From NCBI GenBank assembly GCA_017483605.1, contig JAFUWG010000055.1:1-56476 (forward strand): a stretch of 56,476 bases of DNA, read 5' to 3'. Made by a program: the position numbers and the translations under genes. Positions 1 to 56,476 of this stretch are shown in pieces. Under the pieces are notes generated by a model. That model saw nothing but the letters and a program-made list of their open reading frames with translations. It was not told the DNA's origin and searched no databases. The stretch's first letter is position 1; every line of letters begins with the position of its first letter. This DNA comes from Bacteroidaceae bacterium. Its GTDB lineage: Bacteria > Bacteroidota > Bacteroidia > Bacteroidales > Bacteroidaceae.

Positions 1-122
1 ACAGATCATTTGACAACTTTATCGTCAACATCCTGGGAGCACTTGCTGCATATTGCTTCTTTCCAAAAAAGCCATGCATCGCATGTGAGAGAGCCGTGGA
101 TAACCAATTAGCCTTGTTCTGA
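1..122 (+). pseudogene. C-terminal end of an IS transposase (IS982-like), cut by the window edge
   Basis: The third frame reads through 39 residues from the window edge to a TGA at 120-122. The peptide contains SFDNFIVNILGALAAYCFF followed by PKKP. A basic residue plus S-x-NF, a hydrophobic stretch ending in AYC and then PKKP is the pattern I associate with the C-terminus of IS982-family transposases of Bacteroidetes; the assignment is from memory. The rest of the gene lies to the left of the window, so whether the element is intact cannot be judged. The stop codon is followed at once by a sequence that behaves like an IS end (124-141), which supports this being the right end of an insertion. 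Confidence 0.6.
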
Positions 123-123
123 A

Positions 124-141
124 TTCGTCGAACTCACGTTA
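124..141. repeat. Probable right terminal inverted repeat of the IS element
   Basis: Eighteen bases (TTCGTCGAACTCACGTTA) directly after the transposase stop codon recur as an exact reverse complement at 40848-40865, far away in another intergenic region. An 18-bp exact match next to a transposase stop is best explained as an IS terminus. The exact outer boundary and any target duplication cannot be fixed because the left end is outside the window. Confidence 0.5.
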
Positions 142-175
142 TTTAACTATTATGTTGCTTCAAGGGGAGGGGCAA

Positions 176-1405
176 TCACTCATCATGCCAAAGGTCGGCG
201 TCTTCTGCCGATGGCTTGAGGGATGCGACCGTTCTTGCCGCAGGGGTGAGGCGTAGCAGCCGCTCGTGGATGTCGGGGTGGTTGAGCAGATGGCGACGCA
301 GTTCCAGCGGCATTCCGTAGGTGGTCAACTGTTTGTTGGTCAAGGCGAGTTTGCCCTTGTATTCGCAGATGAAGTCATCGCCACCCTCGGTGCCGAGCAG
401 ATTGATGAGGCACTCGGTCGTCTCGCCTGGCAGGAGCACACAGATGCCGCCTGGCTGGATGTTGCCCATCGTGAAATGCAACAGCGTCGGTTTCTTGATG
501 TCAAGCGTGAAGGTGACGGTGTGGTCGGGAGCGATATGCATCAGTGGTGAGTGCTGGGACAAATCATCAGGGAGTGTGCCAGTGGGCAGAATCGCGTGAT
601 AACTGCACGTCACTCCATCGTAGTCGAACATGCTGTGCTGGTAGTTCAGCAGGTGAATCTTCAGCGTGGCGGTCTGTGGCTTCTTGGTAGTGACTCGAGG
701 CAATTCTTCGTGCTCGTCATACGCCAGGTGCTGCCACTCCTTCCCCACCTCTTCGTGAGCAATGGGCGTGTGCTCGTCATGCACGAAGAAGTAGTTGTAG
801 CAATTGCCATCGGCGGCTTCCTCCGTGATGAAGTTGACCCACTTGGTATCCTTGGGTACGGGGTCGAAATGGAAGCGATAGTGCTCAGTGTCGTGATAGG
901 GCTTGTGGTGCCATTCGCCCAGCGTGGTGCCCTCGATGCTGTGCAGACGGTATCGCTCGCCACGGTCGGTGACGAGGCACTCATCCTGTCCGTTGAACTT
1001 GTACTGGAATCGCGGAACGACCTGATGTGTCACGTACACGGTGGTGGCGGTGTCGGTCAGTTCCACACGGTCGATGAAGAACCATGCACGGGCCGAAGTC
1101 CAGTCGCACACGGGTTTCTCCCACACCACGGCATCGCGGTTCTGAAACTCGGGCAGCGAGAAGTCCCAGCCGTTGTTCTCGTTGGCGAAAACGAAACTAC
1201 CGCCGTTGAGAGCCGACTCGCTGTGGTAGGTGTAGTCGGGGTTGTCCTGCTTGCCTCGGATGTCGATGATTTGGCGTTCGCCATCGGTGATGATGGTGAT
1301 GCTCTCAGGCTTTGCGATGGTGATGGTGTCGGACGACTCCATGCAGATCGCACGAGCGACGAGACAGCCCATTGTCAGAAAGATAGAGAATAATGCGGTT
1401 TTCAT
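176..1405 (-). CDS. Hypothetical secreted protein, last gene of the sigma operon
   Basis: 409 residues from the ATG at 1405. The open frame continues upstream, but this start gives a signal peptide (MKTALFSIFLTMGCLVARA) and overlaps the previous stop as ATGA. Residues about 25-100 form a short beta-rich segment with TITDGERQIIDIRGKQDNPDY, a pattern I have seen in secreted Bacteroidetes proteins. The middle contains LPGETTECLINLLG, which resembles the PGxTTExxIDL segment that precedes the thioredoxin domain in TlpA-like lipoproteins. No thioredoxin CxxC follows; the protein ends with a low-complexity helical tail. It could therefore be truncated at its C-terminus near the adjacent IS end. I do not recognise a function. 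Translational coupling to the anti-sigma and sigma genes suggests it belongs to that regulon. Confidence 0.7.
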   Translation of the reverse strand: MKTALFSIFLTMGCLVARAICMESSDTITIAKPESITIITDGERQIIDIRGKQDNPDYTYHSESALNGGSFVFANENNGWDFSLPEFQNRDAVVWEKPVCDWTSARAWFFIDRVELTDTATTVYVTHQVVPRFQYKFNGQDECLVTDRGERYRLHSIEGTTLGEWHHKPYHDTEHYRFHFDPVPKDTKWVNFITEEAADGNCYNYFFVHDEHTPIAHEEVGKEWQHLAYDEHEELPRVTTKKPQTATLKIHLLNYQHSMFDYDGVTCSYHAILPTGTLPDDLSQHSPLMHIAPDHTVTFTLDIKKPTLLHFTMGNIQPGGICVLLPGETTECLINLLGTEGGDDFICEYKGKLALTNKQLTTYGMPLELRRHLLNHPDIHERLLRLTPAARTVASLKPSAEDADLWHDE

Positions 1406-1854
1406 TTGCAGAATGTTTTTTTGAGTTGTTGAACACTTGCCGTGCCTTCCAGATAGACACACACGAAGTCTGTCCGTCCACGGCGTTGATAGATGAGGTA
1501 GTGGTTGGTGCCACCCTTCTGCCCATAGCGGAAAAGGGCAAACCGGATGCTTTGGTTCGTGCGTTGCACCTCCTTCTCGTTGGCGGTCTTCTCGTCGGCG
1601 ATGAGAAGCCGCTCCAGTTGCACGAAGCCCTTGGCGGTGGTGTTGCACTGCACGCTACGAAAGGCGGTGAGGTGGTACTTTGCCAACTGTTCTCCCTCCA
1701 CGTGGGTCTCGGAAAGGATGCGAGTGTCGGCGACGCACCCGCTGAACACCTCACGCATAGACAGCCGTTCCAAGCCCGCTTGGGCATGTAGGGCGACAGC
1801 GAGGCAGAGCATGAGCACCAGTGCCGTAAATCGATAGTGAGTAAGTTTTTCCAT
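1402..1854 (-). CDS. Small secreted protein, DUF6108-like
   Basis: 150 residues starting at the ATG at 1854. Longer upstream reading would include the anti-sigma C-terminal region and is unlikely. The N-terminus MEKLTHYRFTALVLMLCLAV followed by ALHAQ is a clear signal peptide with an AQ cleavage end typical of Bacteroidales. The mature part (GLERLSMREVFSGCV..., then LAKYHLTAFRSVQ) resembles the small secreted family annotated DUF6108, which I recall as commonly sitting next to ECF sigma/anti-sigma pairs. Its stop overlaps the next start by four bases (ATGA, 1402-1405), so the two are translationally coupled. It starts 2 bp after the anti-sigma-like gene. Family assignment is from memory; the function is unknown. 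Confidence 0.7.
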   Translation of the reverse strand: MEKLTHYRFTALVLMLCLAVALHAQAGLERLSMREVFSGCVADTRILSETHVEGEQLAKYHLTAFRSVQCNTTAKGFVQLERLLIADEKTANEKEVQRTNQSIRFALFRYGQKGGTNHYLIYQRRGRTDFVCVYLEGTASVQQLKKTFCK

Positions 1855-1855
1855 A

Positions 1856-2299
1856 TCAATAATGCGTGTCAGATTGGGGAAAATTGAACAGTCCTTCCAT
1901 TTGATGCTCCACATCGGGCAAATTGTCGGAGGCGAAGATGCCATTCAAGGTGTTCTCCACGTTCTCCATCACGATGGCTTTGTCCGTGATTCGCTGTCCG
2001 CGCTCCAGCGTGTAGCACACAGGCAGGGCTTCTGAACGGAGGATGCCACTGCCAATGCCCCACACCAGTGCGAGGGAGGCTGCGATGCCCACCGAATATG
2101 GAAGATAGCGACGGAGCGAACGGCGTTTCTGTTGCCGCGGTGCCAGAGCGGCATATCCTCGAAACATCTCCTGATAGGGCTGCAACGCTTCGGGCACGTC
2201 GGACTGTTGGAAGTAGGCGTAGAGTTGACGCTCTTCGTCCTGCGAGGTGTCGGCATCGAGGAATCGTTCGATGAGTTGTTGTATGTGCTGTGGTGTCAT
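1856..2299 (-). CDS. Anti-sigma-factor-like single-pass membrane protein
   Basis: 147 residues from the ATG at 2299, which overlaps the sigma stop as ATGA. The N-terminal 60 residues are helical and acidic (IQQLIERFLDADTSQDEERQ, LYAYF), as in short anti-sigma domains that bind the cognate sigma factor. A basic stretch (RQQKRRSLRRYLP) precedes one membrane segment near residues 70-90 (YSVGIAASLALVWGIGSGIL), followed by a short periplasmic tail. This cytoplasmic-TM-periplasmic layout directly after an ECF sigma gene is the usual anti-sigma arrangement. There is no zinc-binding HxxxCxxC motif, so it is not a classical ZAS-type protein. The signal it senses is not visible from the sequence. Confidence 0.7.
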   Translation of the reverse strand: MTPQHIQQLIERFLDADTSQDEERQLYAYFQQSDVPEALQPYQEMFRGYAALAPRQQKRRSLRRYLPYSVGIAASLALVWGIGSGILRSEALPVCYTLERGQRITDKAIVMENVENTLNGIFASDNLPDVEHQMEGLFNFPQSDTHY

Positions 2300-2772
2300 A
2301 GGCTTGGGGTGATGTTGTATTGTTGCAAAATGGTTCGGCGTGCTCGGCTCAGCGACTGCCTCACCGCCTGTTCGGTCGTGCCCATCAGTTCGGCGATTTC
2401 CTTCATCGTCATGCCCTCCATGTGGCGGAGGCGAAGGATGGTTTGTTGCAGGGTAGGCAGTTGACCCACGAGGGCGAGCATCCTGTCCAGTTGTTCCTCG
2501 TTGTGGTCGGGCGGTGGGTCGGCAAGGTCGATGTCGTGGATGCTGACTGTCGGAGGCCGTCGTCGCACCTTGTCGATGCAGAGGTTTCGCACGATGGCTT
2601 GTGCCAGATTTCCCACATTCCGAATCGGCTCGTCTCGCAGTTGCCACAGCCGCAGCAGCACATCCTGTACCACATCTTCCGCCTCTTCGTCGTCGCCCAT
2701 GATGCGTCGGGCGGTGGCGAGCAGACGTGGGCGGAGTGCCCGTACCTCAGTTTTGAATGTGTCGGAGTTCAT
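2296..2772 (-). CDS. ECF-type RNA polymerase sigma factor
   Basis: 158 residues from the ATG at 2772; a longer open frame exists but adds only an unconserved basic leader. Region 2 shows RRIMGDDEEAEDVVQDVLLR followed by LWQ near residues 25-47, the core-binding and -10 recognition helices. Region 4 shows LRLRHMEGMTMKEIAELMGT followed by TEQAVRQSLSRARRTI, the helix-turn-helix that reads the -35 element. There is no sigma-1 or sigma-3 domain, which fits group IV. The downstream gene overlaps by 4 bp and encodes an anti-sigma-like membrane protein, so the pair probably forms a transmembrane signalling unit controlling the two secreted proteins that follow. Confidence 0.92.
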   Translation of the reverse strand: MNSDTFKTEVRALRPRLLATARRIMGDDEEAEDVVQDVLLRLWQLRDEPIRNVGNLAQAIVRNLCIDKVRRRPPTVSIHDIDLADPPPDHNEEQLDRMLALVGQLPTLQQTILRLRHMEGMTMKEIAELMGTTEQAVRQSLSRARRTILQQYNITPSL

Positions 2773-2799
2773 GCGTTGTCTCTGCTTTCTACTGAAAAG

Positions 2800-2815
2800 A
2801 CGCGGGGAAACGCGT
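2800..2815 (-). promoter_or_regulatory. GC-rich inverted repeat in the leader of the sigma gene
   Basis: ACGCG and CGCGT flank a 6-nt loop (GGGAAA) 27 bp upstream of the sigma start, inside the 69-bp spacer after the recO stop. On the gene strand the flanking sequence is TTGTCACAAAACGCG. It may be part of an autoregulated ECF promoter or a leader hairpin. No TAnnTTTG box was found in this spacer. Confidence 0.35.
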
Positions 2816-2841
2816 TTTGTGACAACCAAAAGTGTTAAATT

Positions 2842-3570
2842 TTACGAATACAGTTCGTGAAGCACCTCCAAGGATTTCAGTTCGGGGAAATTGGGAACGT
2901 GAAGGCGGTAATACTCATTGAGGACGTGGAGGATGCGTTGACGATCCTGGCGAGAGAAACGGAAGAGGTGCATGGTGGGATAATCCATGCGAAAGAGGAG
3001 AGGAAGGGTTTGTGCCTCGGCATAGCGGAGGTAGTGGGAATGGGAGGGGGGGCGGTCGCAATAACAGCCGGAAAGGAGGTCGAAATAGAGGTCGGGGCAT
3101 TCGAGGTTGGGATAGATGCCGATGAAACGGCTGAGGTGCATGAGGAAAACAAGGTGGAAGTTCGCCATCGCCGAGGGGTTCTCCACCATGTCGAGCCACT
3201 GGAGGGAGAACTCCAGATAGCGGTAGAGGGGAGTGCTCTCCTTCTCTTCTCGCAGAGCGGCACAGAGAAACTCTGCCAGAAAGAGGGCGAGGGTGGACTT
3301 GACGGGCGAGAAAGGCAGGTCCACATAATTATAATAAGGATGCACATCAACGGGCCGAGGCAACTTGCCCGCATTGGGACGGATGTCGGCACTGAACTCT
3401 ACCATCGAGAGGGGCTGCCAGAAGGAGACGCTACGCACGAACCGCTTGGCACGCGAGGTGCTTGCCATGAACGACTGCCGCCCACGGCTCTCGGTGAAGA
3501 GGTCAACAATGAGCGAAGTGTCGCCGTACTTGACCGTCCGAAGCACGATGCCACGAATGTTTTCCTGCAT
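2842..3570 (-). CDS. recO: DNA repair protein RecO
   Basis: 242 residues from the ATG at 3570. This start gives MQENIRGIVLRTVKYGDTSL, the usual RecO opening (IVLRxxxYGDxSLI) of the N-terminal OB fold. RecO loads RecA onto SSB-coated DNA together with RecR in the RecFOR pathway. The remainder is helical, with a cysteine cluster (ECPDLYFDLLSGCYCD) where many RecO proteins carry a zinc-binding region; the spacing C-x11-C-x-C does not look like a canonical four-Cys finger. The neighbourhood (recO followed divergently by tRNA-Glu, rpsT and gyrB) is one I associate with Bacteroides and Prevotella, supporting the call. Confidence 0.93.
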   Translation of the reverse strand: MQENIRGIVLRTVKYGDTSLIVDLFTESRGRQSFMASTSRAKRFVRSVSFWQPLSMVEFSADIRPNAGKLPRPVDVHPYYNYVDLPFSPVKSTLALFLAEFLCAALREEKESTPLYRYLEFSLQWLDMVENPSAMANFHLVFLMHLSRFIGIYPNLECPDLYFDLLSGCYCDRPPSHSHYLRYAEAQTLPLLFRMDYPTMHLFRFSRQDRQRILHVLNEYYRLHVPNFPELKSLEVLHELYS

Positions 3571-3659
3571 AATCGGTTGCAAAATTAGGAATTTTCGGGA
3601 AGATTGAAGAAGGAAGAAGGAAGATTTTTTGCGAAAGGACGAAAAAAGTGCCGAAAAGT

Positions 3660-3690
3660 TTTGGCAGTCAGAGAAAAGTTCGTACCTTTG
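3660..3690 (+). promoter_or_regulatory. Promoter of tRNA-Glu
   Basis: TTTG at 3660-3663 and TACCTTTG at 3683-3690 are separated by 19 bp, matching the Bacteroidetes housekeeping promoter (TTTG, 19-21 nt, TAnnTTTG). The tRNA begins 30 bp after the -7 box. Confidence 0.75.
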
Positions 3691-3720
3691 CACTCGCAAA
3701 ATAAAAATTCGCTCATCGGC

Positions 3721-3795
3721 GGCCCATTCGTCTATCGGTTAGGACGAGAGATTTTCATTCTCTAAAGAGCAGTTCGACTCTGCTATGGGCTACCA
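3721..3795 (+). tRNA. tRNA-Glu (anticodon TTC)
   Basis: 75 nt including an encoded CCA at 3793-3795. The acceptor arms GGCCCAT (3721-3727) and ATGGGCT (3785-3791) pair with one G-U at the first position. The anticodon stem AGAGA/TCTCT (3747-3751 and 3759-3763) encloses the loop TTTTCAT, with anticodon TTC at 3754-3756. The T arm contains GTTCGACTC. It reads GAA/GAG codons. Confidence 0.95.
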
Positions 3796-3850
3796 TTTTT
3801 TATGGAGAGGGGTGCGAGGTCTCTTGAGCCATACCACATCGAACTCCAGA

Positions 3851-3882
3851 AAACTTAAAAACTCAAAAACTTAAAAACTCAA
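3851..3882 (+). repeat. Two perfect 16-bp tandem repeats in the rpsT leader
   Basis: AAACTTAAAAACTCAA occurs at 3851-3866 and again, without a gap, at 3867-3882, ending 5 bp before the rpsT start codon. The tract is A-rich, as is usual in Bacteroidetes leaders, but the exact duplication is unusual. Confidence 0.8.
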
Positions 3883-3887
3883 AACAA

Positions 3888-4142
3888 ATGGCACATCACA
3901 AGTCATGTCTCAAGCGCATCCGTCAGAACGAGAAGCGCAGACTCCACAACCGCTACTACGCTAAGACAATGCGTAACTACCTCCGCGACCTCCGCAACAC
4001 GAAGGACAAGGCAACCGCTCAGGAAATGTTCCCAAAACTCCAGAAGATGCTTGACAAACTGGCTAAGCAGAACATCATCCACTGGAAGAAGGCTGCCAAC
4101 CTCAAGTCTGGTGCTGCTAAGATGATCGCAAAACTCGCCTAA
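3888..4142 (+). CDS. rpsT: 30S ribosomal protein S20
   Basis: 84 residues, starting [20 protein letters not shown]. The highly basic helical sequence with [14 protein letters not shown] and a C-terminal [15 protein letters not shown] is typical of S20, which binds 16S rRNA at the base of the small subunit, and the length is normal for the family. The gene lies alone between tRNA-Glu and gyrB, with its own terminator at 4213-4246. The leader carries a 16-bp tandem repeat next to the start codon. It may be co-transcribed with the tRNA, since no separate TAnnTTTG box was seen between 3796 and 3850. Confidence 0.97.
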
Positions 4143-4212
4143 GCGACGGGAGGAACAGCAAAAACCGAACCTCTGTTCAGGTCACAGCAAAATCTATTCA
4201 TTAGAGATACGA

Positions 4213-4246
4213 GACTGGATTTCACACAGAAGTCCAGTCTTTTTTT
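4213..4246 (+). terminator. Rho-independent terminator of rpsT
   Basis: An 11-bp stem (4213-4223 with 4229-4239, one G-U pair) closes a 5-nt loop and is followed by seven T residues at 4240-4246. Confidence 0.88.
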
Positions 4247-4352
4247 GTCCCGTTTTTGAGCCAAAATTGGCTCTTCGAGACTCCTTTTTTGTATTTTTCC
4301 CCGTAGGGGAACTTTTCTTCGTTTTTTCTTTCGGTATGTCAGGATTTTTTCG

Positions 4353-4360
4353 TAACTTTG
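4353..4360 (+). promoter_or_regulatory. -7 box of the gyrB promoter
   Basis: TAACTTTG lies 24 bp before the gyrB start, matching TAnnTTTG. The expected upstream TTTG is only partly matched (TTTC within the T-rich tract at 4329-4332), at about 20 bp. Confidence 0.6.
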
Positions 4361-4384
4361 TAACGATTAAAAGAGAATATAAAA

Positions 4385-6361
4385 ATGGATGAAACATTAA
4401 CCAACGGAGAAAATTATTCAGCCAGTAACATTCAGGTGCTGGAAGGTCTTGAGGCGGTAAGAAAACGCCCTGCGATGTATATTGGCGACATCAGCGAAAA
4501 GGGTCTGCACCACTTGGTCTATGAGACGGTGGACAACTCCATCGACGAGGCACTGGCTGGATTCTGTTCTCACATCGAAGTAACAATCAACGAAGACAAC
4601 TCTATCACCGTGCAGGACGACGGTCGAGGCATTCCTGTGGATATGCATGAGAAGGAACACCGTAGCGCCCTCGAAGTGGTGATGACGGTACTGCACGCCG
4701 GCGGTAAGTTCGACAAAGGCTCTTACAAGGTCTCTGGCGGTCTCCACGGTGTGGGTGTGAGTTGTGTGAACGCCCTGTCGTCGCACATGACCTCGCAAGT
4801 GTTCCGCGACGGAAAGGTTTATCAGCAGGAATACGAAAAGGGTAAGCCACTCTACGACGTGAAGGTGGTAGGCGAGACGGAACTGCGTGGTACTCGTCAG
4901 CAGTTCTGGCCTGACAAGACCATCTTCATCACCACAACGTACAAATACGACATCCTTGCCAACCGCATGAGGGAACTGGCATACCTGAATGCTGGTATCA
5001 AGATTACGCTGACGGACAAGCGTCTGGACAAGAACGCCGAGGTGGGCATCGAAGGTGTGCGTCAAGAGGTGTTCTACAGCGAAGGCGGTCTGAAGGACTT
5101 CGTGCGTTACATCGACTCGACACGTGTGCCGCTGTTCGACGACGTGATTTATCTGAACACAGAAAAGCAGGACACGCCAATTGAGGTGGCGATTATGTAC
5201 AACACGTCGTATAACGAGAATATCCACTCATACGTCAACAATATCAACACCATTGAGGGCGGTACGCACCTGCAAGGTTTCCGCACGGCATTGACGCGTG
5301 TGCTGAAGAAATATGCCGACGACAATAAAATCACGGAGAAACTGGAGAAACAGAAGATTGAGATTAGTGGCGAGGACTTCCGTGAGGGTTTGACCGCGGT
5401 CATCAGCGTGAAGGTGGCAGAGCCTCAGTTTGAGGGACAGACCAAGACCAAGTTGGGTAACAGCGAGGTGGCAGGTGCTGTACAGCAGGCTGTGGGCGAA
5501 GCACTGACCTACTATCTGGAGGAGCATCCGAAGGAGGCAAAGATGGTCATTGACAAGGTGGTGCTGGCCGCAGAGGCCCGTGTGGCTGCCCGTGCTGCCC
5601 GTGAGAAGGTGCAGCGTAAGAACCCGATGACGGGTGGTGGTCTGCCAGGCAAATTGGCTGACTGCTCAGACAAGGATGCTGCCAACTGCGAGATGTTCAT
5701 TGTCGAGGGAGATTCGGCAGGCGGCTCTGCAAAGCAGGGACGCGACCGCCACTTCCAGGCCATTCTGCCTATCCGCGGTAAGATTTTCAATGTGGAGCGT
5801 GTGAAATGGCATCAGGCATTCGAGCACGAAGAGGTGAACAACATCTTCCAGGCACTGGGTGTGAAGTTCGGCTTGAACCCTGAAGACCAGAAGGAAGCCA
5901 ACTACGACAAGTTGCGTTACTATAAGACCATCATCATGACCGATGCCGATGTCGATGGCTCACACATCGACACCCTGCTGATGACACTCTTCTTCCGCTT
6001 CCTACCACAGTTAATTCGCGACGGTCGCCTCTACATCGCCACGCCTCCACTCTACAAGTGTACGAAGGGAAAGGTGAGCGAATACTGCTACGACGAGGCA
6101 GCCCTCCAGCGTTTCATCGACACGTATGGTGAGGGGCAGGAGGACAAGATTAAGGTGCAGCGTTACAAAGGTCTTGGTGAGATGAACCCCGAGCAACTCT
6201 GGGAAACCACCATGAACCCTGCCACTCGTCTGTTGAAGCAGGTGACCATCGACGATGCTGCGGAAGCAGACTACACGTTCTCCATGCTGATGGGTGAAGA
6301 TGTGGCTCCACGCCGCGAATTCATCGAACGGAACGCCACTTACGCTAACATTGATGCATAA
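4385..6361 (+). CDS. gyrB: DNA gyrase subunit B
   Basis: 658 residues. The N-terminal GHKL ATPase has EGLEAVRKRPAMYIGDI, the Mg/ATP motif DDGRGIPVD and the lid GGLHGVGVSCVNALS. A transducer domain follows. The TOPRIM domain has the catalytic glutamate in EGDSAGGSAKQGRDR near residue 441 and the metal-binding DADVDGSHI near 519. The C-terminus contains QRYKGLGEMNPEQLWETTM, a conserved GyrB/ParE segment. The TOPRIM segment and overall organisation favour GyrB over ParE, though the two families are close. With GyrA it introduces negative supercoils. It is a single-gene unit with its own promoter and terminator. Confidence 0.95.
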   Translation: MDETLTNGENYSASNIQVLEGLEAVRKRPAMYIGDISEKGLHHLVYETVDNSIDEALAGFCSHIEVTINEDNSITVQDDGRGIPVDMHEKEHRSALEVVMTVLHAGGKFDKGSYKVSGGLHGVGVSCVNALSSHMTSQVFRDGKVYQQEYEKGKPLYDVKVVGETELRGTRQQFWPDKTIFITTTYKYDILANRMRELAYLNAGIKITLTDKRLDKNAEVGIEGVRQEVFYSEGGLKDFVRYIDSTRVPLFDDVIYLNTEKQDTPIEVAIMYNTSYNENIHSYVNNINTIEGGTHLQGFRTALTRVLKKYADDNKITEKLEKQKIEISGEDFREGLTAVISVKVAEPQFEGQTKTKLGNSEVAGAVQQAVGEALTYYLEEHPKEAKMVIDKVVLAAEARVAARAAREKVQRKNPMTGGGLPGKLADCSDKDAANCEMFIVEGDSAGGSAKQGRDRHFQAILPIRGKIFNVERVKWHQAFEHEEVNNIFQALGVKFGLNPEDQKEANYDKLRYYKTIIMTDADVDGSHIDTLLMTLFFRFLPQLIRDGRLYIATPPLYKCTKGKVSEYCYDEAALQRFIDTYGEGQEDKIKVQRYKGLGEMNPEQLWETTMNPATRLLKQVTIDDAAEADYTFSMLMGEDVAPRREFIERNATYANIDA

Positions 6362-6454
6362 GAAATGCGACATGTAAGGTCCAATGGCACTTACATTCAC
6401 ATTGAACATTCCGCATCCATCAAGATATTTCATTCAATTCTTACATATATTCTC

Positions 6455-6500
6455 GTGCCGACCAACCAGAAGTGATTCTTACCGAGTCGGCACATCTTTT
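6455..6500 (+). terminator. Terminator downstream of gyrB
   Basis: GTGCCGAC at 6455-6462 pairs with GTCGGCAC at 6486-6493, followed by ATCTTTTT. A small inner AGAA/TTCT hairpin lies in the loop. Confidence 0.7.
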
Positions 6501-6542
6501 TAGAAAGATTTTGGAATGAAAAAACAAACGGCTGATGGCAAA

Positions 6543-6575
6543 CAAAAAAGGAGGGAAACGGCATCGTTTCCCTCC
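6543..6575 (-). terminator. Terminator of the dcw operon, downstream of ftsZ
   Basis: A perfect 11-bp stem (6550-6560 with 6565-6575) and GCAT loop is followed on the minus strand by six T residues (A run at 6544-6549), 28 bp past the ftsZ stop. The plus-strand side has only TTCTC, so it acts mainly for the dcw genes. Confidence 0.88.
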
Positions 6576-6602
6576 TTCTCATATCGTGTTTAAGGCCACT
6601 CA

Positions 6603-7910
6603 TTAAAATGTAATCGTTGCCCCTGGCTCTATCACGTTGTTCTTGGTGGTAATCTCCGTGAGTTGGCGGAGTGTCTCCTTCGAGCGTTTGTAGGTCGGCG
6701 AAGTCTCCACCATACTGATGACGTCCTCATTATCAAGGTCTTCTTCCTTGAAGATGTAACTGTAAAGAGGACGGCGGATGGTGCGACGGTTCTTCTCTGG
6801 ACCATAGATGCGTTCACGACGGCTGGCACGCTCGGCTGCTGCCTCCGCCTCTTCAGCATCACGCTGCTGTTGCTCTTTGTCGCGAGCCAACAGGCGGCTG
6901 CCCAATTCGTCGGAGTCAATATCTTCCACACCGAAACCTGTGGCAAGGATGGTAATCTTCACCTGGTCGGTCAGGGACGGGTCAACAGAGAGTCCCCACT
7001 TGGTCTCCACATCCTCTGTCTTAATCTTCTCCATGAACTCGTGTACTTCGTTCATCTCGTCCATCATAAGGGCACTATTGCCATCGCCAGCCTCATCAGG
7101 AACGGAGATGCGGAGAAGAATCTTGTTGGCACGATAAATGTCGTTGTTATTCAGCAAAGGCGAGTTGAGTGCATCGTTTATACCCTTGGTCACACGACCT
7201 TCGCCAGAACCATAACCCGTACTCATAATCGCCACGCCACCATCCTTCAAGACGGTGCTGACATCGTTGAAGTCGAGGTTGATGATGCCGTGCATGGTGA
7301 TAATCTCGGCGATAGAACGTGCAGCATTGCAGAGTGTGTCGTCCGCCTTGGCAAACGCCTTGATAACGGTGAAATCCTGATAAATTTCACGCAGACGCTC
7401 ATTGTTGATGACCAACAGAGCATCCACGTTCTTGCTCATTTCTTCCACGCCATCGAGTGCCTGGTCAATCTTCTTGTTGCCTTCCCAACGGAATGGAATG
7501 GTCACGATACCTACCGTGAGGATGCCCATATCCTTTGCCGTCTTGGCAATCAGCGGAGCGGCACCTGTACCTGTGCCACCACCCATACCAGCAGTGATGA
7601 ACGCCATTTTGGTTCCATCTGACAACATGCTCTTCACGGCATCGATAGACTCTTCTGTCGCCTTACGAGCACGGTCGGGACGGTTACCCGCACCAAGACC
7701 CTCGCTGCCCAACTGAATCTTCTCAGGAACAGGAGAATCCTGCAAGGCCTTATTGTCTGTGTTGCAAACCACAAAGGTCACATCGTGAATACCCTCATTG
7801 TACATGTGGTTGACAGCGTTGCTACCACCGCCACCAACACCAATCACCTTTATAATGCTTGTGGTGCCTTTCGCAAAGTTGAAAACACCAATATCTTCAG
7901 TTTCTGCCAT
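6603..7910 (-). CDS. ftsZ: Cell division protein FtsZ
   Basis: 435 residues. FtsZ is the tubulin-like GTPase that forms the division ring. Visible motifs are the nucleotide-binding IKVIGVGGGGSNAVNHM near residue 20, the tubulin signature AGMGGGTGTGAAP near 108, and the T7-loop region with LDFNDVSTVLKDGG. The C-terminal 100 residues are a charged linker (DKEQQQRDAEEAEAAAERAS) followed by RRPLYSYIFKEEDL and a tail ending in GATITF. The usual C-terminal partner-binding peptide (IPxFLRxQ-like) is not evident. It is the last gene of the dcw cluster, 19 bp after ftsA and before a strong terminator. Confidence 0.97.
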   Translation of the reverse strand: MAETEDIGVFNFAKGTTSIIKVIGVGGGGSNAVNHMYNEGIHDVTFVVCNTDNKALQDSPVPEKIQLGSEGLGAGNRPDRARKATEESIDAVKSMLSDGTKMAFITAGMGGGTGTGAAPLIAKTAKDMGILTVGIVTIPFRWEGNKKIDQALDGVEEMSKNVDALLVINNERLREIYQDFTVIKAFAKADDTLCNAARSIAEIITMHGIINLDFNDVSTVLKDGGVAIMSTGYGSGEGRVTKGINDALNSPLLNNNDIYRANKILLRISVPDEAGDGNSALMMDEMNEVHEFMEKIKTEDVETKWGLSVDPSLTDQVKITILATGFGVEDIDSDELGSRLLARDKEQQQRDAEEAEAAAERASRRERIYGPEKNRRTIRRPLYSYIFKEEDLDNEDVISMVETSPTYKRSKETLRQLTEITTKNNVIEPGATITF

Positions 7911-7929
7911 AATCGTATCGAGTTTTTAA

Positions 7930-9555
7930 TTATTTTTCTTCGTCAACAATATCAGAGAGAGTTTTCTTGAAACGCCCCCATACGCTGTTTTCTTTCTTTG
8001 CCTTGTTCACCATGTCGGTCAACTCTTCCACTGACTTCTTGAGCATGTCGGCCAAATCGGCACCTTCCTTGAGGCTCTGCTTGAACTTGTCCTTGCCCTC
8101 CAAAGCCTTGGCAGCCTTCTCATATTTCTCTCCAATCGCCTCGTCAAGAATATTGAGAGACAAATCTTGAGCGTTCTGGCGGACTTTCTTGTCGCTACCA
8201 TATTTGTCCAACTCAACGATTTGCTTCTGCACTTTGTCGTATGCAGAACGGATGTCAGCCTTGACAGCATCGAAAGTCGTTGCATCCAATGCTTCTGCTG
8301 CGGCAGCGGCTTCGGCTTCTTTTTGGCGTCTGATACGCTCATCTTCCTTCATCTGCTGGTCAAACATATCCAGATTGCCACTGAAAGCGTCACCTCCACA
8401 TGGCACTGTGCCTGCAAGAAGAAGGGAAACAATGGTATTCGCCTGCCCATTGTCAAGGATAATGCCAGAAGCATTGGAGGTCTTCACCACCATCTGGTTA
8501 ACATTCTTTGCAATACGCACTTTATCAATCTTGGTGGTATTGACAAAGGCCTTGACAATATGCTTCATGTTGCTACCGCCACCTGTCAAGACAATACCAG
8601 CCAACAATTTCCCGCTATAATTGGAATTGACAATCTGGGTGCTGACATTGGCAATGATTTCACCCATGCGAGCCTCAATGACATTCTTGATAAGAGATAT
8701 ATCTATCTGACGTCCATCAGTCGTGGTATACATCTGAGAATCAGATTCCTCTGCAGCATCAACATCTTGACACGCATCACCATATTTGAGTTTCAAATCT
8801 TCTGTCTCTGCCTCATCAATGGGAAGGGTTGACAAATCCTTGTTGATGTTGTTGCATCCCAGAGGTATCGTGACAAGATAGCGTACAATATTGTTCTTAT
8901 ACACCACCAAGGTTGTCGTATCAGCACCTAAATCCACCAACGCACAACCAGAGCGCTTCTCTGCATCTGTCAGAACATTGTTTGCCAACTGCAAAGGAGA
9001 TATTAACTCTTCTACAATATCCACGTTGGAATTGGCAAACACGGTTTCGATATTGGCTCGGAGATTGTGCTTGGCAATCACATCCAGGAACTCGCCCTCG
9101 ATGTTCGTTCCCATCACACCAACAGGATCCGCAATGCTACTTGAGTCCACAACAAACTCCTGTGGATAATTTTCCAACACCTCATAGTCACTGAAAGGAA
9201 TCTCGTAACTCTCTTGACGAATGGCATCGATAGCCTCATTCGTAATGTAACTCTGAGTGAGCAAATTACGCTTGATCACACACTTGTAGGAACGTACAGA
9301 TTGACCGCCAAGACCAACGTAAGCACGGGTAACCTTCGTCTTCAGCACGGACTCCAACTTCGAAATGATGCTGTTGACACTCTGATAGGTCTTTTCTATA
9401 TTATAGACAACACCACGCTTCACGCATCCTGCGGTTTTTTCTTCCGCATACGCAAGGATTTGCATCGTTCCATCCTTTTTCTTACCTGCGATACCAGAAA
9501 TCTTGGAAGAACCAAGTTCTATCGCTACAATGAAATCTTTGTCTGTAATAGTCAT
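7930..9555 (-). CDS. ftsA: Cell division protein FtsA with a long C-terminal extension
   Basis: 541 residues. FtsA is an actin-like ATPase that anchors FtsZ to the membrane. The N-terminus FIVAIELGSSKISGIAGKK is the phosphate-1 motif, CALVDLGADTTTLVVYKN is phosphate-2, and LLAGIVLTGGGSNMK is the adenosine motif. Residues about 405-520 form an extra charged, helical segment (ERIRRQKEAEAAAAAEALDA onward) before a terminal amphipathic helix (SVWGRFKKTLSDIV), which is the expected membrane-targeting sequence. The family is usually near 420-450 residues, so about 100 residues are added between the core and the membrane helix. It lies 19 bp upstream of ftsZ. Confidence 0.95.
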   Translation of the reverse strand: MTITDKDFIVAIELGSSKISGIAGKKKDGTMQILAYAEEKTAGCVKRGVVYNIEKTYQSVNSIISKLESVLKTKVTRAYVGLGGQSVRSYKCVIKRNLLTQSYITNEAIDAIRQESYEIPFSDYEVLENYPQEFVVDSSSIADPVGVMGTNIEGEFLDVIAKHNLRANIETVFANSNVDIVEELISPLQLANNVLTDAEKRSGCALVDLGADTTTLVVYKNNIVRYLVTIPLGCNNINKDLSTLPIDEAETEDLKLKYGDACQDVDAAEESDSQMYTTTDGRQIDISLIKNVIEARMGEIIANVSTQIVNSNYSGKLLAGIVLTGGGSNMKHIVKAFVNTTKIDKVRIAKNVNQMVVKTSNASGIILDNGQANTIVSLLLAGTVPCGGDAFSGNLDMFDQQMKEDERIRRQKEAEAAAAAEALDATTFDAVKADIRSAYDKVQKQIVELDKYGSDKKVRQNAQDLSLNILDEAIGEKYEKAAKALEGKDKFKQSLKEGADLADMLKKSVEELTDMVNKAKKENSVWGRFKKTLSDIVDEEK

Positions 9556-9600
9556 ATATTGTTGCTTATTTTATTCTTATTAAATACGGCTCGCATCCTA

Positions 9601-10371
9601 TTAATTTTTGCCAGAACGCTTTGTACAAATAATCTGGTTGTCATATTCGAGATCTACCCTTGCATACTTCTCCCACCCCACTGTTCCTATGGCTTTCTCA
9701 TAGAAAATCTTCAACTTATGAAGTTTCTTCTGGTAATCATCAATTGAGCCGAGGTAAATAATGTTGTTACCAACCCGTGGCACAAGTTCTATCACCGGTT
9801 CTCCCTTTCTGTCCTTCTGCACATAAATCTGCTCTATCTGGTTGTTCCAGAAAGCATCGGTTTGCAAATACTGCCCAAAATCTGCCAATCGAGTACTGGC
9901 GTATTTGTTGTCAATCTTACCAGATGCCGTAACAAGGTTGATGGCATAATTACGACCCGGGATGATATTACCTTGAGCATCCACAAAATAGCCGTCTCGT
10001 CCTTCAGGAACAACGAACATAACAGGCACCCTTTGTTCCACCTGTATGCATAGTTTTCCATTAGAAGACTTGTAGCACTCCACATCTGACACAAACTCGT
10101 TGCTCCGAACGGTTTCCTCAATCCTTTTTGTGTCCACATCCTTCATCAGCATCCCCTTTGGATAAACGTGTGCATTTTTCAGCATGTCTTCCACCTCTTT
10201 CTCATCCACGAACTTTGACGAATCGTTTTGTTTTACCAGCAACTCTACTGTTGTACATTTTTCGTCTTCGTCTGGTCCGGATAAAAAGAGCATAGCATAA
10301 GCCACGTACATCACAACTCCCAGAAAGAGTAGTGACACCAATGTGATTTTTAAGATTTTTCCCGCTTTCAC
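9601..10371 (-). CDS. ftsQ: Cell division protein FtsQ
   Basis: 256 residues, starting with GTG at 10371; an in-frame stop lies shortly upstream and the next ATG would fall inside the membrane segment. A single membrane helix (ILKITLVSLLFLGVVMYVAY) is followed by a POTRA-like region (VKQNDSSKFVDEKEVEDML) and a beta domain with KLCIQVEQRVPVMFV and GYFVDAQGNIIPGR, both typical of FtsQ/DivIB. FtsQ bridges FtsL and the cytoplasmic and periplasmic divisome parts. The position between murC and ftsA matches the standard dcw order. Confidence 0.9.
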   Translation of the reverse strand: MKAGKILKITLVSLLFLGVVMYVAYAMLFLSGPDEDEKCTTVELLVKQNDSSKFVDEKEVEDMLKNAHVYPKGMLMKDVDTKRIEETVRSNEFVSDVECYKSSNGKLCIQVEQRVPVMFVVPEGRDGYFVDAQGNIIPGRNYAINLVTASGKIDNKYASTRLADFGQYLQTDAFWNNQIEQIYVQKDRKGEPVIELVPRVGNNIIYLGSIDDYQKKLHKLKIFYEKAIGTVGWEKYARVDLEYDNQIICTKRSGKN

Positions 10372-10433
10372 CTTTTTTATCTGATTAAATTGTTAATGTG
10401 TTCCAGTCCAAAGACGTTTCTACAAAAGTTCCG

Positions 10434-11810
10434 TTAACCTTCAGCAGAAAGGATTTCTGCCATCTGAGGCACGAAGTTTTCTATATCGCCTGCACCCAAA
10501 GACATCAAGACGTCAAAATCACGCTTTCTGACCACGTCAAGGATATCCTCTTTATGGATGAGATGTTTCTCTATGCCTGGACGAAGGTTATTGTATATCA
10601 ACTCGCTCGTCACACCAGGAATCGGCAATTCACGAGCAGGATAAATATCACACAGATACACCGTGTCAAGCAGAGAGAGGGCTTTCGCAAATTCCTTGTA
10701 GAAATCACGTGTACGAGTGTAGAGATGAGGTTGGAAAATCGCAGCAATCTTCTTGTCCTGATACAACTCACGAACTGATTTCACGCTCTGCTCAATTTCG
10801 TTTGGATGATGGGCGTAATCGCTAAGAAACACCACCTTATCGGTCTTCACCTTGAAATCGAAACGACGGTCAACCCCTCTAAAACTTTTCATTCCTGCCC
10901 GAAGTTCCTCCTCTGTCACACCATTCAACAGAGCAAGTGCCATCGCCGCAATACCATTCTCGATATTGATGCTTACAGGCACACCAAGTTGTATTTCCTT
11001 CACAACACCGTTCGGATGCACAAAGTCAAACACAATTTCACCTCCTCCTATACGTATATTCTCGGCATGGAAATCACCCTCCGTTCTGGCATAGTCATAC
11101 ACCTTCACACCGTCCTGCACATCGGCTTTCATCTCCAGCCCTTTATGAATAATCAAGGCTCCACCTGGCTGAATGAGTGTTGTGTACTTACGGAAACTTT
11201 CCAAATAAGCCTCTTTCGTCCCGTATATGTCCAAATGGTCAGGGTCCGTTGCCGTAATGACAGTCATATAGGGACGAAGCCAGTGGAACGAACGGTCAAA
11301 CTCATCTGCCTCAATCACCACATAATCACTATCTGAAAGGATGTAGTTTGTTCCATAGTTTTTCGAAATGCCACCTAAAAAGGCATTACAATCCACATGA
11401 CTCTGATGCAACAGATGTGCAGCCATCGTGGATGTTGTGGTCTTGCCGTGCGTTCCAGCCACACACAGACCTTTATGCGACTGCGTGAGGAAACCTAACA
11501 CTTGGGCACGTTTCTGAATTTCAAAACCCTGTTCGTGGAAATAGACAAATTCCTTATGCTCAGCAGGAATAGCAGGTGTGTACACGACCAAAGTGCTCTC
11601 TTTCTGCTTGAAGCATTCGTCTATCATGTCCACATTCTCCTCATAATGAATCTTTGCACCTTCCTCTATCAGTTTTTCCGTCAAATCGCTTGGAGTCTTG
11701 TCATATCCTCCCACGTTATATCCTTTAGTGAGGAAATAACGCACCAACGCACTCATACCAATGCCACCTGCACCGATGAAATAAACTGATTTTATATCTT
11801 TCGTCTGCAT
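10434..11810 (-). CDS. murC: UDP-N-acetylmuramate-L-alanine ligase
   Basis: 458 residues from the ATG at 11810. A slightly longer frame begins with TTG at 11819 and is less likely. MurC adds L-Ala to UDP-MurNAc with ATP. The N-terminal Rossmann domain has VYFIGAGGIGMSALVRYF; the ATP loop is CVAGTHGKTTTSTMAAHLL; the central domain has DADEF-like VIEADEFDRSFHWLRP; and SDYAHHPNEI is the conserved C-domain motif. It lies 18 bp after murG and 62 bp before ftsQ in the same operon. Confidence 0.96.
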   Translation of the reverse strand: MQTKDIKSVYFIGAGGIGMSALVRYFLTKGYNVGGYDKTPSDLTEKLIEEGAKIHYEENVDMIDECFKQKESTLVVYTPAIPAEHKEFVYFHEQGFEIQKRAQVLGFLTQSHKGLCVAGTHGKTTTSTMAAHLLHQSHVDCNAFLGGISKNYGTNYILSDSDYVVIEADEFDRSFHWLRPYMTVITATDPDHLDIYGTKEAYLESFRKYTTLIQPGGALIIHKGLEMKADVQDGVKVYDYARTEGDFHAENIRIGGGEIVFDFVHPNGVVKEIQLGVPVSINIENGIAAMALALLNGVTEEELRAGMKSFRGVDRRFDFKVKTDKVVFLSDYAHHPNEIEQSVKSVRELYQDKKIAAIFQPHLYTRTRDFYKEFAKALSLLDTVYLCDIYPARELPIPGVTSELIYNNLRPGIEKHLIHKEDILDVVRKRDFDVLMSLGAGDIENFVPQMAEILSAEG

Positions 11811-11828
11811 CACTTTCAAATATCTCTT

Positions 11829-12971
11829 TTAGGAGCCTTGCTCCGAATTTCTATATCCTATCGCTAACTTGTACACTTCCTCAGCAATCACATCTGCCGA
11901 GTTCTGGAAAGCCAACTTTTTCACATTCTCACTCAACGCAGCAAGTTTCTGATCGTCCACCACTGTTGCCAAGGCGATACCGACCAACGTATCCTTCGCT
12001 TCTTTATCAGCCACAAAAATGGCCGCATCCTTTGTCGAAAGAGCAAGAGCATTCTTTGTCTGATGATCCTCTGCCACATTCGGGGAGGGCACCAAGATAC
12101 AAGGCTTACCTAACAGGCAAAGTTCTGAGATGGAACTTGCCCCAGCACGACTCACCACAATATCTGCTGCCGCATAGGCATTATCCATACTGCTAATGAA
12201 GTCCATCACCTTCAGGTTTTCCAATGGTTCGACCTGACTTAATGTTTCTGCAATGCTTTCACTGTAGTACTTGCCTGTCTGCCAAATAAACTGCACGTCA
12301 CTCTGACGAATATCCTCCAGATGAGCCAAAACGCTCTCATTCACGGTTCTGGCACCAAGGCTACCGCCAATGATGAGCACCGTCTTCTTGTCTGGATTCA
12401 AACCGAAACTCTTGCGAGCCTCTTCTTTCGAGATGGTCGTCTCAAGCAAGTTTTGGCGAACGGGATTGCCCGTCATGATAATCTTGTCAGCAGGAAAAAA
12501 ACGTTCCATGCCGCTATATGCGACGCATACCTTTTGGGCTTTTTTCGCCAACGACTTATTCGTCACACCTGCATACGAGTTCTGTTCTTGAATCAAGCAA
12601 GGAATGCCCACTGAGTAAGCCGCGTTCAACGTCGGAGCCGAAGCATAACCTCCCACACCAACTGCCACCTGAGGCTTGAAATTGCGAATAATCTCCTTCA
12701 CCATCTTCTTGCTCTTCAGAAAATCCAACATCACCCCAATATTCTTAGGACTCCACAACGGGCGGATAAGCCCACGGACAGGAAGCCCCTCAATCTTGTA
12801 ACCCGCAGCGGGCACACGCTGCATCTCCATACGACCAAGAGCACCCACAAACAGGATTTCCGCTTCTGGATGTTGCTTCTTTATGGCATTCGCGATAGAA
12901 ACAGCCGGGAAAATGTGCCCACCTGTTCCGCCACCACTTACAATCACTCTTAAAGGTCTATTTTGTTCCAT
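11829..12971 (-). CDS. murG: UDP-GlcNAc:undecaprenyl-PP-MurNAc-pentapeptide GlcNAc transferase
   Basis: 380 residues. MurG makes lipid II from lipid I at the inner face of the membrane. The N-terminal domain has VIVSGGGTGGHIFPAVSIAN, the first glycine loop, and a further GVGGYASAPTLNAA. The C-terminal donor-binding domain has LIIGGSLGARTVNE, VVSRAGASSISELCLLGKP and PSPNVAEDHQTKNA, all GT28 signatures. It begins 131 bp after the ftsW stop, the widest gap in the central part of the cluster; that spacer (12972-13102) is AT-rich and I see no gene in it. Confidence 0.97.
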   Translation of the reverse strand: MEQNRPLRVIVSGGGTGGHIFPAVSIANAIKKQHPEAEILFVGALGRMEMQRVPAAGYKIEGLPVRGLIRPLWSPKNIGVMLDFLKSKKMVKEIIRNFKPQVAVGVGGYASAPTLNAAYSVGIPCLIQEQNSYAGVTNKSLAKKAQKVCVAYSGMERFFPADKIIMTGNPVRQNLLETTISKEEARKSFGLNPDKKTVLIIGGSLGARTVNESVLAHLEDIRQSDVQFIWQTGKYYSESIAETLSQVEPLENLKVMDFISSMDNAYAAADIVVSRAGASSISELCLLGKPCILVPSPNVAEDHQTKNALALSTKDAAIFVADKEAKDTLVGIALATVVDDQKLAALSENVKKLAFQNSADVIAEEVYKLAIGYRNSEQGS

Positions 12972-13102
12972 TTTTACATCTTTCCCCTTTTAGGGGAATC
13001 TTTTGATGGCAAAGATACAAATAATTAGCGGATTATCAACAAAAAACGCAACAAATCACCACTTAAAACCACAAAAAAGAGCACTCGTCCCCCGTTTTGA
13101 CC

Positions 13103-14437
13103 TCAAGACATCGAACCGTCTGTATAGTACTCGCTCGTTTCGCCATTAAGAGCCGCCTCTACCAGAGGGGCTTTTTGTTCTTTTTTCTCGGCGTAACGGC
13201 TGACGCTAAGAATGACGCCAATATAAAAACTGGTGATGAGGATGGAAGTTCCTCCTTTGCTAATCAGCGGCAACGTCTGTCCCGTCACGGGGAAAAGACC
13301 CACCGCCACACTCATGTTGACAAACGCTTGCAACACCATCATGATGCCAAATCCCAAGACCAAATAGGCGGGGAAAAAACTCGGGCATCGTTGAGCGATT
13401 CTACCCACACGGATGAGCAGAACCAAATAGAGAAACGCCACAAAAAATGCACCCGCAATGCCCAATTCCTCCACGATGATAGCATAAATGAAGTCCGACT
13501 CGGCATGTTGAAGGAAGTCTCTCTGAATAGAGTTCCCCGGACCCAAACCAATCAAGTCAGAATTGGCAATCGCAATAGAAGCATACGTCGTTTGAGAATT
13601 TTTGTCATTAAGCAGAATCTGGGTATCCGACTTATGCGGGTTTTGTTTTGCCATTTCGTCTGTATTCCCTATCTTTCTGAGAATACGTTGCTTAACAGTA
13701 ACGACACGCTTACATCCAGGAATCTCTTTCAAGGTACTATCAGGCACAGCGAATGACGTCGCCACAAAGAATGCACCAATGCCGAAAATGGTCATCAAGC
13801 CTTTGAACATCAAATCTTTCGGCACCTGCCCAATAAACATCATCACAACAACAACAAAGAACAACATCAAGGCAGTCGATACATTGTCAAGGAATATGAG
13901 CCCACAAATCAGCAACGTAGCACCACCTACAATCGCAAAAGCCAAATAACGTTTCCCCTTGATGGCACCTACCACCTTCCGTTTCTTGCCTTTCACCATC
14001 TCTTCCTTTTCCGTCTGGGTCTTAGCAAGTACAACCGCCGTGGTCATCAGCAATGCCGCCTTTGCTATCTCAGAAGGTTGGAAACTGATAGAGCCGATGC
14101 TCACCCAACGGTGTGTTTCATTGATGTTGCTACCACCGCCAAGCACCGCTGTATAGAGCAGCAGGATGATGGCCATTGGAAGCAGCAAGAACGGGAACAA
14201 CATGAACCATTTGCAGGGGATGCGATGCACAAAGAGAATGACTATCAGCCCCAGCAAGAGAAATCCTGCCTGACTCACCATCGGGCCCCAGTGGTGTCCT
14301 CCCTCAAATGTCAATCGGCTTGACGCACTATACACCTCGACAAGCGAAATCATACAGAGGAAGAAGTATATCATCCACACTCCCTTATCACCTTTGAACA
14401 GGTTTCCTCCAAATAAATCTTTTACAAATGTTCCCAT
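13103..14437 (-). CDS. ftsW: FtsW, lipid II polymerase of the SEDS family
   Basis: 444 residues from the ATG at 14437. The open frame runs on upstream through a 21-bp repeat tract, but without a credible ATG. About ten membrane segments are visible. SEDS motifs include WVSIGSISFQPSEIAKAALL, LIGLGPGNSIQRDFLQHAES with DFIYAIIVEELG, and the C-terminal PLISKGGTSIL. FtsW polymerises glycan strands together with FtsI. A poorly conserved insertion with KRKVVGAIKGKR lies in a cytoplasmic loop, and the large periplasmic loop contains a hydrophilic stretch (NPHKSDTQILLNDKN). The order murD-ftsW-murG is the normal one. Confidence 0.95.
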   Translation of the reverse strand: MGTFVKDLFGGNLFKGDKGVWMIYFFLCMISLVEVYSASSRLTFEGGHHWGPMVSQAGFLLLGLIVILFVHRIPCKWFMLFPFLLLPMAIILLLYTAVLGGGSNINETHRWVSIGSISFQPSEIAKAALLMTTAVVLAKTQTEKEEMVKGKKRKVVGAIKGKRYLAFAIVGGATLLICGLIFLDNVSTALMLFFVVVVMMFIGQVPKDLMFKGLMTIFGIGAFFVATSFAVPDSTLKEIPGCKRVVTVKQRILRKIGNTDEMAKQNPHKSDTQILLNDKNSQTTYASIAIANSDLIGLGPGNSIQRDFLQHAESDFIYAIIVEELGIAGAFFVAFLYLVLLIRVGRIAQRCPSFFPAYLVLGFGIMMVLQAFVNMSVAVGLFPVTGQTLPLISKGGTSILITSFYIGVILSVSRYAEKKEQKAPLVEAALNGETSEYYTDGSMS

Positions 14438-14480
14438 ATCTTTCTTTTCTTTATCAATTTGCCCTTGGTTGTTCGCTGTC

Positions 14481-14556
14481 AACGAATATTTATTCCATGA
14501 CGATGAACAATTATTCAACGTCGATGAACAAATATTCAACGTCAGTGAACGACTTC
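14481..14556. repeat. Degenerate 21-bp tandem repeats between murD and ftsW
   Basis: Units at 14502-14522 and 14523-14543 differ at one base. A third at 14481-14501 matches 14 of 21, and a partial copy begins at 14544. The tract ends 44 bp upstream of the ftsW ATG. On the minus strand the period is seven codons and the frame is open into ftsW. Confidence 0.75.
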
Positions 14557-14584
14557 TCTCCTTCGTATCCTTCTCTTGCCCTTC

Positions 14585-15916
14585 TTACAGGTTCTTCACA
14601 CACGCTTTGAACTGCTCGCCTCTGTCTTCCATATTCTTGAACAAATCGAAACTTGCGCAACAAGGACTCAACAGCACGGTACTTCCAGGTTTTGCCATCT
14701 TAAAGCATTCATCCACGCAGTCCTTCATACTCTTCACGTCGGCAATGGGAATACCAAAGCCATCAAACGCCGCATGAAGTTTCGAATTGTCCACACCCAA
14801 GAAGACCAAGCCGATGCACTTTTCCTTGACCAAGTCGAAAATTTCAGAGTAGTCATTGCCCTTGTCTTTGCCGCCAAGAATCAGCACAGTCGGTGTCCTC
14901 ATGCTGTCAAGGGCATACCAACAAGCATTCACATTAGTCGCCTTCGAGTCATTGATAAACTCCACGCCACGCACTCTTCCTGCCTTTTCCAAACGATGCT
15001 CAACACCCTCGAAAGTCTTCAAACCTTCACGAATCTGCTCATTGCTGACACCTGCCAAGTCCGCCGTAATACCTGCAGCAAGCGAGTTGTACAGGTTGTG
15101 CTTCCCTCGCAAAGCCAACTCTTCCTGTTCCATGTTGAATGGTGTAGGACCCTCGATAACATACTCATCCGAATCAACATAACCAATCACACTGTCGCTC
15201 TTGAACTCACTAAACGGACAGAGTTTTGCCTTAATGTTATACTTCTTCAGTTCTGCCGTCACAATGGGGTCATCATTCCAGAACACGAAGGCATCGTCGG
15301 CTGTCTGATTCTGAATGATACGCATTTTCGAATCTACATAGTTCTGCATCTTGAAATCATAGCGGTCGAGATGGTCAGGCGTAATGTTCATCAATACGGC
15401 AATGTCCGCTTTGAAATCGTACATGTTGTCCAACTGGAAACTGCTCAATTCTATCACATAATAGTCAAAGTTTTTCTCTGCCACCTGCAAGGCAAGACTG
15501 CTGCCGATATTGCCAGCCAAACCCACGTTGTAACCCGCATTTTTCAAGATGTGATAAATCAACGATGTCGTGGTCGTCTTACCGTTACTACCCGTGATAC
15601 AAATCATCTTTGCATGGGTGTACCTTCCCGCAAACTCAATTTCAGAAATGATGGGAATCTTCTTCTCCTTGATTTTCAAAATCATCGGAGCATTTTCAGG
15701 TATGCCGGGGCTTTTGATGACCTCATCCGCATTCAGGATCAGTTCCTCGGTATGTTGCCCTTCCTCCCAAACAATTTCATGGTTGTTCAACAGGTCTTTA
15801 TATTTGTCCTTGATTTTTGACATGTCACTGACAAACACGTCAAAGCCTTCTTTCTTAGCCAACACTGCGGCTCCAGCACCACTTTCAGCAGCACCCAAAA
15901 CGACAATTCTCTTCAT
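14585..15916 (-). CDS. murD: UDP-N-acetylmuramoylalanine-D-glutamate ligase
   Basis: 443 residues from the ATG at 15916, which gives MKRIVVLGAAESGAGAAVLA, the UMP-binding Rossmann start. The longer frame overlaps mraY and is unlikely. MurD adds D-Glu to UDP-MurNAc-L-Ala. The ATP loop is ITGSNGKTTTTSLIYHIL; the central domain has VIELSSFQLD and MNITPDHLDRY; the C-domain has FINDSKATNVNA and ILGGKDKGNDY. It starts 17 bp after mraY. The 147-bp spacer to ftsW downstream is unusually long for this operon and holds the 21-bp repeats. Confidence 0.96.
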   Translation of the reverse strand: MKRIVVLGAAESGAGAAVLAKKEGFDVFVSDMSKIKDKYKDLLNNHEIVWEEGQHTEELILNADEVIKSPGIPENAPMILKIKEKKIPIISEIEFAGRYTHAKMICITGSNGKTTTTSLIYHILKNAGYNVGLAGNIGSSLALQVAEKNFDYYVIELSSFQLDNMYDFKADIAVLMNITPDHLDRYDFKMQNYVDSKMRIIQNQTADDAFVFWNDDPIVTAELKKYNIKAKLCPFSEFKSDSVIGYVDSDEYVIEGPTPFNMEQEELALRGKHNLYNSLAAGITADLAGVSNEQIREGLKTFEGVEHRLEKAGRVRGVEFINDSKATNVNACWYALDSMRTPTVLILGGKDKGNDYSEIFDLVKEKCIGLVFLGVDNSKLHAAFDGFGIPIADVKSMKDCVDECFKMAKPGSTVLLSPCCASFDLFKNMEDRGEQFKACVKNL

Positions 15917-15933
15917 CTTGTTAACCTCCCTAT

Positions 15934-17193
15934 TTATCTTATCTTCAATGTAATAATTGTGATTGCGGCAAGCAAGATGGTAACAATCCAAAATCTCGTC
16001 GTAATCATCGATTCAAAAAGCAATCCTTTTGGTCTCTTAATGAGATACTTAACGCCATCTTCCATCTTGTGACGATAATGGTCATGGAAAGGAGCACGTT
16101 TGAACACTCTCCACTTCTCACCTCGCTTATTGCCTCTCTTGGCGTATGCCAACTGGAGCATCACAGAGAGGCTTTCCATCAAGAAAATTCCACACAAGAT
16201 GGGCAGCAACAATTCCTTGTGAATAATGACGGCTGTCACCGCAATCACTCCACCAATAGCCAAACTTCCCGTATCGCCCATGAACACCTTGGCGGGATAG
16301 GCATTGTACCACAAGAAACCGACCAAAGCACCTACAAAAGCACACAAGAACACGACCACTTCTTCCGAGCCCGGTATATACATGACATTCAAGTAACTGG
16401 CAAATTGGATGTGTCCGCTGACGTATGCCAAAATTCCGAGTGTAACTCCTATGATGGCAGAGTTTCCTGCACACATTCCATCCATGCCGTCATTGAGATT
16501 TGCCCCGTTACTAACTGCCGAAATGACAAAAGTCGTAACCAACACAAACAGAATCCAACCACAGGCTCGCTTGGTTTTACCGTCTTTTACGAAATTGAAA
16601 ACCTCATAATAATCAGCATTATTGCTTTTGAAAAACGGAACCGTCGTGACCGTGCTCTTTCGAGCCTCGCTCTTATGATACACAACCACCTTATCGCCAA
16701 TTTCACGCTCCACGTTCTCACGTACAACTGCATCCGGACTTAACCACAGAGTCAAGCCAATCACGATGCCAAACACAAACTGCGCCAACAATTTCAACTT
16801 GGGAGGAAGGCCATCCTTGTTACCTCTCAACTTGATTAAATCGTCCAAAAAGCCAATCGCCCCAAAGAACGCTATCGTGATGATTAGCAGCACCATATAC
16901 ACGTTGCTCAACTTTCCCATCAAGAGAGCAGGAAGGAGCACGGCTGCAAGTATCACCACACCACCCATCGAAGGGACGCCCTTCTTTTGCACACCATACG
17001 GGTCGATGGCGGCATCTCTCGCCTCTTCAATATGCTTCTTCTTCCTCATATATTTGATGAAGTACTCACCTGCCACCATCGAGATAATCAGTGACAAAAT
17101 CAATGAGGCTAACGCTCTGAAAGACACATAACTGAACATTCCCGCACCAGGGATGTCAAGGCTGTCTAAATATTGGAACAGATTGTATAACAT
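15934..17193 (-). CDS. mraY: Phospho-MurNAc-pentapeptide translocase
   Basis: 419 residues with about ten membrane segments. MraY transfers phospho-MurNAc-pentapeptide to undecaprenyl phosphate, giving lipid I. Signatures are KKGVPSMGGVVILAAVLLPA, the aspartates in FLDDLIKLRGNKDGLPPKLK, NLNDGMDGMCAGNSAI, and FMGDTGSLAIGG. The HDHYRHK sequence near the C-terminus is the MraY-type HHH motif variant (PFHDHYRHK). An insertion of about 55 residues around ENVEREIGDKVVVYHKSEAR separates two membrane segments and accounts for the size above the usual 360; I recall such an insertion in other Bacteroidetes. It lies 42 bp after murE. Confidence 0.97.
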   Translation of the reverse strand: MLYNLFQYLDSLDIPGAGMFSYVSFRALASLILSLIISMVAGEYFIKYMRKKKHIEEARDAAIDPYGVQKKGVPSMGGVVILAAVLLPALLMGKLSNVYMVLLIITIAFFGAIGFLDDLIKLRGNKDGLPPKLKLLAQFVFGIVIGLTLWLSPDAVVRENVEREIGDKVVVYHKSEARKSTVTTVPFFKSNNADYYEVFNFVKDGKTKRACGWILFVLVTTFVISAVSNGANLNDGMDGMCAGNSAIIGVTLGILAYVSGHIQFASYLNVMYIPGSEEVVVFLCAFVGALVGFLWYNAYPAKVFMGDTGSLAIGGVIAVTAVIIHKELLLPILCGIFLMESLSVMLQLAYAKRGNKRGEKWRVFKRAPFHDHYRHKMEDGVKYLIKRPKGLLFESMITTRFWIVTILLAAITIITLKIR

Positions 17194-17235
17194 AATCTCT
17201 TTCTACTATTGTTCTTGATTCACAACTGGCAACTC

Positions 17236-18690
17236 TCAAAAGCAGGCTCTCACTTCTTCCTTATCATCAAAATGATGTTTCACGCCCTTCACATCTTGGT
17301 AATCCTCGTGACCCTTACCGGCAATAAGAATCACATCACCCTTCTGAGCAATCATGCAAGCGGTCTTGATGGCCTGACGACGGTCAACAATGGCAATGAC
17401 TTTCTTCATCTGCTCATCATCCAACCCCGCCAACATATCATTGATGATGTCCTGTGGCTCTTCAAAACGAGGATTATCGCTCGTAATGATAACTTTATCG
17501 CTCTGTTTCACAGCCTCTTTCGCCATGAGTGGACGCTTGCCTTTATCACGATTTCCACCTGCTCCACACACCGTGATTACTTGTCCTTTACCTTCCAGCA
17601 CCCCATGTATGGCATTCAGCACATTTTCGAGGGCATCAGGCGTGTGTGCATAATCTACAATAGCCGTATAACCCGATGGAGAACGCAGAGCCTCAAACCG
17701 CCCGTTCACTGGCTTCATGGCACTCAACGCCACCAACACTTCCTGTTCCTCTTTTCCCAACATGATGGCTGCACCATACACAGCCAGCAGATTGCTCACA
17801 TTGAACTTTCCAATAAACTGTACGCCTACTTCTTTCCCATTGATTTCGAGATACATACCTTCAAAATGGCATTCAATAATCTTTGCCCTGAAATCTGCAG
17901 GACTCTGTACTGAATAGGTCTTCACCGTCGCCTTTGTGTTCTGCACCATCACCATGCCGTTCTTGTCGTCCACGTTGGTAATGGCAAAGGCTGTTGCTGG
18001 AAGGTTATCAAAGAAGAGTTTTTTGGCCTTGATGTAGTTCTCAAAGGTCTTATGATAATCCAAATGGTCACGTGTAATATTCGTAAACAAGCCACCAACA
18101 AATTTCAATCCTCCAATTCGATTCTGCACAATGCTGTGACTGCTCACCTCCATAAACGCGTATTCACATCCAGCCTCAACCATACGTGCCAACAAAGCAT
18201 TCAAGGTGACAGGGTCTGGTGTCGTGTGCTCCGTTGGGATGGCCTCTCCATCCACATAGTTGCACACCGTTGACAACAGCCCCGCTTTATGTCCCATCTT
18301 TCGGAACATCTCGTAGAGCACTGTCGCAATGGTTGTTTTGCCATTCGTTCCTGTCACACCCACCAGTTTCAAGCGGCTTGTCGGGTCGCCATAGAAGGTT
18401 GTGGCAACCTCACCAACCACTTGTTCGGTGTTCTCCACTCGAACGTATGTGACTTGCCCGTTAGTTTCCTCTGGAATCGTCTCGCACAATACGGCTACAG
18501 CACCCAACTCCAAAGCCTTCCCGATGTATTGATGGCCATCAGCAACAGTCCCTCTTACTGCAATAAAGAGATGACCTTCACCCACTTGGCGAGAATCAAT
18601 CTGCACGCCACAAATATCACGCTCCAAATCGCCTTTGACTTCAAGGACGTTGAGCCTACTTACGAGATTTTTCAGTTTCATATATGACAT
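17236..18690 (-). CDS. murE: UDP-MurNAc-L-Ala-D-Glu:meso-DAP ligase
   Basis: 484 residues from the ATG at 18690; an alternative ATG three codons downstream (18681) gives [10 protein letters not shown] and is equally plausible. The ATP loop is [20 protein letters not shown], the central domain has [13 protein letters not shown] and [10 protein letters not shown], and the C-domain has [14 protein letters not shown]. The substrate-selective motif reads [12 protein letters not shown] is the signature of MurE enzymes that add meso-diaminopimelate rather than lysine, as expected for a Gram-negative wall. It starts 8 bp after ftsI ends. Confidence 0.96.
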
Positions 18691-18698
18691 AACTTTTT

Positions 18699-20909
18699 CT
18701 AATTCAACTCTATCAGCACGGTTTGTCCTTTCACCAACTTACTTCCTCCTACCACACTTTGACTTGTTACCTTGCCTCTGCCTTTCATCCTCACGGTCAA
18801 TCCACGCGTACCCAGTGCATACGCAGCATCTCGAGCACCCATTCCAATCACATTTGGCACTACATTTTCATCCATCTTCATCTGATGAAAGTCCACGCCT
18901 TTTTCGCCCGCTGAGGCTGAGCCCCATTCATAACCTTGACCACCCTGCGACTTCACGCCTAACTCTTCCAGCACCTGACGAGCAGCCAAGACATTACCCG
19001 TCTTTACCGCTGGTACAGACACCGCCGTCGAGTCCTTCGCCACATTCAGGTCGGTCGTTACGTTCTTCGAGTAAATACGCTGAGCAATTTTCGAGAAAAC
19101 GACACCTGCCTGTCCACCGCCACTCGCCACATAATAAGCGTGGCGGATGGCAACAATACAAGTATATTTCGGATCTTCTGACGGATAGTAGCCACAGAAA
19201 CTGACCAAGTGCTCATTGTGTCCCGCCTTATATCCGCCGCCCGTTGCCACCTGAGCCGTTCCTGTCTTACCACTCACATGGAAATATGGATTTCCTGCTT
19301 TCTTTCCAAGTCCTTCCTTGTCATTCACGACGCGATAGAGAATATTTTGAATGTCATCCAACGTCGATTTCTTGCATATCTGAGGCTTTATCACCTCCAC
19401 CGGAAACTCCTCAACCATTTCTCCATTCCGCGAAATGCCCCTCACGAAGCGTGGGCGAACCATCTTGCCGCCATTAGCAATGGCATTGTAGAAACTAACG
19501 GTGCTGATGGGAGGAATCTGCGTTTCATATCCGATGGACATCCACGCCAACGCCGTTGCCGACCAGTTGTCCGACATTCTGTAGCCACCCGTATGGTCCT
19601 TGTGAGGCATACGAATCACAGGGTCTGCCGCACCGTCGAAAGGCAATCCCAGCGGTGTACCGATACCCACTCTTCGCAAACCCTCCACAAACTTTTCGGG
19701 TTGGTTATGATAATGACCATCAATGAGTTTGCTCACACCAATATTACTGGAATACATCAGCGTATGTGGCACATCTATGGGTCCATAGCCACCTCGGGTT
19801 GCCCAGTTGTGGTCTTTCATTTTCGCCCCATACATGTTGCAGATACCGTTGCCCGTATCCACCCAGTCCTTAGTCGTGATATAACCGTCGTCAAGAGCCA
19901 CCATGATAGAGGCTGTTTTGAAGGTAGAACCTGGCTCCATCAATGCTGCCAAAGCATAATTCCTTGCCTCATAGTAATTTCCATCGTCGTAACGCATCAG
20001 ATTCACGATGGCCTTCACATCACCCGTCTTCACCTCCATCAGAATCACCACACCCATCGAAGCGTCCAATTCGTGCAACTTCTCACGCAATGCACTCTCG
20101 CAGATGTCCTGCATACTGACATCTATCGTGCTGACCAAATCATAGCCGTCCACCGGCTCTTTATCAATGATTGACAGATACTTAGAGAGCACCTTCTTAT
20201 GATGTACCTTGCCAGGTTCGCCTCTCAGCAAAGAATCGTATGCCAACTCCAAACCGGAACGTGCCGAATCCTTTGCACCAAACATTTCACCCAATGTTCG
20301 ACGTGCCAACGAGCCAAACGGTTTATTGCGGTTGTTGCGTTCTTCGTAAGTCAAACCGCTACGATTGCGATTCTTCAGATTGAAGACTGGAAGTTTTACT
20401 AACTCGTTGAACTGGATGAAGTTCAGCACCGTGTGAGGACACACCTCCCAATAACGTTTCCGTTTTGCCAACCCCTCTTCCAAATGGCTGCGATAGTCTT
20501 CATAAGTATATTTCGGACATATCTCCACCAACCCGCGGCAAATCGTGTCCATGTTTTCGTTCCACATCGTATCTTTTTCTGCCAATTGGACAGGGTCATA
20601 CACTTTCACCTTCGAGCCATCAGGAGCAAGCGAATCTGCCAAACGCTCAATGCCTGCAAGGAAGTCCACATAGACCTTATAATCAGGCAAACTGCTCGCC
20701 ATCAACTGCCCGTCTGCACTCAGAATGTTACCACGGTTGGGCTTCAGGCTCATCGTGTCACTCACACTCACCGCTCCGACCTTTTTCCATTTCTCGTTTT
20801 CAACCGTAGCCGTAATAACCGCACGAGTGATAATAGCAATCATCAGCATAGCCGCAATCACTACTATCACCGTTATACGCGTGTTGATATATTTCTTATC
20901 GAATTTCAT
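18699..20909 (-). CDS. ftsI: FtsI/PBP3-type transpeptidase with a PASTA domain
   Basis: 736 residues from the ATG at 20909, which overlaps the end of the ftsL-like gene by 14 bp. One N-terminal membrane helix ([20 protein letters not shown]) is followed by a PBP dimerisation domain and the transpeptidase domain. The catalytic serine is in [10 protein letters not shown] near residue 328, SSN lies in [11 protein letters not shown], and the KTG box is [15 protein letters not shown] near 545. Residues about 675-736 form one PASTA repeat ([18 protein letters not shown], then GLTVRMKG). FtsI cross-links septal peptidoglycan with FtsW. No Walker-like or transglycosylase domain is present, so it is a class B PBP. 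Confidence 0.96.
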
Positions 20910-21510
20910 TGTTTTCCTCCTTGTTGATGTCCTTGTTTTGTTTCCCCGTTTCTTGATTTTGTTTGCTTGTATCTCGTTCCACCGAGTCAACCAGCACTTC
21001 TTTCGGTCCCTCTTCTTCTGCTACCCGCCGTCGGTTGTCCGTCTTGATGAGAAATGGAGGAGTAATCGAGTTGTGCAACAGACTGTCCCTCGTTCCGCTG
21101 AGCCGCTTCTCCACATTCGACTGTCTCGTCAAGTTCATCAGTTCGCTCGATTGCGTCAGCACATTGTACTTTACCTCCTGCAATCGCCCTCGCAAACTGT
21201 CTATCAAGATGGCATCTTGCTGACTGTCATAGCGATTGCCCGTATAAATAATCATCAGCACTACACAAAACATGACAAAAGCCACCTGCTTTATCATAAA
21301 TTTGCTCATCAGGAAATCTCCACCGAGGATGGACTTCACAGATATTTCACCCAGTTCGTCCTCATCCTCATCGGTAAATTTTCGCATGGCCTCTACAGCC
21401 TCTTGGTCCTCTGATTTTAGTTCCAAATCTGTCCCAACATCATCTGGAGGAACCATCTGCGGCTCTTCCTTTTTCATTTTAGCATTCTCTTTGTCTTCCT
21501 TTTTTGACAT
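20896..21510 (-). CDS. FtsL-like divisome protein
   Basis: 204 residues. An acidic cytoplasmic tail of about 75 residues (DDVGTDLELKSEDQEAVEAM) is followed by one membrane helix (FMIKQVAFVMFCVVLMIIYT) and a periplasmic segment that looks coiled-coil (DSLRGRLQEVKYNVLTQSSE), then a charged low-complexity tail (DTSKQNQETGKQNKDINKEE). This topology and position between rsmH and ftsI correspond to the FtsL slot in other Bacteroidetes. The sequence identity to FtsL is weak by eye, so the call rests on topology and synteny. It overlaps ftsI by 14 bp, which suggests coupled translation with its partner. Confidence 0.8.
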   Translation of the reverse strand: MSKKEDKENAKMKKEEPQMVPPDDVGTDLELKSEDQEAVEAMRKFTDEDEDELGEISVKSILGGDFLMSKFMIKQVAFVMFCVVLMIIYTGNRYDSQQDAILIDSLRGRLQEVKYNVLTQSSELMNLTRQSNVEKRLSGTRDSLLHNSITPPFLIKTDNRRRVAEEEGPKEVLVDSVERDTSKQNQETGKQNKDINKEENNEIR

Positions 21511-21596
21511 ACAGTGTCTTCTTTACGGCTCTTTTCTGAGCGTTCCCTTTAAATATAATAATGTGTATCTCACTTTACCGCCTCAAAGGCGTGGAT

Positions 21597-22520
21597 CTAT
21601 AATTTTTCTGCAATTCTAAGTTTTGCGCTTCGGCTTCTTGGGTTCCTCGCCATCTCCTCATCATCGGGCACGATCACCTGTCGGTTGACCAACTTGAAGG
21701 GTGCATTTACTCGTCCAAAGAAATCCTTATCCTCTTTTCCCTCCACATTACCTGTCTTCATCAGGTTCTTCACGATGCGGTCCTCCAACGAATGGTAGGT
21801 GATTACCACCAACCTTCCTCCTGGCTTCAGCAACTCTGTCGCACCCTTCAGCATCTCCCTCAAGGCGTCCATCTCATGATTGACCTCGATACGAAGTGCC
21901 TGAAACACTTTCGCCAAGTCCTTCTTTTCACGCTCATTCTTGAAAAAAGGCTTTACGATTTCCAAGAAATCTCCTATCGTTTCCACCTTCTTTGCCTGTC
22001 TCGCCTTCACGATAGCCGCCGCCATTTTACGGCTCTGCTTCAGTTCTCCATACAGATAGAAGATGTCCGCCAGTTGCTTCTCTTCATACGTATTCACCAC
22101 ATCCGCAGCAGTCTTTCCTGCCCGTTGGTTCATTCGCATGTCAAGTTTACCCTCAAACCGGAAGGAAAACCCCCGTTCCGCTTCATCGAAGTGGTGGGAA
22201 CTGACGCCGAGGTCTGCCAAGAGCCCGTCTATCTGCTCCACACCGTAATACTTCATGAAGTTTTTCAGAAAGCGGAAATTGCTCCTCACAAACATGAATC
22301 TCTTCTCATCAAACCCCTCTGCATTTTTCTCCGCATCTGCGTCTTGGTCAAAACTGTAGAGATGTCCGCCGACACCGAGTCTTGCCAAAATTTCCTTGCT
22401 GTGGCCGCCGCCACCAAATGTTACGTCAACAAAACAGCCCTCGCCATCACCGATATTCAGCCCCTCAATGCTTTCGTTCAACAACACCGGCACATGATAT
22501 GTTTTTTCTTGCTCAGCCAT
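21597..22520 (-). CDS. rsmH: 16S rRNA (cytosine1402-N4)-methyltransferase RsmH
   Basis: 307 residues from the ATG at 22520, giving MAEQEKTYHVPVLLNESIEG. The HVPVLLxE opening and FVDVTFGGGGHSKEILARLG (SAM-binding) are the RsmH/MraW signature. Further family blocks are DGLLADLGVSSHHFDEAERG with FSFR, DMRMNQ, and the C-terminal RLVVITYHSLEDRIVKNLM. It methylates C1402 of 16S rRNA in the decoding centre. It starts 19 bp after the mraZ stop; the extended reading that overlaps mraZ is not needed. Confidence 0.97.
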   Translation of the reverse strand: MAEQEKTYHVPVLLNESIEGLNIGDGEGCFVDVTFGGGGHSKEILARLGVGGHLYSFDQDADAEKNAEGFDEKRFMFVRSNFRFLKNFMKYYGVEQIDGLLADLGVSSHHFDEAERGFSFRFEGKLDMRMNQRAGKTAADVVNTYEEKQLADIFYLYGELKQSRKMAAAIVKARQAKKVETIGDFLEIVKPFFKNEREKKDLAKVFQALRIEVNHEMDALREMLKGATELLKPGGRLVVITYHSLEDRIVKNLMKTGNVEGKEDKDFFGRVNAPFKLVNRQVIVPDDEEMARNPRSRSAKLRIAEKL

Positions 22521-22539
22521 CTTGACGCACGCTATATAA

Positions 22540-22998
22540 TTACTGTTCACCTGATTTCTGGCCAAGCAACTGCTCCATGTCGTCACCAAGTCCGTCACCT
22601 TGATTCATCACCTCCTCCAATGCCTGTTTGCTCCATATCTCAATTCTGTCAACCATTGCCAAAAAACGCACATCGTCCTCTATGCCAGCGAACTGCAGTT
22701 TCCTCTTCGAGATGAGCAACCGTCCTTCCTTATCCAGTTCCAACGGTTCCGCATCCAACAAGAACTGCCTCAGCATCATCTGTTGCTGTCTGTTCCACTG
22801 GTTCAGCCCCTGCCTCAAATCATCCAACTGAGCATTCCACACCGATTCAGGATACAGCACCAGACACTTCTGGAACACATCGCCACGCAAAACGAGACTC
22901 GTCTCGCCTTCCGCTTTGAGTATCTTCCGAAATGCTGAGGGAAGGAAAACCCGCCCTTTTGCATCGGTCTTTGCTGAATAATCACCTATAAATCGCAT
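22540..22998 (-). CDS. mraZ: Transcriptional regulator/cell division protein MraZ
   Basis: 152 residues, starting MRFIGDYSAKTDAKGRVFLP. It has two AbrB-like SpoVT domains; the first contains the DxKGRVFLPSAFR motif and the second the variant LDKEGRLLISKRKLQFAGI. MraZ binds direct repeats upstream of its own gene and represses the dcw operon in other bacteria. It is the first gene of the cluster here. I did not find clear TGGGN-type repeats in the upstream region, so the local operator is unresolved; GTGGGG and TGGGG stretches at 23046-23062 (minus strand) are possible candidates. Confidence 0.95.
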   Translation of the reverse strand: MRFIGDYSAKTDAKGRVFLPSAFRKILKAEGETSLVLRGDVFQKCLVLYPESVWNAQLDDLRQGLNQWNRQQQMMLRQFLLDAEPLELDKEGRLLISKRKLQFAGIEDDVRFLAMVDRIEIWSKQALEEVMNQGDGLGDDMEQLLGQKSGEQ

Positions 22999-23030
22999 GT
23001 TTCTGAATCACTTAAAATGAAATTTCGATG

Positions 23031-23038
23031 CAAATATA
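23031..23038 (-). promoter_or_regulatory. -7 box of the dcw (mraZ) promoter
   Basis: On the minus strand the sequence reads TATATTTG, a match to TAnnTTTG, 33 bp before the mraZ start. The expected TTTG about 20 bp upstream is weak (TTGT at 23064-23061). Confidence 0.55.
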
Positions 23039-23208
23039 GTGATTTCCCCCACAATTCCCCACAATTTCTCCACTTTTTTTTCAAAAACTTATCAACAAGG
23101 GTGTTAATAAGTCGCTAAACTACTGATTTCTATAGCAATTCTCGATTTTTCTTTTGGTGGGGGAATCTTGGATTTTCACACCCTCAGTTTACAATACCCG
23201 TACACATG

Positions 23209-23258
23209 TTAATTCGTGTCCCGTATTTGTAATCATTCACATCGACGACACGAATTAA
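23209..23258. promoter_or_regulatory. 12-bp perfect inverted repeat upstream of the outer-membrane gene
   Basis: TTAATTCGTGTC at 23209-23220 and GACACGAATTAA at 23247-23258 are exact complements separated by 26 bp. They lie about 40 bp upstream of the promoter of the plus-strand gene. The element could be a regulator site or the stem of a transcript hairpin; no T tract follows. Confidence 0.5.
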
Positions 23259-23299
23259 TACGCATCGAGGTAACAACTAGTTATTTTTTCCAAAAAATA

Positions 23300-23331
23300 T
23301 TTCGTCATTCAAGAAAAAAGTGTTTACTTTG
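23300..23331 (+). promoter_or_regulatory. Promoter of the beta-barrel protein gene
   Basis: TTTC at 23300-23303 and TTACTTTG at 23324-23331 are 20 bp apart, close to the Bacteroidetes consensus with one mismatch in each box. The start codon is 46 bp downstream. Confidence 0.5.
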
Positions 23332-23377
23332 CATCAAATTCTATCACTATCTACAACTATTTTTTACTTACAGGCGT

Positions 23378-24010
23378 ATGAAAAAGAACATTTTGAGTCT
23401 CGCTGTCATCGTAGCAGCATTCACTTTCGCATTGCCATCACAGGCACAGGTAAAGTTTGGTATCAAGGCTGGTCTTAATGTAAACTCTGTCAGCCTCAAA
23501 GACCTTCAGAGCAACATCAAAGCAGATAACAAAACAGGCTTCTTTGCTGGTGTGACAGCAGATGTGACCATCCCACTCGCAGGTCTCGGTGCAGACGCAT
23601 CTCTGCTCTACGACAACAAGGTGATTGGCGTTACTGAGAACCGTGCCGAAGCCAATAAGACCCTCCACTACGTGGATCTCCCCATCAACCTGAAATATAC
23701 CATTGGACTCAGCAGCCTTGCCAGCGTTTATATCGCAACTGGCCCTCAGTTCTCATGGAACGTAGGAGACCGCAACTGGAAACTTTCCAACTACCAAGGC
23801 TTCACTGAAGACTGGGAACTCAAGAAGTCTGAATTCTCTTGGAATGTAGGTGCAGGTGTCACTGTCCTCAGCCACCTTCGTGTAGGCTACAACTACAACA
23901 TCGGCATTGGCAACACAGCAGAAACCACTGTTCTCGGCGTTGGCAATCAAGCCATCAAGGGCAAACTCAAGAACAACACCCATCAGATTTCTCTGACCTA
24001 CCTGTTCTAA
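23378..24010 (+). CDS. Outer-membrane beta-barrel protein (porin family, OmpA-like N-terminal barrel)
   Basis: 210 residues from the ATG at 23378, chosen because it opens a signal peptide (MKKNILSLAVIVAAFTFALP, cleaved after SQA). The mature protein starts QVKFGIKAGLNVNSVS, the typical beginning of Bacteroidetes outer-membrane barrels (PF13568/PF13505 type), and shows alternating hydrophobic strands such as FFAGVTADVTIPL, LHYVDLPINLKYTIG and LRVGYNYNIGIGN. It ends HQISLTYLF with a terminal phenylalanine, as needed for BAM-dependent insertion. About eight strands are expected. No ligand or transport function can be deduced. priA starts 51 bp downstream on the same strand. Confidence 0.9.
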   Translation: MKKNILSLAVIVAAFTFALPSQAQVKFGIKAGLNVNSVSLKDLQSNIKADNKTGFFAGVTADVTIPLAGLGADASLLYDNKVIGVTENRAEANKTLHYVDLPINLKYTIGLSSLASVYIATGPQFSWNVGDRNWKLSNYQGFTEDWELKKSEFSWNVGAGVTVLSHLRVGYNYNIGIGNTAETTVLGVGNQAIKGKLKNNTHQISLTYLF

Positions 24011-24029
24011 ACACATAAGAAGGTTCCGA

Positions 24030-24063
24030 ATGATGCGATGCGGTCGCATCCCGAAAGCATCAT
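24030..24063 (+). promoter_or_regulatory. Two-tier stem-loop covering the priA start codon
   Basis: ATGATGC (24030-24036) pairs exactly with GCATCAT (24057-24063), which contains the first two bases of the priA ATG. Inside it, GATGC (24037-24041) pairs with GCATC (24046-24050) around a GGTC loop. No T run follows, so a role in translation start is more likely than termination. Confidence 0.5.
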
Positions 24064-26152
24064 GTTTGCAGACATCATCCTTCCTATCCCTTTCGACAGC
24101 TTCACTTATCTCGTCCCACCCACCCTCCAACCCACACGAGATTTGCGAGGCTGTCGAGTTGTTGTACCCTTCGGAAAGAACAAAATCTACACAGGGGTCG
24201 TGCTTCGTGTGCACAACAACAAGCCCGAAGGCGTGGAAATGAAAGAAATCATGGAAGTGCTTGATGAACAACCCGTTGTAAACGAAAAGCAATTCGCCTT
24301 TTGGCAATGGATTGCCAACTACTACATCTGTCCTCTCGGCGACGTGATGAAAAGCGGGCTTCCCGGAGCCATGAAGCCCAAAGACGAAGCGGCACTCAAA
24401 GAATCGTCTCGCAAACGGAAAGGCGGCAAAAACAATCTCTTCCATGAAGACGCCACGGCTACACTACAACCCCTTACCCCTGCACAGCAAACGGCGATGG
24501 GCGGAATCGAAGCCTCCTTCAAAACAAAAAACGTGACCCTCCTCCACGGCGTCACCTCCTCCGGCAAGACAGAAATCTACATCCACCTCATCAACAACTA
24601 CTTAGAGAAGGGGAAACAAGTCCTCTACCTCCTCCCCGAAATTGCCCTCACCACCCAAATCACCGAACGTCTTCGCCACGTATTCGGCGACCGCATGGGC
24701 GTTTACCATTCCAAGTTTACTGACGTGCAGCGGCTGGAAATCTACAAACGGCAAGCCTCCCCCACCCCCTACCAACTCATTCTCGGCGTCCGTTCCAGCA
24801 TCTTCCTCCCCTTCCAAGACCTCGGCCTCGTCATCATAGACGAAGAGCACGAACAAAGTTACAAGCAGCAAGAGCCTTCGCCACGCTATCATGCCCGCAA
24901 CGCCGCCATCATGCTTGCCCACATGTTCGGTGCCAAAACCCTCCTCGGCACCGCCACCCCCTCCTTCGAGGTCTATCACCTGGCACGGAAGGAACGCTAC
25001 GGCTACGTACAACTCACCCAGCGCTACAAGAACAAGCAACTCCCCACCATCGAAATCGTCGATACCAAAGAGGCAAAACGGAAAAAACTCATGCGAGGAC
25101 TTTTCTCCCCACGGCTCATCGAAGCCATGCAGGGAGCACTCGACCGCCACGAACAAATCATCCTCTTCCAAAATCGCCGCGGATTCTCCTCCTTCATCGA
25201 ATGTCGGCAATGCGGCTGGACACCCCGCTGTCCTCACTGCGACGTCACCTTGACGCTCCACAAGAAGACCTCCACCCTCACCTGCCACTACTGCGGCTAC
25301 ACCACCCGCATCCCCACCCACTGTCCCCACTGCACCCCCTCTCCTGCCTCCCTTCCCCCCTCTCTTCCCTCCTCCCCCGTTCACAGCGGTGTTTCCGCTG
25401 TGCCCTCCCCCTTCCTCCCCATCGGCACCGGCACCGAAAAGATTGAGGATCAGATTCCACAATTGTTCGAGAATGCCACCACCCTCCGCATGGATCTCGA
25501 CACCGCCAAGACCCGCCTACAGTTCGAGCGTATCATCTCCGACTTTGCCCAACACAAAGCCGACATCCTCATTGGCACCCAGATGGTCACCAAAGGCCTC
25601 GACTTCGACAACGTATCCGTCGTCGGCATCCTCGATGCAGACACCATGCTCAACCTCCCCGACTTCCGCTCCTACGAACGCACTTTCCAAACCCTCAGCC
25701 AAGTCGCTGGTCGTGCCGGTCGCAACAACACCCCAGGGCTTGTCATCCTCCAAACCCGCTCTGCCGATGCTGACATCATCCGCCAAATCACCCAAGGCGA
25801 CTTTTGGCAGATGTTCCGCACCCAGATGGAAGAACGCAAACTCTTCCACTACCCACCTTTCTACCGCCTCATCTATGTTTATCTCCGCCATCGCGACGAC
25901 CAACTGCTCGACCATTTGGCAACAGATATGGGCAACCGCCTCCGCACCATCTTCGGCGACCGAGTCCTCGGTCCCGACCGTCCCCCTGTTGCCCGCATCC
26001 AATCCCTCTACATCCGCAAACTCATGCTCAAAATAGAGCCCCAAGCATCCATCGACAAGGTACGCCAATCCCTCCTCACCATCCAGCAGCAGATGCAATC
26101 CCTTCCTGTTGCAAAAAATCTCAACATCTACTATGATGTTGACCCTCTTTAG
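24062..26152 (+). CDS. priA: Primosomal protein N' (replication restart helicase PriA)
   Basis: 696 residues from the ATG at 24062, giving MFADIILPIPFDSFTYLVPP, the normal opening of the DNA-binding domain; an ATG eight codons upstream is less likely. Helicase motifs are the Walker A loop HGVTSSGKTEIYIHL near residue 163, DEEH in IIDEEHEQSYK near 260, LLGTATPSFEVYH, and the C-terminal GTQMVTKGLDFDN and QVAGRAGR. The zinc region near 381-424 has all eight cysteines in four CxxC pairs. A 29-residue Pro/Ser-rich insertion follows the last pair, just before GTGTEKIEDQI. PriA reloads the replisome at stalled forks. Confidence 0.97.
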   Translation: MFADIILPIPFDSFTYLVPPTLQPTRDLRGCRVVVPFGKNKIYTGVVLRVHNNKPEGVEMKEIMEVLDEQPVVNEKQFAFWQWIANYYICPLGDVMKSGLPGAMKPKDEAALKESSRKRKGGKNNLFHEDATATLQPLTPAQQTAMGGIEASFKTKNVTLLHGVTSSGKTEIYIHLINNYLEKGKQVLYLLPEIALTTQITERLRHVFGDRMGVYHSKFTDVQRLEIYKRQASPTPYQLILGVRSSIFLPFQDLGLVIIDEEHEQSYKQQEPSPRYHARNAAIMLAHMFGAKTLLGTATPSFEVYHLARKERYGYVQLTQRYKNKQLPTIEIVDTKEAKRKKLMRGLFSPRLIEAMQGALDRHEQIILFQNRRGFSSFIECRQCGWTPRCPHCDVTLTLHKKTSTLTCHYCGYTTRIPTHCPHCTPSPASLPPSLPSSPVHSGVSAVPSPFLPIGTGTEKIEDQIPQLFENATTLRMDLDTAKTRLQFERIISDFAQHKADILIGTQMVTKGLDFDNVSVVGILDADTMLNLPDFRSYERTFQTLSQVAGRAGRNNTPGLVILQTRSADADIIRQITQGDFWQMFRTQMEERKLFHYPPFYRLIYVYLRHRDDQLLDHLATDMGNRLRTIFGDRVLGPDRPPVARIQSLYIRKLMLKIEPQASIDKVRQSLLTIQQQMQSLPVAKNLNIYYDVDPL
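25334..25420 (+). other. Low-complexity in-frame insertion in priA
   Basis: 87 bp encode 29 residues of mainly Pro, Ser, Ala and Leu between the last zinc cysteine and the GTGTE motif. About the first 45 bases are nearly pure pyrimidine. A perfect hairpin, CACAGCGG/CCGCTGTG with a 5-nt loop, lies at 25382-25402. In other PriA proteins this link is only about 8-12 residues (from memory), so the segment looks inserted. Confidence 0.65.
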
Positions 26153-26203
26153 CCTTTTTTCCCCTCTTTCCTCCATTTTTTCATCAATTTTCTCGTTTCT
26201 TTC

Positions 26204-26225
26204 ACTTTTTTTTCGTTTATTTGCA
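26204..26225 (+). promoter_or_regulatory. Promoter core of the first giant secreted protein
   Basis: The 22-bp segment ends with TTTATTTG (26216-26223), one mismatch from TAnnTTTG, and is identical over its full length to 31637-31658 upstream of the second giant gene. It includes an eight-T tract. The leader is about 75 nt long. No clear upstream TTTG was found. Confidence 0.6.
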
Positions 26226-26302
26226 GTTCAAAACTATACCTTGCAATATAACACATTTCATATTTAACTTCATTTATTAACTAATTTAATCCTAACAAAC
26301 GT

Positions 26303-29300
26303 ATGAAAAAGTTTTTACTTTCTCTCGTGTCGCTGTTTATGCTGACACTGTTTGCTGTGGCGGGTGAACCCACAAAGGCTCTCACATTCCCAGCAGAAGG
26401 CGGTGCAGGCATTAGCGGCTATTTGTCAGAATGGACTGCAACGGTTGGTGAGGATGCCTGGACTATCTATGGCTTCAACACGAACAAGAACGGTTGGGAC
26501 TATGTAAGATGCGGCCGAAAAGGCGTTGCACACACAGGGACCATCACTTCGCCTGCAGTCAATGCTGCCATTACGGATGTGGTCATTACTGTTGACAAAA
26601 CATCCAATGTGGAAAAAGCCACACTCACAGTACTCAACGGTGAAACAACCGTTAAAGACATCGACGTGACTGAAAAGTTCGTCGCTGGCGATGTGGACAT
26701 CACGGTCGAAGGTGCTGCTGGTTACAGTTATAAACTCACCATCGAAAGTGACGGTTCTGCAACAGCCAACGGCACAACTCAAATCAGCAAGGTTGCCCTT
26801 TACGAAGCAGGCAAATACGCTGAAGAAGAATTGGCTGAAGTAGCAAACATTGCTGCATTCAAAGCATTGGAAAGCGGAACAGAAGCAAAACTGACGCTGA
26901 AAGATGCTCAAGTAAACTATGTCAGCGGTGACAATGTGTACATACAAGATGCCACAGGCGGTCTGATTGTGTACAAGACTGGCATTGAGTTTACCGCAGG
27001 TACTTCCGTTAACGGTACAATCATTGGTAAAATCGGTGCATATCGTGGTGCCCCTCAATTGACAAGTTCAGCCAACACTGCCAACAGCGAGGTGACCGCT
27101 ACGGCACTGGAGACTTTGGCTACCGAGACAGGTGTTGTTGCAGGATTGGCAACTGCAGAAAACCTTCTCAAACTTTACGAATACAAAGAGGCCACTATCC
27201 AGGAGGATGGCGGCAAATACTATGTAGTAGATGGCGAAGAAAAAGTCCAGATTTACGACCAATTCAAGGTTGTGACTGCATGGCCAGAAAAAGTCAACTT
27301 CACAGCAGTTCTTGGCATCTACAATACTACTTATGAACTCTTCCCTATCGCCGACCTCGAAGAGGTAGGTTCCGACGAGCCTACAGCCTCCGTCAAGATG
27401 ACTTATGTTGACTTTGACAATCCTGATACTGCAATTGGAGAAGTGACAGAATCTAAGGCTGGTTACAACAAGATTTCTGGTGGAAATGTTGCATTTGGCA
27501 ACACAGGTTGGGCTTGTAATTGGGTGACTTACATTCAGGTAGACGCATCTGCTTACGCTGGTGTTGTAAAGAACGCGAAACTCTCTTTTGACATTTCGGG
27601 TTCAACAGACAGCAAGCGTAATACAGCATGGGGCGTAGGCTACAACTCTTCTGCTTGGTCAGCAGACCTCACTTATAACACAGCAGACCTCTCCATCACA
27701 ACTCTTGGCGAAACAATCGCCAGCACCCAGAAATCTGCTGCTACATTTGAGACCATCACTTTCGATATTACTGACGCCTTCGCTGATGGCAAGAAAGTCG
27801 CCACTATTCTTGTCTATGAAACTGCCGCTGCTGGTGGTTTCATAAAGAACCCAACTGTAGAAATTGAAGCCAGCGACCCAGAAGTAACCGTAGGCGGTGT
27901 TGTTTACGCTCTTAAGGGTGACAACCTCTTCAAGAACGGTTCGTTCGACAATGGTGTTGATGGTTGGAAGACTGTCGGCTATGAAACAGACGCTGTTATC
28001 GACAACTTCACCTACGCAACAGAAGGTGGTTTCGACGGTGGTGCATATATCACAACCGCAGGTGGTGGCGTTGGTTCAGAAAAGACCATCCGCCAGTCGG
28101 TCGCTGTTGAGCCAGGCAAGACTTACTACTTCACTGTTTACACAAGCGGCAAGGCTCCTGCTTCCAACAACTTCAACTATAATGCTCTCTTCCAAATGAC
28201 CGATGCTACCACGGAAAATGGTGTCATCAAGGCTTTCGAATGGCCACAAGGTGCAGACCAGACTTCTGAAACATGGTCACAGACAAAGTTTGTGTTCACA
28301 GCAGCAGAAGGCAACCCATTCGTAGGTGTTCGCATGGGTTGGAACTCTGGCTCAAGTTTCGACGGCTTCGCTCTTTATGAGGCAGAAATGCTCACCTCTG
28401 AACTCGAAGCAGCAAAAGCAACTGCTATTGCAGCCCTCGAAGCCCTCACTCCTGTAGGTGACGGTCTCTTCCAGTATTCAGAGGCTGCTATCGCTGAAGC
28501 AAAAACTGCCATTGAGGCTGCAACAACGGTGGAAGAAGTGAATGCTGTTGAGTTGCCTGTAGCAACTGCTCCTGATGCAGAACAAGCATACTCAATCGTC
28601 AATACCACAGCCGCTGGCAACCTCGGCATCACAACCGAAAAGGTTTCTATCATTGCTGGTGCTGCTGTTTATTTCACAGCCGTAGAAGGTGGTTTCGCCA
28701 TCTCAAATGCTGATGGAGAATATATCGCAAAGAAGAGTGGTGACACATGGTCATTCACCACTTCTACAGACATTGCATCAGCATACGTAGTGACTGTCAA
28801 TCCTGTTGAAGGTGGCTATACACTCCAAGGTGCCAATGGCCTCTTCGGTACTGATGCCACAGATGAGGGCGCTATCGTTTATGCAAACAAGGCTCAGTCT
28901 AACAATGGTCTTTGGGCTATCGAAGAGAATGACTTCCCTGGCGCAGTTGACATGACCAGCCTCATCAAGAACCCTGCATATTTGGAAAAGGGCGAAGATG
29001 GCACAGCAAACTATGCAGGTTGGACTCACAGCGAAAATGCTTGGAAGGCTCGCAACTACGATGCTCCTATGAACCTCATCACTTACAGTGGCAACGCCGC
29101 ATTTGAGGTAAGCCAGACTATCGAGAGTGTTCCTGCTGGTCACTATATGCTGACTGTTCACGCATTCTACCGTGCAGGTAGCCTCGACGACGAGAAGGCA
29201 AAGATTGCCGCAGGCACAGAACTGGAAAAAGAACTTTCATTCTATGCAGAGGTTGCAGGCGAGAAGACTTCGGAGAAGGTGATGAACCTGAGCGAAGGTG

Positions 29301-31303
29301 CAACAGAAAAGAACTACAGTGCAACCAAGAACACACAACTTGAGAATGGTCTCTACGTTCCAAACTCTGCCGACGATGCACGCGATTGGTACATCGCTAA
29401 AGAGTACAACAACGCATTAGAATTCGACGTGTATGAGGATGGTCCTGTAACCATCGGTCTTTCCAAGACAGAAGGTCTTGCAGGTGACTACTGCCCAATC
29501 GGTGGATGGCACCTCATCCGTCTTGGCGATGCAGAGGCTCCAGCAGGCATTACTTACGCTGGTGTGATCGAACAGACACTCACCCACCCTGAACAGGGCG
29601 AAATGGGTTCAACAACTACAGAGCAGACCCTCGTCATCACTGAGGCAGGCGAAGATCTCGTCAACATTACCTTCTCTGGCTTCACATTCCCAGTGTTGCC
29701 ATTTAGTGTTCCATCATTCACTGTGGAAAACGTAGCCGTAGAGACTGCTGAAGACGGCACTATCACCTACGCTGCTGGCAATTTTGTCGTTGGTATACCA
29801 ATGGGCATGATGACAGCAAACTACAACGCAACTCTCGAAGGTGAGCAGGCCAATGCCGACGCAACTCCTGTCATCAAGATTGTCCTTCAGAATGCAACTA
29901 CCGACACCGCAATCTTTGGTGCCGACCAAGATGCTATCGACGCTTACAAGAAGGCTCACGAAGAGGCTCAAGAGCCAACGGCTCCAGAGGCTCCTGCATT
30001 TGCAGAACTTTCTACAGACGGCTCTACACCTCAGTATCTCTACAACGTGGAGGCTAAGGCATTCTATCTGGGTGCAAACGACTGGGGCACACGTGCTTCT
30101 GTCGCTGCAGACAAGGGTTATGCTGTCAAGATCACTCTCAACGAGGGCGGCAACGGCACATACAACCTTGAAGACCAACTTGCAAATGGAAACTGGAACT
30201 CTGCAGACTGTCAGGCCGTTGACCAGATCTGGATTGACGGTTCAGGTCGTCCAGGTGATAAGATGTGGACTGTTACTGCTGCAGAAGGTCTAACCTTCAA
30301 ACTCGGCAACACTAACGTAGCAGACGGATTCCTCGCCGTGGTTCCATCCAAGGGCGACACACGCCTCTATATTTCTGCCGAAGAGGGTGCACAGGATGTT
30401 TGGGCAGCCGTTTCCGAGGAGGAATACAACAAATACATCGAGGCTTATGCTGAATATCTCGCTGAACTAGATGAGTGGAACAAGACTCACTACGAAGTGG
30501 GCGATGACATCATCGCTCTCACGCCTGCTGCATGGGATGGTCAGACTGGCACATACGGAGGTCTTGCCGGCACTTCTTACGAGCGTTACAGTGCTTCCGG
30601 TTCTATCGATGAGGGTGACGTGCTCACTCAGACACTCGAGGGCTTGAAGAATGGTACTTACGAGGTGAAACTTGAACTGGCCGCTTCTTACACTGCCGGC
30701 CGTGGCTTCGAGTGCCCAACAGGAAACGGTCTCGCTGTTGCATTCGCCAACGAGACAGAGAGAAACCTTGCTGTTGTTGACAGAACTTGGGTCTCTGACG
30801 GTGAGCAGAAAGTCATCACGCTGACGGCTGTTGTTACAGACGGCACACTCAAGTACGGTATCAAGAACATCACTGCTGCAGGAAACTGGTATGTTGCCAA
30901 CGTTCTCTCTCTCGTATACACTTCCGAGGAGGCTGAAGAGGCTACGACATATACAATCGAGATTGCAGAGGCTGAGAATGGTACTGTCACCACAGATGTT
31001 GCCGCTGACGAAGAAGGTTCTCGCGTCTTTATTACAGCCACTCCAGAGGAAGGCTACGAAATTGATGCTATTACTGTCACTGACGCTGAAGGCACAGCCA
31101 TTGAGGTGACCGCAAACAACGCATTCACCATGCCTGCTGGCAAGGTGACCGTGACCGTTACGTTCAAGAGTTCTATTCCTGATGCTATCAACGGCATCAA
31201 CGCAACTTCTACCCTCAAGAATGGCAAGTACCTTGAGAACAACAAGGTTGTCATCATCCGCAACGGTGTGAAGTACGGTGTGAACGGTGCTGCCATCAAG
31301 TAG
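26303..31303 (+). CDS. Giant multidomain secreted protein A (carbohydrate-binding-like modules)
   Basis: 1666 residues with a signal peptide (MKKFLLSLVSLFMLTLFAVA). Modules by eye: an OB-fold-like domain at about 178-270 (GDNVYIQDATGGLIVYKTG); a CBM4/9-like jelly roll at 540-690 (NLFKNGSFDNGVDGW); a helical FIVAR-like segment at 697-755; a beta-trefoil-like domain at 757-875; a second jelly roll at 883-1075; a calycin-like domain at 1082-1210; an Ala/Glu/Pro linker; a module at 1243-1375 with FYLGANDWGTRASV; another jelly roll at 1398-1545; and an InlB-type beta repeat at 1549-1625 (TPEEGYEIDAITV). The last 37 residues form a tail shared with protein B. No catalytic domain was recognised. It is probably a surface or secreted glycan-binding protein. 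The mature chain is acidic. Confidence 0.85.
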   Translation: MKKFLLSLVSLFMLTLFAVAGEPTKALTFPAEGGAGISGYLSEWTATVGEDAWTIYGFNTNKNGWDYVRCGRKGVAHTGTITSPAVNAAITDVVITVDKTSNVEKATLTVLNGETTVKDIDVTEKFVAGDVDITVEGAAGYSYKLTIESDGSATANGTTQISKVALYEAGKYAEEELAEVANIAAFKALESGTEAKLTLKDAQVNYVSGDNVYIQDATGGLIVYKTGIEFTAGTSVNGTIIGKIGAYRGAPQLTSSANTANSEVTATALETLATETGVVAGLATAENLLKLYEYKEATIQEDGGKYYVVDGEEKVQIYDQFKVVTAWPEKVNFTAVLGIYNTTYELFPIADLEEVGSDEPTASVKMTYVDFDNPDTAIGEVTESKAGYNKISGGNVAFGNTGWACNWVTYIQVDASAYAGVVKNAKLSFDISGSTDSKRNTAWGVGYNSSAWSADLTYNTADLSITTLGETIASTQKSAATFETITFDITDAFADGKKVATILVYETAAAGGFIKNPTVEIEASDPEVTVGGVVYALKGDNLFKNGSFDNGVDGWKTVGYETDAVIDNFTYATEGGFDGGAYITTAGGGVGSEKTIRQSVAVEPGKTYYFTVYTSGKAPASNNFNYNALFQMTDATTENGVIKAFEWPQGADQTSETWSQTKFVFTAAEGNPFVGVRMGWNSGSSFDGFALYEAEMLTSELEAAKATAIAALEALTPVGDGLFQYSEAAIAEAKTAIEAATTVEEVNAVELPVATAPDAEQAYSIVNTTAAGNLGITTEKVSIIAGAAVYFTAVEGGFAISNADGEYIAKKSGDTWSFTTSTDIASAYVVTVNPVEGGYTLQGANGLFGTDATDEGAIVYANKAQSNNGLWAIEENDFPGAVDMTSLIKNPAYLEKGEDGTANYAGWTHSENAWKARNYDAPMNLITYSGNAAFEVSQTIESVPAGHYMLTVHAFYRAGSLDDEKAKIAAGTELEKELSFYAEVAGEKTSEKVMNLSEGATEKNYSATKNTQLENGLYVPNSADDARDWYIAKEYNNALEFDVYEDGPVTIGLSKTEGLAGDYCPIGGWHLIRLGDAEAPAGITYAGVIEQTLTHPEQGEMGSTTTEQTLVITEAGEDLVNITFSGFTFPVLPFSVPSFTVENVAVETAEDGTITYAAGNFVVGIPMGMMTANYNATLEGEQANADATPVIKIVLQNATTDTAIFGADQDAIDAYKKAHEEAQEPTAPEAPAFAELSTDGSTPQYLYNVEAKAFYLGANDWGTRASVAADKGYAVKITLNEGGNGTYNLEDQLANGNWNSADCQAVDQIWIDGSGRPGDKMWTVTAAEGLTFKLGNTNVADGFLAVVPSKGDTRLYISAEEGAQDVWAAVSEEEYNKYIEAYAEYLAELDEWNKTHYEVGDDIIALTPAAWDGQTGTYGGLAGTSYERYSASGSIDEGDVLTQTLEGLKNGTYEVKLELAASYTAGRGFECPTGNGLAVAFANETERNLAVVDRTWVSDGEQKVITLTAVVTDGTLKYGIKNITAAGNWYVANVLSLVYTSEEAEEATTYTIEIAEAENGTVTTDVAADEEGSRVFITATPEEGYEIDAITVTDAEGTAIEVTANNAFTMPAGKVTVTVTFKSSIPDAINGINATSTLKNGKYLENNKVVIIRNGVKYGVNGAAIK

Positions 31304-31338
31304 TCCAACAAAAGATACACATCTTTAAATATATAGGG

Positions 31339-31380
31339 AAAATCCTTCGGGCTTTCATGCTCGAAGGATTTTTCTTTTTT
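31339..31380 (+). terminator. Terminator of giant protein A gene
   Basis: AAAATCCTTCG (31339-31349) pairs perfectly with CGAAGGATTTT (31362-31372), followed by TCTTTTTT. It lies 36 bp after the stop codon. Confidence 0.85.
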
Positions 31381-31636
31381 CTCACATAAAGACGAACAAA
31401 CACAACGGGAGCAAACAGCATAGCGTGCCGCTCATATCTATCAAGGAGTGAGGCTCGTGTATGTTGACCAGTGTCGCTCATATAAACGAACCACTTTGGC
31501 TCGTCACGACCAATGAGCAAGGCTAATATAGATTCGAATATTGTTGCCAAACGTCACAAAGTCATTCCGTTTTCCTCCCCAAAATGGCTTTTTCATTCCT
31601 TCTTCACATTTTTTTTGCAAACTTTTTCTTCATTTA

Positions 31637-31658
31637 ACTTTTTTTTCGTTTATTTGCA
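31637..31658 (+). promoter_or_regulatory. Promoter core of the second giant secreted protein
   Basis: Identical for 22 bp to 26204-26225, including the eight-T tract and TTTATTTG (31649-31656). The leader to the start codon is about 75 nt, as for the first gene. The flanking sequences differ, so the identity is confined to the promoter core. Confidence 0.6.
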
Positions 31659-31733
31659 CCTTGAAATATACTCATTGGGCAAAACCAAAACTTTTATAAT
31701 TAACATTTTTATTAACTTAAACCAAACAAACTT

Positions 31734-34700
31734 ATGAAGAAAAACCTACAATTTCTCTTCTCGCTGGTGGCTCTGATGTGCATAGCACTCACTGCCAACG
31801 CTCAGTTCGCTGATGGTAAGTATTACCTTCAGAACGTTGAGTCCGGCAAGTATTGGGGTGCTGCTAATGATTGGGGCACACGGGCTTCTCTTATCAAGAA
31901 TCCCGATTATGTGACTCTTATCGCAAACGAAGACGGCACTTACAATCTCGAGTCACAGGTTTCCAACGGTGGTACGAACTACTACTTTGGCGGTGACTAC
32001 ATGGATGGTCAGCCTGTCGCAGGTGGTCTGACCATCACTGCATCTGGCGACTATTACACAATCGCCAATGGCGATAACTATTTCGGCTATGACGGTTCGT
32101 CTGCCATTTTGGGCAAGAACCTTGCGGCTGATTCGAAGAACGCACTCTGGAACATCATCCCAGAGGCAGACATGGTTGCTTCACTTGCAAAGGCAACAGC
32201 AGATGCACCCGTTGATGCAACGTTCCTCATTATTGACCATACATTCGGCCGTAACAACCGTAATGTGGGTGCATGGAACAACACTGGCGGCGCAGCCTTG
32301 ACTGGTGGTAACAGCAACAAGCACTGTGCTGAAAAATATCATGGTGTGTTCGATGTAAACCAGGTACTTGCCAACGCTCCTAAGGGTGTTTACAAATTCA
32401 CCGCTCAGGGTTTCTACCGCCAAGATGGAGAGGACAATGATAATCTTCCTGTTTTCTACATCAACGACGTGACAACTACTATCCCCGTGAAGACAGGTTC
32501 AGAAAACTCTATGGCTGACGCTTGTGCTTCTTTCGAGAAGGGTCTCTACGCTGCTGAACCTCTGTTCATCGAACTGGAAGAAGCAGGTGACCTCACCGTG
32601 GGTGTGAAACTCGCTGAGAACGCCAACCTTTGGGTTATCTGGGATAACTTCGAGTTGACTTACTATGGTCCTGATGCAGACGTGGCAAAGATTCAACTGG
32701 CCGACTATATAGCACAAGTTGAGGCTCTCCGTGCAAAGGCAGAAGAACTCAAGGACAAGAATATCAGTTCTGTAACAAAGGAGGCTATCGAGGCTGCTCT
32801 CACCGCTTCTGCTGAGATTGAAGCAACCAAGGAAGCCTACAATACCGCTATCGCTGCTCTCACTGCTGCCAACAACAAGGCTGAAGCAGACATCAAGAAC
32901 TGGGCTGCCATCGAAGCACTCAGCACTCTTACTGATAACACCAATGTGTACACTGCAGAAGCATTCGAAGCATACGAGAAGATTCGCGGTGACTACAAGA
33001 CTGCTTGGGAAGAGGGAACTCTCACTGAGACTGTCGTGAATCCAGAAGTGGTTGCAGGCTGGCACTCTGCCAACACGTTTGACGACCTGCTCCTCTCTGC
33101 ATGGACAATCGGCGGTGCACAGTGCAAAGACTTCGATACAGCACTCTACATTAACACTTGGTCAGTAGAAGGTGACACAGATGGCACAAACTTCCGTGTT
33201 CCATTCTTCGAGTACTGGACAGGTGACGCTAACTCACTGGGTGCCAACGAACTCACTGCTACTCTGACTGAGATTCCAGCAGGTGACTACGTTGTTACTG
33301 CATGGGTACGTGCTCGTGCAAAGAACGGTGTCGCTGCTGCTGACGCTACAGGCATCACTCTCTCTGCTAATGGCGGCGAGGCTGTTGACGTAACAGAAGG
33401 CGAAGGTGTAGACCAGTTCAACATTGGTGAGTACAAGGCAAACGCAACTGTAGGCGAGGACGGAAAACTCACTATCACATTCAACGTTGCTGCCGACAAC
33501 AACGTTAGTTGGCTCTCATTCAAGAATGTGAAGTACATGACTCCTGCCGAGGCTGAAGCCGAAGAACTCCAGAAGAACTTCGAGAAGGCTCTCCCAACTA
33601 TCAAAGACGGCAACTACTATCAGATTTACACTGAGGTAGGTGAAGCCACATACTACCTTACTGCTGAAGGTAAGTTGACCGCTAACGAGGAAGAGGCTAA
33701 GGCATTCGAGTTCAACATTGACAAGACGTCTGGTCCTTACAGCACAGCATGGAGCATCAACAAGTTCACTAACCCATCTTTGAGCGATGGTTCTACAGGC
33801 GACGTTGTCAATGACGGTGCTCTCCACATGAACAACGCTAACCGCAGCGGTTGGGAGCGTCAGGTATTCTTCTACAATGGCAAAGAATATGCTGTCCGTT
33901 CTACTAACTCCAGTGGTACAAGTTGGGGTGCTAACACTTACTGGGCTGTCATCACAGACAACGAACTTCCAGAGGCTGGCTACTCTCTCTCACCCGACTA
34001 TGCATGGCAGTTGAAGGACGTGACCACTGAAGTTCTCGTGGCTTCTGCCAACGACCTGCTTGCAGAAGCAGAGGCTGTTGTTGAGGCTAAGGAAGGCGTA
34101 GGTAAAGAGTTCTTCCAGATTACAGAAGAGGCTTACAACACTTATGCTGATGCCGTTAAGGCTGCTGCCGCAGTAATCAACAACGAAGAGGCTACCGAAG
34201 AAGAAATCTTAGCCGCTGTTACAGCACTGAGAGCCGCCAACGACGTTTACGCTGCTGCTCCACGCGTTGCTCCAAAGGAGGGCAAGCCTTATGTATTCGA
34301 ACTCACAACTTCTGCTGGCACATACGCCCTCAGCATCTCTGCTGACGGTATCAAGATTGCCGAGGAAGGCACTAATGTTTACTTCAAAGATATGGGCAAT
34401 GGCACATACGCTCTGGGTAACGAAAATGGTGAGTATGTAGTTTATGAAGGTTCTAACAACTGGACCATGAAGGCTTCTGCTGACGCTTACGGTTGGACAA
34501 TCTCTACTGCAGAGGGTGGTTACACCATCAAGGGCAAGAGCGGTCTCCTCGGAACTAACACTTCTGACGGTGCTGCTGCAGGTTCTCCATGCTACGGTGA
34601 CAAGAATGCTTCTAACGGTTACGTGGTTTGGGCTATCACACCTGCTGTTATCTTCAACGAGACTCCTCTCACAAAGGATATGTTCAAGGGCTGGGATGGC

Positions 34701-36749
34701 TTCGATGCTACTGCAAGCGTGAACAACGAAACTCCTTATTGGGATGCTGCTGAACTCGGTGCCGAGGTTGGCCCTGGTAACACTATCTTTGGTAGCGGCA
34801 ATGTGACAAACACTGACTATGCTGATGTAACAGGTGCTGAGGTTCTCCGCATTGAGGGAACTCCAGGTGTTCAACTCCGCGTCCTCATCAACCGTCAGGC
34901 AGACAACTCTCTTGTTGAAATCAATCCTACTATCAATGAGAAGGGTTATGTTGACGTTGACTTTACTGAATATGAGTATGTACACATCAACGCTATCAAA
35001 CTCGGTTGGGGTTCTTCTGCTGGTACCATTACTGCTATGACATTGAACCCAGGCTTCTTCAAGTTTGAGTGGGCTTACGACTTCGAGGCTGACAAGGAAG
35101 GCGTTAACATCGTCGGTGCTGGTACTATCGTTGACGACGAGAACGCCGCATTCGGCAAGGTATTTGAGAACGTAGGTGGTGCTGTTCGTACAAACTACCT
35201 CACTCTGCCAGAGGATGTTCTCGCACAGAGTGTAGAGAGCAAGCAACTCTCTATCGCATTCTGGGTGAACGCAGAAGGCAAGGCTCTTGCTAATCCTTAC
35301 GCTCCTTTCTTCACTGCCTATGGCAGCAACACTAACGGTGCAGACAACACCTTCCCAATGCTCGCTCTCCAGAGCCGTGGTTTGGCACAGGTGAACTGCA
35401 ACGGTTGGACTGACTTTACTGGTGCAGACAACGTGGACGGTAAGGACAACGTTTACAACCAGAACGCTTGGGAAGCAAACGACGCAGCATTCAACTTCGT
35501 TGAGAACTGGATTGACGACTCTGACTGGCACTACTACACAGCAGTCTTCACAGAGGAAGGTCTGACTATCTACCTCGACGGTGAAGTGAAGAACCAGTGG
35601 ACTTGCGACGGCACTGAAGGTCACAATCTGGCTGGTCTCTTCAGCAACGGTGCAGACCTCAAGCACATCTGCCTTGGTGGTAACCAGGCTTGGAACTGGG
35701 GTGATGGTGATGCTCCATATCGTTTCGACGATGTGCTCATCACAAACTATGTTCTCACTCCAGAGGCTATTAAGGAAATTATCGATGCCAAGTTGGCAGA
35801 TCCTAACTGCTTGAAGACTTACGAACTCGCTGTTGAGAATATTGCTATTGGTGACTGGACAACAGAAACACTCGTAGATGCAGCCACTATCAATGAAGCA
35901 GCAAGTCTGCTTGGTGCAGAGGCTTCTGCACTTACATTCCAGTTGGTTGACGAAACAGGCGTTACTGCTGAATATAACGGTAATCCTGGTGAAATCCTGT
36001 TCTGGGTTGACTATGATGGCAACAAGAAGAACTGGGGCAATGGCAACAAGTACTACATCCTTTACGATGCAGAAACTCCTGCTATCACCAGCACTCAGTA
36101 CACAGCAGAGGCTGGCAAGGCTCTGAACGTTGTCGTTCGTCTTGCTAACGCAGAAGGCAAGTACGTCGAGTTCAAGTTGACTGAAACGATGGAAGAGGCC
36201 GTTTCTTACAAGCCTGAAATCGCTAAGACAATCGAAATCGAAGGTTACGACAAGGCTGCTACTGCTTATAGCGACGCTTACCACCCAACCTTCGATGTTG
36301 CAGAAGTAACTGCTGCTCTCGGTATCGATGACATTGCAGACGCTAAAACTTACATCGTCAATGTAACTACAGGTGACTTCGTTGTTAATTCAACAGACGG
36401 ATGGCGTGATGCTAATGGCGACGCTAAATCTTGGGGCGAAGCAGAGAATGGCTACTGCTTGAAACTGAACGACCCTGCATCTGGCGAATTTGACTATGCT
36501 GGTGCTCACGATGCAAACTTTGAAGAAGGTACCACATACGTTGCACAGTGGGGTATCGTTGCTAATGAGAAGGCAGTCCTGCTCAAGGTAACTATCAAGT
36601 TCCTCTCTGAAGCAGACTTCGCCGCTGTTGGTATCAACGGTATCAACACAACTTCTACCCTCAAGAATGGTAAGTACCTTGAGAACAACAAGGTTGTCAT
36701 CATCCGCAACGGTGTGAAGTACGGTGTGAACGGTGCTGCTATCAAGTAA
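31734..36749 (+). CDS. Giant multidomain secreted protein B (LamG and carbohydrate-binding-like modules)
   Basis: 1671 residues with a signal peptide (MKKNLQFLFSLVALMCIALT, cleaved near ANA-Q). Modules by eye: a trefoil-like domain at about 22-145 with YWGAANDWGTRASL, shared with protein A; a jelly roll at 160-310; FIVAR-like helices at 316-405; a jelly roll at 436-600; a trefoil-like module at 618-760; helices at 778-840; a trefoil-like module at 851-965; a jelly roll at 970-1105; a LamG/concanavalin-like domain at 1109-1350 (LSIAFWVNAEG, then WHYYTAVFTEEGLTIYLDGE); two related C-terminal domains at 1361-1630, the second DUF4859-like; and the tail at about 1635-1671. No enzyme active site was recognised. 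It is probably exported to the surface with protein A. Confidence 0.85.
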   Translation: MKKNLQFLFSLVALMCIALTANAQFADGKYYLQNVESGKYWGAANDWGTRASLIKNPDYVTLIANEDGTYNLESQVSNGGTNYYFGGDYMDGQPVAGGLTITASGDYYTIANGDNYFGYDGSSAILGKNLAADSKNALWNIIPEADMVASLAKATADAPVDATFLIIDHTFGRNNRNVGAWNNTGGAALTGGNSNKHCAEKYHGVFDVNQVLANAPKGVYKFTAQGFYRQDGEDNDNLPVFYINDVTTTIPVKTGSENSMADACASFEKGLYAAEPLFIELEEAGDLTVGVKLAENANLWVIWDNFELTYYGPDADVAKIQLADYIAQVEALRAKAEELKDKNISSVTKEAIEAALTASAEIEATKEAYNTAIAALTAANNKAEADIKNWAAIEALSTLTDNTNVYTAEAFEAYEKIRGDYKTAWEEGTLTETVVNPEVVAGWHSANTFDDLLLSAWTIGGAQCKDFDTALYINTWSVEGDTDGTNFRVPFFEYWTGDANSLGANELTATLTEIPAGDYVVTAWVRARAKNGVAAADATGITLSANGGEAVDVTEGEGVDQFNIGEYKANATVGEDGKLTITFNVAADNNVSWLSFKNVKYMTPAEAEAEELQKNFEKALPTIKDGNYYQIYTEVGEATYYLTAEGKLTANEEEAKAFEFNIDKTSGPYSTAWSINKFTNPSLSDGSTGDVVNDGALHMNNANRSGWERQVFFYNGKEYAVRSTNSSGTSWGANTYWAVITDNELPEAGYSLSPDYAWQLKDVTTEVLVASANDLLAEAEAVVEAKEGVGKEFFQITEEAYNTYADAVKAAAAVINNEEATEEEILAAVTALRAANDVYAAAPRVAPKEGKPYVFELTTSAGTYALSISADGIKIAEEGTNVYFKDMGNGTYALGNENGEYVVYEGSNNWTMKASADAYGWTISTAEGGYTIKGKSGLLGTNTSDGAAAGSPCYGDKNASNGYVVWAITPAVIFNETPLTKDMFKGWDGFDATASVNNETPYWDAAELGAEVGPGNTIFGSGNVTNTDYADVTGAEVLRIEGTPGVQLRVLINRQADNSLVEINPTINEKGYVDVDFTEYEYVHINAIKLGWGSSAGTITAMTLNPGFFKFEWAYDFEADKEGVNIVGAGTIVDDENAAFGKVFENVGGAVRTNYLTLPEDVLAQSVESKQLSIAFWVNAEGKALANPYAPFFTAYGSNTNGADNTFPMLALQSRGLAQVNCNGWTDFTGADNVDGKDNVYNQNAWEANDAAFNFVENWIDDSDWHYYTAVFTEEGLTIYLDGEVKNQWTCDGTEGHNLAGLFSNGADLKHICLGGNQAWNWGDGDAPYRFDDVLITNYVLTPEAIKEIIDAKLADPNCLKTYELAVENIAIGDWTTETLVDAATINEAASLLGAEASALTFQLVDETGVTAEYNGNPGEILFWVDYDGNKKNWGNGNKYYILYDAETPAITSTQYTAEAGKALNVVVRLANAEGKYVEFKLTETMEEAVSYKPEIAKTIEIEGYDKAATAYSDAYHPTFDVAEVTAALGIDDIADAKTYIVNVTTGDFVVNSTDGWRDANGDAKSWGEAENGYCLKLNDPASGEFDYAGAHDANFEEGTTYVAQWGIVANEKAVLLKVTIKFLSEADFAAVGINGINTTSTLKNGKYLENNKVVIIRNGVKYGVNGAAIK

Positions 36750-36783
36750 TTAAGACTAACATTGTAAAACAATATTGTGATGA

Positions 36784-36813
36784 CCGTCGGGCTTCCTGCC
36801 CGACGGTTTTTTT
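36784..36813 (+). terminator. Terminator of giant protein B gene
   Basis: CCGTCGGG (36784-36791) pairs with CCCGACGG (36799-36806) and is followed by seven T residues. It lies 34 bp after the stop codon. Confidence 0.9.
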
Positions 36814-36897
36814 GTTTCATTGCCTCCCATCGTCGTTCCCCCGACACAGGGGCGTGCATGCCCCCGAATAGGACAAAATGACACACTCGTTACCTCT

Positions 36898-36968
36898 AAA
36901 GTGGTGTGAGTCACACCGCCGGGGTGGTCTGAGTCACACCACTTCGGCGGTGTGACTCAGACCACTTT
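36898..36968. repeat. 71-bp palindromic array 1 (three 15-bp cores, 23-bp period)
   Basis: Cores start at 36903, 36926 and 36949 and read GGTGTGAGTCACACC, GGTCTGAGTCACACC and GGTGTGACTCAGACC. They are separated by 8-bp spacers (GCCGGGGT and ACTTCGGC) and bounded by AAAGT and ACTTT. The architecture matches base for base in length the array at 44037-44107, with 58 of 71 positions identical. A GGGGC/GCCCC hairpin lies upstream at 36849-36864. I do not recognise this element. Confidence 0.9.
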
Positions 36969-37154
36969 GGGGGCTTCCTGCGTGCCGTTTTTGTCATGAC
37001 GAAATTGACATGAAAACGAATAGCGTTTCGCCATTGTAGTCGGTGTGTGCTTGGGGGTGCATTTCTGCGAAGAAACCACAAATGCCAATTTGTTTTCAGG
37101 AATGACTGCTTGCGGCTCATTCGCAAAGGAGTTAGAGCCCCTTTTCAAAAAAAA
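36969..37154. other. Non-coding stretch between array 1 and the etfB promoter
   Basis: 186 bp with no accepted gene. A minus-strand frame runs through it and into the array, with a basic tail (RYSFSCQFRHDKNGTQ); it has no credible start and enters the etfB leader. It may be part of a larger repeat together with the array. Confidence 0.4.
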
Positions 37155-37186
37155 TTTGGTACTTCCACTTATTTTTTCTACCTTTG
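37155..37186 (+). promoter_or_regulatory. Promoter of the etfB-etfA-acyl-CoA dehydrogenase operon
   Basis: TTTG at 37155-37158 and TACCTTTG at 37179-37186 are separated by exactly 20 bp, a full consensus match. The leader to etfB is about 70 nt. Confidence 0.85.
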
Positions 37187-37263
37187 CACTTTGAAATATT
37201 ATACCCAACAAAACCCACGGAAACAATCGACAATAAATATACATCAAAACAATTGAGAATAAT

Positions 37264-38073
37264 ATGAGTTTGAAAATTATTGTACTCGCCAAGCAGGTGC
37301 CGGACACTCGCAATGTCGGTCCTGATGCGATGACTCCAGAGGGTACAGTGAACCGTGCGGCTCTGCCTGCCGTGTTCAACCCCGAGGACTTGAACGCCCT
37401 TGAACAGGCTCTGCGCCTGAAGGACGCTAACCCTGGTTCCACCATCACCATGCTCACCATGGGTCTGCCCAAGGCTGCCGAGGTGCTGAAGGAAGGTATC
37501 TACCGTGGTGCTGATGAGGGCATCCTCATCTCCGACCGTCCACTGGGCGGTGCCGACACCCTCGCCACTTCCTACACGCTGGCTCAGGCCATTAAGAAAG
37601 TGGGTGACTATGACATCATCCTCTGTGGCCGTCAGGCCATCGACGGTGACACCGCACAGGTGGGTCCACAGGTGGCTGAGAAACTGGGCTTGACTCAGAT
37701 TACTTACACCGAGGAAATCATCTCCCTCGACAAAGAGGCCAAGAAGATTGTGGCAAAGCGTCACATCGACGGCGGTGTGGAGACTGTGGAAGGTCCGCTG
37801 CCTATCGTCGTGACCGTGAATGGCTCTGCCGCTCCTTGCCGTGTGCGCAACGTGAAGCGTGTGTGGGCTAACAAGAACCGCGAGTTTACCACGTGGGGTG
37901 CCGCCGACATCGAGGCAGACCCAGCACAGATTGGTAAGGCTGGTTCGCCAACCAACGTGAAGGCCGTGAAGAGCATCGTCTTCAAGGCGAAGGAAAACAA
38001 GACGCTCACTGCCAGCGATGCTGACGTGGAGAGTCTGATTGTTGAACTCATGGACTCTAACACTATCGGATAA
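37264..38073 (+). CDS. etfB: Electron transfer flavoprotein subunit beta
   Basis: 269 residues starting MSLKIIVLAKQVPDTRNVGP. The family blocks LVLGKQVPDT-like start, FNPEDLNALEQALRLKD, GRQAIDGDTAQVGPQVAEKL and LPIVVTVNGSAAPCRVRNVK are typical of EtfB. It binds AMP and, with EtfA, carries FAD that accepts electrons from acyl-CoA dehydrogenases. The stop TAATG overlaps the etfA start by one base, so the subunits are translationally coupled. The three-gene order etfB-etfA-acyl-CoA dehydrogenase indicates a dedicated electron-transfer unit. Confidence 0.96.
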   Translation: MSLKIIVLAKQVPDTRNVGPDAMTPEGTVNRAALPAVFNPEDLNALEQALRLKDANPGSTITMLTMGLPKAAEVLKEGIYRGADEGILISDRPLGGADTLATSYTLAQAIKKVGDYDIILCGRQAIDGDTAQVGPQVAEKLGLTQITYTEEIISLDKEAKKIVAKRHIDGGVETVEGPLPIVVTVNGSAAPCRVRNVKRVWANKNREFTTWGAADIEADPAQIGKAGSPTNVKAVKSIVFKAKENKTLTASDADVESLIVELMDSNTIG

Positions 38074-39113
38074 TGAACAACGTATTTGTATATTGTGAAC
38101 TTGAAGGCAACAAGGTTGCTGACGTAAGTTTGGAACTTTGCACCAAGGGTCGCAAACTCGCCAATCAGTTGGGTGTACAGTTGGAAGCCGTACTCATCGG
38201 CGCAGGTCTCGATGGTGTTGAAAAGCAAGTGATTCCTTACGGTGTGGATAAGGTACACATCTTCGACGACGAAAAACTGTTCCCCTACACTTCCCTCCCC
38301 CACACTTCTGCCGTGGTGAACCTCTTCAAGGAGGAGAAGCCACAGATTTGCCTTCTCGGTGCAACCGTCATCGGTCGCGACCTCGGTCCTCGTGTCTCTT
38401 CGGCACTCCACTCAGGTCTGACAGCCGACTGCACCCAGTTGGAGATTGGTTCTTTCGACATGAAGGTGAAGGATGCTGAGGGCAACTTCGTGGACAAGCA
38501 CTACGACGACCAACTCTATCAGATTCGTCCTGCCTTTGGCGGTTCCATCATCGCCACCATCGTCAACCCCGAGCATCGCCCACAGATGGCAACCGTTCGC
38601 GACGGTGTGATGAAGAAGGAAATCCTCGACGAGAACTACAAGGCAGAGGTGGTGAAGCACGACGTGGCTAAGTACATCCCTCTGACTGACTATGTGGTGA
38701 AGGTGCTCGACCGTCACGTGGAGAAGGCAAAGCACAACCTCAAGGGTGCTCCCATCATCGTGGCAGGTGGTTACGGTGTAGGTGGTCCCGAAGGTTTCAA
38801 CCTCCTCTTCGACCTCGCCAAAGAACTTCACGCCGAAGTGGGCGCCAGCCGTGCAGCAGTCGATGCCGGTTGGATTGACCACGACCGTCAGATTGGTCAG
38901 ACGGGAACCACCGTCCGTCCAAAGGTGTACATCGCCTGCGGCATCTCTGGTGCCATCCAGCACGTGGCTGGCATGAAGGAGTCTGGTATCATCATCTCCA
39001 TCAACTCCGACCCACAGGCACCTATCAACCAGATTGCCGACTACATCATCAACGGCACCATCGAAGAGGTCGTTCCAAAACTCATCAAGTATTACAAGAA
39101 GAATAGCAAATAA
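38073..39113 (+). CDS. etfA: Electron transfer flavoprotein subunit alpha
   Basis: 346 residues. The N-terminal domain has the alpha/beta fold (CTKGRKLANQLGVQLEAVLI and ICLLGATVIGRDLGPRVSSA). The C-terminal FAD-binding domain has GASRAAVDAGWIDHDRQIGQ, TGTTVRPKVYIACGISGAIQ and INSDPQAPINQIADYIING, the classic EtfA signature. Together with EtfB it transfers electrons between flavoprotein dehydrogenases and the respiratory or bifurcating partner. In anaerobes EtfAB may also take part in electron bifurcation; no extra domain here decides that. Confidence 0.96.
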   Translation: MNNVFVYCELEGNKVADVSLELCTKGRKLANQLGVQLEAVLIGAGLDGVEKQVIPYGVDKVHIFDDEKLFPYTSLPHTSAVVNLFKEEKPQICLLGATVIGRDLGPRVSSALHSGLTADCTQLEIGSFDMKVKDAEGNFVDKHYDDQLYQIRPAFGGSIIATIVNPEHRPQMATVRDGVMKKEILDENYKAEVVKHDVAKYIPLTDYVVKVLDRHVEKAKHNLKGAPIIVAGGYGVGGPEGFNLLFDLAKELHAEVGASRAAVDAGWIDHDRQIGQTGTTVRPKVYIACGISGAIQHVAGMKESGIIISINSDPQAPINQIADYIINGTIEEVVPKLIKYYKKNSK

Positions 39114-39115
39114 TC

Positions 39116-40825
39116 ATGGCAAATTCCTATACAGACGTTCCTGAGATTAAATTCCACATGGAACACCCTTTGATGAAACGCATCGTTGAGTTGAAGGAGA
39201 GAAACTATGCTGACTACGGTCAGTACGACTATGCACCCAAGGACTACGAGGATGCACAGGAGAACTATGACAGCCTGCTCGAAATCACGGGCGACATCAA
39301 CGCCAACATCATCGGTCCTAACTCCGAGGATGTGGATGCCGAGGGCCCTCACTGCGAGAATGGTCGCGTTCGCTATGCCAGCAAGACCTACGAAAACCTT
39401 GATGCTACCATCAAGGCTGGCCTCTGCGGCATGACAATGCCACGTCGTTACGGCGGTCTCAACCTGCCCAACGTGGTTTATACCGCTGCCAACGAAATCA
39501 TCGCCGAGGGTGATGCTGGTTTTGAAAACATCTGGTCATTGCAGGACTGTATCGAGACGCTCTATGAGTTTGGTGACGAAGACCAGCGCAAGCGTTACAT
39601 CCCACGCGTTTGTGCCGGCGAAACCATGTCTATGGACTTGACTGAGCCTGACGCTGGTTCCGACCTCCAGTCGGTGATGCTCAAGGCAACCTTCGACGAG
39701 AAGGAGAACTGCTGGCGTCTGAACGGCGTGAAGCGTTTCATCACCAACGGCGACGCTGACATCCACCTCGTGTTGGCTCGTTCTGTGGAAGGCACTCGCG
39801 ACGGTCGCGGTCTTTCCATGTTCATCTACGACAAGCGTAACGGTGGCGTGAACGTGCGTCGCATCGAAAACAAACTCGGTATCCACGGAAGCCCCACTTG
39901 CGAACTCGTTTACAAGAACGCCAAGGCAGAACTCTGCGGTTCTGAGAAACTCGGTCTGATTAAGTACGTGATGGGTCTGATGAACGGTGCTCGTCTCGGC
40001 ATCGCTTCTCAGTCAGTCGGTGCAGAACAGGCTGCCTACGAGGAAGCCATCAACTATGCTCGCGACCGCAAGCAGTTCGGCAAGGAGATTATCCACTTCC
40101 CCGCTGTTTACGACATGATTGCCCGCATCAAGGCTAAACTCGATGCCGGTCGTTCACTCCTCTACATGACTGCTCGCTACGTAGATATCTACAAGGCACT
40201 CGACGACATCAGCAAGGAGCGTAAACTCACTCCCGAAGAGCGTGATGAGTTCAAGAAATACAGCAAACTCGCCGATGCCTTCACGCCACTGGCAAAGGGT
40301 ATGAACTCCGAGTTTGCCAACGAAAGCGCTTACGACTCCATTCAGGTTCACGGCGGTTCAGGCTTCATGCTCGAGTACAAGTGCCAGCGTGTGTATCGCG
40401 ATGCCCGCATCATGTCCATCTACGAGGGTACCACTCAGTTGCAGACCGTTGCAGCCATCCGCTACATCACTTCGGGCTTCTACGCCAACGTCATCAAGGA
40501 CTTCGAGGCTGAACCCGTTGCAGCCGAGTACGCAGCCTACGCAGAGCGTATCAAGGCAATGAACGAGAAACTCACTGCTGCCATCGAAAAGGCAAAGGCT
40601 CCTGGCAATCAAGATTTCCTCGACCTCTGTGCCCGCAAACTCTACGAGATGACTGCCTACGTCATCATGTCGCACCTGCTCCTTCAGGACACCCAGCGTG
40701 CTCCCGAACTCTTCGGCAAGTCTCTCATAGTCTTCATGAACTACGCCGAGAGCGAAGTTGCCAAGCATAGCAACTACATCAACCGCCTCGATGTCGAGCA
40801 GTTGGCAAGTTACGTGCAGGAGTAA
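39116..40825 (+). CDS. Acyl-CoA dehydrogenase family protein
   Basis: 569 residues, longer than the usual 380-residue short-chain enzyme. The N-terminal about 60 residues are an extra segment (EHPLMKRIVELKERNYADYG). Core motifs are AMTEPDAGSD-like DLTEPDAGSDLQSVMLKATF, NGVKRFITNGDADIHLVLA, IHGSPTCELVYKN, YARDRKQFGKEI, and QVHGGSGFMLEYKCQRVYRD followed by IYEGTTQLQ, where the glutamate is the expected catalytic base. The C-terminal 120 residues form a helical domain found in longer family members. It is 2 bp after etfA, so EtfAB is its likely electron acceptor. The acyl-CoA substrate cannot be told from the sequence. Confidence 0.93.
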   Translation: MANSYTDVPEIKFHMEHPLMKRIVELKERNYADYGQYDYAPKDYEDAQENYDSLLEITGDINANIIGPNSEDVDAEGPHCENGRVRYASKTYENLDATIKAGLCGMTMPRRYGGLNLPNVVYTAANEIIAEGDAGFENIWSLQDCIETLYEFGDEDQRKRYIPRVCAGETMSMDLTEPDAGSDLQSVMLKATFDEKENCWRLNGVKRFITNGDADIHLVLARSVEGTRDGRGLSMFIYDKRNGGVNVRRIENKLGIHGSPTCELVYKNAKAELCGSEKLGLIKYVMGLMNGARLGIASQSVGAEQAAYEEAINYARDRKQFGKEIIHFPAVYDMIARIKAKLDAGRSLLYMTARYVDIYKALDDISKERKLTPEERDEFKKYSKLADAFTPLAKGMNSEFANESAYDSIQVHGGSGFMLEYKCQRVYRDARIMSIYEGTTQLQTVAAIRYITSGFYANVIKDFEAEPVAAEYAAYAERIKAMNEKLTAAIEKAKAPGNQDFLDLCARKLYEMTAYVIMSHLLLQDTQRAPELFGKSLIVFMNYAESEVAKHSNYINRLDVEQLASYVQE

Positions 40826-40847
40826 ACATTACACATATTATTATATA

Positions 40848-40875
40848 TAACGTGAGTTCGACGAAAATCACGTTA
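40848..40875. repeat. Collapsed IS end or mini inverted-repeat remnant
   Basis: Positions 40848-40865 are the exact reverse complement of 124-141, the IS terminus at the window start. The segment closes with TCACGTTA (40868-40875), which pairs with its own TAACGTGA (40848-40855) across 12 bp. No transposase sequence is present. It lies between the acyl-CoA dehydrogenase stop and its terminator. Confidence 0.55.
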
Positions 40876-40883
40876 ATATAAAC

Positions 40884-40932
40884 AAAAAAGAGAGGGAAGA
40901 CCCCGTTGTGGAAGGTCTTCCTTCTCTTTTTT
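40884..40932. terminator. Strong, probably bidirectional terminator after the etf operon
   Basis: A 19-bp stem (40884-40902 with 40914-40932, one G-U pair) has an A tract at its start and a T tract at its end, so it can terminate on both strands. The loop is 11 nt. Confidence 0.9.
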
Positions 40933-40937
40933 GCTTT

Positions 40938-41034
40938 AATTCAACTAAACGCATAGTTAAAAAGTGTTTTTTATTTGGTTGGAACAGAATAAATGCATAC
41001 ATTTGCAGTATTGAACTAAATTATTCGTTGAATA
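40938..41034. promoter_or_regulatory. Paired inverted candidate operators around the blaI promoter
   Basis: A 21-bp site at 40938-40958 (plus) and one at 41014-41034 (minus) share ATTCAAC, AA and TAGTT at the same spacing (14 of 21 positions). They flank the promoter boxes on both sides and point towards each other. This arrangement suits binding by the downstream BlaI-type dimer. It lacks the TACA/TGTA dyad known from staphylococcal BlaI. Confidence 0.4.
40974..41005 (+). promoter_or_regulatory. Promoter of the BlaI/M56 pair
   Basis: TTTG at 40974-40977 and TACATTTG at 40998-41005 are separated by exactly 20 bp. The leader to the blaI-like gene is about 100 nt. Confidence 0.8.
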
Positions 41035-41045
41035 ATGGAGGGAAA

Positions 41046-41155
41046 GCAATAGAGCAACTAACTGGAAAAGAAAGAAAACTATTGAAAGAATAACTGAAAA
41101 AAAGAGAAACAATGGAAAAACTAACAGGAAAAGAAGAAGAGGTGATGGAGAAAAT
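41046..41155 (+). repeat. Decayed 63-bp tandem duplication of the blaI 5' end
   Basis: Positions 41046-41090 align without gaps to 41109-41153 with 30 of 45 identities. The second copy carries the blaI start (MEKLTGKEEE); the first reads IEQLTGKERKLLKE and stops at TAA 41091-41093, with ATA in place of ATG. Confidence 0.5.
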
Positions 41156-41471
41156 TTGGGAGATTGGTCCCTGTGCTCCTAAAGACGTTGTGGCAAAGTA
41201 TGAAGACCCGAAGCCGCATGTCAACACCATCGCGACCATGTTTCAGTCATTGGAACGGAAAGGCTACCTCACGCATGAGCCCAAAGGACGCGGGTACATC
41301 TATTCCGCCATCATTCCGCAAGAGCATTACGGACGAGGGAAGTTCTCAAGTTTTGTCAATCGGTATTTCGGCAATTCGTACATGAATGTGGTCTCAGCAC
41401 TGGTGCAAGATCAGAAAATCAGCAAAGAAGAACTGATGGAGTTTCTTGAAGAACTCAAGAACAGGAAGTAA
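41112..41471 (+). CDS. BlaI/MecI/CopY-family transcriptional repressor
   Basis: 119 residues. The N-terminal winged helix begins LTGKEEEVMEKIWEIGPCAP, the standard BlaI opening (LTxxEwevMxxlW). It continues PHVNTIATMFQSLERKGYLT, the recognition helix region, then EPKGRGYIYSAI, the wing. The C-terminal 35 residues form the dimerisation helices. BlaI repressors are cleaved after a membrane-bound M56 peptidase senses a signal; the adjacent gene 34 bp downstream encodes such a peptidase. The original staphylococcal systems control beta-lactamase, but many Bacteroidetes pairs have no such gene nearby and none is present here. It probably represses its own operon. Confidence 0.94.
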   Translation: MEKLTGKEEEVMEKIWEIGPCAPKDVVAKYEDPKPHVNTIATMFQSLERKGYLTHEPKGRGYIYSAIIPQEHYGRGKFSSFVNRYFGNSYMNVVSALVQDQKISKEELMEFLEELKNRK

Positions 41472-41505
41472 TCAGGAGTTAAGGACTTAAAAAGAAACAA
41501 AGACT

Positions 41506-43839
41506 ATGGCGGCATTCGTCATCTATATCCTCAAATGGGCTATCAGCCTCACGCTGTTGTATTCGCTCTACGGGCTTTTTCTGCGGAAAGAGACCTTCCA
41601 CCACTTCAACCGCATGGTGCTGATTGGCATTCTGCTCACCAGCATGGTGCTGCCTTTCTGCACCATCCACACAAAGGAGGAAACCATCGTGTCGAAAGGG
41701 ATGAGTGGAATTGAAGAAAGCATCTCCAACGAAATTGTCATCAGATACCAACCTGCAGAGGAAATAGATTTCAGTCATCAATACACACGAATCGAAGAAA
41801 ATCCCAAGGCAAACACTCCGACGATGAGTCTTGTCCAATGGCTTGTCCTTCTCGGGCTGTTAGGAACTGCCTATTTCTGGGGGAGTTACCTCATTTCGAT
41901 TGTGAAACTATGCTTCGTGATGAAGAACAGCCGTCCGATAGATGGAAACGGAAAACTCCCACAAGGCATACGTCTCTTGGCCAATCCCACCATCCACTCC
42001 CCTTTCAGTTGGTTTCGCACGATTGTGATTCGCAGCGAAGACACACCCCAACCCACAGACATCATCCTGACCCACGAACTTGCCCACGTACAACACCATC
42101 ACTCGTGGGACAACCTGCTGTGCGACATCACGGTCAACACCCTCTGGTGGCTTCCCTTCGCATGGATGCTGAGACGCGACCTGCGCGATGTGCACGAATA
42201 CCAAGCCGACCAAGCCGTGATGGAAGCCGGTTTCGATGTGGAAGCCTATCAAATGCTGCTGATTGACAAATCCACAGGAGAAAGAAATGAAGAAATCGTG
42301 AACAATTTTGAGCAGAACCCATTAAAAAGACGATTCATGATGATGTTTAGGGACAAATCCAACAAGTATGCAGGGCTGAAAGTCCTCTACATCCTGCCTC
42401 TTGCCGCCATCGCACTGGCAGCCTTTGCCAAGCCCGACATGATGGAAGCGGTGGAGAATGAAGTGACCACAGAGATGGAGCCCTTCTCATCTGCCTTCAG
42501 CGGCAAGAAAAACTCTTCCGACCATGAAGACGACACACCAATCCAAGAAGATGAAGAAAAATGGAATATTGACCCGCGAGGCATCTACAAAATGACCAAA
42601 ATGACAGGGCGGGATGGCATAGAGATTGAGGCTCCGAACGACCAGTACAAGATTTGCAGAGACGATGTGACCATCACCTTCAGGGTGGCTACCAACAATG
42701 CCAATCCCAAGAAATACGCCTTTTATTTCTGCATCAACGATGCCATCATCTACAACTATACAGGCAAAGTGCCCCAAGGAGAGGACATGCATGGCACTCA
42801 GATTTACGACAGCAACGGAAAGGAGTTCACCATGAGGTGGCGGAGTCAGTACAAAGACCACCCACTTTTCTCCGAGAACAACTGGGTGGTGGAAAAATAT
42901 GAGCGAGACACATTCTCCAAGCACGCCCAAGAGATTCTTGAACTGCTCAAGAGCGGCGATTTCTCCAACAGCAGGAATCCTTTTGAGGGCAGGTGGATTC
43001 TGTGGAAACAAACCGACAGCGAGGAAGAATGCACTCAGACAGCAAAGAAAGGAGCAGGAAAAGAATCTTTTTCCCCCGACGAATTTAGAGTCATGATGAT
43101 ACAAGGCAACAAGGAACTATCCATGAGCATGGTGAAGGTGTCAAACCCGACCAAATTCATTTTCCTCGGAGGCGTCAGTCCCTGCTCCCACCAAGGAGAC
43201 AAGCAACTCAAACTCGATGACCTCACCTACACAATCCATTGGCAAGGCAAAAACCATTTCTACCACAAGGGAGCGAACGGAAAATTCTGGCTATGGGTTC
43301 GTGACAGTTATTCGCCCAACTACTACGATTACCTCATCGACCTTCTCCGGGTCAGCAGCCGAGAAGCCCTTTCCGTTCCCACCAACCTGTCGAAAGCGAC
43401 AACGGAAGAGATTGAATACCCCGCCTCCGAAAGCGACAGCATCTACATTGGTCCCAATGTCAGCATCGCGGAGTTTCCCGGAGGGGATGGAGAACTCCTG
43501 AATTACATGAGAACGCATGTCCGTTATCCCGATGCCACCTACTGGCAGTATGGTATGGAAGGCAGAGTGATGATTAGTTTTGTGGTGGAGAAAGGCGGCA
43601 GTTTGCAAAACTTCACGGTGGCTCGCAACGGCATCAAGGCCAACACAACCGCTGCCGAACAGAATTTGTCGGAAACGGAATTTGAAAACATCGTCAACAC
43701 AGGGAAACACGCCTTCGAGGAGGCGGTGATACAGGCCCTGCAATCCATGCCTGACTGGAGACCTGCCGTGCACGAAACAGATGGAAAAATGGAGTACGTG
43801 CACATGAAATACACCATCCCCGTCACCTTCAGGCTTTAA
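41506..43839 (+). CDS. M56 (BlaR1-like) metallopeptidase sensor with TonB C-terminal domain
   Basis: 777 residues. The N-terminal membrane domain has helices near 5-23, 33-52, 107-125 and 290-308. The zinc motif HELAH with HVQHHHSWDN follows near residue 190 in the cytoplasmic loop. The periplasmic part holds two related domains of about 120 residues (355-480 and 488-610), each with an R-W..FxR/FxV layout and ending in H/W-rich strands; they look lipocalin-like. The C-terminal about 140 residues match a TonB C-terminal domain (GMEGRVMISFVVEKGGSLQN, ALQSMPDWRPA, YTIPVTFRL). It senses an unknown envelope signal and is presumed to trigger cleavage of the BlaI-like repressor. The function of the TonB part is unclear. 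Confidence 0.9.
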   Translation: MAAFVIYILKWAISLTLLYSLYGLFLRKETFHHFNRMVLIGILLTSMVLPFCTIHTKEETIVSKGMSGIEESISNEIVIRYQPAEEIDFSHQYTRIEENPKANTPTMSLVQWLVLLGLLGTAYFWGSYLISIVKLCFVMKNSRPIDGNGKLPQGIRLLANPTIHSPFSWFRTIVIRSEDTPQPTDIILTHELAHVQHHHSWDNLLCDITVNTLWWLPFAWMLRRDLRDVHEYQADQAVMEAGFDVEAYQMLLIDKSTGERNEEIVNNFEQNPLKRRFMMMFRDKSNKYAGLKVLYILPLAAIALAAFAKPDMMEAVENEVTTEMEPFSSAFSGKKNSSDHEDDTPIQEDEEKWNIDPRGIYKMTKMTGRDGIEIEAPNDQYKICRDDVTITFRVATNNANPKKYAFYFCINDAIIYNYTGKVPQGEDMHGTQIYDSNGKEFTMRWRSQYKDHPLFSENNWVVEKYERDTFSKHAQEILELLKSGDFSNSRNPFEGRWILWKQTDSEEECTQTAKKGAGKESFSPDEFRVMMIQGNKELSMSMVKVSNPTKFIFLGGVSPCSHQGDKQLKLDDLTYTIHWQGKNHFYHKGANGKFWLWVRDSYSPNYYDYLIDLLRVSSREALSVPTNLSKATTEEIEYPASESDSIYIGPNVSIAEFPGGDGELLNYMRTHVRYPDATYWQYGMEGRVMISFVVEKGGSLQNFTVARNGIKANTTAAEQNLSETEFENIVNTGKHAFEEAVIQALQSMPDWRPAVHETDGKMEYVHMKYTIPVTFRL

Positions 43840-43997
43840 TCAACAGACCTAAACATTATCATCCATTCTCCCCCTCACATCCTCCGCAACCAGATAGCCA
43901 TGAACTTATCGTAAAGTTCAAAAAGGGATGTTTTTTGACAAAGCGCGAGAGAAAAAAGGGGGATGGTGAGGGCAATGTAGAGTTTTCGGTCGGGGCG
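43840..43997. other. Intergenic stretch between the M56 gene and the HU promoter
   Basis: 158 bp. A 7-bp hairpin, TGAACTT/AAGTTCA (43901-43907 with 43914-43920), is followed by AAAAAGGG; it lacks a clear T tract, so a terminator is uncertain. Otherwise I see nothing here. Confidence 0.4.
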
Positions 43998-44029
43998 TTT
44001 GCAAATATCCCCAAGAATGCTTATCTTTG
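43998..44029 (+). promoter_or_regulatory. Promoter of the HU-like gene, directly before array 2
   Basis: TTTG at 43998-44001 and TATCTTTG at 44022-44029 are separated by exactly 20 bp. The start codon is at 44317, so the leader is about 280 nt and begins within or just before array 2. Confidence 0.8.
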
Positions 44030-44036
44030 TACCCTG

Positions 44037-44107
44037 AAAGTGGTCTGAGTCAGACCGCCTCGGTGGTGTGACTCAGACCACCGAGGCGGTGTGAGTCACA
44101 CCACTTG
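44037..44107. repeat. 71-bp palindromic array 2 (three 15-bp cores, 23-bp period)
   Basis: Cores start at 44042, 44065 and 44088 and read GGTCTGAGTCAGACC, GGTGTGACTCAGACC and GGTGTGAGTCACACC. The two 8-bp spacers, GCCTCGGT and ACCGAGGC, are exact reverse complements, so spacer-core-spacer can form an 11-bp stem. Flanks are AAAGT and ACTTG. It starts 8 bp after the -7 box of the HU promoter. Confidence 0.9.
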
Positions 44108-44316
44108 AGGGGTTGCGAGGGAGTGGTTTGAGAGGTGTCGAGCCGAGGATTTCACCCGAGGACGGGGATGGAAAAATGTGGAGAAGAGAGAAAGAGAAAT
44201 GTGGGTTAGGAAGGAAAGAAGAACGCAGGGAGGAAGGATAGAGATTTGTGGGCTGGAAGAACGGGAAAATGCGAACAACAAGAACTGAAAAACATTTATA
44301 AAAGAAAGGAGAACGT
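44108..44316 (+). other. Purine-rich untranslated leader of the HU-like gene
   Basis: 209 bp, strongly biased to G and A on the coding strand (for example GAGAAGAGAGAAAGAGAAAT), with no convincing open frame. It is the likely rest of the 5' leader after array 2. No known riboswitch shape is apparent. Confidence 0.45.
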
Positions 44317-44718
44317 ATGTTAGTTGTAAGAAAAGCAAGGAAGAAAATCGTGCGTCCAGACGGACAGCATGATGCATGGATTTATCAGTCGCCTGCACTG
44401 CCCATCATCACCTTCAAGGAGTTGGTCAAGGAGTGTGCGGAATCATGCGGCGAGAATCCCAGTAAAACAATGGGCGTGGTGACTGCACTCATGGACCGCG
44501 TCTCTCACTACCTGAAGATTGGCCGCACGGTGCAGATTGACGGCATCGGCACGCTGAAACCGGTCATCAACTCAGCATCGGCAGAAACGTCGGAGGCTTT
44601 GGGAGAGCCTGCGGACAGCATCAAGGGCGTGAAGGTTCGGTTCTATCCGCATCAGCCTCTGCAACAGGCGATTGCGGAGAACGGGTACGAGTATCAGCAG
44701 GAGATGGATGATGAGTGA
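44317..44718 (+). CDS. HU-like DNA-binding protein
   Basis: 133 residues. Residues 30-100 match the HU fold: ITFKELVKECAESCGENPSK, then VVTALMDRVSHYLKIGRTVQ and IDGIGTLKPVINS, as in the HU-related family of Bacteroidetes (TIGR01201-type). The N-terminal 25 residues are a basic extension (KARKKIVRPDGQHDAWIYQS) and the tail is acidic and short (QQEMDDE). It has no PRNP-type DNA arm visible in the usual place, so its DNA binding may differ from HU. It is monocistronic and preceded by the palindromic array. Function is unknown beyond a nucleoid-type DNA-binding role. Confidence 0.85.
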   Translation: MLVVRKARKKIVRPDGQHDAWIYQSPALPIITFKELVKECAESCGENPSKTMGVVTALMDRVSHYLKIGRTVQIDGIGTLKPVINSASAETSEALGEPADSIKGVKVRFYPHQPLQQAIAENGYEYQQEMDDE

Positions 44719-44735
44719 AAAATGAAGCGTGAAAA

Positions 44736-44810
44736 GTGAAAAATTTGCTACCGCACTTGCACGTCAGCCATTGGCCAACTGCTGCGATAGCAAATTTTTC
44801 GTTTTTCACT
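44736..44810. terminator. Long inverted repeat between convergent genes, possible terminator or small RNA
   Basis: GAAAAATTTGCTA (44738-44750) pairs exactly with TAGCAAATTTTTC (44788-44800). A second AGTGAAAAA/TTTTTCACT pairing extends the outer part, and TTGGCCAA lies in the 37-nt loop. It sits between the HU stop (44718) and the MBOAT stop (44823). A and T tracts on both arms would suit termination in both directions. Confidence 0.5.
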
Positions 44811-44822
44811 TACGATACTTCC

Positions 44823-46391
44823 TCAGAACTGGAAATAGATGAAGGGCTGCACGTCGCTCGATTTGATTTGGATGACGATAAAGATGACGATGACGATGAG
44901 GAGGGCTTTGACCACCAAGGGGCATTTCGTGACGAAGGCCTTGCTCTTGTCGGAGAGCGTCTGGGGCAGGAAGTGGAGCACGTAGCCAAGGAGCATGAGG
45001 CTGCCGACGGCGGCGTATGACTGGCACCACTGGAGGAAAATCTGCGGTTCGAACTTGTAGAAAATCTGGTGGAAGACCTGCTCGGCGATGCCGAAAGACT
45101 GGGCACGGAAGAGCACCCAGCAGGCGGCGACGAGGTGGAAGGTGATGATGCCGCCCACGATGGCAACAAACCAATTCTTCTTAGGAGTGGGATGATGTTT
45201 GCTCGGCAGATAGGTCAACGGGCTGAGCACCCCACAGAGGGAGTGCCAGATTTTGTCGAGGCAAAGGAGCACGCCGTGGATGCCGCCCCACAGGATGAAG
45301 TTGAGGGAGGCTCCGTGCCAAAGGCCGCCGAGAAGCATGGTCATGAGCAGGTTGAAGTATTGACGGAACTTGCCGTGACGGTTGCCGCCCAGGGAAATGT
45401 AGAGGTAGTCCTTGAGCCAGGAAGAGAGGCTGATGTGCCAACGCCGCCAGAACTCGGTGATGGAGGCAGACTTGTAGGGGCTGTCGAAGTTCTTGGGGAA
45501 CTCGAATCCGAGCAGGAGGGCGATGCCGATGGCCATGTCGGAATAACCCGAAAAGTCGCAGTAGATCTGGAGGGTGTAGCCATAGACGGCAAGGAGGTTT
45601 TCGAGTCCACTATACAGGTCGGGCTGGTCGAAGATACGCTCGACAAAGTTGACGCTGATATAGTCGGAAATGACGGCTTTCTTGAAGAGTCCGGCGATGA
45701 TGTAGAAGACACCCGTACCGAACATGGCATCGGTGACCATGAGCGGACGGCGAATCTGTGGGATGAAGTCGCGGGCACGAACGATGGGGCCTGCCACCAA
45801 CTGAGGGAAGAAACTGACGTAGAAGGCATAATCGAGCAATCGATTGAGGGGCTTGATGTTGCCTCGATAGACATCAATAGTGTAACTCAGCGACTGGAAG
45901 GTGAAGAAGGAAATGCCCACGGGCAGGAAGATGTCACGTGGCTGCCACACGACGGCTTTCAGATAGGAGCCGGTGATGGAGGAAGGCACGTGAATGCCGT
46001 TGTTTTCGAGCAGGGTGCAGATGGTATCTCCGAGGAAGTTGGTGTACTTGAAAAAGACAAGGAGCCCCAAGTCGAGCACCAACGAGAGGAAAACAAGGGT
46101 CTTTGCCAACCCGCCCCGTTCTTTCACGCCGCCGATGGCTCGTGCGATGAAATAGTCGGACGTGGTCACCAACGCCAACAGCCAGAAGAAAAAGCCGCTG
46201 CTCTTATAGTAGAAGTAATAAGAGAAGAGGGTAACGAAAAGAATGCGGAGGGTGTCTGCCTTGCTGAGACAGTTATAGATGAGTGTGAATCCTAAAAACA
46301 AGAACAGGAATATGCCCGAGGAGAAAATCATCGGGGAATCGGGCTGATAGAGCAACTGTTCTATGAGGCGTGAAAAATCGATGTCAAACAT
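44823..46391 (-). CDS. MBOAT family membrane O-acyltransferase (AlgI/DltB-like)
   Basis: 522 residues with about 11-12 membrane segments. Signatures include LPVGISFFTFQSLSYTIDVY, FFPQLVAGPIVRARDFIPQI, YCDFSGYSDMAIGIALLLGF, EFWRRWHISLSSWLKDYLYI and the active-site histidine in LLGGLWHGASLNFILWGG. These are the AlgI-type MBOAT motifs. Such proteins pass acyl groups, usually acetyl, across the membrane to an extracellular polysaccharide or wall polymer. Two SGNH-type genes lie immediately upstream (3 bp from the nearer), as in alginate or peptidoglycan O-acetylation systems. The polymer acetylated here is not indicated. It ends the operon. Confidence 0.93.
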   Translation of the reverse strand: MFDIDFSRLIEQLLYQPDSPMIFSSGIFLFLFLGFTLIYNCLSKADTLRILFVTLFSYYFYYKSSGFFFWLLALVTTSDYFIARAIGGVKERGGLAKTLVFLSLVLDLGLLVFFKYTNFLGDTICTLLENNGIHVPSSITGSYLKAVVWQPRDIFLPVGISFFTFQSLSYTIDVYRGNIKPLNRLLDYAFYVSFFPQLVAGPIVRARDFIPQIRRPLMVTDAMFGTGVFYIIAGLFKKAVISDYISVNFVERIFDQPDLYSGLENLLAVYGYTLQIYCDFSGYSDMAIGIALLLGFEFPKNFDSPYKSASITEFWRRWHISLSSWLKDYLYISLGGNRHGKFRQYFNLLMTMLLGGLWHGASLNFILWGGIHGVLLCLDKIWHSLCGVLSPLTYLPSKHHPTPKKNWFVAIVGGIITFHLVAACWVLFRAQSFGIAEQVFHQIFYKFEPQIFLQWCQSYAAVGSLMLLGYVLHFLPQTLSDKSKAFVTKCPLVVKALLIVIVIFIVIQIKSSDVQPFIYFQF

Positions 46392-46394
46392 TTC

Positions 46395-47306
46395 TTAAAA
46401 TCCTTTTACTGACATGTAAGGTTTCTGCTCCTGCGGTGTGGAGCCGTGCATCATACGTGTCTGACTGCCCGACACGGCAGTACCTGAATATGCTTTGTAG
46501 ATAGCCTCGCCAAGCAGTTTCCCCTGAAGGGTGTAACCCGAGGCGAGGTAGTGGATGCAGTCGGTGTTCATCAAGCCCGCATCTCGCCAATTGGAACAGG
46601 CGGATGTAGCACCGCCGGCAATGGTGTAGATGTCCCACACGGCAAAGTGGTGCGTCTGGCAGAACTTGACGATACTGCGAGCCACATTGGCGGTGTTGGC
46701 ATTTGCCACCTTCACGGTGTTGTAGTGTGTCCGCCTGTAACGTCCCCGGCCCGTCGTGTAACTGCCTGTCCGCTGAGAGATATAACTGCCAGGAGGTGTG
46801 GTGAAGAGGAAACACACGCCTGGGCATCGTTCGCTGATACGCTGTGTGAGCAGGTTCATGGTTTCGGCATGAGCACGCTCGTCGATGGTGTTGCCATGTG
46901 CCTCGTTGGTGCCAAAGGAGATGACCACGAGGTCGGGACGCTCGGTTGCCACACGGTTGATCATGTCCTGCTCGTAGAAACGACGTGCCCATGCCCCGTT
47001 GATGCCATAGTAGGTGAACTCGAGGCGTGGGAAGTAGTTCTGCAGGGTGTTGCCAAGTGCACGTGGCAGGTAGTTTCCCTTGACGTGGGAGTCGCCTATC
47101 TGCATGACTTTCACCGCCTTCTTCTGCTGCAACTTCTTGAACACAGGTACAAGCGAAGAACCCTCTATCAACTCGTTAGAACGCGTGTTGCGAAAGTTGG
47201 AGGGGAAGGGCGTGTAAAGCGACTGAGCAACGGCTCCGCTTCCGAAGAGGACGAAAACGAAGACACCGAGTGCCATGCGGATGATATGTCGAGCGTTAAT
47301 GAACAC
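46395..47306 (-). CDS. Secreted SGNH/GDSL-type hydrolase or acetyltransferase
   Basis: 303 residues, starting with GTG at 47306, which overlaps the previous gene by 11 bp; the ATG at 47276 is an alternative. A signal peptide (GVFVFVLFGSGAVAQ) is present. Block I is VMQIGDSHVKGNYL with the catalytic serine near residue 73, block III is VISFGTNEAHGN, and the C-terminal Asp/His pair is in NTDCIHYLASGYTLQG. The family members next to MBOAT proteins transfer acetyl groups to extracellular glycans rather than hydrolyse them; this inference rests on context. Confidence 0.88.
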   Translation of the reverse strand: MFINARHIIRMALGVFVFVLFGSGAVAQSLYTPFPSNFRNTRSNELIEGSSLVPVFKKLQQKKAVKVMQIGDSHVKGNYLPRALGNTLQNYFPRLEFTYYGINGAWARRFYEQDMINRVATERPDLVVISFGTNEAHGNTIDERAHAETMNLLTQRISERCPGVCFLFTTPPGSYISQRTGSYTTGRGRYRRTHYNTVKVANANTANVARSIVKFCQTHHFAVWDIYTIAGGATSACSNWRDAGLMNTDCIHYLASGYTLQGKLLGEAIYKAYSGTAVSGSQTRMMHGSTPQEQKPYMSVKGF

Positions 47307-48804
47307 GATTGTCGTAATTCTTTTTTCCGTTCATCAGCACATCAAACAGCAGTTCCGCCAAATGGCGACCTCCTGCAAAATTGATGTGGGTGTAATCTTT
47401 ATTTGCCTGTTTGTTCTCCACCATCTTGGCAAGACTTCCGTCGCCGCCCATCGCCTCGTAGAGATTCCAGAAGGCAACGTGTTGGTCGCTTGCCATCTTT
47501 CGCTGATAAGAAACCAACTCCTGAATGCCGCCCATCGTGTGCATCTGTCCGTCGGAACCACGAGCGTCGCGGTCGCCAATGCTGACAATCAGGATGCTGG
47601 CATGGGGATACGCATCTTTCATGTGCTCCACAACCTTTCCTATCTGCGACACATACGAACTGTAATCTTTCTGCTTAGGTCCAGCCACGTTCAAGCCGAA
47701 ATGGAGGATGATGAGGTCGTAAGGACGCACAGCAGCAAAACTTCGCAAGGTCTCTTGAGGCACTTTGAGCAGATGCTGACCACCGCTGCCTCTCATGCTG
47801 AAGTTATCGACCGAGATACCATGCTGTCCGTCGAGAGCCACACCATAAAAGCGTGAGCCGCCACCTCCCGAAATCTTCATGTTGAACTTCCCGATGCGAC
47901 CTTTCACCGACTCTGCCTTCACATAGCAAGCGTCGTTGGTTGCCTGAGCCACTTGGCGAGTAACGGTCTTGTAGTGTACCACCGAATCGGAGTCGAGTTC
48001 CTCAATCACCTCCTCGTAAGTTTCTGGCTCGACAGGGGTGCCATTGGAGAAGAGCGACTGGCTTTCACCGCCATTGATAGCATAGTTGATGTTCAGCCCT
48101 GTGCCTGGTGTGAAATAGACGGTTGCCACCTCGGCTGTATCTAACAAGTTAGGATAGACATTTTTAGTGCCACGCATCTCGTAAGTGGCTGACCCACTTG
48201 GGATAAAATAACTGCCTGCAGGACCCTGCAACGAAGCCTTGAAGCCTCTGCCTTTCTCGTTGGCATGATAATGGCTCCAACCACTGCGTTTGGTGGTGAG
48301 GGAACGGCGAAAATCGGAAGAGACACACTGAATCTCCACAAAACCAACGCCACGACCACCATATTTCTGCTGCAACAATCCTCGCAAGTCCATCGTAAGG
48401 ATATCGCCCTCGATGTAAGAATCACCAAAGTAGGCGATGCGTACAGGACGTTCTGACACATGGTCAAGTGCCGCATAGAAGATGTCCATCTCACGATTGA
48501 CACCCTTCATGTCCGCAAAATCCTCGGTGGCAGTCATGCCGGCAGGAACGGAATCGACATAATGCAGTTGCTTGACCTTGATGGCGGCAGAATCAATGCC
48601 TTGCTCCACATAGCCGTCGAGCGAATCGGCAACGACTTCTGCCAATATCTTGCCGTCCTTGTCACGACGCTGCACATCGCTGAGGATGTTCACACGACGA
48701 AGGTCGGTGTCAAACATCTTCATGCGTGGCAGATAGAACAAACCTATCAAAGCCACCAGCACCAGAAGTACAAGCAGAAATGTCTGCCAATGTTTATTCT
48801 TCAT
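47296..48804 (-). CDS. Membrane-anchored SGNH-type protein
   Basis: 502 residues. A single N-terminal membrane helix (TFLLVLLVLVALIGLFYL) without a clear cleavage site anchors a periplasmic domain. Block I is RIAYFGDSYIEGDILTM with serine at residue 129, block III is LIILHFGLNVAG (GLN in place of GTN), and the C-terminal DYTHINFAGGRHLAELL supplies Asp and His. The insertion between blocks I and III (about residues 160-330) is large and beta-rich. It overlaps the next SGNH gene by 11 bp. Two SGNH proteins with one MBOAT suggest a two-step acyl transfer. Confidence 0.85.
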   Translation of the reverse strand: MKNKHWQTFLLVLLVLVALIGLFYLPRMKMFDTDLRRVNILSDVQRRDKDGKILAEVVADSLDGYVEQGIDSAAIKVKQLHYVDSVPAGMTATEDFADMKGVNREMDIFYAALDHVSERPVRIAYFGDSYIEGDILTMDLRGLLQQKYGGRGVGFVEIQCVSSDFRRSLTTKRSGWSHYHANEKGRGFKASLQGPAGSYFIPSGSATYEMRGTKNVYPNLLDTAEVATVYFTPGTGLNINYAINGGESQSLFSNGTPVEPETYEEVIEELDSDSVVHYKTVTRQVAQATNDACYVKAESVKGRIGKFNMKISGGGGSRFYGVALDGQHGISVDNFSMRGSGGQHLLKVPQETLRSFAAVRPYDLIILHFGLNVAGPKQKDYSSYVSQIGKVVEHMKDAYPHASILIVSIGDRDARGSDGQMHTMGGIQELVSYQRKMASDQHVAFWNLYEAMGGDGSLAKMVENKQANKDYTHINFAGGRHLAELLFDVLMNGKKNYDNRVH

Positions 48805-48881
48805 TTTCTCTTTACCTATTATATCTTTTTACCTAATTTCTCTTTCTCTCACCCCGTCGTACTCCCCCTTCTACAGAAAGC

Positions 48882-50951
48882 CTACAACTCATTGGTCGCA
48901 TTGTTCAGTTCCGGATAGGAAATGCGCGTGTGGTAGATGGTCTTCAACTTATCTTTCAAGACGGCCTTTGCCACGGCGATATCCTTGAACGTGATGGAGC
49001 ACTCACTGAAGAATCCTTCTGCCACTTGGGCATCTATAATCCTGTCAACCAACTGATTGATGCTCTCTTCCGTATATTCTGGCAGGGAACGTGAGGCTGC
49101 TTCTGTGGCGTCACACATCATCAGGATTGCTTCCTCCTTCGTGCTGGGATTTGGACCCGGATAGGTGAATGCAGCCTCATCAATCTCTTCGTCCGGATGC
49201 TCGTTTTTGTAAGTGATGTAGAAATACTTCGCCTTGCCCTTTCCGTGGTGCGTGAGGATGAAACGCTTGATGGAATTGGGGATGTGATTCTTATCGGCAA
49301 GTGCCACGCCATTGGCAACATGAGCAATAATGACCTCGGCACTCTTCAACGGGGTCAAGTGCTTGTGAGGCGACACGCCGTTCTGATTCTCCGTGAAGAA
49401 AACAGGACGCTCCATCTTGCCAATGTCATGATAGAGGGCACCAGTACGCACCAACTGTGCCTTTCCTCCAATCTTGTTCGCCACCTCCGCACTGAGGTTT
49501 GCCACCTGCATGGAGTGCTGGAAAGTGCCAGGAGCCACTTCTGTCATTCGCTGCAAAAGCGGATTATGCACATTGCTCAACTCGACCAGCGTCACATCGC
49601 TGACAAAGCCGAAGAGTTTCTCAAACACCCACAGCATCGGATAGGTGAACATCAGCAGCACACAATTCACCGAGAAGCACACATACATCCATGTGTCCAT
49701 CTTGACGCCGTTTTCGTGGTAGAACGAATAACCCGTATAGAATATTACATAGACACAGAAAATGATGAATGCCGTGCGGATAATCTGCGAACGCTGTGAG
49801 AGTTCACGCAAGGTCTGGATGGCGACCATACCTGCCACCAACTGCAAGATGATGAACTCATAGTTGCTGGTCAGCATCAGAGAGATGATGAGCACCATGC
49901 CTGTGTGGAACATAAAGGCGGTTCGAGAATCCATGAACACACGGATGATGATAGGCACCATACAACATGGCAACATGAACACATTCAGTATCTTATGCGA
50001 CATCATCAACGAGGCGATGATACAAAAAGCCACAGGCAAGGCGAAAAGCAGAATGCCACTGCGGGCATTGTCGAAATAATCTGCACGGAAAAGTGTCAGA
50101 TAGAAAATGAGGATGGTGAGGATGACCAGCACAAAGATGGTTTGTCCGATAGACTTATAAGGCAGTTCCGCACTATCCGTGTTCCGCCTTTCAAAGTCTT
50201 TCTGATAGGAATACAGAATATCGTAAATCTCCTCCGTCACCGTCTCGCCACGGTCAATAATCTTCTGTCCTGCCTGTACAAAACCATTATAGTTCGAAAT
50301 GCCTTGCAACTGCTCATCCAACTCTTCCTTCGACATCATCTCATCATAGGTCAAGTTGGGTTGAATCAGTTCATTGATATTGTACTGCTGCAAGACCAGA
50401 CGCGAATATTTGGCGGTATCTGCCGACATGATATACTTATAGGCAGAACGTGGAGAATAAACGTTGGACAAAGGGACGGAAGTCGCCAAATTGTCATTCA
50501 CAATGCGGATGTTCTTGTGATGCTCTTCGTCCGATTGCTGCGTATAGTCTTCGACAGACAGCACACCATGACGATAAATCGTATCCAGCAAAACCGCGAT
50601 GTGGTGTACATACATTGTGGCGTTCTCCCCATTCCACTCTTGAGCCGCATGATAATACAGACGATTCACCATGCTGTCCTTCACTTCTTTCTCATAGTGG
50701 AAGTAAGGCTGGAAACGCCGCTTGGTCAGTTCCCGCTCCTTATGAATGGCTGAGTCATTCTTCAGGATAGGAAACTTCGTATTGGCAATCAGCAAACCGT
50801 AGTTCCAAGGCATGTTCTGCTCGTACTTATAGCCAAACTCATCGCCCCTCGGCATGAAATAGACAATCAATACCGTTGACACGACCACCAATGCCACCTT
50901 CATCAGAAAGCGGGTGACGTCCGTACGTTTTTGCTGCTTGCTAGATTTCAT
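48882..50951 (-). CDS. 7TM-HD phosphohydrolase, PgpH-like (probable c-di-AMP phosphodiesterase)
   Basis: 689 residues. The order is one N-terminal membrane helix, a periplasmic 7TMR-HDED domain (about 50-275), seven membrane segments (about 280-455), and a cytoplasmic HD domain. The HD motif is RTGALYHDIGKMERPVFFTE near residue 506, preceded by APGTFQHSMQVANLSAEVAN (first His) and followed by ILTHHGKGKAKYF. In other bacteria PgpH degrades cyclic di-AMP, a signal linked to wall stress and osmolyte control; here the substrate is inferred from family. It starts 15 bp after thrC and ends 77 bp before the SGNH pair, so co-transcription with the thr genes is likely. Confidence 0.92.
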   Translation of the reverse strand: MKSSKQQKRTDVTRFLMKVALVVVSTVLIVYFMPRGDEFGYKYEQNMPWNYGLLIANTKFPILKNDSAIHKERELTKRRFQPYFHYEKEVKDSMVNRLYYHAAQEWNGENATMYVHHIAVLLDTIYRHGVLSVEDYTQQSDEEHHKNIRIVNDNLATSVPLSNVYSPRSAYKYIMSADTAKYSRLVLQQYNINELIQPNLTYDEMMSKEELDEQLQGISNYNGFVQAGQKIIDRGETVTEEIYDILYSYQKDFERRNTDSAELPYKSIGQTIFVLVILTILIFYLTLFRADYFDNARSGILLFALPVAFCIIASLMMSHKILNVFMLPCCMVPIIIRVFMDSRTAFMFHTGMVLIISLMLTSNYEFIILQLVAGMVAIQTLRELSQRSQIIRTAFIIFCVYVIFYTGYSFYHENGVKMDTWMYVCFSVNCVLLMFTYPMLWVFEKLFGFVSDVTLVELSNVHNPLLQRMTEVAPGTFQHSMQVANLSAEVANKIGGKAQLVRTGALYHDIGKMERPVFFTENQNGVSPHKHLTPLKSAEVIIAHVANGVALADKNHIPNSIKRFILTHHGKGKAKYFYITYKNEHPDEEIDEAAFTYPGPNPSTKEEAILMMCDATEAASRSLPEYTEESINQLVDRIIDAQVAEGFFSECSITFKDIAVAKAVLKDKLKTIYHTRISYPELNNATNEL

Positions 50952-50966
50952 AGAAACACTCCTTTT

Positions 50967-52268
50967 TTATTCAGCCAGAAGATACTGCTTAAAGGCGGCA
51001 AAGTCCTTGCTCATGGGCACACTCTGCTTCGTTCCCTGCATGAATGCCTGCAATTTGGCAGGAATCTCGATGCTCTCGCCAAGGATGCCGTCCACCGTAT
51101 CTTTGAACTTGGCAGGGTGAGCCGTTTCGAGGAACACGCCCACTTCGCCCTCCTTCAATCCTTCCTTCAAGGCACGATAGCCACACGCACCATGAGGGTC
51201 GCACACGTAACCCGTCTCTACCTTCACCTCCTTGATGGTTTCGGCAATCTGCTCATTCGTGTAAGTAGCACCGCTGATGTCTGCTGTAATCGCCGCATGA
51301 CTCTTGCCATACAGGTTGTAGATACGGGCAAAGTTGCTCGGGTCACCCACGTCCATCGCATTAGCAATGGTCTGGACAGATGGTTTCGGCTCATACTTGC
51401 CTGTTTGCAGATATTTGAAGAAGATGTCGTTGGCATTATTGGCGGCAATGAAACGCTTGATGGGCAGCCCCATCTTCTTGCCAAACAGTGCCGAACAGAT
51501 ATTGCCGAAGTTGCCCGATGGCACACACACCACCAGTTGGTCAGCCAAACCACGTTTCTTCATCTGGGCGTAAGCATAGAAGTAGTAGAACGCTTGTGGG
51601 AGGAAACGTGCCACGTTGATAGAGTTGGCTGACGTCAACCTCATGTGAGCATTGAGGTCGGCATCCATAAAGGCGTTCTTCACCAGTGCCTGGCAATCGT
51701 CAAACACACCATCCACCTCCACAGCCGTGATGTTCTTGCCCAACGTTGTGAATTGGCACTCCTGAATCGGGCTTACCTTACCCTTCGGATAGAGCACATA
51801 TACATGAATGCCGTCCACACCCAAGAAGCCATTTGCCACCGCACTGCCCGTATCGCCCGAAGTAGCCACCAGCACATTCACCTGCCCCTTACCCTCTTTC
51901 TTCAAGAAATACTGCAACAGGCGAGCCATAAATCTGGCACCCACATCCTTGAAAGCCAACGTAGGACCATGGAACAACTCCAACGAATAGATGCTGTCTG
52001 TCACCTTCACACAAGGGCAGTCAAATGCCAGCGTGTCATACACAATCTTCTTCAAGTCCTCGGCTGGCACATCCTCGCCGAAGAAGGCATCTGCCACGGT
52101 GTAAGCAATCTCTTGGAATGAAAAGTTCTCTATATGGTCAAAAAACTCCTGAGGAAGAGCCTTGATGCGTTCTGGCATATAAAGTCCCTTGTCCTCTGCC
52201 AGCCCCTTCACCACCGCCTTTTCCAGCGTAGCAATAGGAGCCTGTCCGTTCGTACTGTAAAATTTCAT
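50967..52268 (-). CDS. thrC: Threonine synthase
   Basis: 433 residues starting MKFYSTNGQAPIATLEKAVV, the usual ThrC opening. The PLP-binding lysine is in GPTLAFKDVGARFMARLLQY (K107). SGDTGSAVANGFLG is the phosphate-binding loop, and LVVCVPSGNFGNICSALFGK is a further conserved block. It converts O-phosphohomoserine to threonine. It lies downstream of thrA and the apgM-like gene in the same direction. A 201-bp spacer, the largest inside this operon, separates it from apgM and contains several hairpins. Confidence 0.97.
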   Translation of the reverse strand: MKFYSTNGQAPIATLEKAVVKGLAEDKGLYMPERIKALPQEFFDHIENFSFQEIAYTVADAFFGEDVPAEDLKKIVYDTLAFDCPCVKVTDSIYSLELFHGPTLAFKDVGARFMARLLQYFLKKEGKGQVNVLVATSGDTGSAVANGFLGVDGIHVYVLYPKGKVSPIQECQFTTLGKNITAVEVDGVFDDCQALVKNAFMDADLNAHMRLTSANSINVARFLPQAFYYFYAYAQMKKRGLADQLVVCVPSGNFGNICSALFGKKMGLPIKRFIAANNANDIFFKYLQTGKYEPKPSVQTIANAMDVGDPSNFARIYNLYGKSHAAITADISGATYTNEQIAETIKEVKVETGYVCDPHGACGYRALKEGLKEGEVGVFLETAHPAKFKDTVDGILGESIEIPAKLQAFMQGTKQSVPMSKDFAAFKQYLLAE

Positions 52269-52387
52269 ATCTTCTTATTTAAGTTCCGGAAATTCTGCAT
52301 GTCTTGTAGATAGAGGAAGTTAGAAGAAGAAAGAAGGAGATAAAAGACGAATGTTTTGCTTTTGGACAAAGTATCTTTGAAAGAGTT

Positions 52388-52441
52388 CTTGGGAGCGTTG
52401 CCCCAAGTATCGTCCTCTATCTTCCGCCGCTGAAAAGCGGC
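52388..52441. promoter_or_regulatory. Hairpins in the spacer between the apgM-like gene and thrC
   Basis: CTTGGG/CCCAAG (52388-52393 with 52402-52407) and GCCGCT/AGCGGC (52426-52431 with 52436-52441, loop GAAA) lie in the 201-bp spacer. CAAAG-ATA-CTTTG on the minus strand (52366-52378) is a further dyad. None is followed by a T tract on the minus strand. They may be processing or attenuation elements, or chance. Confidence 0.35.
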
Positions 52442-52469
52442 TATCTTCTTTTATCTTCTTAACATACCC

Positions 52470-53771
52470 TTATTTTATATCCATAAACGCTCTGATAAAC
52501 CCATCCTTCTCCAACAGCCCGTAAGCACCAGCCTTGCAAGCATCCTCGTCAAACACCTCCACTTCGTCCGCTTCGATGCCAGGAGCATAAATGAGGAAAG
52601 GAATCGGTTCGTTCGTATGTGTCCGATGGGCGATGGGTGTCGGGTGGTCAGGCAAGACGGCAATGGCAACGGGTTCCAAGTCTGCCGTCGGAGTGCCAGC
52701 CACTCCCCAGTTCTTCACCTCTTCGTAGATTGGTTTGATGGCACGGCTGTCCAGATTCTCAATCGTCTGGAGTTTCAGTTCCAAGTCGCCGTCATGTCCA
52801 GCCTCATCAGATGCCTCGATGTGCAGATAGACAAAATCGTCCGTCTTCAACGCCTCAATGGCTGCCTGTGCTTTCCCTTCATAGTTGGTGTCGTAAAGCC
52901 CCGTAGCACCTTCCACATGGATGACCCGCAGGCCTGCCAGCGAACCGATGCCCCTGATGAGGTCCACAGCCGTGATGACCGCACCCCGTTTAATCTGGGG
53001 GAAAGTCGTCGTCAGCGGCACCATGTGCGGACGATAGCCTCCTGCCCAGGGCCAGATGGAGTTAGCAGGGTCTTTCCCTTCAGCGATGCGTTGAGCATTG
53101 AACGGGTGTTCACCCAACAGTTTCTGACTCTTCACAATCAGCAGATTCAGCAATTCCGCCGTCTCCGTCGCCGAGAGTTTCGACCTGTGAGGGTCTTTCT
53201 TCTCTGCTTCCAAATCAGGCTTCACCAACAGCGGCTTCCACGGTTTCAGCGGCACATCATGAGGTGGTGTACACACCAAGTGTTTGCTGCCACCATTGAC
53301 AACCAGCAGATGCCTGTACTGCACCCCCGTATAGAAATGCACCACGTTGCCATACTTCTCCACCACTTCGGGGTCATTCGCCAACTTCTCCTGCAAATAC
53401 TTGATCAGCACATCACCCTCTTCCGTCTCCAGCCTTCCACACGAATGGTTCTTGATGTGGTCACCCTCGATGCAGATGATGTTGCAGCGAATCGCCATAT
53501 CGTCAGGAGTCAGTTCCACGCCGATGCTGGCAGCCTCCAGAGGACCACGACCCTCATACACCTCGTTCTGGTCATAGCCAAGAATGCTCGAGTTCGCCAC
53601 CTCCGACCCAGGATGAAACCCATCCTGCACGGTCTTCAGCATACCCGTTCTGCCCACTTTGGCAAGCATGTCCATATAAGGAGTCTTGGCATACTGTAGC
53701 AGCGTCTTGTTTCCAAGCGACTCCACATGCCAATCTGCCATGCCGTCACCCAAGATAATAATATGCTTCAT
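52470..53771 (-). CDS. ApgM-family protein, probable homoserine kinase
   Basis: 433 residues. Alkaline-phosphatase superfamily metal sites are seen in IIILGDGMADWHVESLGNKT, SEVANSSILGYDQNE (nucleophile serine, probably S62), HIEASDEAGHDGDLELKLQT and LPDHPTPIAHRTHTNEPIPF. These match the cofactor-independent phosphoglycerate mutase ApgM subfamily. The gene sits between thrA and thrC, with 1 bp from thrA, where a homoserine kinase is needed, and there is no GHMP ThrB in the window. TIGR02535 describes this family as a proposed homoserine kinase. The homoserine kinase role is strongly suggested by context; mutase activity remains the alternative. Confidence 0.88.
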   Translation of the reverse strand: MKHIIILGDGMADWHVESLGNKTLLQYAKTPYMDMLAKVGRTGMLKTVQDGFHPGSEVANSSILGYDQNEVYEGRGPLEAASIGVELTPDDMAIRCNIICIEGDHIKNHSCGRLETEEGDVLIKYLQEKLANDPEVVEKYGNVVHFYTGVQYRHLLVVNGGSKHLVCTPPHDVPLKPWKPLLVKPDLEAEKKDPHRSKLSATETAELLNLLIVKSQKLLGEHPFNAQRIAEGKDPANSIWPWAGGYRPHMVPLTTTFPQIKRGAVITAVDLIRGIGSLAGLRVIHVEGATGLYDTNYEGKAQAAIEALKTDDFVYLHIEASDEAGHDGDLELKLQTIENLDSRAIKPIYEEVKNWGVAGTPTADLEPVAIAVLPDHPTPIAHRTHTNEPIPFLIYAPGIEADEVEVFDEDACKAGAYGLLEKDGFIRAFMDIK

Positions 53772-53772
53772 A

Positions 53773-56259
53773 TCAGATATTGGCTATTGACATGATATCC
53801 GCAAACACGCCGGCAGCCGTCACCGAAGCACCTGCACCATAGCCCTGAATGAGCATGGGGTACTGGTTGTAACGCTCCGTCGTGATGAGGATGATATTGT
53901 TAGAGCCTTCGAGGTCGTAGAACGGATGGTGCTCGCCCACACGCTGCAAGGACACACTACCCTTCCCGTTCTCCAGTTTTGCCACAAACTTCCAGTGCTG
54001 ATTGGCAGCCTCCACCTCCTGACGCTCCTTCTCAAAGTCAGCATCCAACGAGGGCAGGTTCTTCCAGAAGTCCTCCAGCGAACCGTCGAAGAACGACTGC
54101 GGGATGAACAACTTCTTTTCCACGTCCTCCTGATTCATCTGATAACCTGCCTCGCGAGACAGAATCACCAATTTTCTCACCACATCCTTGCCACTCAGGT
54201 CGATGCGTGGGTCGGGTTCGCTGTATCCTTCTTCCTTCGCCAGACGTACCGTCTCGCTGAAAGGCACCTCGGCACTGATTTTGTTGAAGATGAAGTTGAG
54301 CGTGCCACTCAGCACCGCCTCCAACTTCAGAATCTTGTCGCCCGAGTTGATGAGGTCGTTGATGGTATTGATAATGGGCAATCCGGCACCCACATTCGTC
54401 TCAAACAGATACTTCACGCCCCTCTTCCGTGCCGTCGCCTTCAGTTTCGCATAGTTTGTATAGTCGCTCGATGCCGCCACCTTGTTGGCAGCCACCACCG
54501 AGATGTTGTTGCTCAAGAAGTCTTCGTACAGGCTTGCCACCTCCGTGCTTGCCGTACAATCCACAAACACGCTGTTGAAGATGTTCATGCCAATGACCTC
54601 GTTCTTCAGCCGCCTGATGTTGCTCGGTTCGGCAGCCTTCAACGCCGTCCGCAGTTTCTTGATGGAGAAAGCATTGTCTTCCGTGAATTGCAGCAAGTCG
54701 ATGCCATCCCGATTGAACACCGCATTGTGTCCACTTGCAATGCCCACGATGTTGATTTTCAAGTTCCGTTCCCTCATCAGTTTCTTCTGCTGGCTGGCAA
54801 TCTGCTCCAGCAGGCTGCCGCCCACCGTGCCGACACCACACAGGAACACATTCAGCACCTGATATTCTGACAGGAAGAACGAATCGTGAATCACATTCAG
54901 CGACTTCCGCAGGCTCTTCCGCTCCACCACAAACGAGATGTTCGTCTCGCTCGCACCCTGAGCACAAGCAATCACGCTGATACCGTTTCGTCCCAACGTG
55001 CCAAACAACTTACCCGCAATGCCTGGCGTATGTTTCATGTTCTCGCCCACGATAGCCACCGTTGCCAAGTCGCTCTCCAGTTTCATCTTGTACATCGCAC
55101 CCATCTCTATCTCCTTCTGGAACTCGCGATTCAGCACCTCACAAGCCCGTTCTGCATCGCTGTCCGTCACACCGATAGACGTACTGTTCTCCGAACTTGC
55201 TTGGCTCACCATGAACACGCTGATGCCATTCTCAGCCAACGTCGTGAAGATGCGTCGGTTCACACCAATCACACCCACCATCGACAAACCGCTCACCGTA
55301 ATCAGGCTGGTGTTGTTGATGCTCGAGATACCCTTGATGGCACGTCCGTTGTCGTCTCCTTCCTCCAGATTCGTGATGATGGTACCCTTATCCTCGGGGC
55401 GGAACGTATTCTTGATGAGAATGGGAATCTTCTTCACACACACTGGATAAATCGTCGGCGGGTACACCACCTTCGCACCGAAGTTGCACAACTCCGTTGC
55501 CTCCACGTAGGAGAGTTTGTCAATCGGGTAGGCAGTGTTAATCACCCTCGGGTCGGCTGTCATGAATCCCGACACGTCTGTCCAAATCTCCAGCACCTCG
55601 GCATCCATTGCCGCTGCCAAAATCGCAGCCGTATAGTCACTGCCGCCTCTGCCCAGGTTCGTCACCTCGCCCGTCACGCTGTCGGTGGCAATGAAACCAG
55701 GAGCCAGACACACCCGATGGTCTGCCTTGCCCTCCTTAAAGTCCTTGAAAGCCTCCAGAATCAGCGGCATACTCACCGAATTGCTGAACAGGTTCCTGCC
55801 CTGCTTATGCTTCGTCTTGATAAACTCCAGCGAGTTATACCACTTGGCGTTCTCGATGAGCGTCGCCACAATGTTGCTCGAAATCCGCTCGCCGTAAGAC
55901 ACAATCACGTTGCTTGTCTTTTCGCTCAAGTCGCCAATCAGGAACACACCCTGATAGATGCTCTTCAGTTGACCCAGCAACTCGTCCACCGTGCCCAGCA
56001 GCCGCGTCTTCTTCTCTGTGTCTGTGATAATCGCGTCAATCATCTGGTGGTGACGCTCCACCATTTCCTCGTAAGCCGTCAGATAAGTCGCATCACCAGC
56101 CACCGCCAGTTTCGAAGTGCCGATGAGTTTGTCTGTAATGCCGCCCAAAGCCGACACCACCACAATCACAGGCTCCTGACAAGCCTCCACAATCTTTTTC
56201 AAATTGAGAATACTCTCCACGGAACCCACCGAGGTTCCGCCAAACTTTAATACCTTCAT
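53773..56259 (-). CDS. thrA: Bifunctional aspartokinase/homoserine dehydrogenase
   Basis: 828 residues. The N-terminal kinase has MKVLKFGGTSVGSVESIL, GRGGSDYTAAILAAAMDAEV and AELCNFGAKVVYPP-like TELCNFGAKVVYPPTIYPVC. Two ACT-type regulatory regions lie at about 310-450 (ITVSGLSMVGVIGVNRRIFT and VAIVGENMKHTPGIAGKLFG). The dehydrogenase starts with the Rossmann loop NVFLCGVGTVGGSLLEQIAS near 475 and has YLFETNVGAGLPIINTINDL and GYSEPDPRIDLSGKDVVRKL. It catalyses the first and third steps from aspartate to threonine. Feedback by threonine is expected from the ACT regions. It is the first gene of the operon. Confidence 0.97.
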   Translation of the reverse strand: MKVLKFGGTSVGSVESILNLKKIVEACQEPVIVVVSALGGITDKLIGTSKLAVAGDATYLTAYEEMVERHHQMIDAIITDTEKKTRLLGTVDELLGQLKSIYQGVFLIGDLSEKTSNVIVSYGERISSNIVATLIENAKWYNSLEFIKTKHKQGRNLFSNSVSMPLILEAFKDFKEGKADHRVCLAPGFIATDSVTGEVTNLGRGGSDYTAAILAAAMDAEVLEIWTDVSGFMTADPRVINTAYPIDKLSYVEATELCNFGAKVVYPPTIYPVCVKKIPILIKNTFRPEDKGTIITNLEEGDDNGRAIKGISSINNTSLITVSGLSMVGVIGVNRRIFTTLAENGISVFMVSQASSENSTSIGVTDSDAERACEVLNREFQKEIEMGAMYKMKLESDLATVAIVGENMKHTPGIAGKLFGTLGRNGISVIACAQGASETNISFVVERKSLRKSLNVIHDSFFLSEYQVLNVFLCGVGTVGGSLLEQIASQQKKLMRERNLKINIVGIASGHNAVFNRDGIDLLQFTEDNAFSIKKLRTALKAAEPSNIRRLKNEVIGMNIFNSVFVDCTASTEVASLYEDFLSNNISVVAANKVAASSDYTNYAKLKATARKRGVKYLFETNVGAGLPIINTINDLINSGDKILKLEAVLSGTLNFIFNKISAEVPFSETVRLAKEEGYSEPDPRIDLSGKDVVRKLVILSREAGYQMNQEDVEKKLFIPQSFFDGSLEDFWKNLPSLDADFEKERQEVEAANQHWKFVAKLENGKGSVSLQRVGEHHPFYDLEGSNNIILITTERYNQYPMLIQGYGAGASVTAAGVFADIMSIANI

Positions 56260-56269
56260 TCAGCGTTCT

Positions 56270-56283
56270 ATATTGTACAATAT
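56270..56283. promoter_or_regulatory. Perfect 14-bp palindrome just upstream of thrA
   Basis: ATATTGTACAATAT lies between the -7 box (56296-56303) and the thrA start codon (56259), about 12 bp after the -7 box. It is a candidate operator for a dimeric regulator acting close to the start site. No leader peptide with a threonine codon run was found. Confidence 0.5.
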
Positions 56284-56295
56284 CAAAATCGGGTA

Positions 56296-56327
56296 CAAAG
56301 TTACGGATAAGTGAGAGAAAAAACAAA
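56296..56327 (-). promoter_or_regulatory. Promoter of the thr operon
   Basis: On the minus strand TTTG (56327-56324) and TAACTTTG (56303-56296) are 20 bp apart, a full match to the Bacteroidetes consensus. The leader is only about 30 nt. The remaining sequence to the window end (56328-56476) holds no gene that I can support. Confidence 0.85.
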
Positions 56328-56476
56328 TTTATTTGTATTTTTCCGAGGGCAAACACCTCCAGTGCAGGCAGTCTGCCCCCGTTTTGAACAATAGAAAAGG
56401 TTTTTTGTCTCTTGTCTCTTTGGTCTCTCCTGCGATGGGGGATAGTTTAGTAGGGGGTAGAAGTTGGTTTATATAT

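Follow-up and report, generated by a model that had tools for sequence, protein, structure and literature searches.

Triple-palindrome arrays in a Bacteroidales genus and their link to genes of HU-HIG proteins

Arrays and genes of the analysed window

The stretch of DNA analysed here (the window) is 56,476 nucleotides long and comes from assembly G000, which comprises 3.06 Mb in 56 contigs and is 81.5% complete. It contains two arrays, each with three 15-bp palindromic cores of the word GGTSTGASTCASACC, hereafter F1. The first-pass annotation had placed the cores of array 1 and described a twin of the same design as array 2; pattern scan located all six cores and confirmed the 23-bp period and the 71-bp length of both arrays (Table 1). 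Its statement that cores vary only at positions 4, 8 and 12, and only between G and C, is correct for the six window cores and fails for the wider family, in which position 4 is A or T in some cores of genome G007 and other words vary elsewhere. No further core is present in the window even with 2 mismatches (100 shuffles gave a mean of 0.40 and a maximum of 2). The left-flank motif of the longer element around array 1 occurs once in the window.

Table 1. Arrays, cores and associated features of the window
Feature	Position	Strand	Evidence
Array 1, three F1 cores, 23-bp period	36898..36968	.	R1, 74.0 bits (array in R1 training set)
Array 1 core 1, GGTGTGAGTCACACC	36903..36917	.	pattern scan
Array 1 core 2, GGTCTGAGTCACACC	36926..36940	.	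pattern scan
Array 1 core 3, GGTGTGACTCAGACC	36949..36963	.	pattern scan
Extended element that contains array 1 (left flank ATAGGACAAAATGACACACTCG; right flank as far as GACGAAATTGACAT)	~36868..37011	+	flank listings
Array 2, three F1 cores, 23-bp period; probable operator of the HU-HIG gene	44037..44107	.	R1, 66.4 bits (training set)
Array 2 core 1, GGTCTGAGTCAGACC	44042..44056	.	pattern scan
Array 2 core 2, GGTGTGACTCAGACC	44065..44079	.	pattern scan
Array 2 core 3, GGTGTGAGTCACACC	44088..44102	.	pattern scan
Presumed Bacteroidetes-type -7 box TATCTTTG, 20 bp ahead of the first array 2 core	44022..44029	+	TAnnTTTG consensus
HU-HIG gene, 133 aa (P0001); proposed cognate binder of word F1	44317..44718	+	PF18291

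Array 2 is followed by the gene of P0001, which matches PF18291 at 50.7 bits (gathering cut-off 26.2) and was assigned to the HU/IHF fold, with an added N-terminal beta-hairpin. This fold suggests that P0001 would bind DNA as a dimer. Upstream of array 2 lies a BlaI/BlaR1-like pair (41112-41471, Penicillinase_R; 41506-43839, Peptidase_M56 with a TonB_C match), and M56 proteins account for 3 of the 68 scanned left neighbours of G000 arrays. At gathering score, Rfam recognises no family in the window except a tRNA at 3721-3792, and the array sequence has no match in phage records.

Distribution of the F1 family in the source genome

In G000, 275 exact F1 cores were found, against none for the reversed control pattern, together with 174 core-N8-core pairs; three-core matches with at most 3 mismatches number 90 on the forward and 89 on the reverse strand. 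The array groups that were read, from 84 stretches and the window, number 87. Exactly three cores at 23,23 are present in 79, and the others are four pairs, one single core, one array at 24,23 and two four-core arrays; in all, 80 groups have three units. All but four of the 87 lie outside any ORF of at least 90 aa as given by a simple ORF caller, and the flanking ORFs are convergent in 33 cases, codirectional in 35 and divergent in 15, with four groups at a contig edge. The many intergenic copies that the first-pass annotation had set as a test are found in this genome, and also in relatives.

The conserved F1 unit exceeds 71 bp: the array is flanked by arms, CTCG-N3-CCTCAAAAG on the left and CTTTTGAGG-N3-CGAG on the right. 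A longer left flank with AGGACAAAAT is common to 29 of 79 aligned F1 copies, array 1 included. The commonest letters at core positions 4, 8 and 12 are CGC-CGC-GCG (24/79), GCC-CGC-CCG (22/79) and CGC-CGC-CCG (12/79), and in the last class many copies possess an identical 61-bp array and differing outer flanks. Copying from a common source, also proposed in the first-pass annotation, is true as well: recent spread is evident from subfamilies in which the 61-bp arrays are identical and longer flanks are shared.

No recurrent function was identified among the neighbours of G000 arrays: on either side the top Pfam families match only three proteins, in a scan that covered 68 of 83 left and 76 of 87 right ORFs and left out short or repeat-derived ones. 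A six-member group of neighbouring "ORFs" was discarded, as the three members that were scanned have no Pfam match and the sequence looks like a non-coding repeat. This repeat, a few hundred bp long with 77-82% identity, is found near several F1 arrays of G000 and adjoins an F6 array in G064 (L080 2261-2536, L089 1194-1649, L118 2434-2787 and L164 13927-14297).

Core words and distribution amongst relatives

The triple-palindrome layout is a class wider than the F1 word: in relatives, at least nine further core words occur in arrays of this geometry. A site of G064 (L159) that is orthologous to L102 in G000, with orthologous flanking genes and aligned flanks 93% and 84% identical, carries a triple array of the word GGTSAGASTCTSACC at 24 bp. 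A word-free scan, which looks for three 15-bp palindromes at a fixed period and gave 0 on a mononucleotide-shuffled control, identified 12 arrays in 348 kb of G064. Among their words are F2 (GACNTCGWCGANGTC), F4 (GTACCC[CTC/GAG]GGGTAC), F5 (GSACTG[CTC/GAG]CAGTSC), F6 (GACGTG[CCC/GGG]CACGTC) and F7 (GACCAC[GTC/GAC]GTGGTC). Scan rows that are not palindromic or do not have the layout were dropped (the overlapping L157 15844/15867, L186 and L199). The same scan of 384 kb of G000 around F1 arrays gave no other word; F7 arrays are present elsewhere in that genome (L211, L272 and L273).

A covariance model (R1) was built from 17 arrays, all with a 23-bp period. R1 matches at E<=0.01 are found in 28 of 45 genus genomes, with the best 97 candidates per genome considered and both strands counted. 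Across 393 genomes of the order, R1 matches at E<=1e-4 occur in two, G000 itself and, weakly (25 bits), G333, with sensitivity limited by the scoring of the best 11 candidates per genome. One site of G064 (L160 5878-5975) is probably a decayed array, with an R1 score of 15 bits and a single F4-like unit; its counterpart in G000 is the intact F1 array L123.

HU-HIG genes and their upstream arrays

Homologues of P0001 were collected from the 45 genus genomes, and the 47 listed at E<=1e-25, of which 23 are orthologues and 24 paralogues, were all read. A full array lies within 600 bp upstream of the start in 41 of the 47 (40 by script and L301 by R1, at 68.6 bits); for comparison, 63 genes of G000 have an F1 array within 600 bp upstream. 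Amongst the orthologues, 20 of 23 have a full upstream F1 or F3 array, L286 has two units, L294 one and L289 none. These arrays mostly end about 30 nt before the ATG, and 214 nt before it in the window. Of the 24 paralogues, 21 are preceded, at -105 to -451, by a full array with another word, and 20 of these arrays were found by script; the array of L301 was found by R1 and by eye, and that of L314 by script in a shifted register. L299 has two units, the partial arrays of L286, L294 and L299 having been read by eye. Together with L289, L300 and L320 have no array within 600 bp, and these two have F4 arrays at -924 and -1799, respectively. The own arrays of L286, L294, L289 and L299, in which two units, one unit or no more than the arms are left, may be natural variants of a partial operator.

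The own-gene arrays of L304-L319 are confirmed by R1. The model misses the 24-bp F3 arrays of L278, L283, L284, L295 and L296, a result to be read beside its training on 23-bp arrays. In other loci, 1.45 Mb in all, six HU-like ORFs were found; an array lies directly upstream in the window and L060, and none does so in L165 (the same gene as L320), L199 and L200 (two ORFs).

The distribution of genes and arrays amongst genomes coincides. Homologues at E<=1e-25 occur in 21 of the 45 genomes, and these are exactly the 21 with at least 20 R1 matches: the gene-holding genomes have from 22 to at least 97 matches and the other 24 have 0-7 (both strands counted). The limit of 20 was chosen after the table had been seen, and the gap runs from 22 to 7. 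This phyletic match may represent few independent events, since the 45 genomes are relatives of one another and most of the assemblies are incomplete. Arrays without a homologue at this threshold are found in G016 and in G024 (7 hits, F4). In G016, which is 98% complete, one strong F2 array (G016:C7:17149-17237, L213) gives two R1 hits, one for each strand, and may be an orphan site or the trace of a recent loss.

Promoter geometry

The position of arrays relative to promoter-like boxes distinguishes orthologues from paralogues. The box TAnnTTTG, which we take to be a Bacteroidetes-type -7 box, precedes the array by 19-20 or 41-43 bp in 19 of the 20 orthologue loci with a full array. It never does so at the 20 distinct paralogue loci (22 rows, two of them duplicates). 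In 16 of these 20 paralogue loci the box lies instead between array and start, at +63 to +66 in eight, +86 to +88 in two, +110 to +111 in five and +150 in one. Across L274-L319, promoter-to-array offsets step by about 23 bp (-20/-43; +64/+87/+110), and steps so close to one 23-bp unit suggest a helical register between array and promoter.

Phylogenetic analysis and matching of word and spacing

A maximum-likelihood tree was built from 46 distinct proteins, and words were placed on 43 rows, those of L286, L294, L299, L301 and L314 having been assigned by eye. Ten words on 43 genes require 11 changes on the tree, compared with a minimum of 23 and a mean of 26.7 in 300 shuffles. Paralogues alone (21 rows) require 7 changes against a shuffled minimum of 10, and the distribution of F1 and F3 among 22 orthologues requires 3 against a minimum of 4. 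F6 is spread over more than one clade of the protein tree. The residues most closely tied to words are at positions 16 and 13, near the tip of the hairpin, and position 17 separates F1 (M/Q, 14 genes) from F3 (L/A/V/T, 8 genes); these associations may serve as a lead only, since the columns track clades.

The spacing of dispersed arrays also follows the gene. The period of dispersed F1 arrays equals that of the own-gene F1 array (23 or 24 bp) in 13 of 13 genomes, in pair counts that include the own-gene arrays. Where the own F1 array has a 23-bp period (G000, G007, G062, G032 and G023), F1 pairs number 185, 33, 30, 44 and 16 at 23 bp and 4, 2, 1, 3 and 3 at 24 bp. Where it has a 24-bp period (G034, G068, G014, G010, G011, G021, G013 and G036), the numbers are 4, 4, 0, 0, 0, 2, 0 and 0 at 23 bp and 67, 75, 70, 72, 74, 19, 63 and 56 at 24 bp. 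Genomes with an own F3 array at 24 bp (G003, G017 and G025) have no F1 pairs at 23 bp and 0-2 at 24 bp, and G018, with F3 at 23 bp, has none at either. The remaining counts at 23/24 bp are 6/6 in G064 (two such genes), 0/16 in G030 (one unit left), 1/0 in G035 (two units left) and 0/5 in G002 (array lost).

In 14 of the 21 gene-holding genomes, the dispersed array with the highest score has the word belonging to one of the homologues there: F8 in G062 and G032, an own F6 variant in G018, F4b in G034, F7 in G000, F2 in G017, G025, G002, G013 and G036, and F1 in G007, G021, G023 and G030. The seven misses at E<=1e-25 concern F2 in G003, G010, G011, G014, G035 and G064 and F6 in G068; genes of the F2 clade sit just inside this threshold.

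The suggestion of the first-pass annotation that arrays are binding sites gains strong support from this link to HU-HIG genes, and we consider it likely that they are triple operators of sequence-specific, autorepressing HU-HIG paralogues, with dispersed copies. Weighing against this reading are the seven genomes just named, the arrays of G016 and G024, the lack of a nearby array at L289, L300 and L320, the scatter of F6 on the tree and the low sequence specificity usual for HU proteins. A position upstream of HU genes would equally fit any regulator of those genes, and some array-bearing genomes have no found gene for their commonest word, as expected if the arrays bind some other regulator that counts HU-HIG genes among its targets. 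Such a regulator is nevertheless very improbable: the paralogue clades carry their own words, so that roughly every paralogue would have to have a separate regulator, inherited together with it in 21 genomes, and no regulator family recurs among the scanned neighbours of the G000 arrays.

Conserved and empty positions

Several array positions are shared between species. The same word occupies a position with both sides aligned in L071/L062, L101/L061, L141/L066, L057/L063, L202/L203/L206/L207 and L204/L216, and with one side aligned in L142/L051 and in window 44042/L060. Different words occupy a position with both sides aligned in L102/L159 (within 1 bp) and L135/L255 (at unequal distances), and with one aligned side in L110/L164, L072/L261, L132/L158, L109/L210 and L055/L230, as well as in L141 and L066 compared with L204 and L216. 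Matches of L078, L080, L082, L089 and L118 to L164 were false, being caused by the repeat described above, and were dropped.

These positions bear on the idea that arrays are a miniature mobile repeat, MITE- or REPIN-like, whose copies before HU genes are incidental or domesticated. Their copy number is high and lineage-specific, subfamilies share identical 61-bp arrays and in some cases longer flanks, and array 1 is absent near etfB, its orthologous place, in six relatives, an absence of the kind that the first-pass annotation had envisaged. A MITE with 23-nt tandem repeats, BrickBuilt, is also described in Porphyromonas gingivalis (PMC4596501). Word and spacing, on the other hand, follow the HU gene of each genome, and positions are common to several species, at times with another word. 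Outer conservation fades with no sharp end or target duplication seen by eye. In G002, G068 and G032, three near-complete genomes rich in arrays, PF01797 (Y1 transposase, RAYT type) goes without a match, and mobilisation by RAYT was rejected. A purely mobile repeat thus appears unlikely; however, copies likely arise by some transposition-like step, which makes this explanation partly compatible with the operator reading. In a comparison of empty sites aimed at insertion ends, the G064 positions proved to be filled, decayed or too diverged.

Symmetry and pairing of the arrays

Palindromes bordered by AAAA and TTTT could also form hairpins in RNA or single-stranded DNA, acting as bidirectional terminators or structured leaders. 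Amongst gaps of at least 30 bp, in loci picked around arrays, an array is held by 31 of 43 convergent ones, compared with 36 of the 100 codirectional gaps and 15 of the 41 divergent gaps. The centres of cores 1 and 3 are complementary in 62% of F1 arrays and 84% of arrays with other words, and pairing of the outer arms exceeds that in permuted arrays at k=33 and 36 (z about 3 to 3.7) and at k=20, 25 and 30 (about 2). Against this, pairing at positions 4/12 and at arm positions 1-17 does not rise above that expected by chance or in permuted arrays, and k=12 pairs less than permuted (z -2.9). In 103 F1 arrays, the share of cores in which positions 4 and 12 pair is 51% for core 1, 5% for core 2 and 50% for core 3; between cores 1 and 3 it is 49%. 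Complementarity of the outer centres is the opposite orientation of the outer units, and the high covariation of alignment A1 arises by construction, as A1 was chosen for palindromicity.

TTTT does follow the array, yet within a symmetric arm, and most of the variable positions have no excess of pairing. Terminators, moreover, require neither fixed words nor an exact spacing of 23 or 24 bp, and the array sits between the promoter-like box and the start codon at 19 of the 20 orthologue loci. Hairpins of either kind are therefore highly unlikely, and the structural role entertained in the first-pass annotation is not supported, since most of the variable positions pair no more than chance. Conserved positions that are symmetric and variable ones that are unpaired would fit recognition of duplex DNA by dimers.

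Proposed function of arrays and HU-HIG proteins

From the sequence comparisons above, the triple-operator reading may be outlined as follows. A homodimer of the HU-HIG protein would bind each 15-bp palindrome, so that three dimers would sit 23 bp apart, nearly on one face of the helix, between A/T tracts. Occupancy of array 2, which lies between the putative promoter and the start codon, would block transcription of the HU-HIG gene itself, resulting in autorepression. The other copies, about 85 and including array 1, would be dispersed high-affinity sites for the same protein. They would titrate it, so that the level of HU-HIG protein would track the number of sites, and might, as a weaker suggestion, act as local nucleoid anchors or as transcription insulators between genes. 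Several such pairs would exist in parallel within the genus: paralogues would read the words F2 and F4-F9, each having dispersed copies besides the array at its own gene, and a change of protein would go along with a change of word and spacing.

A more tentative extension, which we regard as possible, is a multi-channel addressing code, in which HU paralogues would read private words, autorepress and mark about 10-100 intergenic slots per channel. Words would be read perhaps through the variable N-terminal beta-hairpin; protein, word and spacing would switch together, and some slots would stay in place and be handed between channels.

Should the operator reading hold, these genes would be a clade of HU paralogues, each of which has a 15-bp word to itself, an operator at its own gene and matching arrays throughout the genome. 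They would offer a natural series of proteins and sites (ten words, two spacings) for reading out HU specificity, and a case in which to study how a nucleoid protein changes together with about 100 dispersed sites. A class of intergenic repeats that is unannotated in this Bacteroidales genus would be explained as well.

Comparison with known systems

Searches of open-licence literature turned up no account of the arrays or of sites for HU-HIG proteins. SlmA, Noc and MatP each read a set of tens of dispersed palindromic sites across the chromosome. Unlike the arrays, these sites are single dyads, are read by proteins of other folds and are not known to have parallel words. The REPIN-RAYT and BIME systems consist of intergenic palindromic repeats in about 100 copies; they comprise several families, and each family is linked to a single gene with a copy at its side. 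The arrays resemble them in being intergenic, palindromic, many-copied, multi-family and gene-tied. They differ from REPIN-RAYT in that their partner is a DNA-binding HU protein rather than a Y1 transposase, and in having exactly three units at 23 or 24 bp.

HU proteins generally lack sequence specificity, HU being the textbook unspecific packer of bacterial DNA. According to the available part of one study (PMC3969353), the HU protein PG0121 of P. gingivalis bound most forms of DNA alike, with some preference for a 77-bp inverted repeat over the control, and HU autoregulation is stated there for E. coli. The HU fold and, in the proposed reading, the dimeric state and gene control at an inverted repeat are shared with IHF/HU (DNABII), the inverted repeat of the hupA promoter and PG0121 (PMC3969353). 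Dispersed triple arrays and paralogue-specific words set the proposed system apart from known HU proteins with their little specificity, and neither is described in the available part of that paper (PMC3969353).

BrickBuilt elements, in the accessible part of their description, vary widely in unit number, range from 84 to 991 nt and have IS5-type terminal repeats (PMC4596501); no such terminal inverted repeats were seen by eye in array flanks. In that description, and not letter by letter, BrickBuilt can be compared with the arrays, which share with it the 23-nt period, the intergenic location and the occurrence in Bacteroidales, and differ from it in having three units in 80 of 87 groups and in being linked to HU genes (PMC4596501).
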